DNA of 64,000 nucleotides from Chondrosia reniformis (taxonomy: Eukaryota; Porifera; Demospongiae; Chondrillida; Chondrillidae), in assembly GCA_947172415.1 (NCBI GenBank), contig OX359195.1, positions 4,749,501 to 4,813,500 on the forward strand, in the 5' to 3' direction. Below, piece by piece: positions 1 through 64,000 of this stretch (the stretch's first letter is position 1; each line of letters starts with the position of its first letter). The position numbers were made by a program, and so were the translations under genes. The notes under the pieces are model-generated. The model was not told the DNA's origin. It was given only the letters and a program-made list of their open reading frames with translations, and made no database searches.

Positions 1-420
1 CTATCGCTATCATGTACAGTATGTTAATATGACAGCATATACATACATACATATGAAGAATACTTGTACAATCTACAAGATATTACTAATCAATTTAAGA
101 AATTAAGTGAGTATAAAGTAAGAGGTATATAAATATGATAACATCTGCTATTTCTTCTCAATGGATAAGTTACACTTAAGTGTTCCCTATTCATATCAAA
201 TATATCACAACTCTTCATTAGTTGTTAATGTCTCTTTGAATCTAGAGTAACTTTCAGAGTCAAATGATTATGATAATTAAAGATTTAAAGTTCAATCCAT
301 ATATGCATGTTATGCTCTAATCTTACAGGCCAAAATGGTATATATACGTACGCACATACGTACCAGGTAATGTAAATATTTGTCACCTACTAATTCATAA
401 ACTACAACTGCTTGAATTAC

Positions 421-3312
421 CTTTTGGAATGTAGCAAAATACTATTCTTTTCTTATCGTCATAGAGCAAGTGCTTATACAAGCTCTCCTTTGAATGCTCC
501 TCATCAGGAGGAGATTTTAAAGAGGGGTACCGCGAGCAGAATTCATCGATAGCTTTCCTCTGAAACTACACAGAGAGCCATTACACATCACAGGTAGGAA
601 CTAAATGTACATTGTGTAAATTTTACATATAATATGTACGTACCTGTCCCCTTTCATCAACTGATGAGGAGTTGAAAGCCTGACTCAAATCTTTATATAT
701 TGCTATATTTGCCTTTGAATTAAGTAAGTTATCTTTAACGTTCTCTTCCTTCAATTTAAAGGCAAATGTCTCATGTACTTCATCTTTGCTCTTTCCATGA
801 GATTGGAGTTGGCTGTGCAACAAGTGAGTTGTGACCATATCAGGGTCCATATCATTATATTGTTTAACAAGATCAGTTGGTTCCTTAAGGGATGACTCCA
901 TCTTGTGCATCGCTTTACTTAACCTACCTGCATAATAAATTAGAAGATTGTATATAAACAGATCAATGACAGAACCACCATGATCATAACTCAATGTGTT
1001 TTTCATTGCTTTTCATAGTGCTTCAAACAAGGCCTAAAATAGTTTTATGCAGAGCTTAAGTAAGTCAAGGCTCCTCAATGGGCAAGCAGTTACCATGACA
1101 ATGATATCCATAAAGGATGAAGTGCATTGATAACAGGAAGGTTGGCAGAACAATTCTTAAAACTGTGAAAACCTTTAAGGATCTTATACAAGTGCTATCC
1201 AATAGGGTTTCATCTTGCTTGTCCTAAAAGTTAGTGTTCCCTAAAAACCCAACAACATCCGTCTACATGCACTAATAGTGGATCCTAAAACATCATCACA
1301 GTTATCTTGAGAACAAAATAAGGGATATATAGAGAGGGAAAGGAAGGCAGCCAAGAAGAGAGGGATTTAAAGGAATACAGCTGCAAAGAGAGGAATTTAA
1401 AGGAATACAGCTGCAAAGAGAGGAAAAGGACTGCTGTTGATGTGTTGTGATTGGTTTACTCTAACCACATTGTAACCGTTTGAATTTGAATACAAAACAC
1501 AATTATTGAACTCGCAATTGGTCCTGGAAGTAAATAACGCAATTATTTGACCCCTCAATTAAAACCGATTCTATGGTATATAGGTTAACGACCATACCCT
1601 ATCTAGCTGATTAGGACAAATAAAATGGATACAAGTAGCAGTCTGTGCTGTACATACTAGCCTGAAATACATAGCTTCTATTGATACATGAAAAATCTAA
1701 GATACCACTTTCCTACATGCTATATGCCTATTCTGTAAAAGAGCCTATAGGGGAACTAAACCTGAAGAGAGCTTTGGATGAAGATACAGGAGTCTTTTCT
1801 TCCTTCTTTTCCCTTCTTTCATCTTCTTCTCCACTGGGTCAGACAGCTGTTTCTGGGAATTCCACCTTTCATCAGTGATCCTGGGAGTCTTTGTCTTTAT
1901 CTTTATCTTGATCTTCTGTGAATCCTTGGCTCTCTATGCTAAATCTAGGGGGCTTATAAACACTATTTTGGAGCCAAAAGTTAAATAAGGTGTTAACTAA
2001 GACACATAAATAATTTAATTTTATGAAAGGAATGTAAGTCAAATTAAATTTATGAATTAAATCTATTAGTAATCTTGCTTGTATAGGTAAAACAGACTCA
2101 GCATAACTATAGGCACAAGTAGGACATATTACACAAGTCTACCCTTAGGTCTTATAGTGGTAACATTTCTTTGGAGGTGGGGTAACACAATATGGGGTAA
2201 CACAAGACAGTCCTTAAGCATACTAGCTACTTTTTGCTTATACTTGATTCTAACTAGAGGCTGTCGGGATAGGAAGGTTTTAAAGGTTGATTTTAGCTTA
2301 AAGTATTTGTAACCCTGCTTAATAAGCCTACTGCATAACTGCAATGCACACTATGTAGATATTAACACCCAACGTTTGTGCAGATTGTATCGTTTGTCCC
2401 TTTCAACTTACAAAATGTACATTAGACAGACAAGAATGACGTAATAGTATAGAAATAGCTATGTACTCACATATAGGTACTTTTTTAAGCAGCCAGAAAC
2501 AGCTACGTATACATTTCTTACAAAGTTTGCAAATTATTAAAAGGTATTACCTATCAGTTACTATATACATAAGTGTAATATAAGATCAAAAGTGAATTGA
2601 GTAAATCAGTTAAAAGTTCTGTTTCATCCCAGTTATTGATCTGAATAATTTATCACTTCTAGATTCTGCTAAACAGTTCATTTCATATGGATAAGCTGAG
2701 TTACACATATGTAACAAGCTACACTGTTAGCATTAGCTGTGACACGGACTGGAGATTTAAAAACATGTACTGACTTATCATCATCATCATCATCATTTTA
2801 ACAACAGGAATGCTGCATCCACCAGAGTGGGTTTTCATGCAGGTCCTGGGAGCAAGTTACAGGCAAACACACAAAAACAGTAATAAGATGATAGCTGGAG
2901 TAAATAATTCAGTACTTTAAAGTTGAATTATAAGGTCATTAGTGCTTGCTTGAAGGATAATAGGCTTATGTAACCTACCAACACTGTAGCCAGTGTCTTT
3001 GGCTGTCCCCTTTGACATGAGGATCGACTCCGCCCAAGATCTGTCTGGTCGTACCTCTTCCCATGATTTACTAAGAGACGCCGTGTAGACCCAAATAACA
3101 GTCAGAGAAACAACACAAGACGCCGAAAGACAAAAGAAGATTTTCACAAGTGGTGGTCGACTTCTGAGACAGCCTTTCCTCAAGAACATCATGTCAATAC
3201 TGCTTGAATAGTTCTGAAATATATAATCGAGGAACCGTCTGACAGTGATACCACTAGTAACATTTACGTTCTTCAGATGCAACCCGCCATTTTGATATTC
3301 TTGGCTGTACAT
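421..3312 (-). CDS. Carbohydrate sulfotransferase (Sulfotransfer_2/HNK-1ST-like), 5' part; three exons seen
   Basis: Predicted Golgi type II membrane enzyme that moves sulfate from PAPS to a glycan. Exons by splice sites and phase: 2979-3312 (the first Met could be 3312 or 3192), 644-927 and 421-559; the joins are phase 1 and phase 0, and the last exon ends in phase 1 before a gtaatt donor. Exon 1 has basic residues, then one membrane segment of about 22 residues (starting VKIFFCLSASCVV), with the rest predicted lumenal. Exon 3 ends LLYDDKKRIVFCYIPK, which matches the 5'-PSB region of the CHST8-14 family (LLYDD..R..YC.VPK). Later exons with the 3'-PSB site must lie left of the window. Repeat-derived sequence fills intron 1. 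The exon structure is well supported. The family call rests mainly on the short PSB-like segment and the membrane topology. Confidence 0.72.
1682..2035 (+). repeat. Interspersed repeat family A, copy 1 (in the sulfotransferase intron)
   Basis: This tract begins near CATGAAAAATCTAAGATACC and contains GGAACTAAACCTGAAGAGAG, a pyrimidine-rich stretch and a CCACTGGGTCAGACAGCTG segment, then a tail with AAGGTGTTAACTAAG. Related copies lie at about 3595-3700, 12524-12760, 18296-18356, 20635-20830, 24213-24256 and 27505-27806. It has no convincing coding content; the short ORF inside it recurs only as a repeat by-product. The class is unknown. Confidence 0.8.
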
Positions 3313-3589
3313 CTATTGACTGACACATTCAAAGATAGGGGTCCGTGATCGGGGCTGTTGAACTCGTTTTTTAGCTATGCACAAATATCCTTGCTGTAAT
3401 AGTTAAACTATGTCACTGGCTGATATTAGTTTCAACTTCCAACAGCATTTATAACAATATTATATATTATTAGCTATAATAGGATAATTTGGCTTCTAGG
3501 CAGGAGCATTCTTAAGCCAAGAGCTGGTCAAGCTAATATACTCATCTGCATAATATCATATCGATATGTATACCAATACATGTGTACAT

Positions 3590-3705
3590 TAAATATCTAA
3601 TACACCATTTTCCTACATGCATGCTACTTACTCTGTAAAAAAGCCTATAGGGAACTAAACCTGAAGAGAGCTTTGGATGAAGATACAGGTCCTGGAGATA
3701 CAGGT
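3590..3705 (+). repeat. Repeat family A, copy 2 (truncated)
   Basis: It matches copy 1 from the CATTTTCCTACATGC segment through GAGAGCTTTGGATGAAGATA and then diverges. Only the left third of the family is present. Confidence 0.75.
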
Positions 3706-4878
3706 ACAGTTTACTGATGTACTAAATTATGTAATATAAGGTTCTTATATAGAAGATTAAATTTGTCTTCAAATTGAAATACTAAATATACAGTATACAC
3801 TTCAAATTCTAGTGAATATTTTTTGCTTATCATCATCTATAGCCTTTACACAGGCCAAGTGCAATTAACTCCCCAGTATTTATATGTTAGTATCTTCATT
3901 GTCACTTCCATTATTAGTACGATTATGCACCTCAATGTCATCATCTACTTCCTGTAGAAAAGCTCTACAGGACCAAGGATACCAGGGGCACTATGCTGCT
4001 TCTTTACTCATTGATGTAGGCCAATCTCATCCGCCCATGCACCCTTCATTCCATGCACAACGCAAAGCCTATACATCACAGATAATAGGTCTTAACTGTC
4101 TGTTATGAGCCTCCTTAACATGGTTACACAGATCTATTCAAGTTGTAATAACACAAACAACAGGCCCATATGGTTTAACATTATTCCATGTTCTCCATAA
4201 CATGATATACATAGAATACTTTATATAATATAACATAAAATATGATTGGATGGGTGGATGGGTGGATGAGGATGGATGGATGGATGGATGGATGGATGGA
4301 AGGATGGGGGTGGATGGATTGCCGGATAGCAGCTGTTTCCCTCAGCTCCACAAAAAGGTACTTTCCCTTGACATGATCTATCAGAAGTTTCCAGTCTAGT
4401 GATTAGTGAATCTATGATCTACAGGAGTCACTTTACATATACCTCAGCAGGCATATAGGAACCCTAGGGAGTGGTGGGAGATATATTGTTTAATTAGCAT
4501 TCCTTTGAATTTTTATCAATCAAATATATAAGAAACTATATTGTAACATTGGTACATACGTACATTTTTTATACAAATCAATGTACAATGCTTGCATATC
4601 TGTTTATTTTATTCTCTCTCATCGATAGCTATCAACTATATATATACTCTATCACTTATTAATTTTCTCTCATCTACTCATAATATTTATCTATAGTACT
4701 TCTCTATCATTGAACTGCCTTTCTCTATATATTCTCAAGAAAGTAAACCCACCAAGTGAGTTAGTATGGTGATCAGATTGGCCTGTCTCATTAGTGTGAA
4801 CTTGTCTCCCATGCATGTTGGGTTCTTTGACTATCACACAGGAAGCACTTGGATCAGCTGCATTCTACACAAAGTACA
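3706..4878. other. Non-coding stretch with a TGGA microsatellite
   Basis: No exon or ORF with recognisable content was found. The tract holds AT-rich DNA and an imperfect (TGGA)n array at about 4244-4319. A 74-aa ORF at 3884-4108 has no recognisable motif and is not called a gene. Confidence 0.6.
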
Positions 4879-4879
4879 G

Positions 4880-5180
4880 GAGGTTCGGACTTCTCTCTAA
4901 TGGAAGAAGAAAGTCTTGTTTTGAGTCAAGTATTCAACTGCAATGAAATTGGTCTTTACTGCATGGAAAGCTCTCCCAAGTAAAACATTGGCATCACATC
5001 AAGAAAGTCGTGGACCAGGCTATAAGGTCAGCAAGGAAAGGGTACCTATTTTGGCTTGTGTGAATGTTACTGGAGATCATAAACTTCCACTGATTACGAT
5101 TGGAAAGGCAGAAACCCCTATACATGGCTTTGAAGAATGTATATATCTTGTGGGGCTCTGCCTGTGAAGCACAGAAGTCA
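4880..5180 (+). pseudogene. Tigger/Jerky-type (pogo superfamily, DDE_1) transposase fragment
   Basis: Two reading frames together give QVFNCNEIGLY (the first-Asp block of Tigger/Jerky transposases, D.TGLY, here with Asn-Glu), then WKALPSKTLASHQ and KVSKERVPILACVNVTGDHK followed by LPLITIGKAETP. That is the standard order of the DDE_1 catalytic core. A frame change is needed between GLY and WKALPSK, and the ORF ends after about 75 codons, so this is a decayed fragment. No terminal inverted repeat was recognised around it. Confidence 0.75.
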
Positions 5181-5911
5181 TGCAAGAATGCCTGGATGAC
5201 ATCAATCCTATTCCAAGAGTTATTCTTGAAAAACTGACAACATCTGTAATCCAACATGTTTCCCCTTTCCCTTGGGGTGTCAGATTACAGATGTTCCACT
5301 GATGAGGTGAATTTTGTTCGCAGCAATTCTTATAAAATCTATAGTAGCAGTAAAATTAGCTCATTTTATAGCATCTTTAGGTGTATATACAAGGGCTCTT
5401 TCTCAATTAAGACCATTTCCTGTATCTATATGGCATTCAACATACTGCAATATCAAATACTTTAATGCCCCTATAGTGTTTCCTGATATCTATGGTCCAC
5501 AGTTCCAGATAATTCTAAAAGGTATTAAAAGGGAACCATACTCAGCTCTTTACCCTTTATGGCAACAATTCACAGAATAGGGAGCTGGCTGAGCAACTAA
5601 CTAGTTTAGTTAATGGGTTGTGCTGGGCAGCATGCTATGTGGGCTTCTTTGGTTTTTAAGACCAAGGAAATTTTGCCTACCAGATGGGACAAAATTTGAT
5701 CTGGACAAGGTGCACTTATAAGCTTGTCAGCTGTTCAGTTTCAAAAGGGTCGACGGCAATAAAGTGATGATAAGAATCAACCATTCAAAAGACAGACCGA
5801 TTTATGGAAGGACAGGAAAGAGATTATTCTATAAAGGAATGTTTCTGTTGTTGCTTTGAAAGACTATTTATCAGTAAGGGGAGGTAAACCTGGTCCATTG
5901 TATTTTTTTCA
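5181..5911. other. Unassigned region with an ORF of uncertain status
   Basis: An open stretch at 5314-5580 (88 codons) reads through without a recognised domain. It may be the 3' part of the neighbouring transposase remnant or an exon of an unknown gene. No splice signals strong enough to place it were found. Confidence 0.35.
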
Positions 5912-5912
5912 G

Positions 5913-6124
5913 ATGGGTCTCCAGTTAGTTATGGTGGTCCAGAAAATTCTGGATTACCAGGTTATTTGTTCAGTGGATACAGTTTTCACATTAGAGCTGT
6001 AACTACAGCTGCTAACGGTCAAGTCCCAGATCGTGCTATAAACGTATTGGGTATAGATGGAAGAGTCAAACCTATATACACAACCCTAGAGAAAATTCAT
6101 TTTTCAAAATCACTGGCAACATAA
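5913..6124 (+). CDS. Possible terminal exon of an unrecognised gene
   Basis: A good acceptor (tatttttttcag) is followed by an open frame of 70 codons that begins DGSPVSYGGPENSGLPGYLF and ends at TAA, with a gtaagt-like donor just behind the stop. The composition is protein-like (Gly/Pro/Ser-rich start, then alternating hydrophobic and polar residues). No family was recognised and no upstream exon could be joined to it, so it could also be a pseudogene fragment. Confidence 0.35.
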
Positions 6125-6156
6125 CAGTAAGTCAGCTGGCTAACAATACTTCAGCT

Positions 6157-6262
6157 TTTTCTTAACTGGGCAATTGCCACGGTAGTTATCGAATCTGTTA
6201 TCGGGCAGCTGCAGCTTACTAATTGGGAGCCATTTTATTTCTCTGACGTTCAAAATCCCAAT
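6157..6262 (+). repeat. Duplicated segment, copy of 8989-9094
   Basis: About 105 bp is nearly identical to the inside of the inverted-repeat element at 8.6-9.35 kb (starting CTTTTTTCTTAACTGGGCAA in both, allowing single mismatches). This copy carries a 6-nt tandem insertion (CTGCAG), so the frame (LNWAIATVVIESVIGQ...) is kept. See the findings. Confidence 0.8.
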
Positions 6263-6638
6263 GCATCATTGCAGATTATACAGGCAGGATAGGAAGTAAG
6301 GCAGATTTAATTAACGGGGGAAAAAACCAGCAGTTGGCTATAATAACAGCTTATTAGTAAGAGGCATAAGGACTATAGGTAGTGATATCCCCGGGCCTGG
6401 ACAGCTAGGGTGGGAATGCTGGCCGTAACCTATAATTAGTTCTCTGAGAATTGGGATAGCTTATTGTATAGTTGGGGTAAGTTATATTCATGCTTTTGGT
6501 TTTATGACTTACTGGTTATAAGGAGGAGGAAGAAAAGGAGTTAGCAGAATTTCCGAGCAAGGTAGAGGTCTATCACAGTTAAGTCGGCCATTTTTAAAGG
6601 AGGAGGGTTCTCCTGTAGTATATATAAATAATGCGTGC

Positions 6639-7478
6639 ATGTGTGTGTCAGCCATGAAAGTACGCATCAGCATCCATCGAGTTATGGGCTGTTTTATAAG
6701 CTGCATTCGTTTCACCGTTCGACAATGTCTTAGCATGTTACGATTCCTCTTTTGTCTACGCCGAAAGATATTAATAATCGGAGGTCCTGGAGTTGGTAAA
6801 AGTCAGGTAGGAAACATTTTGGTAGGAAAGGAAGTATTTGCAACGTCAGTTGGACGAATACCAGGTACGAGAGTGTTTCAATCCACTTCTATTAGTGGGG
6901 TCAATCAGAGTAACTGTCTACAGACTGAGATAGTTGTAGTTGACTCTCCAGCTTTAAAGGGCGACCCTCTAGTATGCCAGCATGTTTACTTGCAAGATAA
7001 TATCGCAGACGTTATTTATCTTGTGATCAATGGCGATGCTAGGTTTACCCAGGATCAGCAATTGGCTTTGGAAGCAATTGCTAAATTATACAAAGCTGAG
7101 ATGTTCTGGGATCGTATAACTGTGGTAGTGTCACATGCAGCTAGCCTTGGAAGCACTGTGAACGAGCAAAAAAGAACCTTTGAAGACACAATGAAAGACA
7201 GAGATTGCCCACTGACTTTGAAGTGGCTCGATCGTAAAGTTAGAAATCGCATACTTTTCGTGGAGTCTAAAAGTACTTCGGCGGTCTATATTCAAGAGAG
7301 ACGTGAAGAGTTGCTTAACATGATCGAAGATAGGAGATCAATCATGTCTTTTAAAGAAAGAATGATTATGAGAGCTAAACATACTATGAATTCTCTTCTC
7401 TTTCTACTTGGAATAAATTGTTTAAATAGCCAAGAAGATACCAAAGACTTCGAGTCAGAGTACACTAGGCTTATGTAA
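6639..7478 (+). CDS. AIG1/GIMAP-like GTPase, gene 1 (single exon)
   Basis: Predicted GTP-binding protein of the AIG1 (GIMAP/IAN) family, 279 aa. P-loop GGPGVGKS at residues 48-55; a Thr of the G2 region follows in PGTRVFQS; G3 is VDSPA (101-105) in place of the usual DTPG; the AIG1 box follows (FTQDQQLALEAI, about 137-147); the G4 position reads SHAASL (165-170) instead of the usual TR/K-x-D type. The later segment NEQKRTFEDTMKDRDCP resembles the same region in the two neighbouring AIG1 genes. The first 40 residues are hydrophobic and basic and may be a membrane anchor, or the true start may be Met6 or Met16. The substituted G3 and G4 motifs suggest altered nucleotide specificity or activity. 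No Hint exon was found downstream of this gene. Confidence 0.85.
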   Translation: MCVSAMKVRISIHRVMGCFISCIRFTVRQCLSMLRFLFCLRRKILIIGGPGVGKSQVGNILVGKEVFATSVGRIPGTRVFQSTSISGVNQSNCLQTEIVVVDSPALKGDPLVCQHVYLQDNIADVIYLVINGDARFTQDQQLALEAIAKLYKAEMFWDRITVVVSHAASLGSTVNEQKRTFEDTMKDRDCPLTLKWLDRKVRNRILFVESKSTSAVYIQERREELLNMIEDRRSIMSFKERMIMRAKHTMNSLLFLLGINCLNSQEDTKDFESEYTRLM

Positions 7479-7769
7479 TTTAAGAAATGGTAGTGTTTTG
7501 AACTTGCATGAATTACCTATACAGACTTAACTGTATGTTCATTCACATTGTCTGCATTTATGTATACAGTGCAAGTCATTATCTAATTATATAAAGTATA
7601 TAAATATCCGACGTATAAGATGGCGAGCTCTATATTACCCGGCGACTAATTGGAGTGAGGGGGCAAAAGCCTCAGAGTCAGACATAACATTTACAGTTTT
7701 ACAACTTACATGACTAAGCTGTATTTTGCAGGTTATTATACATTTTGACTAGAGCTATATACACCTATA

Positions 7770-8534
7770 TCACAAAAAAGTCCAGTCGTTCTCCCTTAGC
7801 GTTTCCTGACTGAAGCGACCACCGGTTTTAGTCTTGATAATCTGAATTCTTCGTTGTAGTTTCTTTACACAGGCCTCTCTGTATTCTTCATCAGTATTAC
7901 TCAATTCGAAGAAAGTGTATCTGTACAGTGGCTCCTCGTCACCATTACATTCGTTAATGGGCTCCTGATATTTTATCTTATCAACCATCAAATTCTTGAA
8001 ATTTGTAGGACAACTGTGATCTTTTATTGCATCATCAATATTTCGTTTTTGCTCCTCTTCAGTATCACCTAATTCTCCTGCTCTTGTAAAAGCAATAATT
8101 ATGTATTGCCATATGCAATCTGGAAGCTGATTTAAGAGTTCTTCTTTATCTGCAGTGAAGCGGTTACATGAAGGTATTACAAGGATAATAGCATCGAATC
8201 CCTCTTTAGCTAGAGCCATATCCGTTTTCAGAAAAGGTAAGTACTTGCTTAGGAACGGATTGGTGAACTGAAAGATGGTTTCAAAAAAGGGACCTATACC
8301 AATTACTTCGTCATTAGGCCGCTTTAGTCCTAGAGGTTGGGTGTCAACTACTGCCATGTCATTACCAATGGCACACCGAGGAGCGACGGTTCCAGTAATG
8401 TGTCCCGTGGTGACATTGAAGAAATTTTCTTTTGTTAAAAAATTTCCAAGTCTACTTTTGCCAGCTCCTGGCCACCCGACCAATAGCACAACGCAGTTAG
8501 GATCGGGTGTTTGCGTATGAAAGAAATTTCCCAT
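7770..8534 (-). CDS. AIG1/GIMAP-like GTPase, gene 2 (single exon)
   Basis: AIG1-type GTPase of 254 aa, convergent to gene 1. P-loop GWPGAGKS at residues 20-27; G3 VDTQ (63-66; the Pro-Gly of DTPG is replaced by Gln-Pro); AIG1 box RFTADKEELLNQL (about 125-137); G4-like FTRAGEL (149-155); then EEEQKRNIDDAIKDHSCP, the segment shared with gene 1. An insertion of about 30 residues (84-113) lies between G3 and the AIG1 box. Soluble and probably cytosolic. The inverted-repeat element at 8619-9348 lies about 85 bp upstream of the start and may have displaced or become part of its promoter. Confidence 0.87.
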   Translation of the reverse strand: MGNFFHTQTPDPNCVVLLVGWPGAGKSRLGNFLTKENFFNVTTGHITGTVAPRCAIGNDMAVVDTQPLGLKRPNDEVIGIGPFFETIFQFTNPFLSKYLPFLKTDMALAKEGFDAIILVIPSCNRFTADKEELLNQLPDCIWQYIIIAFTRAGELGDTEEEQKRNIDDAIKDHSCPTNFKNLMVDKIKYQEPINECNGDEEPLYRYTFFELSNTDEEYREACVKKLQRRIQIIKTKTGGRFSQETLRENDWTFL

Positions 8535-8618
8535 TTTTATTCCTTTTCTGCTGTAGTTTCCTCGAACTTATATATTAAAAACTACTGTATAGCTATAGGT
8601 AAATCCATTCGACGTTAA

Positions 8619-9348
8619 CATATTATTACGAGCGAATGTAATGAGCGAGTTTCCTGATTCAGTACTTCCTGAGCAGAGCGTAGAGCAAACTGACCTTTTC
8701 CAAGATGGCGTCGCTTTTTCGGGTAACAATTTCTATATTTTAGGCCACGGGGAACAAGCTGCAACAGACCGTTGTTCGCCATGCGAGCTATGTCTAGCTA
8801 CATTCTCAGGTTACACTAACTGCGCTACCTACCGCAGGAATGCCTTCAGCTTAGCTTACACTGCGACAGAGACATCAGCGAATATATGGACCTACGTTTC
8901 CAGGCCTTCCACCCTTAACAAAATTGCTATCGAAATGAAAATCGGCTCAAAACACTCTTTAAACGACTTTTCAACTTTCCCATGAGACAGTTTTTTCTTA
9001 ACTGGGCAATTGCCACGGTAGTTATCGAATCTGTTATCGGGCAGCTTACTAATTGGGAGCCATTTTATTTCTCTGACGGTCAAAATCCCAATGACGTCAT
9101 AAATATGGTTCCTCCAAACTTGTTAAACCTTCGAAGAGGCTTCTACCTGCTATTTGATTACTTCATTGTAACAGACAGGGAGAATTTAACGTTTCTATCA
9201 TATGGATTTAAGGAATTGTACAAAACTCCGCATTACGGAAACAGCTGCTAATCTTGACATAAGATTCTTTTATTCTATATTTCTGATGTTTGCTGATATT
9301 GACTAGCTCAGGAAGTACTGAATCAGGCATTACATTCGATCGTAACAA
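8619..9348. mobile_element. Inverted-repeat element (about 730 bp) between AIG1 genes
   Basis: The left end (about 8628-8690) carries TTACGAGCGAATGTAATG and CCTGATTCAGTACTTCCTGA. The right end (about 9305-9345) carries the reverse complement of both blocks, with a 9-nt gap difference. TTAA occurs at both edges (8615-8618 and 9349-9352), which might be a piggyBac-type target duplication or chance. The inside holds two short ORFs (8641-8985 and 8982-9251) without a recognised domain; part of the second is duplicated at 6157-6262. No transposase is present, so the element would be non-autonomous. Confidence 0.6.
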
Positions 9349-9352
9349 TTAA

Positions 9353-10050
9353 CCGCTCGGTAATACAAATAATAATAATATAGCCGGTTGGTCCGGCAAA
9401 TAGTCACGCCCTACAGACGTTTTACAATTTGTGTATGATGTTTGTAATTACTACAGGACTTCCTGGTAGACCAGCTGTGAGCTGAAAGGACATTCCTGAT
9501 TAAATTAAAGATTAATGATGATGATAAAGTGGCATACTGCCATTCACATCTCTTTTGTGTTCAGGTGCACCATCCCTACTTCAGCTATCCATGGTGGGCC
9601 CAACATGCACAGAAGTGATGTAACTTAAATTGCAATATTCCACTTCTGTATGATTAGCTGTAACTCTCACGATGTTAGCTACCAGAATACGTATATACGA
9701 TCATAGATGTAGTGGTTAGTCTACGATACCATATACGTGATAAAATGGCGTTCCCAAGATAAATGTGGCCTCAGCCGGAAGTGGCGCGTCTTCTGCGCCA
9801 GGGGCAGTTATTCCTATGTTAACCCTCTTATCAGCTGATATGGAAGGCTTTGATCCGATACGTCCATGAATGCGGATATAGTGGCAAATTAATAATAATA
9901 ATAATAATAATAATATAGCGGAACAACACAAACTAAGATACGGTACATTTATAGCAAGATTGGGCACTCAGGAATGTTAATTGTTTCTATATATACCAGA
10001 TACAAATTGCAGTCATTCACTGCAGATCCAAAACCTGTAACAGTTCCTGC
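9353..10050. other. Non-coding stretch with a MITE-like fragment and TAA microsatellites
   Basis: Between about 9536 and 9660 the DNA resembles an arm of the 24.4 kb inverted repeat (CAGAAGTG...ACTTCTGTATGATTAGC). Short (AAT)n runs lie at about 9365-9380 and 9890-9916. A small GC-rich hairpin, GGCGCGTCTTCTGCGCC, lies at about 9783. No gene is supported. Confidence 0.55.
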
Positions 10051-10058
10051 AATTAAGT

Positions 10059-12086
10059 ATGGCTGATAACAATCGAGGCGCTGAGACAATCAAGATCTTG
10101 CTAATGGGGGCAACTGGTGCAGGAAAAAGCGCTTTTGGAAATTTTATATTGAATAAATTTAAAAAAGAAGAACAGCCCTTTAAAGTTAAAGTGGGCTTAG
10201 TACATGGTACAACTGAAGCCAAAGCAGATAGGGTAATATTCAAGGATAAAGAAATAGTAGTAGTCGACACTCCGGGTTTGCAAGATGCCGCGGAAGGTCA
10301 AAGAGACGAAGATACATTTAAGGATATAATCAAGGGTATAGTTCTAACAGGAGATGGTGTTTCTGCGGTGGTGTTTGTTCAAAATATGAGTCAACGCTTC
10401 ACCGAAAGTGATGAAAAGATTCTGGCATATCTAGCAAAAGGCAGTGACTTCTGGCCTTACGTTATTTTGGTTTTTTCACGGGCTGACGAAATTTCTGGTG
10501 AGATTTCCATACAACGCGAATATCTGCGGTCTGAATACGAGCATAAGGACTGCCCTCGAAAATTTAGGAATGTGATTGACAATGTAGGCGGCATAGGGGT
10601 GGGCCGCTACATTACGGTTGATTCCAAAAATTCAAGTTACCGAGAAGAAATTATGAGTCACCTGTTACAAGAAATCGCAAAAATAAAGGAACGAAATGAA
10701 GCTCTTTACACCAATGAAATGTTTAAAAAAATCGTCAAGAACCATCAGACTCTAACAAGTGCAGTGGCAGAAAAAAAGAATTTGAAATTGATTAAAGAAG
10801 AAACCGAAAAGGTAACATCGATATGTATATGTCTCACTTCTGTATGTTTGGGCGCATCATGCGTATGATTATTCAATATAAGCCACTTCTAAAATGGCGT
10901 CTCCATCTTAAGTCTATACACTGTCGTGCTATTTTCCCACCTATTTAAAAATATGGTAAAAGTAACTGTTTTTGACAGAACACGTATTATTGCCTTACAG
11001 AGCAGTCCTAGGGTTTTAAAGCTTAAAGACGTTTAGCTTATACATGGAGGAGACTTTGGTGGACATTCCTCAATATTACACTTGACTACAGTGCCTGCCG
11101 ACCGAATATCGGTCGATCGGCCGAAAATCGATATTTTCAGCCACCCTCTTCAATCGTCTCTAGCGCAAAGATGCAGTGATATAGAAATCCCTGATTGCGT
11201 GCACTATGTATACTCTCAGAAAGGCCTGTATAATGATGTTTATTTGAAGTTAATAGCTTTCGTAGTTTTTGAGATATGAGTGGCCGAAAATCGATCCGGC
11301 CGATTATTGATTGGTTACTCTATATATCCACAGGGATGGCACTTTTAACCAAACAATTACTCGTGTTAAGGCCAACCATTCAGAAGTGGTATATTAAGTA
11401 TACATACTAAAATTACCTACCCATATATACACATGCATCAATCACTTCTATGTTTAGGTGCAATTATGATGCACATCAATATCTGTCTTGTATAGGGAAT
11501 ATCAGGAGCAAGTTGTTTTCCTGGTGACTGTAGCATTATTACACCTAATGGAGAAGTTCAATTGAAAGATTTAAAGATTGGTGACAAAGTTCTTACAATG
11601 GTGAAAGGGGAAATGAAATTTCAAAAGTTGATCACTTTTTTGCACTATGTACCCAAGGAAACGGCATCTTACTTGGGTATACACACCGATGGTGCAGAAC
11701 CTCCAATTTACCTAAGCAGCGAACATTTGATCTTTGTAGTGTCTGGTCAATGTACCCAGGTTACCCCAATTTATGCCAAAAAGGTGAAACCTGGAGACCA
11801 TATCTTGAGAGTAAAGCAAGACAGTGCAAAAGCAGGCCTAGGTGCTATGGCAGTCACCCAAATTACTGAGGAAAGCAACATGGCTGGAATTTATGCTCCT
11901 CTTACTACTTCAGGAACAATTGTAGTCAATGGTGTAGTTGCTTCCTGCTATAGCAACATCTGTAGTCATAGCATAGCCCACGTTTCTTTGGCTCCTCTGC
12001 ACTGCCAGATATTAGGTGGAAGTAAGCTATATGAGGGAATACATCCTTATGCAAGCTTCTTGATGAAACTCAAAGGAACTGTATAA
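10059..12086 (+). CDS. AIG1/GIMAP-like GTPase fused to a Hedgehog-type Hint (Hog) domain
   Basis: Two exons, 10059-10811 and 11496-12086. The donor (AAG|GTAACA) and acceptor (cttgtatag|GGA) are both phase 0, giving 447 aa. Exon 1 is a canonical AIG1 GTPase: P-loop GATGAGKS (17-24), G3 DTPG (70-73), AIG1 box RFTESDEKIL, G4-like FSRADEI (139-145), then a Lys/Glu-rich linker. Exon 2 is a Hint domain: SCFPGD at about 257-262 (splicing Cys 258), a KIGDKVL strand, SSEHLIFV (Ser325-His328, matching the Hh TxxH with Thr to Ser), then YAPLT.SGTIVVNGVVASCY and a Hog-like end with a possible sterol-recognition-like tail (YEGIHPYASFLMKL). Known Hint domains cleave themselves at the Cys and attach a nucleophile such as cholesterol; that function is inferred here. 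There is no signal peptide, so the domain would act in the cytosol. Without splicing, exon 1 would end at 10868. The fusion is predicted, not proven. Confidence 0.78.
10840..11495. other. Intron of the AIG1-Hint gene with MITE-like pieces
   Basis: Holds two CACTTCTRTRTTTRGG-type fragments (about 10840 and 11440) related to the 24.4 kb inverted repeat. A tract at 11098-11310 repeats the word GGCCGAAAATCGAT. A 65-codon ORF here has no domain and is not taken as an exon. Confidence 0.5.
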
Positions 12087-12109
12087 TTATGAAACTGTGA
12101 TAACACTAT

Positions 12110-12523
12110 TGATTAAAAGTTTAAGTCTGAGACTCCAAATATCTGTGAACTTTGTCACGTACACTATGGTATTCAGTAAAAATGTTAAAATGCATTATAT
12201 ATGTATTGTAATAAGTATAATTTTACATGACATTTGATGTATCAATTATAAATTAAACTGCTCCCTGCATGAATAACAATACAACTGCATGACTTAAAGG
12301 TACAGATTTAGCATGATTATAAGGTATTAATCATGTGATACTTCTTGGATCACTTACATAGCAAAATTTAGAAATACTTATAAAGGAGTAGGTATCCATA
12401 TTCTTTCAAAATACAATTCTTTCAAAGAATATAAAAGTTTGCATGATGCGGTTATCCGGATCCAATGACATCTAATATTCTACAGCCATTCATATTATAG
12501 CAGCAAAACACACCTTATATCTC
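12110..12523. other. Non-coding stretch
   Basis: AT-rich DNA behind the Hint exon with no ORF, repeat unit or signal I can name. It presumably includes the 3' UTR of the AIG1-Hint gene. Confidence 0.5.
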
Positions 12524-12765
12524 TCATGAAAAATCTAAGATACCATTTTCCTACATGCTATATGCCTATTCTGTATAAGAGCCTATAGGGGAACTAAACC
12601 TGAAGAGAGCTTTGGATGAGGATACAGGAGTCTTTTCTTCCTTCCCCTCCCCCCCATTCTCCTCTCCACTGGGTCAGACAGCCGCTTCCAGGAACCCCAC
12701 CTCCCACCAGCGATCCTGGGAGTCCCCGTCCTTTCCCCATCTTGATCTTGTGTGAATCCTACATG
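12524..12765 (+). repeat. Repeat family A, copy 3, with clustered T-to-C changes
   Basis: Aligns along copy 1 (1686-1925) from CATGAAAAATCTAAGATACC through ATCTTGATCTT. The right half (about 12640-12740) differs mainly by C where the other copies have T. See the findings. Confidence 0.85.
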
Positions 12766-12779
12766 TACATATATATATA

Positions 12780-13429
12780 TATGCTGTTCTGACGGCACCA
12801 GGAAGAGGGCAGTGGATGGAGAAGCTGAGAATCCATTTTGAAGCCTTTGGTTGGCATGACTACAGCTGTGCCTCTCTGGCTGGGATGTCCGGGGGACAAA
12901 ACAGGGAGATGGCGAGGAGTGTGGTGTGCAGGTGTGTGGAAAAAGATTGGGCTGAAGATCTTGGCAGCAACCCCAAACTCTGCATGGGTGAACGGTTGAT
13001 GGTAGGTGTTAGAAGGTGAGGGAGAAGAGCCATAGGAGAGTACTGATGATGTTGAGAGGTGGAAAGATTGAAACTGGCAGATGGAAGAGTGTACACCTTG
13101 AGAAGAGAGATTGTGTAGAGATTGAGCGTAAGACAAATGAGGAAGTGGAAGACTGCAATCATTGGTTGTTACAGTGTACTGATGACATTCATTTAGATGC
13201 TATAAAAGTTGAAAGATGACTCTTTCTAAAGATATGATGACACTCAATCTGCTGCAATCACAGACTTAGCTCATGAAGACCGTGGGATTGCCCAGCTGAT
13301 CTACTTAATGTGGACTGCAAGATTTGGCTGATTCAGCCTGACTATATTTGTGGACTATGTTTATGTACATTTGACAGTGCCTCATTGGGTCTGTACCCTA
13401 TATGCTGTTTTTGTTTACATGTGTGTACT

Positions 13430-13484
<55 letters not shown>

Positions 13485-13490
13485 GCCCTT
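12780..13490 (+). mobile_element. Non-LTR retrotransposon (LINE) 3' end with TAA-repeat tail
   Basis: The frames hold the end of a LINE ORF2. A WAEDLGSNPKLC-like stretch is followed by LRGGKIETGRWKSVHLEKRD and EVEDCNHWLLQC, the arrangement seen at the C-terminus of CR1/L2-type ORF2 proteins (the R.G...IE.GRW motif, then a Cys/His element). Several stops interrupt it. A 3' UTR of about 200 bp follows and ends in (AAT)n at about 13431-13482, a typical LINE tail. It is 5'-truncated, since repeat family A abuts it directly. Polyamide-like ORFs in the tail are microsatellite artefacts. Confidence 0.7.
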
Positions 13491-13552
13491 AGCAATAATA
13501 AAGCAACTATGCATATACCTTGCAATATTTTAATAAAATTAAATCCTGTATT

Positions 13553-13864
13553 AAAATAATCAAAGATACTTGAATTAACTGTAAGACAGATGAGAGTTGG
13601 GCACTGTAAAAAGATATGTATCTGATTAAATATTTTGTACATCAACACAGAAATACAGGTACCTCAACAAATTATAAATGTCCACAGTAACACAATAACA
13701 ATCAATAGAGTATTCGTTTGGTCAAGGTTGCTTCTCCTAGTATATACTGCTTTAATATAATTACTGCTGGTGCTAACAGTCATTACCAGCACTTATATAG
13801 TTCTCTTTCATTTGTGTATATACAGTCCAATAGAATGTTTCTCTCTTTCCAGTGGCTCTTGTAT
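13553..13864. repeat. Duplicated tract A, copy 1 (second copy at 16487-16806)
   Basis: Shared sequence runs from GTAAGACAGATGAG-like words through TTTCTCTCTTTCCAGTGGCT. The copies differ by scattered substitutions and small indels. No coding content is recognised. Confidence 0.75.
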
Positions 13865-14002
13865 GAGCATCAATATACTTTCCCATGTGAAAGTATATTT
13901 GTATTATTCAACTACATATTACAGAACCTTACTTAATGAAAATCACTGGACAGCAACTATACATGCACCCTATAAATGTTATCATAATTGTAAGAAATGA
14001 TC

Positions 14003-14818
14003 AAAAATGTTTCCAAATGTATGTGACCCACCCTACACACTGTTGTAATGCATATACTTTACATGCACTCCTTTATGCATTCCTATAGCATGGATATATA
14101 AACATATATATTTGAGGAATTTTGCCTACAAAGATTACAAAATGTCACACAATTTACACAGTAGTCTGGAAATCTAGCAATAACAAGTAAAATCCTTTAT
14201 AAAAGGTTGCACATTTAATTTGCTGATAGGTTAATCAAACATGACTAAGTGGTATATATTTATTGAAATCCCTAGTAGAGATATAATTATAGTTCATTGG
14301 AATGCTTGGGTAAATGGGAGGGCTCCAGGGAGACACTAGAAGCCAATTTAGTGCAGACATAAACATTGAATATAGTTAAACCCTAGTGGGACTGTTTAAA
14401 CAATAAATCAGGCAAGCCACACCTAGAGTGGCCTAAGAAAGGTAAACATTTAGTCTTCTGGGAAAAAAGGATGGAATTCATGAATATATTTGAATGCCAC
14501 TTCTAAATATGGTGAGAAACCTAGCCCCTCTTGTACAGTGCTCATAAAACTAATTACAACTTTGGAATGGGTCTATTGATCTAAGGTCAAAAAACCTAGC
14601 TAATCTTGTTCTGTATACACTGAATCTCATTAGAGGCACATATGATGGTGACAAGGTTACATGTGCATGGGTAAAAATGTCCAGAAAACAATGGTTTATA
14701 CACATACACTTTTGGATGTGAAAATGTTATATAGTAAAACGGTGGCATTAAGACAGGATATTCTTTTCTGCACTTTAAGTACCATTTCTCTGCCAATACA
14801 CCAACATTTTTAAGGCAA
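14003..14818. repeat. Duplicated tract B, copy 1
   Basis: Matches 15016-16026 (for example TAGTTAAACCCTAGTGGGAC and GCCACACCTAGAGTGGCC in both). It is shorter because about 200 bp present in copy 2 is missing. On the minus strand it keeps an ORF of 66 codons (14596-14796) that parallels the longer one in copy 2. Confidence 0.8.
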
Positions 14819-15015
14819 TTTAAAGTACTTCGTCAATTTCAATTCCATATCTCGGAGAAAACGTTTTTGCGCAAGCTTTACGTTGCATAGTATTAGTAAA
14901 GGTGTCTTTTAATCCTTTTTGTTTGTTCAATGTTCGACACTAAGGAAGAGAAAGCTTTTAAGATAGAAAACGAAAGCCAGCAGAGCGTCCGCCATTTTTT
15001 GACAACAATATAGGC

Positions 15016-16026
15016 CCCAAAAATGTTTCCAAATGTATGTGATCCACCCATACAGACTGCTATTACGCATATACTTTACATGCATTCCTTTATGCATTCC
15101 TATAGCATGGGTATACAAACATAGTATTTGAAGAACATTGCTTACAAAATGTCACACAACCTACACAGTAGTCTGGAAGTCTAGCAATAACAAGTAAAAA
15201 TCGTTATAAGAGGTTGCAGGTTTGCTGATAGGTTAAACATGATTAGGGGTATATCTTAATTGAAATCCCTAGTAGAGTTATTATAGTTCATTGGAATGCT
15301 AGGGTAAACAGGAGGGCTCCAGGGCGACACTAGAGGCAGATTTAGTGCAGACATAAACATTGAATATAGTTAAACCCTAGTGGGACTGTTTAAACAATAA
15401 GTCAGGCAAGCCACACCTAGAGTGGCCTAAGAAAGGTAAACATTTAGTCTTCTGGTAAAAAGGGATTGAGTTCATGAATATATTTGAATGCCACTTCTAA
15501 ATATGGCCAGAAACCTATAGCCCCTCTTGTGTTCAATTAAATAAGCAATACACATTTGGTCCCTTTTTGGCTCTTTTGGGAGTCCATAAAGACTAAATTG
15601 ATTACATGTCTTAGTTTCAGACATTTCAAACCAATGGGTCTATAGATCTAAGGTTAGAAAACCTAGCTAATCTTGTTCAGTATACACTGAATAAGAATAT
15701 TTATCACCTAAACATTTGGAAAGACTATGTACTACGTACCCTCTTGACTGTTTGCAGAGACCATGCTAAAGAGTAACTTGATTAAACCATTTGGTTCCAG
15801 ATGGTTTAACCTATGCAGCAGGTGTAGATCCTCATTAGAGGTAGGTATGATGGTGACGAGGATACATTTGTATGGGTAGAAATGTCCAGAAACCAATGGT
15901 TTATACACATACACTTTTGGATGTGAAAAATTTATATAGTTAAATGGTGGCATTAAGACAGGATATTCTATTCTGCACTTTAAGTACCATTTCTCTGCCA
16001 ATACACCAACATTTTAAAGGCAATTT
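15016..16026. repeat. Duplicated tract B, copy 2, with an exon-like minus-strand ORF
   Basis: Second copy of tract B. On the minus strand, 15738-15990 forms an exon-like frame: acceptor ttggcag, about 85 open codons beginning EKWYLKCRIEYPVLMPPFNY, then a donor AGAGG|GTACGT. The frame is shared with copy 1, where it is truncated. No family was recognised. A third short fragment of the same tract lies at 16040-16118. Confidence 0.65.
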
Positions 16027-16117
16027 AAAGTATACACATACTTCTTGCCTCACGAGCATCAGGTAGGCAAAGGATACATTTGCATGGGTAGAAATGTCCA
16101 GAAACCAATGGTTTACA

Positions 16118-16445
16118 TCCCAAAAAGAGAAGGAAAATCAAAGAAGCCATGCTCATCAAGACAATACCATACATGAACATTGATCAAGGAATGAACCTGG
16201 ATGCCATATGGAATGACATTATTAATATTACCACTTAACACACTCCCACTCAACATTCACCCTAGCTATTCACCTTTCACTTTGATGCATACAACACACA
16301 TCATCTCATGTCATACCTTCCCCTATTTAAACTAGTTTCTGTATCTCCTCATCATTGCTGATGAAGACTTCTGGGTCGAAACATCTAAATCTGTTAAATA
16401 TATGTTGCTAATGCTCAATAAATCATTGATTACCATAATGATCGC
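16118..16445 (+). mobile_element. Penelope-like (PLE) retroelement 3' tail
   Basis: The frame starting KKRRKIKEAMLIKTIPYMN and ending in a LDAIWNDI-like stretch resembles the extreme C-terminus of PLE GIY-YIG proteins (R+.+EA..I....P..N.D.G..L..IW). After the stop comes a 3' region with CTGATGA at 16358-16364 and GAAA at 16378-16381, separated by a short stem (GAC...GTC), the layout of a hammerhead ribozyme core as reported in PLEs. Only about 330 bp remain. Confidence 0.6.
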
Positions 16446-16486
16446 AACAAATACTCCCAATTACTTCATTTAATAATATGCAATAT

Positions 16487-16806
16487 GAGTTGCTAAATTC
16501 GAATGAAATTTAACAGATGAATGTTGGCACAGTAAAAAGATAACTGCATCTGATTAAATACTTCGTACATAAACACAGAAATAAGTACCACAACAAGCAG
16601 TGAATGTCCACATACGAACATATAGTCCTTACAGGATTAAACACAGTGACAATCAATAGAGTATTCGTCTGGTCAAGGTTGCTCCTCCTAGTACTGCTTT
16701 AATATTACTGCTGGTGCTAATACTCGTTACCAGCATTTATATAGTTCTCTTTCATTTGTGTATATACAGTCCGATAGAATGTTTCTCTCTTTCCAGTGGC
16801 TCTTGC
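16487..16806. repeat. Duplicated tract A, copy 2
   Basis: Nearly collinear with 13553-13864, including AGAGTATTCGT.TGGTCAAGG and the TTTCTCTCTTTCCAGTGGCT end. Confidence 0.75.
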
Positions 16807-16859
16807 CTTATACTTACAGGATGAGCATCACTATACTTTCCTACACACATATGAAGGCA

Positions 16860-18290
16860 AATTTGTATTTAATTTGTACTACCATTTTTGCAGAATGCTA
16901 TACAGTATTGAGACTTAATTGTGGGAACTGAAGATTCTCAACCAGAATAAGCACCCTTTCAACACTTTGAAATTTTAATGGTATATGCATGTTGAAGAAC
17001 AAGGACACTTGGCAGGCATTCTTTTATAAAACATTAGAGCAATGTTAAATTTCTGAATAATGTAAATACTCAGCTGTGGTTACCTACGTATATACAGCAC
17101 AATGACGAGGCATTTCACAGAGCCTGGAAGAAAATGTACTATACATAATTATATTGCAAGTACACTTAAATAATCAGTTCAAGCTACAAAAGTTCACTGA
17201 CTTCTAGAATACAACAATCAAGTATATAAGTTAAACAGTGCAAGCTGTTGTTACCTACATATATACGTAGTGCTACTATCAGTGGCATATGTAGCTGCAA
17301 ACCATTTCTGCTCAATCATTTCAGGATACATACAGTCAAATTCTGAAATAACTATCCATAAGAGGTACGTAACATGAAATTGTACTTACTAATTAAGGTT
17401 TAATGGAGCATGGATATAACTAATGTCAAACTTTAGAAAAATGTCTTCAAAAGATATCATAGAAATGTGATTTTCAAAATTGAATACTTCCATTGATGAA
17501 CCTGTTGTACACTAAAGAATTTTGTTAATGTCTCTTGCACTTTTAACACACATCGAAAGTAAAAGCACTATAGACTCATTATAGCCATAATTTGCCAATA
17601 AAGGTTAGTTATAAACCAAAGTTTCAAACTGCTTAAAATCACTCTTTTTTAAACATTTTGGTATAACTGCAATTCGGGTTCCTAGGAGCCCTTCCTCTTA
17701 AACAGGCAAGTACGTAAATCTTGGATATAATGGGCATGCCAACAAGACAACTTTCCTTTGTTCTTAAAGTAGCCTCTGGGTGCCTACCTTCCCCTGTAAC
17801 TTTGGTAAAATGCATGGAACTATATCGGGTCGACAAACGATGCCCACTGTGCTCCTTCTCCCCTTCTACTGCTAGACATATCCTCCTCCTGCGATAAAGC
17901 ATTGGAAAGGTATGCATGGAGACATGACACTGTTCTATCAGATATTGTGAGCTAATTTCAAGTAATTTACCACCTGACTCACTTATATATGCGGATTTAG
18001 ATGGAAAAAAGCTGTGGAAAATCCCCCATCTACCATGCCACTCTCCATCACATATACAAGATCAAGGCGATACTACTATATATATCAAAGATCCAACTAC
18101 TAGAACTGACAGTTTAGAGGAATCAATGGCTGAAGCAAATAGATGCCAGTCTTAGAAGGAGAATTACAAAGAATTACTTCTAGCCTAACCACCCTAGGCC
18201 ACCAGGCATCTCTACTATGTATACCCTTCGAAATCTAGGGGACCTTGGTCACTGCAACAGTAAATGGATGGAATAAAACTTCTTAATGTG
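16860..18290. other. Non-coding stretch
   Basis: AT-rich DNA without a supported gene. A 92-codon minus-strand ORF at 17639-17917 has no recognisable motif and no convincing splice context. Confidence 0.5.
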
Positions 18291-18451
18291 CCATTTAACA
18301 CTTACCTGTGCTACATGCTATGCCTATTCTGTATTAAATTAAAAAGCCTATAGGGAACACTGGACACATGTGCAGAATTAACACATGTACAGAACTCGCG
18401 TACAAAACACATGCACAGGTAAACTATTCACATGTACAGGACACATGCAAA

Positions 18452-18516
18452 CATATTTGACTTTATAGACTACCTTTTGCGCATTGAGCAAAAGGTAGTC
18501 TATCACATCAAATATG
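18452..18516. other. 65-nt near-perfect hairpin
   Basis: Two 29-nt arms separated by 7 nt. The inner 15-16 bp (ATAGACTACCTTTTGC and its complement) are perfect, then comes a 4-nt internal loop, then 9 outer pairs. Size and shape fit a small-RNA precursor or a miniature fold-back element. Nothing shows transcription. Confidence 0.5.
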
Positions 18517-18564
18517 TTAACAATTTTCTCTTTGATATTGGAACCCAAGGTTTGAAGCTGCATA

Positions 18565-19870
18565 TGTAGGTTGGACTAATGGATATCAGATTCATAAGTA
18601 ATGACAGCAAGCTTCAATTCTTCAGAAAATTTATCCTGTTTAGCAGCTTTAAGAAGCAAGTTCTCTAGGCATTGGTACACCCTATACCTGGGCTGGTCAA
18701 ACCTGTCCCATATAGTTTGCACTAGTAAATCAAGTGCTTCATAGTAAATAGGCTGATAAAATTCCTTTGCTGTGGAGTGGAATTCAGGTGGTGCCCTTCC
18801 CTCTGCATCCCTTGCAGGGCATTTCTGCTGCTGAAGCTTCGGTTCATCCACATCACGCTCTGTTGCCATTTGGTGACCTTCTCCCAAAAAAGTCGAAACG
18901 CTCATCATTTCTGAGAGATGCTAGAATTGACATGGTCACGGTTGCTACCACTTGTCCTTCAGCTGCTGAAACATGACTGTCTTGGAGAGTTCTATATATA
19001 TAGCTACTTAGGTTGTCAGTATGGTGAAATAGCATCTCTCCCAAAACAGACTGGTAAAAGTCAAAGGATGCCATTTGTGCAGCAGCACCTCGGATGCGAG
19101 CAATAATCTCAGTATCCCCAACAACACTGCATGCATGCAAGCTTTATCCCACAGCTCATTAAGAACTGTATAATTTTGAAGGATGCTCATCATGGAGTCA
19201 GTTCGCACATTCCATTTTGTAGGGCATGGGTCCCTGACATCAGGAGTGCCAGGAGCTATGTCATCTTTAATTTCATCAAACAGCAGCCCTTTTCTTGGTA
19301 AATTTTGTGAGTTGTTTCCAAAGCTGCTTTCATTGTAATGCATTTTTGAACTATGTCACTTGCTGCAAGATTAATTTGATTGTAACAGTGGGTATAAATG
19401 GCTGTAGCTTCTATATCTTGGATCTATTTTGCAAAGTCATTTCTCAAACCTCACATGGTGCTGGCATCATTGTAGCACTGACTATAGTCTTTTTTCAGTG
19501 TGAGATTCAATCGAATCAGGGTGTCTGGGATGGCCAACATAATAGCTGAAGTGGTAATATCAGGGAGTGTGTACAAGCCAATGAAATCTTCCTGTATATT
19601 CAAGGCATCATCCATCCATCTGAATGTCAAAACCATCATGAGAAAAAATTAAAGAATTCGTTGCTTTCAAGCAAATCGATTGCAAGACAACAAGTATCAT
19701 GTGCCTGCTCATGGTTGCTAATATCAGCGCACTCACCAACCATTATTGTGTATATAGAACTCTGTATGCCAGCAATTACTTGTAGAACAGAGAGAGCCAT
19801 TAACTTTTAAAATCCCGTTCTGAATGTCATGGATAGTAATCTTTCCCTTTTTCTTTTGCAGCCATTCCAA
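18565..19870 (-). pseudogene. hAT-type transposase pseudogene (ZMYM1-like, DUF4371 family), copy 1
   Basis: In translation order on the minus strand, in shifting frames: ECADISNHEQAH (19700s), RWMDDALNIQEDFIGLY and LIRLNLTLKKDYSQCYNDAS (19451-19639), EIKDDIAPGTPDVRDPCPTK with NYTVLNELWDKA (about 19150-19290), ARIRGAAAQMASFDF, HTDNLSSYIYRTLQ...SAAEGQ (about 18940-19100), then YYEALDLLVQTIWDRFDQP and YRVYQCLENLLLKAA (18590-18760). That is the block order of DUF4371/hAT dimerisation-type transposases. At least three frame changes and stops make it a pseudogene. A paralogous remnant lies at 33.5-36.1 kb. Confidence 0.85.
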
Positions 19871-19944
19871 AATCTATATAATAAGTATGCATATAACATG
19901 TATTATACAAGGTACAATTACTAATCATAGTTCTAGGACACCCT

Positions 19945-20286
19945 TACCATTTGGTGATCTTGCCTGCTGATAAAAATGCCCATCTGTTTCATCCCCATAC
20001 CCTTGAATGGCACAACCTCGACGAGCTAAAAACCTCAGTTTCCATTTTCAAAAGCATTGCCGATTCTATGCCTTGTTTAAATGGCTGTCAAGTTGTAGAT
20101 GCTGGCGATCTTGTCAATATAAATGATAATTCAGTGAGCCTTATTCAAGACAACTGTTATGTGATTGTATATATGCAGTGGATAATTCAAGTCAAAATCG
20201 TGGGGCTGCTGCCCCAGCACTTGTACTACTTGGTCACTTTGTTGAGCTTTCATATATACGTATATATTCATAAGCTTAACGATTGA
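19945..20286 (+). other. Open frame of unknown origin
   Basis: An open frame of 111 codons beginning MVILPADKNAHLFHPHTLEW. It lies immediately upstream of the hAT remnant in the opposite direction. No domain is recognised. It may be part of an older element; weak support as a gene. Confidence 0.2.
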
Positions 20287-20634
20287 AGAAGCTTAAGTGT
20301 CCTGAACACCACCATTTGTAAAAACGATGTATTGACGTATAAATTAAGTGTTATAATAGTTGCGAATGAATCCATATTATATATATCTATACATCATTCC
20401 GTAACATGACGTCATACAACAGAATCAGCTAATAAAGCAATATAAATTTGGCTGACTGCCCCAAAAGTAGTCCGGCCAAAGCCTGACCATCCAGAGCAGT
20501 TCCGCTGCTCCTGCATGTGCAGGTCACATGCTCAGGACACGTGACATTTGTATACAACATGTATACAACACACATGTACAGGAAACTCAATATACAAATG
20601 TACAGGACACATGTATAAGACACGTGAAAATCTA

Positions 20635-20830
20635 ATACACCTACACGCTATATATGCCTACTCCGGAAGGGCTGGGAGTCTTTGCCTTCTTTTTGATCTT
20701 GATATTTTGTGAATCTTTGACTCTATATGTTAAATCTAAGGGCCTTATATACACAATTTTGGTGCCAAAAGTTGAATAAGGTGTTAACTAAGTCATATGA
20801 TGAAATCAAATTTTATGTAAGGAATGTAGG
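20635..20830 (+). repeat. Repeat family A, copy 5 (right part)
   Basis: Carries the GGGAGTCTTTG and AAGGTGTTAACTAAG blocks of copy 1 in the same order, ending near GGAATGTAGGTCA. The preceding DNA (20510-20640) has recurring ACATGTACAGGACACATG-type words also seen at 18360-18450. Confidence 0.7.
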
Positions 20831-20886
20831 TCACTGGACACATCGATATCTACAAGATACTTGTGTGTAGAAACAATATAAGACTA

Positions 20887-20985
20887 TATTTCACAAGTAT
20901 ACTTGTGAAATACAGTCCTGTACATATCTCCTGCAGGCGTCACCGTGTGCCCCGTATACAGGACACACATGCAGGAGATATGTAC
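20887..20985. repeat. Perfect palindrome and adjacent inverted repeat
   Basis: 20887-20912 is a perfect 26-bp palindrome (half site TATTTCACAAGTA). 20920-20935 and 20970-20985 form a 16-bp perfect inverted repeat (GTACATATCTCCTGCA) around a 34-nt GC-richer loop. Confidence 0.8.
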
Positions 20986-21255
20986 CGGCCAATGATATGT
21001 AATTTTATGATTGGTGTATAGTTTTGAGGTCTAGATCTGGATAATGTTCTTGTTTAGGCAAGGAAGAATAGTACGAGGCAACTCTTTAATAGGGTCAAAA
21101 TGTCTGAATCCTAAAAGAACCAACTGCATCTCTATAGCTAGACACTTAAAAGACTAAAATATGAACCATTGCAAAGATATAAATACAATGCTGTTAGAAC
21201 CTTTTTCAGCCAGGAGTTATAAGAAACTTATCACAGAGGTCATCTAAGGCTCTTT

Positions 21256-21546
21256 TTAGCTATATTGGACATGTATGACGTGAATACCGTTAATTCTATT
21301 ATTAATATTTAATAGACAGTATACATTCCCAATGACTAAAACAGCTGTAGACACATTTTTTATGAGTCCAGACAACTTTGTACTTTCTAAAAATTTACAT
21401 GTCCTAAGGGCAATAGCCCCATTACAATTGTTAGGCTTCTTAAAATTGGGTACTTTCTTTAGAAGATTCCTTAGCTTAGGGCTAGTAATAATAATACGTA
21501 GATCTCCAGTTACAATGTGACCTAGAGGTTTTGTAAAAGATCTCAA
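21256..21546 (-). pseudogene. Retroelement ORF fragment (Penelope-like, tentative)
   Basis: The minus-strand frame contains GHIVTGDLRIIITSPKLRNL and LLKKVPNFKKP. This resembles the GH..TGDL.I...KLR.L..K.P.FR.P block found in Penelope-like reverse transcriptases. Only about 95 codons remain and the right half is not conserved-looking. A fragment, not a functional gene. Confidence 0.45.
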
Positions 21547-21559
21547 ATTATATTTACAG

Positions 21560-24210
21560 TATGTACATTCATCGTAAATCTCTCACTCATTCTCACTAAT
21601 TTTTGTTCCATAAAGGTTTTGTAATACACACATCCTCCCTGCAAGGCCCTGGAAATGTATACCCCCTGCCAGTGACTGGTAAACCCACCATGGATTGGGC
21701 TATTTCTGACTGATCTTTTTTTCAGAATAGCATGTCACATTAATAAAAATCATTATTATTATTATTATTATAGGTAGGGTGACTTGTGCCATTCGTATGG
21801 CTTTTATTGCTTTAAGATATCTATCTACCTACCTTATAGTGACCACAGCAAAATTAAAAATATGTGATTCTACAGGCTATGTATATAGGTACTATACAGG
21901 GGGGTTTGAGGCATTTTACAAAGGAAGGGATAGTATCTAACGCACACTTTTGGTTAATGATATATATACCTAATCATGAGAGACAGACTTTTTCCATTCC
22001 CTTTGTTGTTGAAAAAATGCTTGATTTGACATCTTCTTCATTTGGTTTTAGGTAGAGACATGAAGTGCGTGCTTTGATAATATCTAGTATTAATCTTAGT
22101 GAAAATGGGGTGTTTTGAGTTTATCAAGGGCAGATTGCAAAGTCGTTAGCAAATGATTAAGTTTCATCAGTAGTCTTAGCTAAAAAGGACGTTTTTGTAC
22201 AGATATAAACGAATCTAACAGCCAGTTTTTGGAATCAAAATTAATGAGTCTATGGTTGTTTTTCTAGATTTGGGTTCACAGTTACATTGATGCGGAACAG
22301 GCAATTAAAAAGTTCCAAACCACGATCATGATATTAATTTGGAGATGTTACCAAAACCTTTGATTTTGTCATTGCATGAGTCCATATGGGTATATAGCTG
22401 GAGCATAGTTCCCTATACCAATACGCCTCGCTCAGAAGTCTTAGGCTAGTGGAATTTGGAGTCTGTTTATGCATCGCTAAACGAGAGGAGATTATATAGT
22501 TAGAAAAAGGAGAAACGCTAAAGGCGGAGAATTTAATGATAGAGAGGTTTTACGATGTTTGCTGTTACTTTTAATTTCTTAACAACAGATTGAAAGGGAT
22601 AGTAGAAGGGCTAGTATACCCACCAGAAAGCACTCTATTTGAACTTCAACTTACCAGAAGTCAGCTATGGGAACACCCTGCTATTTGACTGTTCTACACA
22701 TCATACTTTAAAATAATGTGCCTCTGTAACTTGAGTCTACCGAACTGTTCTTGTTTATCTTCTCTTAGCAACTTTAGGGATCTAGATTTACACATCACAT
22801 GGACATCACATGACCACATGTGTCATATGTATGAATGAAGTTAAAAGTTGCATATTTATAATTGAGAAACTTTTCTAACTCAATTGCATCCTCTTCATCA
22901 CTACAAAACTGTCCCTGCCTTTTTCTCTGCTTGCCAAATATTTTCCATTCCCGCTTCTACCAACTCACTCCTTTGCTGATAGGAAGATTGAGAGCAGCTA
23001 CTGCTTCAAGGACTGCTATCTCAAGATTAAACAATTAAACACTTTCATATTCCTGATTTAGAACAAAAAGGTACATTTTAATTGCATTCCAGTAAGATAA
23101 ACACATTATATTACTAATTCAGATATGCCATACTTATGAACACTTTGAAATTTTAGATCAAACTGGATGATCCTCCAAACAATTTAACCCGTGGTGATGG
23201 AGACCTTTGGCACTCCAAAGTGATTATTTATTTTCCCAAGTTATATGCGACTTTCTTCTTTTTCTTACAGATGTGAGTGTCGTCTTGGTAATTTTGCAAA
23301 CCATCATACTTTTCCTTTAATGCCAATTTGGCAGGGTATACCAACCACGATCTATATCTTTATTATACCAGCATTTCTCATAATTAATAATCAAACTAGT
23401 AGTTGTATGCATGAAGTGATTACTAACTAACAATGCTTGTGAACTACTATATTGTGCATTTGTTTAGATTTTAACAATTAAAGTGACAGTCTAACTGCAG
23501 TCAAAGAGAATTGTGTCACTACTGGAACACCCCACAAAATCCAAAATGATTCCACCATTGCCCATAGCCACATGGGGCAGAGATTGACCTTGAATATCCA
23601 AGATGTTTATAATTACACAAAATAGAGTGGACAGTTCAGCAAAAAGCTCTCATAATTATTGCATCATCATGCAGGATTGTTCTAGTCCCTTTGCCTTGAT
23701 GTAGGCTGATCCACATATGAGCAGCTGTGGCTATCTTGGATCCTAACTGCATGTACACAACAGTAGCCTTTTTAACCCAGCCATCATCACAGACCATCTG
23801 TCAGGCCTAGGTATATAGACTTAAGCTTGCACTTAATCCTCATACAAATTAATTGTCTCTCTATAGTTAATATAACCTCTCCATCAACTTCTGTTTCACA
23901 GACTGACAAGGATAAGACTAGATTATAAAAAAGATCAAAAGCTGATGTTAAGCTTGGATGTCTCGTCAACAGACTCAGGATTTATCCCACCCACTCATGT
24001 CTCCTGATCATGAGGAGCTGGATGAACGAGGGGTGAAACTGAAGTTTGCCACTCAACCACTCAAAGAGATAGTTGAGTGGTATAGATATATAGTTGAGTC
24101 GTATAGATAGCTGTTTTGTCCTTATTTGGACTCATCAGAATGACATATGATGAAGTCTGAGAGGCTACTCTGCTAATAAGTACTCCCTTCAATGAATACA
24201 TATATATATA
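21560..24210. other. Gene-poor stretch
   Basis: No supported exon. It contains an (ATT)n run at about 21747-21772. A segment near 23930-24000 (GATCAAAAGCTGAT...CTCAGGATTTATCCCACC) recurs at about 27573-27635 and so marks another interspersed repeat. Short ORFs here lack domain or splice support. Confidence 0.5.
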
Positions 24211-24426
24211 GGTATATAAATTAAACCTAATGACAGCTTTGGATGCATAGGGATATATACAAGAATCGTTTCACTTCTCCACTGAGCAAGATGAGAAAAA
24301 GGGATTACAATCCAGAAAAAAGCATGTTAAATGTTCTTTGCAGCAAAATGCATACGGGTTAAATATGCAAGTATATACATACGTATATACCTCTTTAAAA
24401 TTAATTAAATGCTTTGCATTCTTGAT

Positions 24427-24810
24427 ATACAAGTAAATAAAAAACATTTACAAAAATGATGTTAGAAGTAGGAATGGTAGTGTTCACTAATACATCTGCA
24501 AAAAGTATCGAAACAAGACACTGATTATATGATAAGGCTAATCATACAGAAGTTGCATATATACTGAAATTTAAGTAACTTAACCATACACTTCTGTGTT
24601 TGGGCGCACTAACCTTAAGTAGGAATGGTGCGCCCAAACACAGAAGTGTATGGTTAAGTTACTTAAATTTCAGTATATATGCAACTTCTGTATGATTAGC
24701 CTTATCATATAATCAGTGTCTTGTTTCGATACTTTTTGCAGATGTATTAGTGAACACTACCATTCCTACTTCTAACATCATTTTTGTAAATGTTTTTTAT
24801 TTACTTGTAT
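24427..24810. repeat. 183-bp perfect inverted repeat (fold-back)
   Basis: Arms 24427-24609 and 24628-24810 appear perfectly complementary around an 18-nt loop. The arm ends contain GTTTGGGCGCAC and AAGTAGGAATGG words that recur in related fragments at about 9536-9660, 10840, 11440 and 29400-29460. Confidence 0.9.
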
Positions 24811-25366
24811 TCCCCCTTTTTCCTCTTAATATTACTAGTTTTAAATTGATTTGAAAGTTTTCTTGGCGAAGATCTCAAAATAACGTCTTAGACAAGAGAA
24901 ATATGCCGAAAACCATGATCTCTTAATTAAAAAATGGCGTCCGAGAAGACCACAATTTTCGCTTTTCACAATTAACATGCTTATTGTAGAGCGCATTCAG
25001 ATTTAGGGCTGTCTATTCCCTAGTTCCGAAATATTTATGACGATTTATAACTAGTACGTGCCCGCATAAGGTCGCATATTAGCGCTAGTCTATTCAATAT
25101 AAGAAGAAGAAGAAGAAGAAAAAATGAATTTTGGAAGTGGGTCTATTCCTAGTTAGCCGCTTTTTGAACGCTATAGAGCGTGTAGAGCGTCGAAACATGT
25201 TTTGGCATTTAGGAAAGCGTGCATTAATCGCTGCAAATAACCGAATATAACCGAAAATCGCTTCGTTGGCGATTTATGAGGTGTTGATTGCTAATACATT
25301 GGATAGGGCGGCCATTTTTTTTCCCGGCCATTCCTACTTAGAGAGTACTACCGTACTCTCTGATAT
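24610..25366. mobile_element. Putative non-autonomous DNA element ending in AGTAGGAATGG and a palindrome
   Basis: AAGTAGGAATGG at about 24615 is matched by its complement (CCATTCCTACTT) at about 25329-25341, next to the palindrome AGAGAGTACTACCGTACTCTCT. The same palindrome plus GTAGGGATGG occurs at about 55653-55685. The interior is non-coding, with an (AAG)n run near 25100 and two ATGGCG-rich spots. The boundaries are tentative because the inverted repeat overlaps the left end. Confidence 0.5.
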
Positions 25367-25449
25367 GGAATACACTTATAATTATAGTCATTGTATCATA
25401 TTTAATTTTAATTAAAAGACTGCATGTATGGCACACATCTGTATACATG

Positions 25450-28400
25450 TCAGCATTCCTTTAGTTTCAGCACTTTATAAGCAGGGTTCTTCTCCATATC
25501 TACAGTTGTTTCACCAGTTTGCTGTGTGACATCAGGTAGGTCATAAATAACACTTTCTTGTTCATCCTTGGTATTGTCTGCAATGTCATAGTAACTAGCA
25601 ACACTAATGAAGTATAGTGCATTTAATATAATTGAAGAATCAGTTAATCAAAAATTATAATAATGCATTATACCTTGGTGGTTGACTAAGAGAAGTTGAT
25701 CTTCTTCCTATATATGTACATACAACATTTATACATATATAACACACAATTATGCAAACTCTATATACCGGATAGCAGAAATGTTCTACAGTCATCGATC
25801 AAGCTAAGTAAACCTTTATGACATTACCTAATAAAACTAAAGTACATGTATGCACTATATTTAATGCAAAAATATTCTTCAAATTGTTGTCTGTATATAT
25901 ATATACTTACTAAAGTATCTGCAAAGACACACTGTAAATACTGTGATAATCAGTATAATAAACATCAAAAGGATTATTAGTCCAAAAAAGATATAAGGGC
26001 TCCACATTTCAAAGGCTTCTCCTTCAAGGTTGTTATCATCTGGAATTAAATCTATTAAGGAGGAACGTATAACTTTAACTAATTATTAGAAGTACATATA
26101 TACATACGTATATATTGTTCACAAGGATTCTGACAAGGAGCAAAATTATAATAATCTTACTTACGTACATATTAATCGAATTAATCGAAGAATGCATAGT
26201 ATATTTCAAACATCATGCATCTTTACCTTTTAATTATATATCTGAAAAGGGTATCAGTAATTAAATACAGCATGATTTTGTGTAGCTTTCATAGCTTTGT
26301 AATTTTGACTTGATGTTTTTGTACAAGTAGATTGAAACCAAATACTCTAACCTATTCACAATATTCTATATACTTTCGATAAATCATTAAATGTATACTG
26401 CAGGTTGTTTCCCTTTCAAATGTTTAGTTCAGAAGAACTTATACTTATACTTCAGTTGACCAGTAGACTGAGAAGGGTATACGTATATATATAATCAGCC
26501 AAGTCCAAGTGGAGTCGAAGGAGGCAAGAGTACAAAGAACTGCGGCAACCAAGGAGGTTGGTCTTCCTTAATTCAGACAAAGGAATCCTAATCTGCTAAG
26601 AACAGCTGTCAGGGATTCCAAAAAATGTAGTTTGTGTAGCTAAGCCTTTAATAAAGCTCCAAAGTGATACAAATATCGTATCAAAAGAGATTCACATGTC
26701 TATGTACTAAGGTAACAGAGTAACTATCACTTTAATAAGATGCACAGTGTATTAGAATATTTTGGTGCCCCTGCCTATTAGGTATATATGTTCATTTCCC
26801 AACTACATAACACAGTACACCCTGGCTCCCTCTTAAAATTGTGAAAATATGGTAACTACACAGATGGCCATGGATATATAGATTTATACATATTAATCAC
26901 ATGTACGTACGTATATACAGTATAATACCTAACAGTACTAGTTGAAGGAATAAAACCAATATTTATTTGTGTTGTTGATTTACGTTAATACATGATACCT
27001 TGAACAGAACAGCCATGTTCCCCGGGGTTATAGAGTTTGTACTTATATATACTGTATATCGTTATATATACATATAATACCTTAGCTTATACGTAAATAA
27101 ATTTTTAGATTGGTTTATATAGCATTTTAACTCACTTTCCCTTTTTGTGCCTACTACAATTGAAGCATTATTTCCTTTTCCACAGTCATTAAAGGAAGAG
27201 ACTGAAATTGTATAATTTGTATACTCCTTCAAACCTTCAATTGTATATACTTTTGTAAAAGTTGGAACTCTTAATAATCTTATACCTTCTTTTCCACACT
27301 TAGTTGCACACCAGGCTATTTCATATTGAGTAGGTTCTAGTGTGCAAAATGTAACAGTCAAATGAACTGTAACAGCTTTTGATGTAACTGCAACTTCTTT
27401 TATCCTAAACATGCAGATGGGTGTACCTATAAATAATTATATGATATCTTTATAAAGCTCTTGATAATAAGTACGTAGATATATAAAACTTCGTCCTATA
27501 CTACATGGAACTAAACCTACGTATAATGAGAGCTTTGGATGAGAATACAAGAGTAAGGAAAAAATAGGGGACTCTAAGATCAAAAGCTGATCTCTTAAGC
27601 TCAGACTTCTCATCAGTGGACTCTGGATTTATCCCACTGATTCCCATTAAGTGAACTTCGGTTCCACATGCATTGAGCTCCTTATGAGCCATGAGTGGGT
27701 TTGGTAATCCAGAGTTCACTGATGAGACATACAAGAGTAAGTCATTTGCTCCACTGGGCAAGACAGCTGTTTCTGGAAATACCACCCTTCATTAGTGATC
27801 ATGGATGTCCTACTGCAAATTTTTCTTTAATGCAAATAAATGGGTTCCAGAATGTAAGTGTTAATAAGTCAAAGTCTATGAAATAGAATTTTAGGTTGCG
27901 TGATATGTATAGATTATAAACATGGATCATATAGATTTCCTATACCAACATATATATACATTAAATGTACATACATATGTACCTTGAACTTTTATTTTGT
28001 ATGCTTTAGTAGTGATAATGTTTATTGAATCTGAACATTGAAGAGTTGCTCCATTATCCCCTGCTGTTAATCCAATAATTGTTAGCATGGAAATAGTCAT
28101 TCCACCTGATTGATCTGTTGTTGAGAAACGAAAAGGGAAGCTATCCTGCAGTGATGTGGCTTTTCGATCAGGTATTGTTCGAATATTGTTTACACCAGAT
28201 AGGTTTATCACTGTCCACTCCAAAATGGTCTTTAGCTCAGCTTTGCCACATGTGAAGGTAATATTATCTCCAGTACATATTTGATTTTTAGAAGTAGTGA
28301 TCTGTAGCCCTACAGCTTATTACAATAATTATAATCGATACACTATTATAGATATACTGATATGTACTGTACATACAGTATATGCACATTATGACTAATA

Positions 28401-28738
28401 TATTATGATTAGTCATGCATACGCATCTACCAATCACAAGCTATATACGTATATATAAATATACCACTGTCAGTTGCATTTGCCATAAAATGCGAAATCC
28501 AACCCAACATCCATAAAAATGAAACAGGTGTAAAGAAGAGAAGGAATTGTAGGTGACACAATTACATACAATTTATGTTGGCCAAAAATAGTGTAAATGT
28601 ACATGTGTACATATATTTACAATATGACATACATACGTACTTTATAAAGTCCTTAAGATGTATTCCATTACCTTTTCTAGATTGTGGTAGATTTACAAAG
28701 AGGAGTAGAAATACGGCAGCAGGAAGCGCAGAGGCCAT
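25450..28738 (-). CDS. Type I membrane receptor: signal peptide, Ig-like, FN3, TM, tyrosine tail (339 aa)
   Basis: Six exons: 28672-28738, 27983-28315, 27136-27426, 25911-26051, 25674-25707, 25450-25603. All phases match (1,1,1,1,2) and the total is 1020 nt, ending in TGA. Exon 1: Met plus a hydrophobic signal peptide (MASALPAAVFLLLFVNLPQS). Exon 2: one Ig-like domain with the Cys pair in FTCGKAEL...GATLQCSD and Trp in LEWTV. Exon 3: one FN3-like domain (YEIAWCATKCGKEG...YTNYTISVSSFNDCG). Exon 4: a short stalk and a membrane span of about 24 residues (YIFFGLIILLMFIILIITVF). Exons 5-6: a basic patch, then a tail with YYDIADN, VIYDLPD and NPAYKVL, the last an NPxY motif. Predicted cell-surface receptor; signalling through the tyrosines is inferred. 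Its partner is unknown. Repeat family A sits in intron 2. Confidence 0.85.
27505..27806 (+). repeat. Repeat family A/B composite in the receptor intron
   Basis: Contains GAGAGCTTTGGATGAGAATACA (family A left part), the GATCAAAAGCTGAT...GGATTTATCCCAC segment shared with 23930-23990, then CCACTGGGCAAGACAGCTGT and TTCATTAGTGATCATGG (family A right part, in the T-rich state). This places family A inside a transcribed gene. Confidence 0.7.
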
Positions 28739-29720
28739 CCTTTTGATAAATAGCAAACCTTTGTAAAGAATTTCCTTTTATTCAGATTAAATTGGTATTA
28801 TCTCTTAGTTAGGACTCTCCTTCAGAGATAGTGAAAAGGTAAAATTCCAAACTGCCTTTGGCAACAGAGATGACTGTTCAATGTAATACTATTACGGATA
28901 TATGCATATATATCTACAAATATGGTATTGGGTGGAGTAGTAAAAGACAAAATATGACTTTACTAAGAGTTCTGTATATCTATATTGCTGGTTAATGTAC
29001 ACTCATATGGTTTCATTTAAATATGTATAATATAGACCTTAGACATCTATAATATACTATTTGGCCAGAAACGCTGTTGGGAGAATGTTTGGCAGGAAGT
29101 ACACACAGAAGGCTATTTAGGGAATGGAGGTTCTTTGGGATTCTTTCTTTTAAGCATTGATCAAGTACACTACACAGTGCACGTTACAGAATGTTCTCAT
29201 TCCTATATAGGATAGCTACAATCCTTTAATTATGTAAGTTTTAGTTATTAGTATCACAGAGAAATGGAACTGATAACAGTTATAAATACAGAGAATATAT
29301 ATTCATAAACATAAGGTAATTAGTTATGTAAGTGAAGAAATTTAGATGCATGCACCAAAGATAGTAGACATAATATGTCCAAATTAGAGACTCGTGTGAA
29401 ATAACTTGAGAAGTGGTATGAATCTAAGTATGCACATCACTTCTATGTTTCGGCACATTGCTACTACTTGCACCATAGATCTTACACCTTAGATTTAAAA
29501 TCGAACTGTACCGTCAGCTTTGGGAATTTCCCTAGTGTCACGTTCTTTACTCATTGGACGAGTGTGTGGTTTGAGGACTTCGTTGACTTGCCAAGAGTAT
29601 TTTACAACTTCCTAAACATTAACGTATAACTGATCACAAGGACGAGACCACTTTCTGGTTGAATTGAAAGTTAGTTGGATCATTCAAGCCCACCCTAGTC
29701 CGACTAGTTATGTAACAATC
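28739..29720. other. Intergenic stretch with a MITE-like fragment
   Basis: No coding signal. About 29400-29460 (GAGAAGTGGTAT...CACTTCTATGTTTCGGC) resembles the fragment at 11380-11460, so both belong to the small-element family of the 24.4 kb inverted repeat. Confidence 0.5.
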
Positions 29721-29723
29721 ATG

Positions 29724-30320
29724 TGTGTAGGTATGACTTCTACAGAGATATCTCCCAGAGAAGTGAGGGAGTTCCTTCATAAGACTCTCCATCCAGCCCT
29801 TGAGGGGTGTGACGTAAGAAGAGTGGCAGTTCACCTGAGAGCAGCTAATGTTATCTCAGCTGATGAGTGTGAGACTCTGAGGGACTATCAGAAGTGGGAG
29901 AATGCTAACAGGCTCCTATTCGGTCTCCTTGAGGGAGATCCCTGTTGTGACAAACTGGAGGCTCTCTGTGATGCACTACAGAAGGATACTACTTACAGAG
30001 GTCACAGGAGACTGGCTGAACTAGTGAAACAGTTCTTACAAGGTCAGTGACCTTTCTTGCATTGTGGCATGTGGTTAAAAAGTATACTGTTTTACTTTGC
30101 AATAACACATGTTTCACTTTTGTCAGCAAATGTATGCGTTTGAAATGCTAGTCTAAGAGTGTTGCAATAGCCCGTTAGAACGGAATTTGACTGAAAAAAA
30201 TTGTATTGTAATTTAGTACTCAAGCTTTAGTGACATCCATTTTATATTTTATTCTGTAATCAGGAGATTCTTTAGAGGATTGTGTGCTTCCCAAGAAATT
30301 TAAGGACAATGAATCCAGTG
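29724..30320 (+). CDS. CARD-like (death-fold) protein, first two exons
   Basis: Exon 29724-30041 starts at Met (MCVGMTSTEISP; the second Met at 29736 is also possible). It encodes a six-helix CARD-like domain: VREFLHKTLHPALEG, VRRVAVHLRAANVISADECE, then NRLLFGLLEGD and LEALCDALQ..., ending in LVKQFLQ at a TACAAG|GTCAGT donor (phase 1). Exon 30264-30320 adds a short acidic-basic linker (GDSLEDCVLPKKFKDNESS) and ends in phase 1 at GTAAGT. CARD domains join signalling complexes by homotypic contact; the partners here are unknown. Further exons probably follow, and the copy at 31.5 kb suggests a tandem arrangement. DED or other death-fold membership cannot be excluded. Confidence 0.65.
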
Positions 30321-31479
30321 GTAAGTGCTACACATACTGGTATTATTCCATTCTTTGAATATCTCTCAGCAACTTGAGTGGGTGCTTGAAATCGGAATTG
30401 AGTTTTGTCTTGTGTAACATGCACACTTTAGTTGCTATGATGACAGTATCTATTGTAATGATGCATGTGTCTACAGTCATGTATGGAAATTGTATACTGT
30501 GTCTTTCAATATTGAGAGTCTTATTTACTAATGTGTCTGCACCAACAAGCATGCCATCATTTATATGTACATGTCCAGACTCCAAGACAGGGGATGTAGA
30601 CTTCCATATTCTTCACCAGGGCTTCTGAACAGGTTTGTCCTTTTGTGAAGGTGATGTAAGCACAGTTGCACCCTTTCTTAAGCTAGCCTGTCTAGCAGGG
30701 ACGTACTAGGTCCCAATTCATGTGAGAGGTTTATTCTGGGGTGTATCTGAGTTAAAAACCTATCCTATAAGGATCAAGACTGTTATAACTGAGTTACAGT
30801 CGAGCTTACTGTCTACCTTTCTAATACATTAATGCAAAATTTCATAGATAACAGATAGCTGGTTGCCCTAATATATAAAATAATGGAAACTAGGATGAAA
30901 TTTGTTTTGTATGTACGTATGTATACTTAGCAACTTACCATTTGCTATATTTTATTTTCATAATTAGGACCTTTCCGAACCCTTTAAAACTTGAGGACTT
31001 ATCTTTTAATTCTCCTATGTTTACCTTGTGCACAGTCATTCCAAATAGGATGTTGTGATAAGCATATCTGGAAAGTTACTATTGCGTATGCACACTTGGA
31101 GGTGTTGACAATATGTATATTAAGCTTCAAAGTACATATATTTGACTTTACAGTACTTCACAAATTTGCTCCAGGTTGAATGTACTTTATACTGTATATG
31201 TATGTACATACGTATACAGTAAAGACTATACCCTATCTCTATACCCTAATTCCATTTTCTCATTACCTTTTCTATATTCCTACTCCATATTGGAAACCTC
31301 TCTAACTTTTTCATCCTATACTGTTATATCTGTCTTTGTTCACATTCACTACCAAACTAGTATGTACCTATTAAAGTCATTCCGTCCTTATCCTCCTTAT
31401 ATACATGGAATAGACAGACACCATTATTATGTTGTCTTTTGTATTATCAGTGCTTTAATGGAGAAACTTGTAATCCTTT

Positions 31480-32340
31480 ATACTGATGTAGATATTGTTA
31501 GGGAGTTTCTCAGTATCACTGTTCATTCATTTCTTGGAAGATATGATTTCAAAAGAGTAGGTGCTTCTTTGAGAGCAGATAATGTCATTTGAGAGTTCCA
31601 GAGACTTCAAGCTTATCCCCAGTTGGAGGATGCTAACAGGTTCCTGTACAGTCTCTTGGATGGAGATCCTTCTACAAGGAAACGTAGCACTCTGTCGGCT
31701 GCATTGAGAGATGACAAAACACATGACGGACATCAAGAACTTTCTCAACAGATTGACAACTTTCTGCAAGGTGAGGTCAATTAGAAACATCTAATATATG
31801 CTTTGATATAGGTAACCATAACTGTTTACCTATATCCCTTGCAAAGGGGTTATACAGCCATTAGTCCAATTGAAATGCCTCATTTCATTTTCTTTTTTTT
31901 CTCCTTTTCAAATAAACTCTATGTAGATTTATGCATCCACATATAAACACGAAATCTTTAGTAGTTTTAGAACTAGGAAATAGTTAGTTAGCTTTAATTT
32001 GAATGCACTAGACACAAAGAATGTTACTTCTGAGTGACCAAAATTAATATTAGTTCCTATTGTTTACTACATCTGTTGCAAATAGGTACTGCTATTCCTG
32101 CTAATAGTTTAATTTTTGAAATTAACCTGTATGTACGTATGCTAGCTGAAGCTATATGTGCTTGTGCACAATTGTCAAATTGAATATATTTTTTGTATGA
32201 AAGTAACCACAAGTGTTTCGGTTAAGTAGCCATATACTATAATGCATACTATTTCACTCCTCAGATCAGAACAGACAACTTACTATTTTGGACTATCCTC
32301 ACAGTCATGTTTCTGCTGGTCCTAGTGCAGTGAGTGTGTA
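31480..32340 (+). pseudogene. Second CARD-like exon with an in-frame stop, plus a following exon
   Basis: Parallel to the 29.7 kb exon: VREFLSITVHSFLG, FKRVGASLRADNVI, then TGA in place of the SADE segment, then EFQRLQAYPQLEDANRFLYS, LLDGDPSTRKRSTLSAALRD and QQIDNFLQ ending at a CAAG|GTGAGG donor (phase 1) near 31771. The frame is the same after the stop, so this is one nonsense change plus a short deletion. An exon at 32275-32338 (acceptor ctcctcag, in phase) adds DQNRQLTILDYPHSHVSAGP and can end in TAA or at a GTGAGT donor. It may be a recent pseudogene, or the exon may be skipped. Confidence 0.6.
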
Positions 32341-32344
32341 ATGA

Positions 32345-33060
32345 GTTAATGATGTGTTGAATAGCTTAAACTTATAGCTGTTTACGTTATCTTTGGCATA
32401 TAAAGACCATCAACTGCACAAAGAAAAGTCATCTTTTTATATAGAGGTCTGTATTTGCTGTTTCAATACGTATCTTTCTTTGAGGTTTTTTTACTGGGAA
32501 AAAATTGACGGTGGCGTTTGGGAAGCTTCAAGAAACTAAGCTTTTCTATCGTACTTTGTAATTTTAAGCATTCAAGTATCCGTTCATCAACAAATGATTT
32601 TTTACATCTAACACAGTTAATTTTCCATTTTCCAAACATGTAGTCCTGGAAGCACTATGCTCCTCCTTTGATTCCACAGCTATCCTTTAAGAGGACAGAG
32701 TGTCACTATTATCAGTGGCCTTACTAAGATCCATCATTGCACCAACCTACATATGTTCATCTAATACTTTCAATCAAGCATGCTAATGAGTCCAATTTGT
32801 GGTATACTGTATCTTGAGGTCTAAACCTAACTTTGCAGGATGCAATATAGTCATACAGCATAGCTGGTTAAGGAAACTCTCAAAGACTTTATTAACAATT
32901 GAAAGTATTCAGACAGCCCTAATGTAGCTGTTGTCATTGTTGCCCCATTTATATCATTTGCTGATTTACCAGTTCAAGAAACATACTTTCACAATGACAC
33001 AATATACTTAATATGCCAGATGGGCATAATAAGTACATATACGTATCAGGAGATGATGCA
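32345..33060. other. Non-coding stretch
   Basis: AT-rich DNA with no gene or repeat I can name. Confidence 0.45.
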
Positions 33061-33065
33061 TGCTA

Positions 33066-33140
33066 CAGTGGAACCTCGCAAATCCAGCCACCCTAATGGC
33101 CTAACAAATTGGCTGGATTAGTGAGGTGACATTATTTAGT
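33066..33140 (+). mobile_element. pogo/Tigger-type terminal sequence
   Basis: CAGTGGAACCTCGCAAATCC opens this tract, the classic start of Tigger/pogo terminal repeats. Related ends occur at about 39832-39853 (reverse orientation, CAGTGGAACCTGCC) and 61083 (CAGTGGAACTTCG). Whether any two of them bound one element is unclear. Confidence 0.55.
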
Positions 33141-33479
33141 TAGCCAGCCATTCGATGCCATAAAATCTTCAATGCCTAGTTGTTGGCAATTTCAATACCC
33201 TTTTCCATTAAAGTCTTCCCATCAGGGTGAATAATTTGATTTACAGACTAATCAAGAGAACTGACAGGTGGAGAACACTGTGATGTCATGAGTTATTGCA
33301 AAATTTTACTAAAAATAGTACAATATGAAAAAAAATTGTTATTGTTGTGGATGGTTTGGTGGTGCAATGAAGTGGAGCCAGATCTTGTCTAATGACACTC
33401 CATTGTCCAGGTTGGATGTTTGAGGGCTTCTAAATAATGAAATGTCATGAGCAAAGTTTTTCCCTTTTTGTTCTGGTAC

Positions 33480-36120
33480 AGACAATGTTATGTGAACTTT
33501 TCAAACTGTGACAGTCTATGCCTTGAAGCTGAAACAAAATCAACTCATCAGTTAATTATAGTCTCACGTAGCCCAGACTGCTATATCGCCTCCATATTTA
33601 CTTGAAGATGTCATGCGGTTGGCGATATAGGGTCTGGAGAATAGCCTATACCGAAAACTCTGCAGTATCCACGCATTCCTGGACACTTGCAGAATGTTGA
33701 CTGGTGAAATAATAATCACATGCAGGCTTATTACAGTTGACGGAAGAGTGAAGCACGAGCATACTGTTATTATGAATGAGATGCGACGCTTGTGGGGTTC
33801 TGCATTTCCAGGCTCTAATCTACGTGGAACTTTCCTACGACAAGGTAGTTGAGGCTCTTCAATGCCAAGGTCTTTTGATGTTGTTGTAGTCCAGAGCATG
33901 TTGAAGTTAGCATCATCCCTGATCATCTCCAGAGTCCCAACTATCATGGTGGCACTCTTTATTCATCCGCTGCAGAGATGTTTGTATGTTGAAAAGTTCT
34001 GCTAAGGTTGCCACTATGTCTGAGAAGCAGTTGGCCAAGCATAGCACCAAATAGAATAGAAAATGTGTTCATCTGTGCTGATACTCCTAGTATACGTGCT
34101 CTCATCTCAGAATCCTTAAAAACTGTCAATGACTCTTGCCAAGTTTCAAGTAAAATTGTATTTATGCGCTTTTACCAAGATTAAGAAACACTCTAAAGAA
34201 AAGCTTACAATTTATTCTATAGGTTTAAGAATCTCGTGATGTCACGATTCTGGACTAAGTAAACAGAAGTGACGGTTTCAACTTGGCCGCTTTTATGTTA
34301 CTGCCGGTACCGATTCTTCTACGGATGCATTCGCTGTTAGAGTACACTTTGTATCAACGCTTGAATACGAAATTTGCTTGAAGTTGGTGTGGTCGAGTTT
34401 TATGCGGCACTAATATAGTGCAATAGAAATTTATGCGCCCAGGTATTGCCTTATGGGGTGCCTCCCATAATTCGTATAAATATAAATCACACATACAATT
34501 GTCGCTTTACGGTACTTTGCAGTGTGTCTGCTTTTACTGTCCACCTAGTAGGGCAAAGTGTGCAAACTCCAGGTATAGTGGGAGCAAGGCTTGCTTTCAG
34601 ACGCTGAAAACAAGCATCTTGTTGCGGTGAATTCTTAATTGGGGCGAGCCTGAGCGAGCCCTACACTGACGAGTTGAACGCCGACCGCGTCTATATATTT
34701 GCCGTACGTCTTACCGTATGTTTCTATTACACTCTACAAAAAAATGGCTCCCGTTCGCGAACAGTGGAATGTTCGCTGCATGCAGGTTCACATGCCTTCG
34801 TAGCTGTACTAAACGAAGACAAGTTGCCAGTCATTCCTCTATTCAAGGTCCACAGGAACGACACTGAGTTCTGCCACCAAGAGGCTTCGCTGCAGCTAAT
34901 TCAGAACCATTTGTTTGCGATCTGCGAATAGGAAATGTCCCAAAATGCACCCTAACTATCCGAGTTTACGGAAGACCGCCTGGAAAGTGCCCTCCTGCAG
35001 TCAGCGCGCCCCTCCTGTTGTTCTCATGGCTTATTCCTTCCACTTCCGGTATTCGTTTCGCGGCGCCTGCCATGTTTTTATTAGCTACTAGGCAGATGAA
35101 AATTATCACCGGGGACAACTCGCCAACAATCACTCCATGTACAGTGGCTCCCTTTGTCTCGCACACTTTAGACACGTCCATTTCGCTTGATTTCTCAGCC
35201 ATTGCCGGGCCAATCCTCTCCACGTCTATTGTCGTACAGCTCACACTTCTGTTAACTGGCACCTTTTGGCATCTTTCACGATTTGCTAACTCTACACCGC
35301 ACCGCGCAATGAACACCCTCCCAGTGGTGATTCAGGGTCACGCAGTCCCGACGCTGTCCTGCCTCCATTTTTTAATTGCCAAACGTCTGTGTGCTACGGC
35401 TATGGCGCACACCTACTACTCGCTCAGGCTCGCCCCCACGATGATTATCATCTGCCTAGTTAACTTTGTGATCTTGTGGGAAGTGGAAAGAACGTCATTC
35501 GAGCACATGCCACCTCTTGATGGTACCACTACAAGATAGGTTTAGTGCATGACCGTAACAGTGGGTGAAGAGAGCTCTTGGTTCTTCATCAGATATAATC
35601 TTAGCCACTCCTGATCGTTAAACAGCCATTGCTGCAGCTCCATTATAACATTATCCTCTGACTTTCGCCAGAGACAAGTTCATTCAAAGAAGAACATCTT
35701 ACTAACAACAATTTAATCAACTTGTTAAAGCTCAATAAATTCTTCATGAGCTTCAAAAGCATCATCTGCCTATCGCAATCAGATGACATATTGTTCCATG
35801 TTGTAGGAATTGATTGTCTCATCTACCAAGATGGTGAAGAATTTACTGGCATGTAGGGAATGAACAATATTACGAAGCACCTTCACTGCCATGACTTTCA
35901 GAATTTCATTCTGAATATTTCCTGAAGTATATTTGTCTGTCTTCTTCTTTAGCCACTCCGAGATCCTTGAATCATCATTGGCTCGAAACTTCAACAATTG
36001 CATGGAATTTGAATCTGTCTCATCTCCATCTCCTCTTTAAGGTAGGCCTTGGCAAGAATCTTAAATTCTGTGTTATTGTCATAAAACACTGATGTCACTC
36101 CAATTTGTCCTTTGGTAATT
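33480..36120 (-). pseudogene. hAT-type transposase pseudogene (ZMYM1-like, DUF4371), copy 2, split by an insert
   Basis: Minus-strand blocks in order: MQLLKFRANDDSRISEWLKK, SGNIQNEILKVMAVKVLRN and FFTILVDETINSYNMEQYV (35779-36003); GVAKIISDEEPRALFTHCYG plus HALNLS (about 35545-35620); then, after an unrelated insert at about 34190-35540, LTVFKDSEMRARILGVSAQM plus NTFSILFGAMLGQL (about 34000-34150), HTNISAA (near 33970) and EEPQLPCRRKVPRRLEPGNA (about 33800). Stops and frame changes are frequent. Same family as the 18.6-19.9 kb copy but diverged. Confidence 0.8.
34190..35545. other. GC-richer insert of unknown origin inside the hAT remnant
   Basis: Sits between two collinear parts of the hAT pseudogene and is visibly richer in G/C than the surroundings, especially after 34640. 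GGGGCGAGCCTGAGCGAG occurs at about 34640 (plus) and 35430-35450 (minus), an inverted pair. ORFs on both strands exist (plus 35018-35539; minus 34966-35316, containing ATVHGVIVGELSPV), but no family is assigned with confidence. Probably a transposed segment with captured coding sequence. Confidence 0.5.
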
Positions 36121-36721
36121 GAGCTAACAAGCTTTCCCCTATGTTATGCATAGTTGTTGGACCTGTAACAGTCATGAACAAAGCATCTGCATGACATTTA
36201 TTCTTTTAATGCTTGGCGAAATTGACTTCGGCATCTTTCCTATTTGTGTACCCTGTTGAGGTTGGCTCCACACATGACGCAGAGAGCTTCTTTTCTTTAT
36301 GCACCTTCACACATATGTGGCACAAGACCTTATCATTGCATTCCACATAATGCAGCCATGACCACCTATCAATTCAGCATTTCAAAGTTAACATTGCTAG
36401 CTAGCTATTTTAATTAGCAAATGAGCAAAATCCTCACCTGGTATACCAGCTCTCTTGGAAAGTTCATGAAATGATCGTATTCACACGGATTTGACACTTG
36501 GGGTACACAAAACCTGTTTGAGGCTGGTGAGGTTTATCACCTATTGTTGGCATTGCCAGGTTCACGTGCTTCAGGCAGTCACTTCCGTTCCGAGTTGAAC
36601 TCGCTGTCTGGCCTCCATGTTTTTATGACGTTTCTAATCAATTGCATGACAAAACATGGCGGAAGATACAGTAGGTGTATATACTGTTCCATTTACAATC
36701 AGTAATGACCGCGTGTATATG

Positions 36722-37335
36722 CAGTGCTGAAAATAACTATTTGGTTATGCTAGGGCATATGTCCAAACAAATTCAATTATGGTCGGATGCTGAGATAATT
36801 TGGTCGGACGTTATACTTTCTTCGCAGCATCATTGCGTGCGCGTGCTGATCAGACTGAGCGTGGTCTTTGACGTTGCTCGTGCGAACTGAATCGGCACCG
36901 ACGATCCATCGTTTGCTGAAATTTCATCGACCCCTTATGCTCGCCTTAAACTTGCTGCAGATGGAGCACTTTAGTCGCTTCACTGTTTTCTTTCCGCTTT
37001 CTGATACTGTGTCGCAGTCGAGCCATGATACGGTTTGATACTCACAATCCAAGTCCGTGCGTCACTTCTTGAGTGTTTCGAAGCTGACAGCTCGCTTCTG
37101 TGCAGGTTTGCCCTCTGACGCTTTGGAAGGTCCCCTCTTCATCTTACCACTGATACTTGATTCAATTTCAAACAAATTAAAACGTGTGAAACCATTTACA
37201 CATTGTTCCTCCATTACAGATTAACGGTCGGCCATTTTGTGCTCGGTCAAGATGGCCAACCATAGCTTTGAATTTTCGAACCAATGATTTTTTACGCGGA
37301 AATGGACCGATGACCGACCGTTATTTTCAGCACTG
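36722..37335 (-). mobile_element. Deletion derivative of a hAT transposon carrying a zinc-finger exon
   Basis: Ends are CAGTGCTGAAAATAAC at 36722 and its reverse complement at 37335 (614 bp). CAGTG ends are typical of hAT elements. Inside, on the minus strand from about 37142, is the N-terminal domain of a ZNF862/KIAA1586-like hAT protein: MKRGPSKASEGKPAQKRAVS, then VKRLKCSICSKFKASIRGR and WIVGADSVRTSNVKDHA (CxxC...H). Two in-frame stops are present and the catalytic part is missing. An exact 8-bp target duplication was not seen. Confidence 0.7.
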
Positions 37336-37619
37336 ATATGTACTAAAAACAAACAAGGAATAATTCCTCATTTGGATGGCCATTTTTAGATATCTAATAT
37401 AAAAATGCCCAGTAAACTATGCGTTTTTAGTTAACACTTGCGTAATATATATACTTGCCATATGTAATGTTTTTCGTTTTGATACAGTTATACCGCAATA
37501 GGAACCTAGGCATAGTTGGAAATGTCTCATACCTGGCCTACCTGACTGTGATAGTCAGGAACTATTAACAGATATTTTAAAGCTCTGGATGACCAGTCGT
37601 GGGTTTTCGCTGGCTTCTA

Positions 37620-38460
37620 AGCTACTAGAAGACTACAAGGAGTCCACCAAGACCACATCTAAGTGAAAAAAAGGCATTCACAGACAATTGCAACAACAAT
37701 ACTAGTGTGCTCGTAAACAACATAGTGGTTTTGAGCCATACATGTCCATATGATTGCAGCATTTACATGCAGATATATTATCGGATATAAAAATGAGTAA
37801 ATCATGTTCGCTTTTGCTTCCTTTTCTTTAATGTGAAATCCTGATTGTCGGTCACTGTGTTTTGCGCCCCATACCATAACACATCCACCACCATGTTTGA
37901 CGGTTTACTGAATGCAACAGGGATTCAATACCTCATTTGAGTTCCTACGAACATAGGTATGCCCTTCGCTCTGAATTTTGATTCATCTGAAAAGATGATT
38001 TTACCCAAGTCTTCGACTGTTCAATCTTTGTGTTCAAGGGCAAATTGCAGACACTTTTTTCTGTTAGCTGCACTAAGAAAAGGTGTCTGTCTTACAATTC
38101 TCCCATGCATCCCAAAGTCAACCAATGTTCTCTTCACTGTTGACACGGAAACAGAAATGCCATAATTTACATTCAGCTAATATGTGGCAATGGATGTAGC
38201 AGTGCGAAATCGATCTTTCTTGCATAAATGTAATATTGTGGTCTTTGCTCAGTCGGTGAGCTTTTTTGGACGTCCGCATTTGGCTTGATCTTCCACTCTG
38301 CCTGTCTTCTCATATTTTAGGAGTAAATTTCTCACGCAAGTGTGGCTACAGCCAAACTGACCAGCAACCTGGCGTTGAGAAACACCCTGCTCTGTAAGGA
38401 CAATAATACGTGCTCTGTCTCAATGAGAGTTAGTTTTACCGTGATTTTCACTCTAATGTT
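37620..38460 (-). pseudogene. Tc1-type transposase pseudogene
   Basis: Minus-strand translation gives the Tc1 order: VSQRQVAGQFGCSHTCVRNL plus LLKYEKTGRVEDQAKCGRP (paired HTH, GRP hinge) at about 38270-38400, then KKDRFRTATSIAT, VSTVKRTLVDFGMHGRIVRQ, NRKKCLQFALEHKD, DLGKIIFSDESKF (first catalytic Asp of DDE in the IIFSDESKF block) near 37990 and VVDVLWYGAQ near 37870. Several stops and frameshifts are present. The last catalytic block and clear terminal repeats were not recognised. Confidence 0.85.
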
Positions 38461-38589
38461 TCGTAGTAACTCAGTATAGGCGGGAAAACAGTTGATAGCG
38501 TATATTCGTTCACTTTCGTGGGTATACGTAACTATAACAGCGATTTCTCGAAGGGAACAAAGAGTCTTTACCAACGCCATTTAAAATAT

Positions 38590-39200
38590 TGCGTAGACTT
38601 TCATTTTAAGAGAGGCCTTCTTGGGTAAATGTGTAGTGCCTCTGCTTCTTCCACGGGGATTGCCTCTGTCTCTGCCTCTGCCACGTGTAGTGCCTCTGCC
38701 TCTTCCACGGGTATTGCCTCTACCTCTGCCACGTGTAGTGCCTCTGCCTCTTCAACGAGTATTGCCTCTACCTCTTCCCCGGAAAGATTGTCTACCTCTT
38801 CCACTAATAAGGTGTCCTTCATTTACACCATCAGTTAACTAAGTCTCTGATTCAGGGTCACTGTCAGTATGGCTAGAAGTACCTATGTTGTTTTCATCCT
38901 GATAGCTGATATCTAGCTCAAAATCACTCAGGTCCTCACTAGGACTACCTTCACTTGAAGTGTTTCTACTTTCCCAAAACAAACCACTTCTTTCTACCTC
39001 GTGTTTTTCCTTTTTGGCTACACTATGGGTACTTTTTGCAGGTGATGGCGATTTGCACTTTTTGTGGGCATTATCCTCACCTGAATCGTATTGCAAACTT
39101 TCATCCAATTCATTTGTAGAAGCATCATCTGAAGTTGAACCAAATTCGCCCTAAAATAATCTAAAATATCAGAACTTGTGAACTGCCTAGTGGCCATTTT
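38590..39200 (-). pseudogene. Piggybac-like element fragment: N-terminal acidic region and RG-rich tract
   Basis: From ATG near 39200 (MATRQFTSSDILDYF), a frameshift leads into an acidic/Ser-rich region ending SYQDENNIGTSSHTDSDPES. A tract of RGRG repeats follows (38640-38800; minus-strand frame RGRGNTRGRGRGTTRGRG). The same layout (acidic Ser-rich, then RG-rich) opens the piggyBac-type pseudogene at 44.5-45.1 kb. The DNA of the RG tract is a minisatellite (CTCTGCC/CTTCCACG units), and ORFs on the other strand are shadows. Confidence 0.55.
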
Positions 39201-39209
39201 GTTAATCTA

Positions 39210-40815
39210 CAGTGAAAGTCGTTTATTGACGAGCGGCCATTTTTTGAATATACAAATCGTATACGGGTCTTTTACGGAAAAAATTGGCAAAAATGTAATT
39301 GTGTAAAAATGTAATTTCATAAGTATTATATATACAGAACAACATTAATTCATTTGAATAACATTTCACATTACTCATAGTGGTCATGGATCGAAGCAAT
39401 TCTACTATATTATCTAAAATAATTTAACAAAATTTCGGTTGTAACAAAAGGTTTTGAAAAAAACGGTTTTAAACAACAATGAAATTTTAGGGGCGAATCT
39501 TGGAAAATTTTGTTTATAACGAATTAAGCTTTCCTGGTCTGGTGTTTTGATCCTGGACATGTTAAGTTTTTGTGAATGAAGTGTGTACGCATAGCGGGTA
39601 CAAACATTATAATGAATTCGATGTTATTTTGGCGGTCAAGTAATAACTAATACCTTAACACCTTAAGTATTTAGTATTTTTCGTTCTAGCTGCTGAAGTT
39701 GATTTTAAGATGTGTGCCCGAAAACGTATCTTTATATAACACTTATGCAAATTTGTGTTTTGTCAATGAATATTAATGAGAACCTTGCCACCTGTGTATT
39801 ACAGCCAGCAAGTTTGTCTCCCTTGGGTGACCGCATTAGGCAGGTTCCACTGTATATGCAACATACGATTTAAAATGGCCGCTTTTTGACAGTTCTAATT
39901 GTTTTTGGGCTTCATTCACCTGACAAGCGCATATTGTTGTAAGTTTCTTTGTTGTTCATGTTTAGGATTTTATTTAGTTACAATAACTGTTTTGATGTTT
40001 TGTCCAATTGTTAGTTTATGTACGTGTGCTGCCTACTAGTCAAAAGTACTGACAGTATCAGAGCATTTTGATCTATTTATGCTATTTCTAAATGAAACAC
40101 TTATTTATATCCTTGATTGTACCCTTTTTGTAATTATTGCTTCAAAATTACATAGGGTTGTACACACATTGCCTTCTTCTGACCTTAGAAACGTGGCAAC
40201 ATAAAAATAATGTTAATCTTCTTTCAAGGTATGCAACGTAATTGAAGCTATCCACGAGAAAAAGAAAGTTAAAGATTTTTTAAGCAAAATCTGATTTGGG
40301 ATCTTGCTAAGTGTCATTTACATATGTGTACAAGCTTATAGGGTTTCCTTCATTTATCTTCAATGCATGAAGTAGCTTAGCTATATATGAATTCTGTAAT
40401 TACAAGATATACAGTTAATGTATAAATGAGAATATATCTGTGAACGTATAGTAAATTGCAAGCAATTAAATAATTCAATAAATACTAGTTAACAATACAT
40501 CATGCATATTTAAGCTATCAGTGTACCAATTAACTTTTATTGACAGCCATGAGAACCATTTTACCAGCCCTAGAACCTCCCTCTAGTATTTTATTTCTGT
40601 AGTATTCTCTAATACTTAGTTTTGACCTTTCATATTTGGTTTTTAGTAATTGCATATCTACACTTTTCTCCCCCAATTTATTTCTGTAGTATCTGGTATT
40701 CTCTACTGCTTGTTTCTCAAGGTTCCTTTAATTCACCTAAATATTTGTTTACTGCATGCTGCTCAGTTGTGCTAAGTTTTTTTGTAATTATGTCCTCTGC
40801 TAAACCTTCAATATT
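39210..40815. other. Non-coding stretch with old element pieces
   Basis: Contains a reverse pogo-type end at 39832-39853 and long AT-rich DNA. No ORF with a recognised motif. Confidence 0.5.
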
Positions 40816-40817
40816 GA

Positions 40818-41129
40818 CTATGTTTGATTTGACTCTTGATAGCAGTATGTTTTTCTTCTTACCCCCACCAACGTTACAGATAACTTGACATTTGTTAACC
40901 CATTCCTGGGTTTTAGGTTGTTGGCTTCCCTATACCAAGGATCCCATTTTTCATGGTTATATGGGAGGTCAGGATCCTCTATTTCTGGTTCTACAGTGGT
41001 AAGGATAGGCATCCTAGCTTCAGCTATTGAATATTCTTCCCCTTGGTCCTCATTTGCTGTCACTGTGGACATTAACTTCTTAGCTGTGTCAGGTGGGGTC
41101 AGCAAGTCAGCAGGTATAGCCATACACAT
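40818..41129 (-). other. Open frame of unknown origin
   Basis: Minus-strand frame of 103 codons (MCMAIPADLLTPPDTAKKLM..., with EPEIEDPDLPYNHEKWDPWY). It looks protein-like and acidic. TTAACCCATTCCTGGG at about 40895 on the plus strand resembles a piggyBac-type end (TTAACCC). It could be a TE-encoded fragment; no function is assigned. Confidence 0.3.
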
Positions 41130-41738
41130 CCACTCAATTATTTTATGTAAATCTACAACCTATTTATTCAGTGCATGCAGGCTCTGCTCACCTTCAGTTT
41201 TTTGTAAGGCTGAACCTCTTTAAAATCTATAGCTGCTATTCTTCACAGGATATAAGTCACTTTCCCTCTAAATATCAGGTACATGTCATGTGATATTGTC
41301 CAAAAGTAGGTGATTTGAAATTCTGATTCCTTATTTGTACCTAGGCACAATCAAGGCTATAAATAGTACATGGAATCAGTCTATACTTAGAAATCAACTT
41401 CTGAGCATGCTCAACTCCACATTACTTTGACATATACTTTATAATGCAATAATTTTGTATAAACAGTAATGTATAAAGAAACATTGAAATGGTCTTTATA
41501 AACAGGTTTTATTGTATATAAAAAGTGCATGGATGTATATGGGTGAACCATAATATTAATCAATTAAGTACAACAAAGCCGAAGCATAATAGGTACAACT
41601 GTACACATTCTAAGGAAATTGAATTGAGATGTACATATGTTGGTATATATATATAAACATAAGTGGAACTCCTGTTGATAAGATTACCAGTTCAGTATTA
41701 ATAGGAAATACTATAATGTCATTCTCGCATCTAATGAT

Positions 41739-44700
41739 TTATATTAAATGTGGTTCGTATATGGCATGCTTGTGTAGTGGCAAAGGGCACACAACAAAGA
41801 CTTCTTCCTCATGCCGCTCTATCTTAATTTTTGTTACCACAGAGCATACCCTTGCATGAATGTAGGTGACAGGTACAAACATTGCTGGAGGTTGCATGGT
41901 TGTGTCCCAAAATTCAGTTGGGGAACCAAAGAAATATTGATCTGGATGGATATTATACCAGTTCACACTTTTGGGCACATGATGTATTTCTCAAATGTGT
42001 CCTTCATTTGGGCTTTTTTAAGGTGGTAAAGAGTAGTAGGTAAATGTCTGGCAAATTCGACCAGGGCTCTAGCATTCAATGCATTTGCTATTGCTAAGAT
42101 AAACCCAGAAATGAACTTCAGTAGCAAAACAAGGGCATTATTCGATGTTTTAGCAAATGCTTGCCATGCTAGTAGGAAAACAACAAAGGTTTTAATCAGT
42201 TTTCCCTCTGGTGTTACCATTTCTTGTTGGTCGTTACTTTCAAGGTCATCCTGTAAATCATGCAGTTCTCCTACTTCCAGCAATGTAACATTGTGGTCAC
42301 CAAATATAAAAATGGCCACCTGAAATTTTTCTAAATTTAGCAGTTTATAGCAGACGACTAAGCAACTTATTCGAGTTTTTCTTTTTTGAATATTTAATAG
42401 ATATATCTAGGTAACGATTGCAAAGAAATTCGCTTTGTTGATTTTTAGAAATTAGACTAAATACGGCTCTAATATTAACGCCATTTTCTTTCGTCAAACT
42501 TTATAATTTTTTCTGAAGTGGACATATAAGCTAGAAACCTCAAACTTTGTCAGTTTGTTTGGTAAATATCATACTAAAATCATAATGCAGTAAATTTGAT
42601 AACATGAAAAAATGTAGGAGTAGGATAACAAAATGTTGCCACCTATTAAAATGACGGCTTTTAGAAGGTTACAGGAAGTTATTTAGTTAGTTAACAAAAT
42701 TCTAGTTACAAATTAAACATGATATACATATACTTGCAGTTACTGATGTAGGTTTGCATCATTTTAGGGTTACTGAGGCTGAAAACCTTTGTTCCATCTT
42801 TTCTTTTTGCTTCCCTTTGGTCTACCACTGCTTGTTTGGGACAGTGGTGGATGGGATCTCTTTTACTAAGGATTTGGTATCTTGTGTTGTCAAACATGGA
42901 GGAATGAAGTAATGAGTGACAATCCTTGCTTAATGTCTGACAAAGATATGGTTGATTAGGGCAATCAGGGCATCTTCTTTGGGTTTTCTGACCACAATAA
43001 ATGCAGCGTTCTCTAGGACTATTTGGAAAAGGCTTGCTGCCATGAATAATACGAAAGGATTCTGGAGGAAGATGAAATGGTTGAATAACATTGCAGGATG
43101 ATGTAGTAACTGTAGATTGGGAGATGGGAGTTCGAGGAAGTAAACGTATTGGCCCATGATGGAGTAGTAGTAAATGTAGGTTGAGTGATGGGAGGAGGTA
43201 AATGAATCGGCCCAACAACATTGAAGGATGGCGGAGTAGTAACTGTGGATTGAGTGATGGGAGGCCTAGGAGGTAAATGAATTGGTCCAACAACATTGCA
43301 GTATGGTAGAGAATTAGTAGTAACTGTAGGTTGGATGATAGTAGGTTGCTGGCAGTATTTGGCTATGGTTTGGAGAACAAATTCATCTCTAAATGCATTC
43401 TGTGTGATGGCTTTCATGTCATGTTCCATTCTTATCCAGTTGGATAAAAGTGTTGAGAATGGAGATGTCAATTAGGTGATAAAAAGGTGTTTTCCAGTAT
43501 TTCAGGGTCTTTCTGTTTGCATTGCCATATGACAGGTACTGGTCAGATTTGTCAACACCACCCATGTAGCTATTGTACCTTGCTACAACAATAGGGATAG
43601 GGATGTCCCTTCTTCTGCTTCCATGGGGGTCTTGACAAACCTGTTCACAGTAGAGGTGCTATGACCTGGGTGGGTGGTGGATGCCATGGATACCACTTTG
43701 CTATCCTTCCAGCTCACATACACCATGGCAGGTTGGGATGGTGCTCTCAACCAATAGCCTGTACCCCTTTCAAGATTTTTGGTTTTTCAAGATGTTCCTT
43801 CATCTGCTGGACCTCACTTGGTATGCCTCTCCTTGTCGATCTTATTGTTCCTGTCGCAAACACTTGTAGTTTGAATAAGTCCTCAAATAATGCTGGACTA
43901 GTATAGAAATTGTCGCAGTACAGGTGGTAGCACTGGAATAAGTAGGGTTCTAGTAGCTTCATGACAACATCATATGACTGACCATGCTGACTAGGCTGCT
44001 CCCTTGCTCCACTGTAGAGATCAAAATCCACAGTATATCCTGTAGGGTCAGCTAGAATCCAGTACTTAAAACCCCACTTGGTAGGCTTATTCTTTATGTA
44101 CTGCCTAAAAAGATGCCTTCCTTTGTTTCACACCATACGTTCATCAACAGAAAGTTCCTGTAGTGGTTGGTAAAATTTGTAACACTTTTCTTTTATGGCT
44201 TGCTGTAAGGGTAGAATCTTCTTTAGGGGGTGTTAGCTTCCCAGCTCTTCTTCTTGGGAAACAATGCGGATAAATGAAGCAATAGCTTCAAATCTGTGCC
44301 TGCTCATAAGTTGTGCTAATACAGGCATTCCTTGAGCACGATTTAAATTCCAAGCCTGACGATACGATTGTATGTGGTTAATACCCAATAGAACAAGAAC
44401 AGCCAAGAATCTTCTGAGCTCTTCTTTGGTAAGGTCTTGTCTTTTAAAGAGGCGGTAAGTGTACTTTTTATCATTTTTCTTCAATTCTGCATACTCGTTG
44501 GTGCATCTTACCAGCCTCTCTAATTTAGCATCATCCTACAAGAGCTCAAAAAGATCCAAGGCTGAAGGGTTGATCAGAGTTCTCAAGAAATGTGGCCCAG
44601 GATTTCGTAATGGGCAAAAATCAGGTAAATGAACACCTAAAGGGTCAACTATAGCTATGGATGATGCAATATTTGGAAGGGCTGTACCTGTCACCTGTAA

Positions 44701-46657
44701 GGACCCAATACTTTGCCCTCTGCCTCTACTCGCCCTTCCCCTGCAATTCCCTCTCCCCCTAGGCCTACCCCTTACATTCCCATGCCCTCTTTGTGTCCTT
44801 GTTCCCCTTTTAACATTACTCCCACTAGGCATATCATCATTAGTAGCACTCTCAACTCTAGATCTGGATTCAACTGACTCAGGCTCACAATCAGATTCCA
44901 TGTGACTACTAATGCTGTCCTTGGATTCCTCTCCACTCCCACTGCTAGTTATATCAAAAAAGGAGCGATTTAAGTCATCTTCATCTTGACTACTACTCTC
45001 AGATGATGTCAGTGAAGAAAGTGTCTTTTTAGGTAACTCACTGACAGAGTAATCAAGGATGCTTAGATTGCCGATTTCTTTATTATCTAATTCACTCTCT
45101 CCTAGAGGAATCACTTCCTTTCTCCATAAAATCGTCTTCATTTTCAGAGGTACTATCTAAAACAGTTTCGTTACAATTTAAGACTGATATTACTTCTTCT
45201 GTGGAATAGGATGCCTTAGATTTCTTGTATGATCCGGTAAGTGTCGCCATTTTATTATTGCATAACCTAGTTTATACTATCAGAATATATGGAATAGTAC
45301 GCAGAAAATTGACTATAATCTTTGATAAGCTCTAGCTCGGCCTACTTTTAACATAAGGGAAAACCTCACATTACGATTTTAGTACGGCCTTTATTCAAAC
45401 TACAGGGAAAGTCCCCAAGTTATTGAAGGTAAGACGGCTCTGAAAAAAATTCAAGAAATTTGTTCCATATAGGGAACAGATTGTATAGGGTGTGGGGTCA
45501 GAGGGTTAAGAAATAATTTATTATTCAGTTAATCTCAGATTTATGAAACATGAGCAATCTCATAACCAATGTACGTACTTCTGCATTGTCTTTAGACTCG
45601 GTGTCATTTTCTGTAAATTCTGCATTGTGTAACACCTCTTTTTGAGTAGTACATCCTGCATTAGCTGCATATGAAAGGTGCAATTACTATTAAAACCCTA
45701 ATTAAAAACCATGTAATTTATTTAAAACTACATGTACAAGGAATTATGTACCTTCAAGTGTTTCCTTATCCTGAACATCTCATAAATCAGGCAAATGTAC
45801 ATGTTCCATTATAGATTCTGAATCTATCTCTTGCTCAATGCCTGCATGCATGCAGTTCAAGCAGCACATTGGAGTATATGCATTTCATACATATAATGTA
45901 TACTTCCCTTGCATAAATAAACATAAGTATATAAAAGGAAATTTTGCAATGCATACATGTCATGCATTTATAAACCTACCATTACAATCCTCCTGTTCTC
46001 CCACACAATTAACTTCTAGATACAGACATATATAAAGGTCACAATTATAATGTCCTTCATGCCATTTATATATACGATACCATATAAACGAAAAATTCAT
46101 ACCATAAACTTACCATTACTGTAACAATCCTGTCCACCTGTGCAACTAAATGAACCTCCATTTTCTATATAACATTTTAAATTAAAAAAACACAATGTCT
46201 TTGTTATAGCATACAAGAAACAGTACAAGTGTATGTTAATTTTCATGCACCTGAGGAGGTATCCCCTGATCTAGATCTGTGTACCCCTCGGCAGAATTCA
46301 TGTACTGCATCACAGTGTGTAGATCCTTCAGTGTTGTTATCTTAATATATATAGACAATAGGAGTTTTATAATTTAAGTATTCCATGCAATGTTAACATG
46401 TTCACTCCCTACCATATGGTTCACCAAGAACCAAAGACAATGGTCTTCCTATACAAAGTAAGATGTCATTTGTGAGTATTTAAAAATACATTTTTTACAT
46501 ATATGCATATATGTTTAAAATATATATATATATGTTAACCTTTAATCTTTCTCCACTGATCTCCATTGTCGCAGTACACTGCCTTGTGTTTAAAATAAAC
46601 TCTTTTGCTTACAAACATTTCACAGTGTGAACAAAATCTTTGTCTCTTTTTGCCCAT
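41739..46657 (-). CDS. Zinc-finger/tnp2-like transposon gene, many small exons, disrupted by piggyBac
   Basis: Exon 1, 46540-46657: MGKKRQRFCSHCEMFVSKRV plus YFKHKAVYC, a C2H2-like finger. Then small phase 1-1 exons: 46413-46448, 46261-46340 (DNNTEGSTHCDAVHEFCRG), about 46117-46167, about 45967-46018, about 45769-45840 (one TGA inside) and about 45610-45672. Beyond the piggyBac relic, 41963-42319 reads FVVFLLAWQAFAKTSNNALV, then ALVEFARHLPTTLYHLKKAQ plus EKYIMCPKV, like the helical region with ..YVVCPKC in tnp2-like transposases, then 41739-41978 in another frame. This order suggests one transposon gene; joining both sides of the piggyBac relic is inference. Probably non-functional. Confidence 0.5.
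42700..45505 (-). mobile_element. PiggyBac-like element, decayed
   Basis: Right end at 45505: TTAA (45506-45509) followed on the minus strand by CCCTCTGACCCCACACCC, a typical piggyBac terminus. Open frames on the minus strand: acidic Ser-rich then RG-rich N-terminus (44536-45141, e.g. GNVRGRPRGRGNCRGRASRG); RRFLAVLVLLGINHIQSYRQ (44233-44484); ELSVDERMV (first Asp) near 44150; LYCDNFYTSP (second Asp) near 43915; YNSYMGGVDKSDQYLSYGN (third Asp) near 43545; Pro-rich repeats; and a C-terminal Cys-rich finger (RCIYCGQKTQRRCPDCP, 42990-43010). Stops and frameshifts (for example after LFELL, after EELGS, after ERMV) mean no active transposase. The left terminus was not identified with certainty. Confidence 0.85.
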
Positions 46658-46961
46658 TTTGTCCACAATTTTCACACAGTATAGCAAATATTATCTGCAA
46701 TTGACCTTCCTATCCTGTATGCACCATGTGCTTGTGAACATGGAGCTTTTTCATTGGTCATCTATTTTAGGTAAGAGTATGTTTAGTACGTATCTACCTA
46801 CAACAATTATCTGGATTGACGTAAACAGTCATATGACACATAAGCCCACTTTCACTCCTTATATGGAATTATAGCCATGAATATTATTAAGTTTTGGCAG
46901 GAACTATCTTGCTTTGAAATTCTTTGAAAGTCTATTGAGTTGACTATTTGTATGTGCATAA

Positions 46962-48066
46962 TGGATGACATGTATACTTTTGGACAAACTTTAAATCCTA
47001 CTGATGCTTTAAGGCAAATTCCTCGTGATCAGGAGTCTCAAGGTCTGTATATGTATGCATATAACAAACTGAATAAATTCATCATGGAAATTTTGTTGTG
47101 TATTTAATCTACATGCAGGTAATTCAGATTTTGAAGATGGTGAATTACTAAGGTATAATGATCTTCCAAGTACCAGCAGGAGTTACATTCCATTAAGAGA
47201 AATATCCATAAATTTGAATAGTGGTATGTCAGCTCATGCATGAATATTAATCATAATGCTTCATGTTATTAACTGAACTTAGTTCATATCACATATATAG
47301 ATTTAAATAATCTCATTGCAATTGATCTTCCATGATCATGCAAGCTATAGTAACTGTCAATAATAACAGTATTTAAGAGCTATATATATATAACTGGCCA
47401 GCTTCCTGTATATCTGTCTTCCTGATGAATTATATGATTTATGCAGTTGTTGTATGCCTAACCCTATAGTTGTATGCCAGCTAAACAGCACATTGGAAGA
47501 TGTGGAGAAAGATATAGAGGGATTCCGGAATCGCCTGGAATGTATTGAAACTAAGCCTAAGGACTCTCTAAGCACCCCTTCACAACATTCCGTCAGTACT
47601 GACAGTCTGTCACCAATAAATGAGGAAACCCCAAAAAGCACTAGGAGAAGTTACAGTTCCCAACTTTCAGTCAATATATTTCTCGTACATCTTTCAATTA
47701 TTATTCATTTAAATAGATCTGTATATACATATGTAGAAAGAAGTGAAGGCTTTACATGATGTATTATCGATGGACCAAAAGTTTAGCACAACAGAAAGGT
47801 GGGTTGATTCATACATATCTTAATTAAGGCATGCAGACATGCATGTGAACATATCTAGCACACATACTCCATACTTCCAAGTTACAAAGTACTATATATT
47901 ACATTATTTGCCATGTTATGCAATAATCATATACTTGCCATGCATCCAGGATGAATACAGTTCATAATGTTGCGGTCACCAAGAAACTGACCGAAGAACT
48001 AACGGCAACTGGGAGGTTTACGAAAGAAGCTATAAAAAGTATAGCTGGTTATAAATTGGCTCCTTA
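46962..48066 (+). CDS. Small transposon-associated protein, five exons (function unknown)
   Basis: Exons: 46962-47041 (MDDMYTFGQTLNPTDALRQI...), 47120-47221 (GNSDFEDGELLRYND...), 47470 to about 47670 (DVEKDIEGFRNRLECIETKP, coiled-coil-like, then Ser/Thr/Pro-rich), about 47738-47801 (EVKALHDVLSMDQKFSTTE) and about 47951-48066, ending YKLAP and TAA. Phases match at the joins I could test (1, 1, 2). It starts 305 bp from the divergent zinc-finger/tnp2-like gene, so the two probably share a promoter region. The donor of exon 3 is uncertain. No known domain. Confidence 0.5.
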
Positions 48067-48349
48067 ATTGTATTCATACATATATATAATATATTGCATT
48101 TAAATATACATATAAAGCTGCTGTTAAAAGATTATATTAGGCAGAAAGGAGGAAGGTGAGTGAAGAAAAATGAGTGAGGAGGAAAAGCAGGTCAAGGAAA
48201 AAAGACAAAAATAAGAGGCAGAGTGAGTTTTATATTTTTTTCCCTTTTTAATTTTGAGAGTTGTGCATTTTATATTATATAATATTTCAAAGTGATAATA
48301 TTATGTACTTATATTCTGATACATGCAGGCAACTAATGCTTCCATACTC

Positions 48350-48780
48350 TATATCCTATAGAAATATGATCAGAGAGCCTCTGTCCTCTATGATATGGAG
48401 AGGGATCTCTTCAAAGACATCACTGTCAACCACATGATAGAAGAGTCTGACCTGGAGAGTGACGATGAAACATTTCGCACTCATACTTTGCCATGGAGAT
48501 CTTCAGGTGATTATATATGAATGGATATAACATGTACACAATGTTGATTTCATTTACAATATATGTATAGTCAGGTAAAGGAGCCAAATATATAATGGAT
48601 TAGGGTTATGGAATATATCTTTTCTTCTGTTCTTGCAGATGCAAATAATTTCATGAGAGTGCTTGATTAACATTATGCTAAGAGGATGAAAGAAAAGAAA
48701 TCAAATGTAGTCTCGAAGATAAGAGTGGCTGGAAACCCATCTAAGAGCTCACCTCCTCTTGAAACTGCCAGGTGGACAGT
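48350..48780 (+). pseudogene. Two further exons of a transposon-type protein, one with an in-frame stop
   Basis: 48361-48508: YDQRASVLYDMERDLFKDIT then MIEESDLESDDETF, HTLPWRSS, with a GTGATT donor. 48639-48770: DANNFMRVLD, TAA, HYAKRMKEKKSNVVSKIRVA plus GNPSKSSPPLETA before a GTGGAC donor. The pattern ..PWRS..F...LD..Y..R.....SPP recurs in multicopy animal genes of unknown function as far as I remember. It may belong to the gene before it or be its duplicate. Confidence 0.45.
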
Positions 48781-48789
48781 TTCTGCAAC

Positions 48790-49485
48790 ATGGTTGCAGA
48801 ATTGTTAGTTATTTTAGTGTTGTATGTATTTAACTGTATAACTCTATATATAAATATATTATAAACTCCATGTATAGATCCAAAATATCCTTCAGACAAC
48901 TTAACAGGGACTGTCAGTGTTCGGGTGAGAATTAGGCTGATTGTTTCACGTTGCAATCAACATCATGATGGTAAATTAGAGTACTGCTTACAATTGTAAT
49001 CATAATAATATTGTTTTTTTATTCCATTATATTAGATTTAGGATCATGCAAGAACAAACATGTATATATAGCTAACTTTTAATCATTTCATATTCAGTGT
49101 AACTTATTATTTAGCATCCTAGAATTTTTGTAAAATCTTTGTACTTAAATATTTTGTTCACTGTGAATTCAATTGGAGGCTTATTATATATGCAGAAATA
49201 TTCAATTAAAATTCCAACCCATCTTACTATAGTAATTAAATTCATATATAGCTTATATATATAGTCAACTGGTCATTAACATCAATCAGTAATAATATTC
49301 ATTACTATAATGACTCCTATCCAAACCATCCTAGAAAATCGCAAGCTTATGTGAACGGCTGTAAAGGTGTGACTTTTAAGAGAGTTTACAATTTGTGAAT
49401 TGTCCGTCCACAAACTAAGTAAACTAGTTGTTATTGCAGGAATACAGCAAGTTTGCAACTCTGTAAACATACCTTTTTGTGCTGT
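48790..49485. other. Non-coding stretch before a transposon
   Basis: AT-rich DNA with no supported exon or repeat. Confidence 0.45.
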
Positions 49486-49489
49486 GTAA

Positions 49490-52400
49490 TATATGTGGCA
49501 GTCGAGGATAAAAACCGAAAGTTATACACACTTAGTCGAAAATGCGATTTTGGAATTAGAGTGTAGAATAGGTCTTAACTTACCTTCACTGAAAGTTTGG
49601 GACCCACCCGCGCTTCCGTGGAGAAGAAATTTAGATTCAAAGACCACCAACTGGAGAGATACTACTACTTTGAAACGATAATGAATAATTAATGAGTTAT
49701 AAAATGGCCGCCCATAACGATCGAATATTTATGCAGACAGTTTTATGATATAAAGAGTACAACAAAGTAGGCAATATACTCAGGATTTAAAGGTTAGTTG
49801 TTTTAACAAAGTAAAACGTAAGAAATTGGGAAGCTATCTTCTAGTCCGTGGGCAACCTGCCTTTGTGTTATGGCCATCTTTCCAACGTTTTTTGTTTCTG
49901 TGCCCAGACCCATCACAGCCACGTGTACTGCATCTTTTGGGCTTCTTTGCATTTGGAGGGTTGGATCCTTCTTGGTTTGTGTAAGAGTTTGGCCTTGAAT
50001 TTTGACTAGGTAGTGATGTTACTTGCAGAGGTTGAAGTGGAGTACGCTGAGGGAAAGCAGATTCTATGAAACTTGGCCACCTTTTAGGTGTTACATATTT
50101 TCTGTACATCTGTGTCAAGTGCACCATCTTCTCTGTAGGTAATGGACAGACACGTTGAGAATAGGAGATTGCTGGAATGGCTATTACAGATGAGTCAATA
50201 ACATGTAAAGGAGAATCCGTCGCATTTCCTTGGAAGCAACTTTGTCTGACTTTCATAACAACTTTGTCATTCGTAGAGCGTGTAACTAGAAAATCATGGA
50301 ATTTCCGTACTCCAGCCAGTTCAGAATATTTTTTTATTAGGGTACTCCTCCATTCAAGAATTTCAGATCCGTCCTCAATGTGAGAAGTACTAAATTTCTG
50401 GCATATCAACCTTAGTTCTTCTGCTGTGAAAACATCTTCTCGATTGTACTGGTTGGCTACTAAGGAAAAGAGGCGGTCTGGGGCAAATTTAGTATGCCCA
50501 GCAACTAAAAAGCAAAAGCGGATGTGGTCCACTTTACGATTGCCAACTACTTCCATTCCCCAAGCAAACAGGAAACGATTTTTGTTGGTGTTCCCAGCGT
50601 TGTCAAGAAAGATGCATATGCGTTTAATCCATGGAAACTCAGATGTTATTTTATCCATGTATTGTGAGAGAAAAGATATTGTGTGGTCAATATTTTTTGG
50701 ACCAACTGTTTCGTTACATATTGTTATTGCTTTGCTATCATTTCTGTGGTCAACTAGGCCAAAGATATCGTGGGAAACTTTCTGCAAGTAATATGTTGAG
50801 CCTGGCTGCTCTGTTCTTCCCCAATGAGGAATCAGTTTACTTTGCTGGTAGTCAGCTGACAATACTAATGTGAATGAATGCTGGGCAACAGTCAGTTCTA
50901 CATTTTCTGAAGATCTCCCTGCCTTAGTCAACTCCACGATTTAATTCCAATTTTCAGTGCATGTACGGATTGTCTGATTGTAATAATCCCTAGCTGCACT
51001 AGCATCCTCTTTGTGGCTACGGAGTCTTTCTTCAGATACTTCTATATTTGCCTCAACTTCCCTAATTTTTTGTTCTTCTGCTGATCCAACTTGCATGAGA
51101 CGCTTTAGAATCGCAGCCTGCCTAGATTTTTCCTCCTTGATAAGCTTACATGTATCGCAGTAATCGGATTTATGGGGATGAAGTGCTATCTAGCACTAGC
51201 ATCCTCTTTGTGGCTACGCAGTCTTTCTTCAGATACTTCTATATTTGCCTCAACTTCCCTTATTTTTTGTTCTTCTGCTGATCCAGCTTGCATGAGACGC
51301 TTTAGAATCGCAGCCTGCCTAGATTTTTCCTCCTTGATAAGCTTACATGTATCGCAGTAATCGGATTTATGGGGATGAAGTGCTATCTTTGGCCGAAATG
51401 TTTTCAACCACTTTCGTGCTCCAAATGCAGAGCATGTCATTTTACCTGCCTCCTCCTGTGTCTGATTGAAAACCCATACAACAGATGCCTGAGCCTTAAC
51501 TTGAAAATCCCTTTCATTTAATTTGGGTGGGTCAATTCTTGTAAATTTAGGGATGAAGAAGAATTGTGGGCTATAACTTCCTGCCTGGCAACCATTAGGA
51601 TGGCTGTTTGCATCCACAAACTGCAGAAGGCTTCTTGCACTTGCGGTTTTGAATGATTTGACATTCTTCCAGCTAATCCATGCCTTTCATGAGGATATTT
51701 CACTTCAACAGTGTCATCATCAAGTAAAGTGTCCCACCAGTCAGATATTCCTCCACAGATGTCATTTACCATAGGATAAAGCATAAAGGATTGCAGTTTC
51801 TTTTCTATTACCTCTCTCTTTGCTAGTGTAATTGCAGGTTCCTGGCATTGGTTTACTTTTATTTCCCTTTGTCTAGGCAGCCTCTCCGTGTGAACACCCA
51901 GGTTACTAACAATGCAGGCTAAGCAGTACAGGTAATTACCATGAACATCAAAGATGTTTTCCCTTAACCATTGATTCTGTTCTGTTGTAGAAATGAAAAG
52001 ATGACAGTGAAGAGTCAATGTTAGTGGCACAAGACAGTTTTACATAATTTTATTTATTTATTTATAATTGTTAATTAGAGGTTGGGATTAGGTGTGCATG
52101 TGCACAGTTATATCTATACGTACAGATTTGTTCAAATCGTAGACAAGTAATTTAAGTGCAACTACATGCATGTAAACACTTGCCTGTAAGATTTTTGTAT
52201 GCCATATCTTCCCTTTTTGGATTTGGATAGCTATTGATGCGAGATGCATAAGTGCTAGCATTATGTCTCTCTTCACTTGAAAATACATCGGCCAATCTCT
52301 TGAGAATCTCAGCACAGCCACGTTTGCAGTTGCTAGATTCTGTTTCCTCACTGGTAAGTGATGAATCTGCGCTAATAAGGCTATCCTCAAGGTCTGGCTT

Positions 52401-52813
52401 AAGCGTGTAAGATGCTTTCCCTTTTCCCTCTAAATAATTAGTTAAACGATTCATTCGCCTTCCAGGCTTTGTTGAATTTTCTCTAGCAGGTACATTTGCA
52501 GTTAGATTGCATGATTCTTTGGTAATAGGAGTTGGAGAATAACGTTCATAGAGAATAGGAGAGGAAGAAAACACTTCGTCTAAGTCCATCGTTTAAAATA
52601 AGCGTTTTTCAGCTGTGCAAATTCGAATAACCGCCAAACGAAGGCTACTAATAGACCAATGCCTATTCTAAATGTAAGTAATAGTTAAAATAGTTAACGT
52701 TTAATACCAGAATACGTATTTTCCCATAAACGATCGAAAACTTTAGTTGCGGTTTTCTCAAAATTACGATTGTGTATAACTTTCGATTTCTATTATCGAC
52801 TGCCACATATATG
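49490..52813 (-). mobile_element. Complete 3.3-kb DNA transposon with about 40-bp TIRs (DUF7869-like ORF)
   Basis: TIRs: the left end begins ATGTGGCAGTCGAGGATAAA, the right end (reverse complement) ATGTGGCAGTCGATAATAGA; both continue with CGAAAGTTATACACA. Flanks suggest an ATAT (or AT) target duplication. One minus-strand gene fills the element. The TIR pair marks it as a unit, and it lies about 50 bp downstream of the OTU-like exons. Confidence 0.8.
49834..52589 (-). pseudogene. Transposase-like gene of the 3.3-kb transposon, disrupted
   Basis: Exon 1 52184-52589 (MDLDEVFSSSPILYERYSPT...) joins exon 2 from 51981 through a GC-AG intron in phase 1 (NLT/EQNQWLRENIFDVHG). Exon 2 holds the helical middle, then CDTCKLIKEEKSRQAAIL, then the core: FTLVLSADYQQSKLIPHW, ICIFLDNAGNTNKNRFLFAW (acidic D.xN..KNR motif), FCFLVAGHTKFAPDRLFSLV (VGHT..D.. 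motif), and a C-terminal Cys/His cluster (CSTRGCDGSGHRNKKRWKDG). This matches what I recall as the DUF7869 type. Damage: a 1-nt deletion near 51630, a 197-bp tandem duplication (50994-51191 and 51192-51388) that shifts frame, and a stop near 50942 (ENWN, stop, IVEL). The last 367 codons are still open. Confidence 0.7.
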
Positions 52814-52865
52814 GTTAATATATGTGAATTTGAAATTTAACCTATATATTTAACAGGTACAGATA

Positions 52866-54840
52866 ACAAGGAATTACCTTTTTGTAATGGTGTAGTCAAA
52901 CTGCCAGTGTCCAAAACTAGAGGAACTATGTAGTTTGGGGTTAACGACTGTCTACCTTTACTATAGATCCACATGATATTGATTGGATCACTGTAGGACT
53001 CCACACAGCCACATGGTGGAATAGAGCCTTCATAGCCAAGGCACTGACCCTCACAATACATTATAATTGGTCTCTTTAAGAACCCTGCACTATAGAGTAC
53101 CTGAAGCTTTCCTTTTCATAATACAAAATAAAATGCATGCACATCATAAAAAGCTTAATGTAATTGTGTACCCCATTATACTTACCACTATATCGTCCAT
53201 TAACAGCAGTTAACCTAGCTTCATCTTGAAGTGTCGTCATTATAATTTCCTCTTTGGTTGTTAGGTTATTTAGCTTGTCATAGTTTCCTACTTCTATAGC
53301 AAAGGCCATAGCTTCATTGGCATCTGCTAGACAGCTAACATACTAAGAAAAACACTTCGCAAATTCAGTATACATATTTGGGAGTAAAAGCCTATATAAA
53401 GCCTTTTATTTGAAGCCATGCATATGAAATTTTATACCATTTGCCAGTAATGATCAAAATGGAGACAAGCCCAAACAGTTGATCCAATTCTAATAATTGG
53501 GGCAAACGTTTCATCTCCATGGATCAGGATTGAGAGTGAATTGAATAAACAGTTCCTATCTCCTTTAGCCTTTACTGCCACATATTCTGAAGGAATATCT
53601 GATAGTTTTGAGGATCTATGTAGCAAAAGGTTGCTTCCTGTCTAAATATATTAATTGATACTTGTGTACTTGCATATACCTCAAGTCTTTCTTTAGAGTG
53701 GTAGATACCACATTTTCAACTGCATTGACAGTGAAGTCCCAGGTTTGCCAAATTTCTGAGACTTTGGCTAGGAAATCAATCCATGTTTTTTTTACATAAT
53801 TCTCCCAGTAAATCCAAAGCCTACATGTACAGTATATATATAATCAAGTTAGCTGAGATCAGCCATCCATATATGCTACATATATACATAGTAATTTCTA
53901 CTGGACCTTTCTTTCTGTTATTTTCCTCCCTTTTCTGCCCTGTTTTGACACTTGGTTGTTCATTTCTGCAGGTATTCTGGAGTTATTGGGTACAGTCTAC
54001 TAACAGCGTGTCAATTCAATTTATTATTTTTGAATATTTTTATACCCTGTCAGCAAGACAATGTATGTGCTACCTTCTCGTCTTTCCCACTTTCTTCACG
54101 TACATCTAATGACCCCTAATTTACAATAAAAGACGTACCAAGTAAGGTGCATGCATGGTTGAAGTGTGTGTATATCTTCTGCATGCGACAAAAGGTTATA
54201 TTATTGTACATACTGTCATGCAGTCAGATACCTGCATATCTTCCATTTCTTCTATATTATAATCAGCATTGTCCTCTTGCAATGTGGGAAATAATTCAGG
54301 AGATGGAACTGAATCATATGCTAGATAGATCTCACTGTGTCCTCTTGTGTTTACAGCTATATGGCATTTTACATATCAATTGTTACATTATAATGGGACT
54401 GAAGGCATGCACAATTTTATACCTTCTAGTTCACTGCTATCTTTAGTTGCAAAATCACTAGGATTGGCAAGCAGCATAGACTCTGCAACTCTAACAAGTT
54501 GATTGCCATCAAGTCTACGCTTGCCTATATACATGTGTTTACAGTATATACATAAAGTATAAATCAAGTATGTAGGTATGTATTATATAGATTGACTTGT
54601 ATACCTGCCCGGCCATTAGGGGAGATAAACAGTTCTGACCACCAAGTTGGTTTGTTACATTCTAACACAATCTGATATAAACCGTTAAAATATTTTTTAA
54701 TAAAATACCTCAAAATTATTACTAAATTGGTCTTTTCCTGTAAATATCTCGTGTGTCTTACTCAGAGTTTCTTCCTAGAAGCATTTTAACCATGTTTCTA
54801 GTGCTTCTCTTGCACATCCCAACATTTACAGTTATACAAG
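52866..54840 (-). CDS. OTU-like (cysteine protease fold) transposon-type gene, about seven exons
   Basis: Minus-strand exons in order: about 54723-54840 (MLGCAREALETWLKCF, TAG, EETLSKTHEIFTGKDQF; possibly two exons with the TAG in an intron), about 54604-54670 (IVLECNKPTWWSELFISPNG), about 54430-54524 (KRRLDGNQLVRVAESMLLAN), about 53694-53819 (WIYWENYVKKTWIDFLAKVS), 53443-53654 (YVAVKAKGDRNCLFNSLSIL, the OTU Asp-Cys motif), about 53177-53328 and about 52867-53084 (ending YIVPLVLDTGSL, where the OTU His is replaced by Tyr). Several joins are in phase. OTU folds normally cleave ubiquitin; the missing His argues against activity. It may be transposon-encoded. The 3.3-kb transposon starts about 50 bp after the last exon. 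Confidence 0.5.
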
Positions 54841-54922
54841 TGACTGGTAAATTTTAATACAATTATAGTGTCATGTTAATTTATAATGAAATGTGGTAAA
54901 ATTTATGTACTCTGGTGTAGGA

Positions 54923-57885
54923 TTATGATGATGACGTGGTGTGTTCTCTTGTATATAGTTCCTTTAACTTTAATACTGTTTTCTTTTTTAGATGATTAGT
55001 CTTTGTAAAAGTAAAGTTAAACAACAATATAGAGCTTCTCGGCACACTTTGTATCCAATCCACTTTCTTTCTCCTATCCCTGGCATCTAGGATCTTGTAG
55101 TAGTGCCATGCTGTGGAATATGTCCCCTCCATCCACTTTAGGTTAATATCATCAATACCGATGTCTGTCACTTCCCCAATTGCTGGCTCTGTGGGGCAAT
55201 CCTCACAATGAATAGCCACAAGATGTCCAATTTCCAGATTACTGGTGTTCTCCACAGTTGTAATTAGGTTCTGTGGTGGCTGATATCTCCCAATGTACAT
55301 CTGAAAGGATTAAGATTACAGATTAAGCAAATTTGCACTCATCTTCACAAAGTGCAAATTTGCACTCATCTCCACAAAGTGCAAATTTGCACTCATCTCC
55401 ACAAAGTGCAAATTTGCACTCATCTCCACAAAGTGCAAATTTGCACTCATCTCCACAAAGTGCAAATTTGCACTCATCTCCACAAAGTGCAAATTTGCAC
55501 TCATCTCCACAAAGTGCAAATTTGCACTCATCTCCACAAAGTGCAAATTTGCACTCATCTCCACAAAGTGCAAATTTGCACTCATCTCCACAAAGTGCAA
55601 ATTTGTACTATATAGCTACATACTATATACTCAACCTCTGGAAAGTATATCAGAGAGTACGGTAGTACTCTCTATGTAGGGATGGTAACGGCTGTTTCGT
55701 TACATACAAGCAAGGGTGTTGTATGCTTCATGCATAGCTAATACTTCACTGTGTACCATCTCTTTCTTGTTTCTGTACTTTTTGTGCCATCCCTAAATCT
55801 TCACTATTTTTGTAAAAAATATTTCTAGTACTAAATACATCTCTATAGATATTTGCCGATTATTTATAATACGGGTTCATGCGTAACTACTATAACACTT
55901 AATTTATACATCAATACATCAATTTTGCAACAAAGCCTTTCGATGTTATTATAAGTGCGGGGGCGGAAGCCTTTTGATGTTATTATAAGTGCAGTGGGGC
56001 TAAAGCCCCACAAGTTTTCAGTGTGTTGAGTCATTCTTTCTTGTGTGCATAGAGTAAAGCGGAGCGCAATATAATGAGGGGGCAAGCAAAGCAACTTTAC
56101 AGTGCAACTGAAGATACCGAAAAACGTATTGTTGGCTATAGAATAGAACCGTTGGTTATTTGAGAAACATTCAAATTGGATTCATTACATAGAGCTGACA
56201 GGTTGCCTTCTCTGAAGAGAGAAATGGTTAGTCAAGAGAGCGGAATCGAAATGATGGATACGGTTTATTAAAAGAAGTGCTTTAATTTTAGTACATCACC
56301 ATGTGGTCACTCGGTAAAATCCCTTTATATCTGGTGAGATTGCTAATGTGTGGGTGTGCTAATAACACTTGCCATGAATAGTTTCACACCAGATTGGTGC
56401 TGCTCTGGGTTATTTGAGTTTGCTGTGATTATAAGGCTGATATTATTAAGACATAGTTTCCTGTGGGGGTATTCTTTGATCCTGTACTGTACAAATCATA
56501 ATAAAGTAAATGTTCTACTCCCTTACACTTACTACGGACATAGCTTTGAATGGCTATGGGCGTAGCTTTAAATGTCTACGCCTGTATCCGTAGATGTACT
56601 ACGCCCGTAGCCGTATTCATATCACACCTGTACTGCTACCCAGCTGTAGTTTGCAAAACGTTTATTTTATTATGATTTGTACTGTACATCCATTTCTTTG
56701 TGATTTGTACTTTTTTACTGGAATATTTTTTTCTTAATTAATTTCTAACCCCCAGAGTAAGTTGTTACTCATTTAGCTGTGTGTACACTTACGTGGCTTT
56801 CTTGTGTCTGCTCTGATGCAAAGATGTCATTTCGTGGTATGGATGCAGTCTCTGGCCTACATGTATAAATAGATGCACATAATTTATTATCAAACATGTT
56901 TGTACTACAGTACTGAATGCACTGTATGTGTTGGTTTAAAATGTATTTTGGCAAGTATGGGCACCATACCTTGACACCTCTTGTTCCTGAACTTTTTGTA
57001 GTAGTATTGGCAGTAGCCAGGAGGGAGCTTGGTTCATTGTTAACTCGGGGACAAGATTTTCGAAAAAATCATGCCACTCAGCTTGTGCTGGAACAGATAA
57101 CCAAGGCAGCCACTTTTTGATGTCCTGTTGAAGGACTGGAAGGTCCATATTTTCTAACGATGGCTGTATTACTTCAGGTAAGTCAGTTGAGAGTGTCTAA
57201 CAGGATTGAAAAGTAACCGGTGACCTTAAAAATTCATGGTTAACTGTGCTGTAATTTGTAGTATAGATACAGTGTTCTTTTACCCAATGCAAATTGGTAT
57301 CTTGCCACTTTGTACAGGCTTGCTAATTTTATGCCTATCAATTGCCTTTTCCATACACATGTACGTATTACTAATGTAACGTTACACTTAATATATACCT
57401 TTAATAAATTGCCATGATTCTTCCATGGAGTATTGCTCCACCTTGCACTAAACAACTGTGCTTTTCCTTCATCGTCCAATTGGAATTTAAAGCACAGTGG
57501 TTCGGAATGTCCATGAACCTCAGCTATGCTGTCCTCTATCCAGTCTTTGGCATTGTAGAGGTGCTTAGTGAGGATTACTGATGGAGTAGGGCTGTAGCTG
57601 TCCTCTATTGCTGTTTTCAATCCTGGATTTAAGTACATGTGCATAAATTTGTGTTAAAAGTGTAGAGGAGGACACCAACCTGCCAAACTTTCTGCCCCGG
57701 TCCTCTCTAGTCTCTTAGATATTCTTGAAAAAAGCTGATCTATATCTTCGTGAGTGTGACCCACGGGTAAGAAGTTGAGTTTCACCTGAGTCAAAGTGAT
57801 GTAGTATTTAAAATGGATTCTTCCATCATGGGTTTTAACACTATACTAGCAAACAATATACTATATACATATAGGTTTATATATT

Positions 57886-57940
<55 letters not shown>

Positions 57941-58378
57941 TTATTGGGTTTCTAATATTGCTGTAACCACAACCCACCTTTTGAAATATCTTCAACTCCA
58001 CAAGGAGACTGCAAAAGGCCAGCATAAAGCGGTTTTTGTTCTCTTTGTAGCAGTTGTCAAATTGCAGATAGAGAACACGTGGTAGTTTTTCTTGTTCTCT
58101 TAGCACATGAAGCAATATCTGAATGGTCATGTTGCTGGTGCTTGGCCACTGATGCAAATCTAGAAAAATATATGGCTTCTTTCCTCCATCAGTTCGCGTA
58201 TGTACTAGCACACCTGAAAAGATGAAATTGTATATACATTTAAGTTGACACTGTTTTTAAATGTTTAAATGTGATTTAGTGACCTTAATTTAAGGATGAT
58301 TATTTAAGCTGCAGGTTGCTGTACAGATGGGGTCACTCACCAGTCACGTGTGTTCGCAGACGCCACAAACATGGATGC
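54923..58378 (-). CDS. Intron-rich DUF7869-like gene, apparently intact, 3' part (seven exons)
   Basis: Exons: 58341-58378, 57978-58213, 57680-57785, 57399-57622, 56970-57196, 56793-56856, 54923-55300; every join keeps phase and no stop appears before the final TGA. Core: TRTDGGKKPYIFLDLHQW, then RVLYLQFDNCYKENKNRFML (D.C..ENKNR), then VKLNFLPVGHTHEDIDQLFS (VGHTHEDID). These acidic/His motifs resemble a nuclease or transposase-type active site. The last exon has a chromo/Tudor-like part (EIGHLVAIHCEDCPTEPAIG; W..GTYSTAWHYYKI) and a Lys-rich end. Earlier exons were not found between 58378 and 59140. The same motif core appears in the 3.3-kb transposon, so this may be a domesticated or still mobile relative. 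Introns carry a 27-bp minisatellite and a (TTA)n run. Confidence 0.65.
55328..55605. repeat. 27-bp minisatellite, about 10 units, in an intron
   Basis: Unit AAATTTGCACTCATCTCCAC followed by AAAGTGC, ten copies with almost no variation; only the first unit differs (TCTTC). Each junction makes the perfect palindrome GTGCAAATTTGCAC. Because 27 is divisible by 3, several frames stay open; these are not genes. Confidence 0.95.
55645..55800. repeat. Element end related to 25.3 kb
   Basis: ATATCAGAGAGTACGGTAGT followed by ACTCTCT is the same palindrome as at 25345-25366, continuing GTAGGGATGG. The complementary CCATCCCTA occurs at about 55787, so a small element of about 130 bp may be present. Confidence 0.5.
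55810..56780. other. Remainder of a long intron
   Basis: Intron sequence of the DUF7869-like gene. It contains a short tandem repeat (CGATGTTATTATAAGTGC-type units at about 55938-56000) and TACGCCCGTAG-type words at about 56530-56630. No exon was recognised. Confidence 0.45.
57882..57942. repeat. (TTA)n microsatellite
   Basis: About 20 units with one interruption, inside the intron after exon 57978-58213. ORFs made of Ile or Tyr runs here are artefacts. Confidence 0.9.
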
Positions 58379-58873
58379 CTAATAAAAAGTGTAACAAGTG
58401 TAACTACCTTTTGTCCTAAAGCTCTCAAAAGTTTTAAATGTAAAAAAGAAGCCAAAAAATACCATCATGACAGTCAAACTGGGCAATAGTAACTTAGCAT
58501 TCAGAAACTAATCTTTTTTAACTAATTTAAAATCACAAATTACCTTTAATGTAAATGCTCAAAACTAGAATAGAATCTATTTAGGGTCAATTATTTTAAT
58601 TACAACTACTGCAATGAACATACTTACATCTACTTATTTCTATCCGATTACATTTAAAACTTAATAACTGATAATGACACTTAGGCTACTTACAAACATG
58701 GATGCCTAATAAAAAGTGTAACAAGTGTAACTACCTTTTGTCCTAAAGCTCTCAAAAGTTTTAAATGTAAAAAAGAAGCCAAAAAATACCATCATGACAG
58801 TCAAACTGGGCAATATATAGTAAGTTAGCATTCAGAAACTAATCTTTTTTAACTAATTTAACATCACAAATTA
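58367..58873. repeat. Direct duplication of intron sequence (about 180 bp, two copies)
   Basis: 58367-58545 and 58692-58873 are nearly identical, starting ACAAACATGGATGCCTAATA. The duplicated block includes the acceptor and first 12 nt of exon 58341-58378, so the second copy carries a decoy acceptor. Confidence 0.85.
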
Positions 58874-59140
58874 CCCAATTACCCACACATTATGTGATAT
58901 GCACATGACTAATATACGGTACACAAAGAAAACTGCCTATGAGAGTTCCTCAAAATTTCCTCTTAAAGTTCGTCCATGCAAGGTAAATTGTTCCTAGAGA
59001 ACCTCAGGAATTAAAAAAATAACTTTCAGGAAATTTTGAGGAACTGTCTCGAGGAATGTAAAGATGTTTTCTTTGTGTACTGTATAATATTCTTAAATAC
59101 ATAAAGTAAGAATTACACATACACTCATGTACATTTCACA

Positions 59141-62100
59141 GACACACCTATGGATGCCTTTGACAATGGCAATTCATCGCAGGCGAGTAGTGGCAGCTCA
59201 GGAAGTAAAAGGCCATCCCCCACCATCCAAGCCACTAACAGTAAGAAGAACAAGCACAGTGACCAACTGGGGAATGAAACTGATGCTACTATTGAAGCAA
59301 AAAGAGTAAAAGGTGGATGTTCAATGATTAGTAGATATACACTTAAACACATAAAAAGGTACATGTATAAAGGATTTGGTGATAAGTAAATTTAAATTCA
59401 ATATGACTTCAGTCCCCCAGCCAAGATAAGGAACTGATCACTTGGCTGGTCTGCATGGTATTTTAATGTTAAATGTGACTCCAATGACAGTAAATTGATG
59501 CAATAGTTATAACTTTTATATAAGTATACACAAGTGATAAGGGGTTTCTGTTGTGTTCATAATAAGTAACCTAATTTTTTTTCAGACTCAGCAATAATTG
59601 TATTTAAACAAAATAAATGTTTCGACCCGGAGGTCTACATTAGCATAATGCTATACTTAAGTATACACACGTTTTACATTAGTTATAGGCATCAAGTGAC
59701 TGCCATTGGAGAATACAAGGCTATTATGTTTTTATGGCTGGTTAAATATGATAAAAAGGAATGACATGATGAGAAGTGCTTCATAAAGGTACCTCCGCAC
59801 ATCTTGATAGGCTCTACACTTTAAACTTTGACCTCTAGTTGGAAGAGATAGTGTCCTTTGGATCTGTTATGAAGAATGAAGGGTAACCATTAGTAGCATG
59901 TTATAATAATAGGCTCTTCAACAGTTGATATAATCTTCATTGCAGGACCTCCATCTTTGTGACAGGTACGATTCTTCCTCAAAATCCTATGCATATTGTA
60001 TGCATGTATCTTCATGAAACTTCTCTTTAACCAATTAAAAGTATATAATACATGCATCACGCTACTATGATAACCAATCAAGATCACTATTATACAGTGC
60101 TCCACATCTAAAGAGTGCATTTTGCTGGTTTGCCTAAAATAGCTCTAGGTAGTTAATGGTGATGGGATTAGCTAATTTTTATAATTTGATGGATCAAGTA
60201 GATGTTAATGAATGCTATGTGGGTGGATGGGCGTGGTTTGTGACACGCCCACTTATTTGCAGCCCATTTTCCAAAAAACAGTTTTTAGATACTAACTAAC
60301 GAATAGATATTAGTTAAGAGCTCTTACTTCAGTATGATATTGCTCCCAATATTCGTGAGACTTGGTGTAAAGAAAACTTGAATTCAACGTTCCATTTGAG
60401 AAAACGAGTCGAAAAGGTTAATTTTAGGTACCTTTAGTTTTTAGATACGTTCCACTGCAATTTTTGTAGTTAAGAGCTGTAGGCAGGTCAAAAGCTAGTG
60501 TAAGAGTTGTGCTTTCGATGGACTTCAAGTTAGCAGCAAGCCATGAACGTATGCTACGTACGAGCAATTATCGCGAATTGTGTAATTTATAGTCACATGA
60601 TCGAATGTGATTAATTATGTCATTTAGTAAAAATGGCGATTTTTCCCTATGCGTTTGTATTAACAACAGCGGAAATTTACCTAGACATTCTGGACAAGGG
60701 AAAAGGTATAATCCTCTTCGAGAACACTTGCTAAGGTAAGGAAATATGTTAAAAAAATAACTGATAACGTTTTGTCGTTTTTATACGAAAAATGTACTCT
60801 TTAGATGTGGAGCACTGTATATTATATGGATACAAGTGGTTGCTGTGATAATATAACATGCACATGACATAAAGTATTTAATCATAATACCTAAGAAATG
60901 TATACAAATTAATGATACCTGATGTTCATTTCACAGGTGTGCACTTTATTCCTGTGATTAACTGCATTGCTCCAGCCCCATCACGACTTCTCAGGAAGGT
61001 AGATAGGCTCTTTGTCGAGGGACTGAAACAAAACATGTGTGAAGATCCAACAGCACCAGGTAGGTCACATATATATATAGTACAGTGGAACTTCGTTAAG
61101 AGGACCACAGTTAATATATTAGAATTTATGGGTATACAGACAGTCTACGGATATGCATGCATACGGATGTGCATACGCTCATAGACAGTTAACTTTTTTT
61201 ATAGGATGTAACATGTATATGAGTTCTAGAGGTGCATACATGCAGGTAACAATACAAGAATTGCTTCTTAGGTACCTTTAACTATATATGGGTTATAGAC
61301 AGGTTTGCTAATGGGATACATTTCTGGTTGGTGCCATAAATTGAAATTACTGATGCTATAGGCATACCACCAATTGCTGTACTATGCAAGGACATACATA
61401 TAAAGGAGACAAATGATTTCAACCTGACACACAAGAAAGTGTACCGCTATGAAGTGCTCGGGGGATTACACAGTGTGACAGCTTGGCAAGAGTTATTACA
61501 GGACCATCCAGGTGACATATACAGTGTTAATGTTTATGCTAATTTTAAATGAACACCCCTATGTGAACAAGCATCATAACTCACCTATACTGTCAATGCA
61601 GGATACGAAGCATTCAAAGATGTTTCAAGCATCATCTACTGTGGTCTCACAGATGATGAATCTTTGCGTCTGGCTGCCAGACATAATATAAATGGCCACT
61701 TCACACACGCGGTGACACACCATGACTATGTAAGTTTGCAACAAGGTTACAGACATACGCAAGACAATTAATCTATGTTATGGGTCCTGTTTGCTACTTT
61801 AACACAGCTTGATGCTTGCAGAGCAAGGCTTTTCACTATGGCCAATAAAGATTCTGAAAAGGATGCAACACCATTTCCCTCCACAGAGTGGAAAAAAAGA
61901 TGTCAGCAGTACATCCTACCAACGGTATGTACATAGTGTCATAAATTAGCATATTAGACTGACCTCTTCAGCTTACATGTCTTGTTGTTGCTCTTAAGTA
62001 GAATGTCTCTCCTCACTTCAACTTGCAGAACATGTCAAAAACCCAAAGAGAAAATATTCTAAATCAGGCCTCATTTTCATCAAAGGTGTGGATGCTAACC

Positions 62101-63487
62101 ACTCAGGTTATGAATGCTTTTGAGAAGGGACAGCTGAAGGGGCAATCTCAGCCCACAAATAAAACTCAACTTACCAACAGCATAAAGCAGCATCACTTAC
62201 AACCTCTTCATCACCTTGAAGAAGATTTCCAGGTTTGAGCCAAATAATACTCATAACACTTCATTTACAGTACCTTTAAATAACTGGCCGACTTGTTGAA
62301 AGGTACCGTAATGCTATAAACACAAAAAATGACGAATATATACACATGCAGATCACAATTGACCCAAACTTACCAATTTATGATATTATACCTCTTTCCG
62401 TACAAAGATGGACATGCTACAAATGCTGCTTCAAAAGAAAATATCTTTTGGAGAGCTGAGGCAGAGGGCAATGAGCTTTAGAGCTTTGGAGGCTGTTAAG
62501 GGTGCCTTCGTAAGAACTACTGATAGCAATAATTGGGAAACAGCAAGAGACAGGTTTCCACACCATGCAGTTCTGGAAAGATTGAAGACATTCACAAACC
62601 TCTCCTTTAAAGGTACCACCTCATAACTTTGTAATCATGTAGAGAAGAGATCATCCTATGTCACTCTTAATAATGCATACAAATTTACAAAATCTATTAA
62701 AATACAACTGAAATTCTTTTTTAACAGGTGGACTGCCTTCCGTATTTAAAGATTACTGCCGCAGTGCCATGTTGTCTACAGAGTCAGCATCCATGGACAC
62801 TGCTACAAAAACAACCTTTTCGCAAGATGGCTGTACAGTTTCGTTTTTAAAAGCTGAGAGTACATCTCAGACAGGGGAGCACATCAAGCGGCACCTACCT
62901 GACTTCTGTGGTGCAAATCTTATGTTTGCAGTCATTGCCAAGGTTATTAGAGTGACTACTTACTCCCCTGTAGAATAAATACTGTATAGATTCAGATTTC
63001 CATACCTCCACATTTAAGAGCTAAAAAGTTATTGAGCATCAACAACAAGGAATTCTTTAGTAGAACATTTCAACCCTCGTTGTTGACACTCACTAACTCA
63101 TCATACCTACAACAAATACTCTCTATCATTTCTTGATATTTAAATATAAATTTCCATAAGGTCTATATAGCAGTATACGTACGTATTACGTAGGTGTAAA
63201 GAGTATAGTACAAGGAGGTATACAGAATAATTAGAGTTAAAATAATCTATTACCAATGTACATTTATAAACTTTGAAATTCCCTAATGCAGGAGATGGAG
63301 ACAGAGCAGATTACCTCCCTGGCCTACACTGCCAGGGAGATTAATCGAATCTGGACGAATATTGAGGTCTTCAACTTTATAATATTATCAGACATGGAGG
63401 ACAAGAGTAGGATAGAATCCAGCCTCAGCTGCTTTGATTCAGTGGAACACGCCTATGCTTACAATACTAAGGCCACAGGAAACTTAA
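59141..63487 (+). CDS. Long multi-exon gene of unknown function, nine exons seen, 3' end outside
   Basis: Exons 59141-59312 (Met at 59150: MDAFDNGNSSQASSGSSGSK, Ser-rich with a KKNKH basic patch), 60937-61059, 61362-61511, 61602-61729, 61808-61924, 62029-62232, 62408-62612, 62728-62942, 63292-63487. All joins keep phase and no stop appears, giving about 500 aa inside the window. Key stretches: IPPIAVLCKDIHIKE, YRYEVLGGLHSVTAWQELL and IIYCGLTDDESLRLAARHN plus GHFTHAVTHHDY. The V.D..HI.E...YEVL.G.HSV..W pattern followed by L.DDE.LRLA.RHN recalls a ParB/sulfiredoxin-like fold (tentative). Later exons are mostly helical. The start lies about 760 bp from the divergent DUF7869-like gene, so the two may be one unit. 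The acceptor at 62408 (tacaaag) is weak. Confidence 0.6.
59580..59643 (-). mobile_element. Penelope-like 3' tail fragment
   Basis: The minus strand reads TAGACCTCCGGGTCGAAACA, nearly the same as GAAGACTTCTGGGTCGAAAC at 16362. It is a decayed end of the same kind of retroelement, with the stem GACC...GGTC and GAAAC kept but CTGATGA degraded. Confidence 0.5.
60095..60817. mobile_element. 723-bp non-autonomous DNA element with CAGTG ends, in an intron
   Basis: Left end CAGTGCTCCACATCTAAAGA at 60095 and the same sequence in reverse complement ending at 60817; the match covers about 30 bp with one mismatch. CAGTG termini suggest hAT, but the flanks show at most TA/TATA as a duplication. No transposase inside. 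An internal hairpin (GTGGGTGGATGGGCGTGG...CACGCCCAC) lies near 60225. Confidence 0.75.
61083..61120 (+). mobile_element. pogo/Tigger-type end
   Basis: CAGTGGAACTTCGTTAAGAG resembles the terminal repeat at 33066. It lies in an intron of the plus-strand gene. No partner end was found nearby. Confidence 0.4.
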
Positions 63488-64000
63488 GTAAGAGTCATTA
63501 ACATGTAGACATTTTTATCAAAAGGAACATAAAACATAGATTCGAAACTGCTGGACGATAAACTGCGAATCAAATTTGTATGGCCTAATATATTATAGCA
63601 CCTACTATATACAAAGCTATATACGTAGGTACATAGTACCTTTGAATACCTAACTTAGTAATAAGGAGCATGCAAATTCTTTAGGGTTAGGGTTAGACTT
63701 TAATGCATGCTCATAATGAGTAAATGGGTACACAAAGATAAACAATAAATTTCGTTTTTCACTTTTGCATATATTAACCCGTTGTCATTAACAGCCATTA
63801 TTTTGGCTACAAAAGTTATGCAAAACAAATCGTTTAATTTAGAGCTTTGCTAACGGTGCACAAGCTTCAGGTATTTAAAAAAAGAATAATAGATCTTTGT
63901 CTTAGTATGCGTATGTAAACACTGCTTTTAGTATTATGTATATTTGCTTTTACAGCGTCCAAACTTTACGATCTATAAAACCTTTTAAAAAGCCTTTATA
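63488..64000. other. Non-coding right edge
   Basis: No further exon is recognised. TTAGGGTTAGGGTTAGA at about 63682 holds two and a half telomere-type units. TTAACCCGTTGTCATTAA at about 63775 resembles a piggyBac-type end but has no partner in the window. Confidence 0.45.

Follow-up and report, generated by a model that had tools for sequence, protein, structure and literature searches.

Does a Hedgehog-type Hint (Hog) domain in the genome of the sponge Chondrosia reniformis belong to the same gene as the AIG1/GIMAP-type GTPase frame that lies immediately upstream of it and, if so, what could a self-cleaving domain do for such a GTPase? We addressed this in a stretch of 64,000 nucleotides (C7:4749501-4813500), here called the window, and searched it together with the remainder of the genome (117,379,552 bases in 15 contigs). 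A first-pass annotation had proposed a cytosolic GTPase that could release or lipidate its own N-terminal part, a possibility that the domains, the residues and the gene structure all support. The account we favour, and which we regard as moderately probable, is that a two-exon gene encodes a cytosolic precursor of 447 residues that would cleave itself before Cys258 and leave the GTPase carrying a sterol.

The identity of the upstream frame, which runs from an ATG at 10059 to a stop at 10866-10868, is clear. With 10059-10868 as query, Pfam finds an AIG1 domain (PF04548, E 1.5e-33, 116.3 bits against a cut-off of 27), and eight of the nine PDB matches are to GIMAP1/2/4/5/7, the ninth and weakest being EngA. 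The motifs GATGAGKS (the P-loop, codons from 10107), DTPG (10266) and FSRAD (10473), which we take to be the G motifs of AIG1 GTPases, are intact, and with a domain above the Pfam cut-off the frame encodes a member of the AIG1/GIMAP family. We place the coding part of exon 1 at 10059..10811 on the plus strand (residues 1-251). Judged by eye, its N terminus, MADNNRGAE, contains no hydrophobic signal or signal peptide, and there is no CARD in exon 1 according to Pfam. Two further AIG1 frames, at 6522-7475 (+) and 7773-8567 (-), adjoin the gene (Pfam E 6.4e-15 and 4.7e-11), and the frames form a small AIG1 cluster.

The downstream exon (11496..12086, plus strand; residues 252-447 and the stop codon) is no less distinct. 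It matches the Pfam Hint family PF01079 with E 1.1e-41 and 143.2 bits against a cut-off of 29.7, over profile positions 11-209 of 213, and all four of its PDB matches are Hedgehog or Sonic hedgehog structures (6td6, 7e2i, 6tyy, 1at0). The segments SCFPGD, SSEHLIFV and NGVVASCY, on which the first-pass annotation had based its Hog assignment, are all present and in the order it gave. By alignment, the residue set of a Hog domain is present: Cys258 (11514..11516, plus strand), the predicted nucleophile and counterpart of Drosophila C258; Ser325 and His328 of SSEH (11715..11726, plus strand), which align with Drosophila T326 and H329, with Ser for the Thr of the TxxH motif; and Cys402 (11946..11948, plus strand), at the place of Drosophila C400. 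An intein would be followed by a C-terminal splice junction and a downstream extein, and here the protein ends 43 residues past the Hint core; the Pfam Intein_splicing model reaches only E 0.19. In NCBIfam the Hint exon had no match, and the AIG1 exon matched general models alone, all below cut-off; a single-sequence AlphaFold prediction of the Hint exon (pLDDT 29.7) yielded no usable model. Among prokaryote genome contigs, 185 stretches fit the search pattern and none encodes a relative. The sole match in the viral collection, contig L011, is unrelated: by eye, it contains at 4275-6234 a helicase-like gene apparently split by an intein-type Hint segment.

The combination of the two domains was thought in the first-pass annotation to be undescribed, which the literature contradicts, with reports from Glomeromycotina, Acropora, Biomphalaria and lancelets. 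GmGIN1 of Glomus mosseae is described as having an AIG1-like GTPase and, after it, a Hog domain termed bona fide, but no signal peptide (PMC2362128), and the MEROPS C46 proteins of Glomeromycotina are reported as AIG1 plus Hint in a "huge expansion" (PMC8778642); the sponge protein has the same order of domains, whereas only one copy was found in its genome. AIG1 with a C-terminal Hint is likewise the arrangement in the three animals. In Acropora millepora, four sequences are reported with an AIG1-like domain and a C-terminal pfam01079 Hint, for which the authors infer protein splicing (PMC3723955), although by analogy with Hedgehog chemistry a C-terminal Hog domain would be expected to cleave rather than to splice. 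Biomphalaria glabrata is reported to have an AIG gene with a C-terminal hint/hedgehog domain (PMC7053062). The lancelet proteins are described as CARD+AIG1+HINT (PMC12373286) and so add an N-terminal CARD that the sponge exon 1 lacks. The same report states that, among animals, only amphioxus has its CARD and HINT architectures (PMC12373286), which for a C-terminal HINT alone would be at odds with the findings in coral and snail. For sponges, no AIG1-Hint protein appeared among the papers listed in our search of the literature, which covered running text; AIG1 itself is reported as missing from Amphimedon, as present in the glass sponge Aphrocallistes, and as encoding proteins in Halichondria panicea. 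Besides its records in fungi, coral, snail and lancelet, the architecture now probably occurs in a sponge, the present gene perhaps being the first noted from that group, and its occurrence in those other groups counts in favour of reading the two sponge exons as one gene. In the part of this literature that we searched, we found no test of how the Hog domain affects the GTPase.

What sets the sponge domain apart from the Hedgehogs compared here, and what we consider the most interesting trait of the gene, is a natural His at the site of the sterol general base. In Hedgehog this site is occupied by an Asp, D303 in Drosophila, which corresponds to D46 in Hint numbering (PMC9163320) and to D243 in human Shh (PMC7906309). 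The Asp is reported to deprotonate cholesterol, and the D303A or D46A substitution to block sterol transfer and not thioester formation (PMC9163320, PMC13060885). The sponge protein has His301 here (11643..11645, plus strand), in a column whose surroundings are free of gaps in the alignments to 6td6, 7e2i, 1at0 and the D303H crystal, 6tyy. This last structure, a laboratory variant of Drosophila Hedgehog that shares its His with the natural sponge domain, outscores the wild type 1AT0 as a match (3.8e-15 against 8.2e-14). Engineered D303H is reported to keep its structure and activity, with gains of over 200-fold on coprostanol and over 300-fold on epicoprostanol (PMC9163320). Our comparison covered Hedgehog sequences, and in the parts of the D303H/D46H hedgehog literature that we searched, where the variant is an engineered one, we met with no natural protein that has His here. 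The first-pass annotation mentions neither this His nor the compact tail described next.

The region after the Hint core is less clear-cut. It spans 43 residues (11955..12083, plus strand), resembles a sterol recognition region with the elements SHSIAHVSLAPLH and GIHPYASFLMKLK, and is almost loop-free. Its first element lies inside the significant Hedgehog alignment; in the second, GIHPYA resembles GIHWYA of Hedgehog, in a stretch of -0.6 bits that by itself lacks significance, and the Pfam Hint match still extends over the tail, to profile position 209 of 213. For human Shh, H374, P379, R381, L382, L386, L390 and the HWY motif with Y435 are reported as the key residues (PMC7906309). Residues like H374, P379 and Y435 are retained in the sponge tail, while W372, F380, R381 and W434 are changed (partly judged by eye), with R381 replaced by His and HWY by HPY, and an ungapped extension, read by eye, suggests that two of the three membrane leucines are absent. 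Sterol recognition regions in Hedgehog are given as 50-100 residues long, against which the shorter sponge tail speaks against sterol transfer, although two helices are reported to be needed in human Shh and a 32-residue loop to be dispensable (PMC7242414). Sterol transfer by the sponge domain is thus plausible but not assured.

Read in terms of Hedgehog chemistry, the precursor would consist of the AIG1 GTPase (residues 1-257) and the Hog domain (258-447), presumably in the cytosol. With help from Ser325 and His328, Cys258 would turn its bond to Ser257 into a thioester; the short tail could dock on a sterol-bearing membrane; His301 would activate the sterol hydroxyl, which would then cleave the thioester and free the GTPase, whose last residue would carry a sterol ester. 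The N-terminal partner of a Hog domain is described as a bystander in the reaction (PMC13060885). Such an ester might hold the GTPase at the membrane, a role like that of the C-terminal membrane segments of GIMAP1/3/5 or the CaaX boxes of paralogues. The features shared with Drosophila and vertebrate Hog domains are the Cys, the T/SxxH motif, the second Cys and the elements resembling a sterol recognition region, and the departures from Hedgehog are a GTPase partner that by eye lacks a signal peptide, Ser for Gly at the -1 position, His for D303/D243 and a shorter tail. Both the presumed cytosolic location, as opposed to the secreted Hedgehog, and the Ser at -1 count against this scheme. A more specific version of the proposal, in which a cytosolic immune-type GTPase sterylates its own C terminus by a natural "general base swap" and His301 lets unusual sponge sterols in, is one that we hold only tentatively and would not expect to prevail. 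If true, a GTPase family with CaaX prenylation and hydrophobic segments would have a further route of lipid anchoring, and there would be a sterylated protein other than Hedgehog. With His301 in place and an engineered D303H variant in existence, the chemical prediction is a clear one.

The most serious alternative is that the gene is fused and its Hint domain does no more than cleave: water, a small thiol or some other nucleophile would resolve the thioester, and the GTPase would be released free of sterol. Several of the observations above suit this reading, namely the Ser at -1 and a reduced tail without several of the residues required in Shh, and it gains from the report that D303A, N, R and E raise the efficiency of Hedgehog cleavage by DTT (PMC9163320). 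His is not in that list, however; at the general-base site it supports the use of cholesterol by engineered Hedgehog according to the same source, and the sponge tail has both elements in order, with the H374-, P379- and Y435-like residues present. We therefore consider cleavage without sterol transfer unlikely, though it deserves real weight.

Both of these readings require that the exons be joined. The first-pass annotation had the AIG1 exon end at AAG/GTAACA in phase 0 and a phase-0 acceptor open the Hint exon after 684 bp, and we arrive at the same junction (10811/10812), phase and intron length, with an intron at 10812..11495 (plus strand) that ends in TGTATAG/GG. In a simple home-made consensus score, the donor at 10812 is the best GT in 10700-10900, although by eye it deviates from the consensus at +5/+6, which counts against the fusion. 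Of the AGs listed in 11380-11560, only the acceptor at 11496 preserves the Hint frame from a phase-0 donor. The Hint frame, 11496-12083, begins directly after an in-frame TAG, which also supplies the AG of the acceptor, and has no ATG ahead of the catalytic Cys; open only from 11496, it thus needs an upstream exon. In the AIG1 frame, the codon score is 0.575 in the final 19 codons of exon 1 and drops to -0.277 in the 19 that follow, and the Hint exon scores 0.106 in frame overall and -0.046 in its last third, the latter counting against the fusion; these scores derive from a training set of 40 frames, each of 260+ aa, in AIG1 loci and their neighbours (L013-L048) and may favour the AIG1 exon. 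None of AATAAA, ATTAAA, AGTAAA and TATAAA occurs inside the intron, and an ATTAAA at 12112..12117 (plus strand), a candidate poly(A) signal, starts 26 bp past the stop codon of the Hint exon. Finally, searches of the whole 117 Mb genome found one Hint domain and 44 AIG1 matches, and by simple arithmetic a Hint placed at random has a chance of about 1.9e-4 of lying on the same strand as any of these 44 and no more than 1 kb downstream of it. Taking domains, phase and the drop in coding score at the donor together, the sequence supports the single-gene model of the first-pass annotation, and the AIG1 and Hint exons are probably one gene with predicted splicing.

The intron contains a dispersed repeat of about 310 bp (11014..11325, plus strand) with at least 51 matches in the genome including itself, the other 50 all confined to intron positions 203-519. 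We considered whether the intron as a whole arose from a repeat and found the case weak, with 16 of 1000 shuffles reaching the score between its 5' and 3' parts; its first 59 bases resemble 11422-11471 (1 of 300 shuffles) and 9620-9656 (4 of 300). We also rejected the idea of a conserved intron in two AIG1 copies on contig C1. These have donor-like GTAAGC and GTAAGT at the same place, bases that also encode V-S, with no clear downstream exon in either copy, where 9 and 54 acceptors were candidates. When the end pattern was searched for, 7 matches came up, compared with 5 for a control.

Instead of being spliced, transcripts might retain the intron and end at 10868, giving, alone or beside the fusion, a lone AIG1 GTPase whose hydrophobic, Cys-rich tail could be S-acylated. 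The continuation of the unspliced frame (10812..10868, plus strand), VTSICICLTSVCLGASCV and a stop, is unusual: the window has 1139 stop-ended frames of 30+ aa, and no other has an 18-residue tail with at least four Cys and at least this hydropathy, albeit a trait noticed post hoc. The two nearest copies on C1 moreover stop just past the same point, with EKVSDL and EKVSV (the second frameshifted). The former belongs to the closest paralogue (C1:2688629-2687829, 38% identical), whose frame may end naturally near the end point of exon 1, so that an AIG1 protein ending there is possible. Against this, the paralogue frames end unlike VTSICICLTSVCLGASCV, the codon score turns negative exactly at the donor, all four poly(A) hexamers are absent from the intron, and the Hint exon would be left without a start codon ahead of its Cys. 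We thus consider a lone GTPase improbable. That the Hint exon instead has a promoter of its own and forms a separate gene, or encodes a non-catalytic leftover domain, for which the absence of positive coding bias in its last third could be cited, is very improbable in view of an open frame without ATG before the Cys, core catalytic positions occupied by Cys, Ser and His or by a residue with proven function in Hedgehog, and the same fusion reported in four other groups.

Why a GTPase of this family should acquire a C-terminal sterol can be approached through its relatives. GIMAP1, GIMAP3 and GIMAP5 are reported to carry C-terminal membrane segments (PMC8201404). When the 44 AIG1 matches were extended from stop to stop, 43 distinct frames resulted, whose ends are single-exon stops that may differ from the real C termini and whose low-scoring members may include other GTPases. 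Five of the 43 end in a CaaX box (CIII, CSVF, CTLL, CTLI and CLVM; loci L045, L017, L018, L019 and L034), where internal four-residue windows of the same frames give an expectation of 0.21 and 1 of 200000 simulations reached five; for a strict pattern 0.08 were expected and 0 of 200000 simulations reached the observed number, the patterns having been fixed after the first such end had been noticed. Among the 1139 stop-ended frames of the window, eight fit the wide pattern and one the strict. The CaaX-ending frames are predicted to be prenylated GIMAP-like GTPases, which makes C-terminal lipid anchoring plausible in this family, and by analogy with these relatives a C-terminal sterol may be another solution to the same need for membrane anchoring. 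On C1, AIG1 frames form a further cluster (L013, C1:2684001-2694000, and L014), which includes a frameshifted copy at 2686263-2685416 on the minus strand and some frames with a hydrophobic, Cys-containing N-terminal segment.

The locus also bears on the origin of Hedgehog. A Hedgehog protein combines an N-terminal Hedge domain with secretion, and PF01085 is absent from the Pfam matches of exon 1. The only Hedge match in the genome lies elsewhere (L012, C2:118794-119084) and is followed by a VWA frame, which makes this gene, judged from its domains, Hedgling-like, an arrangement known from sponges, choanoflagellates and cnidarians (PMC4054682). In Amphimedon, Hedge and Hint are reported as separate genes (PMC2346548). 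With the only Hog domain found in this genome adjoining an AIG1 exon and the Hedge domain next to VWA, C. reniformis fits the published view that Hedgehog was built from parts still separate in sponges (PMC4054682, PMC2346548). Elsewhere in the window, at 49837-50940 on the minus strand, a 368-aa frame encodes DUF7869 together with a C2HC zinc finger below cut-off.
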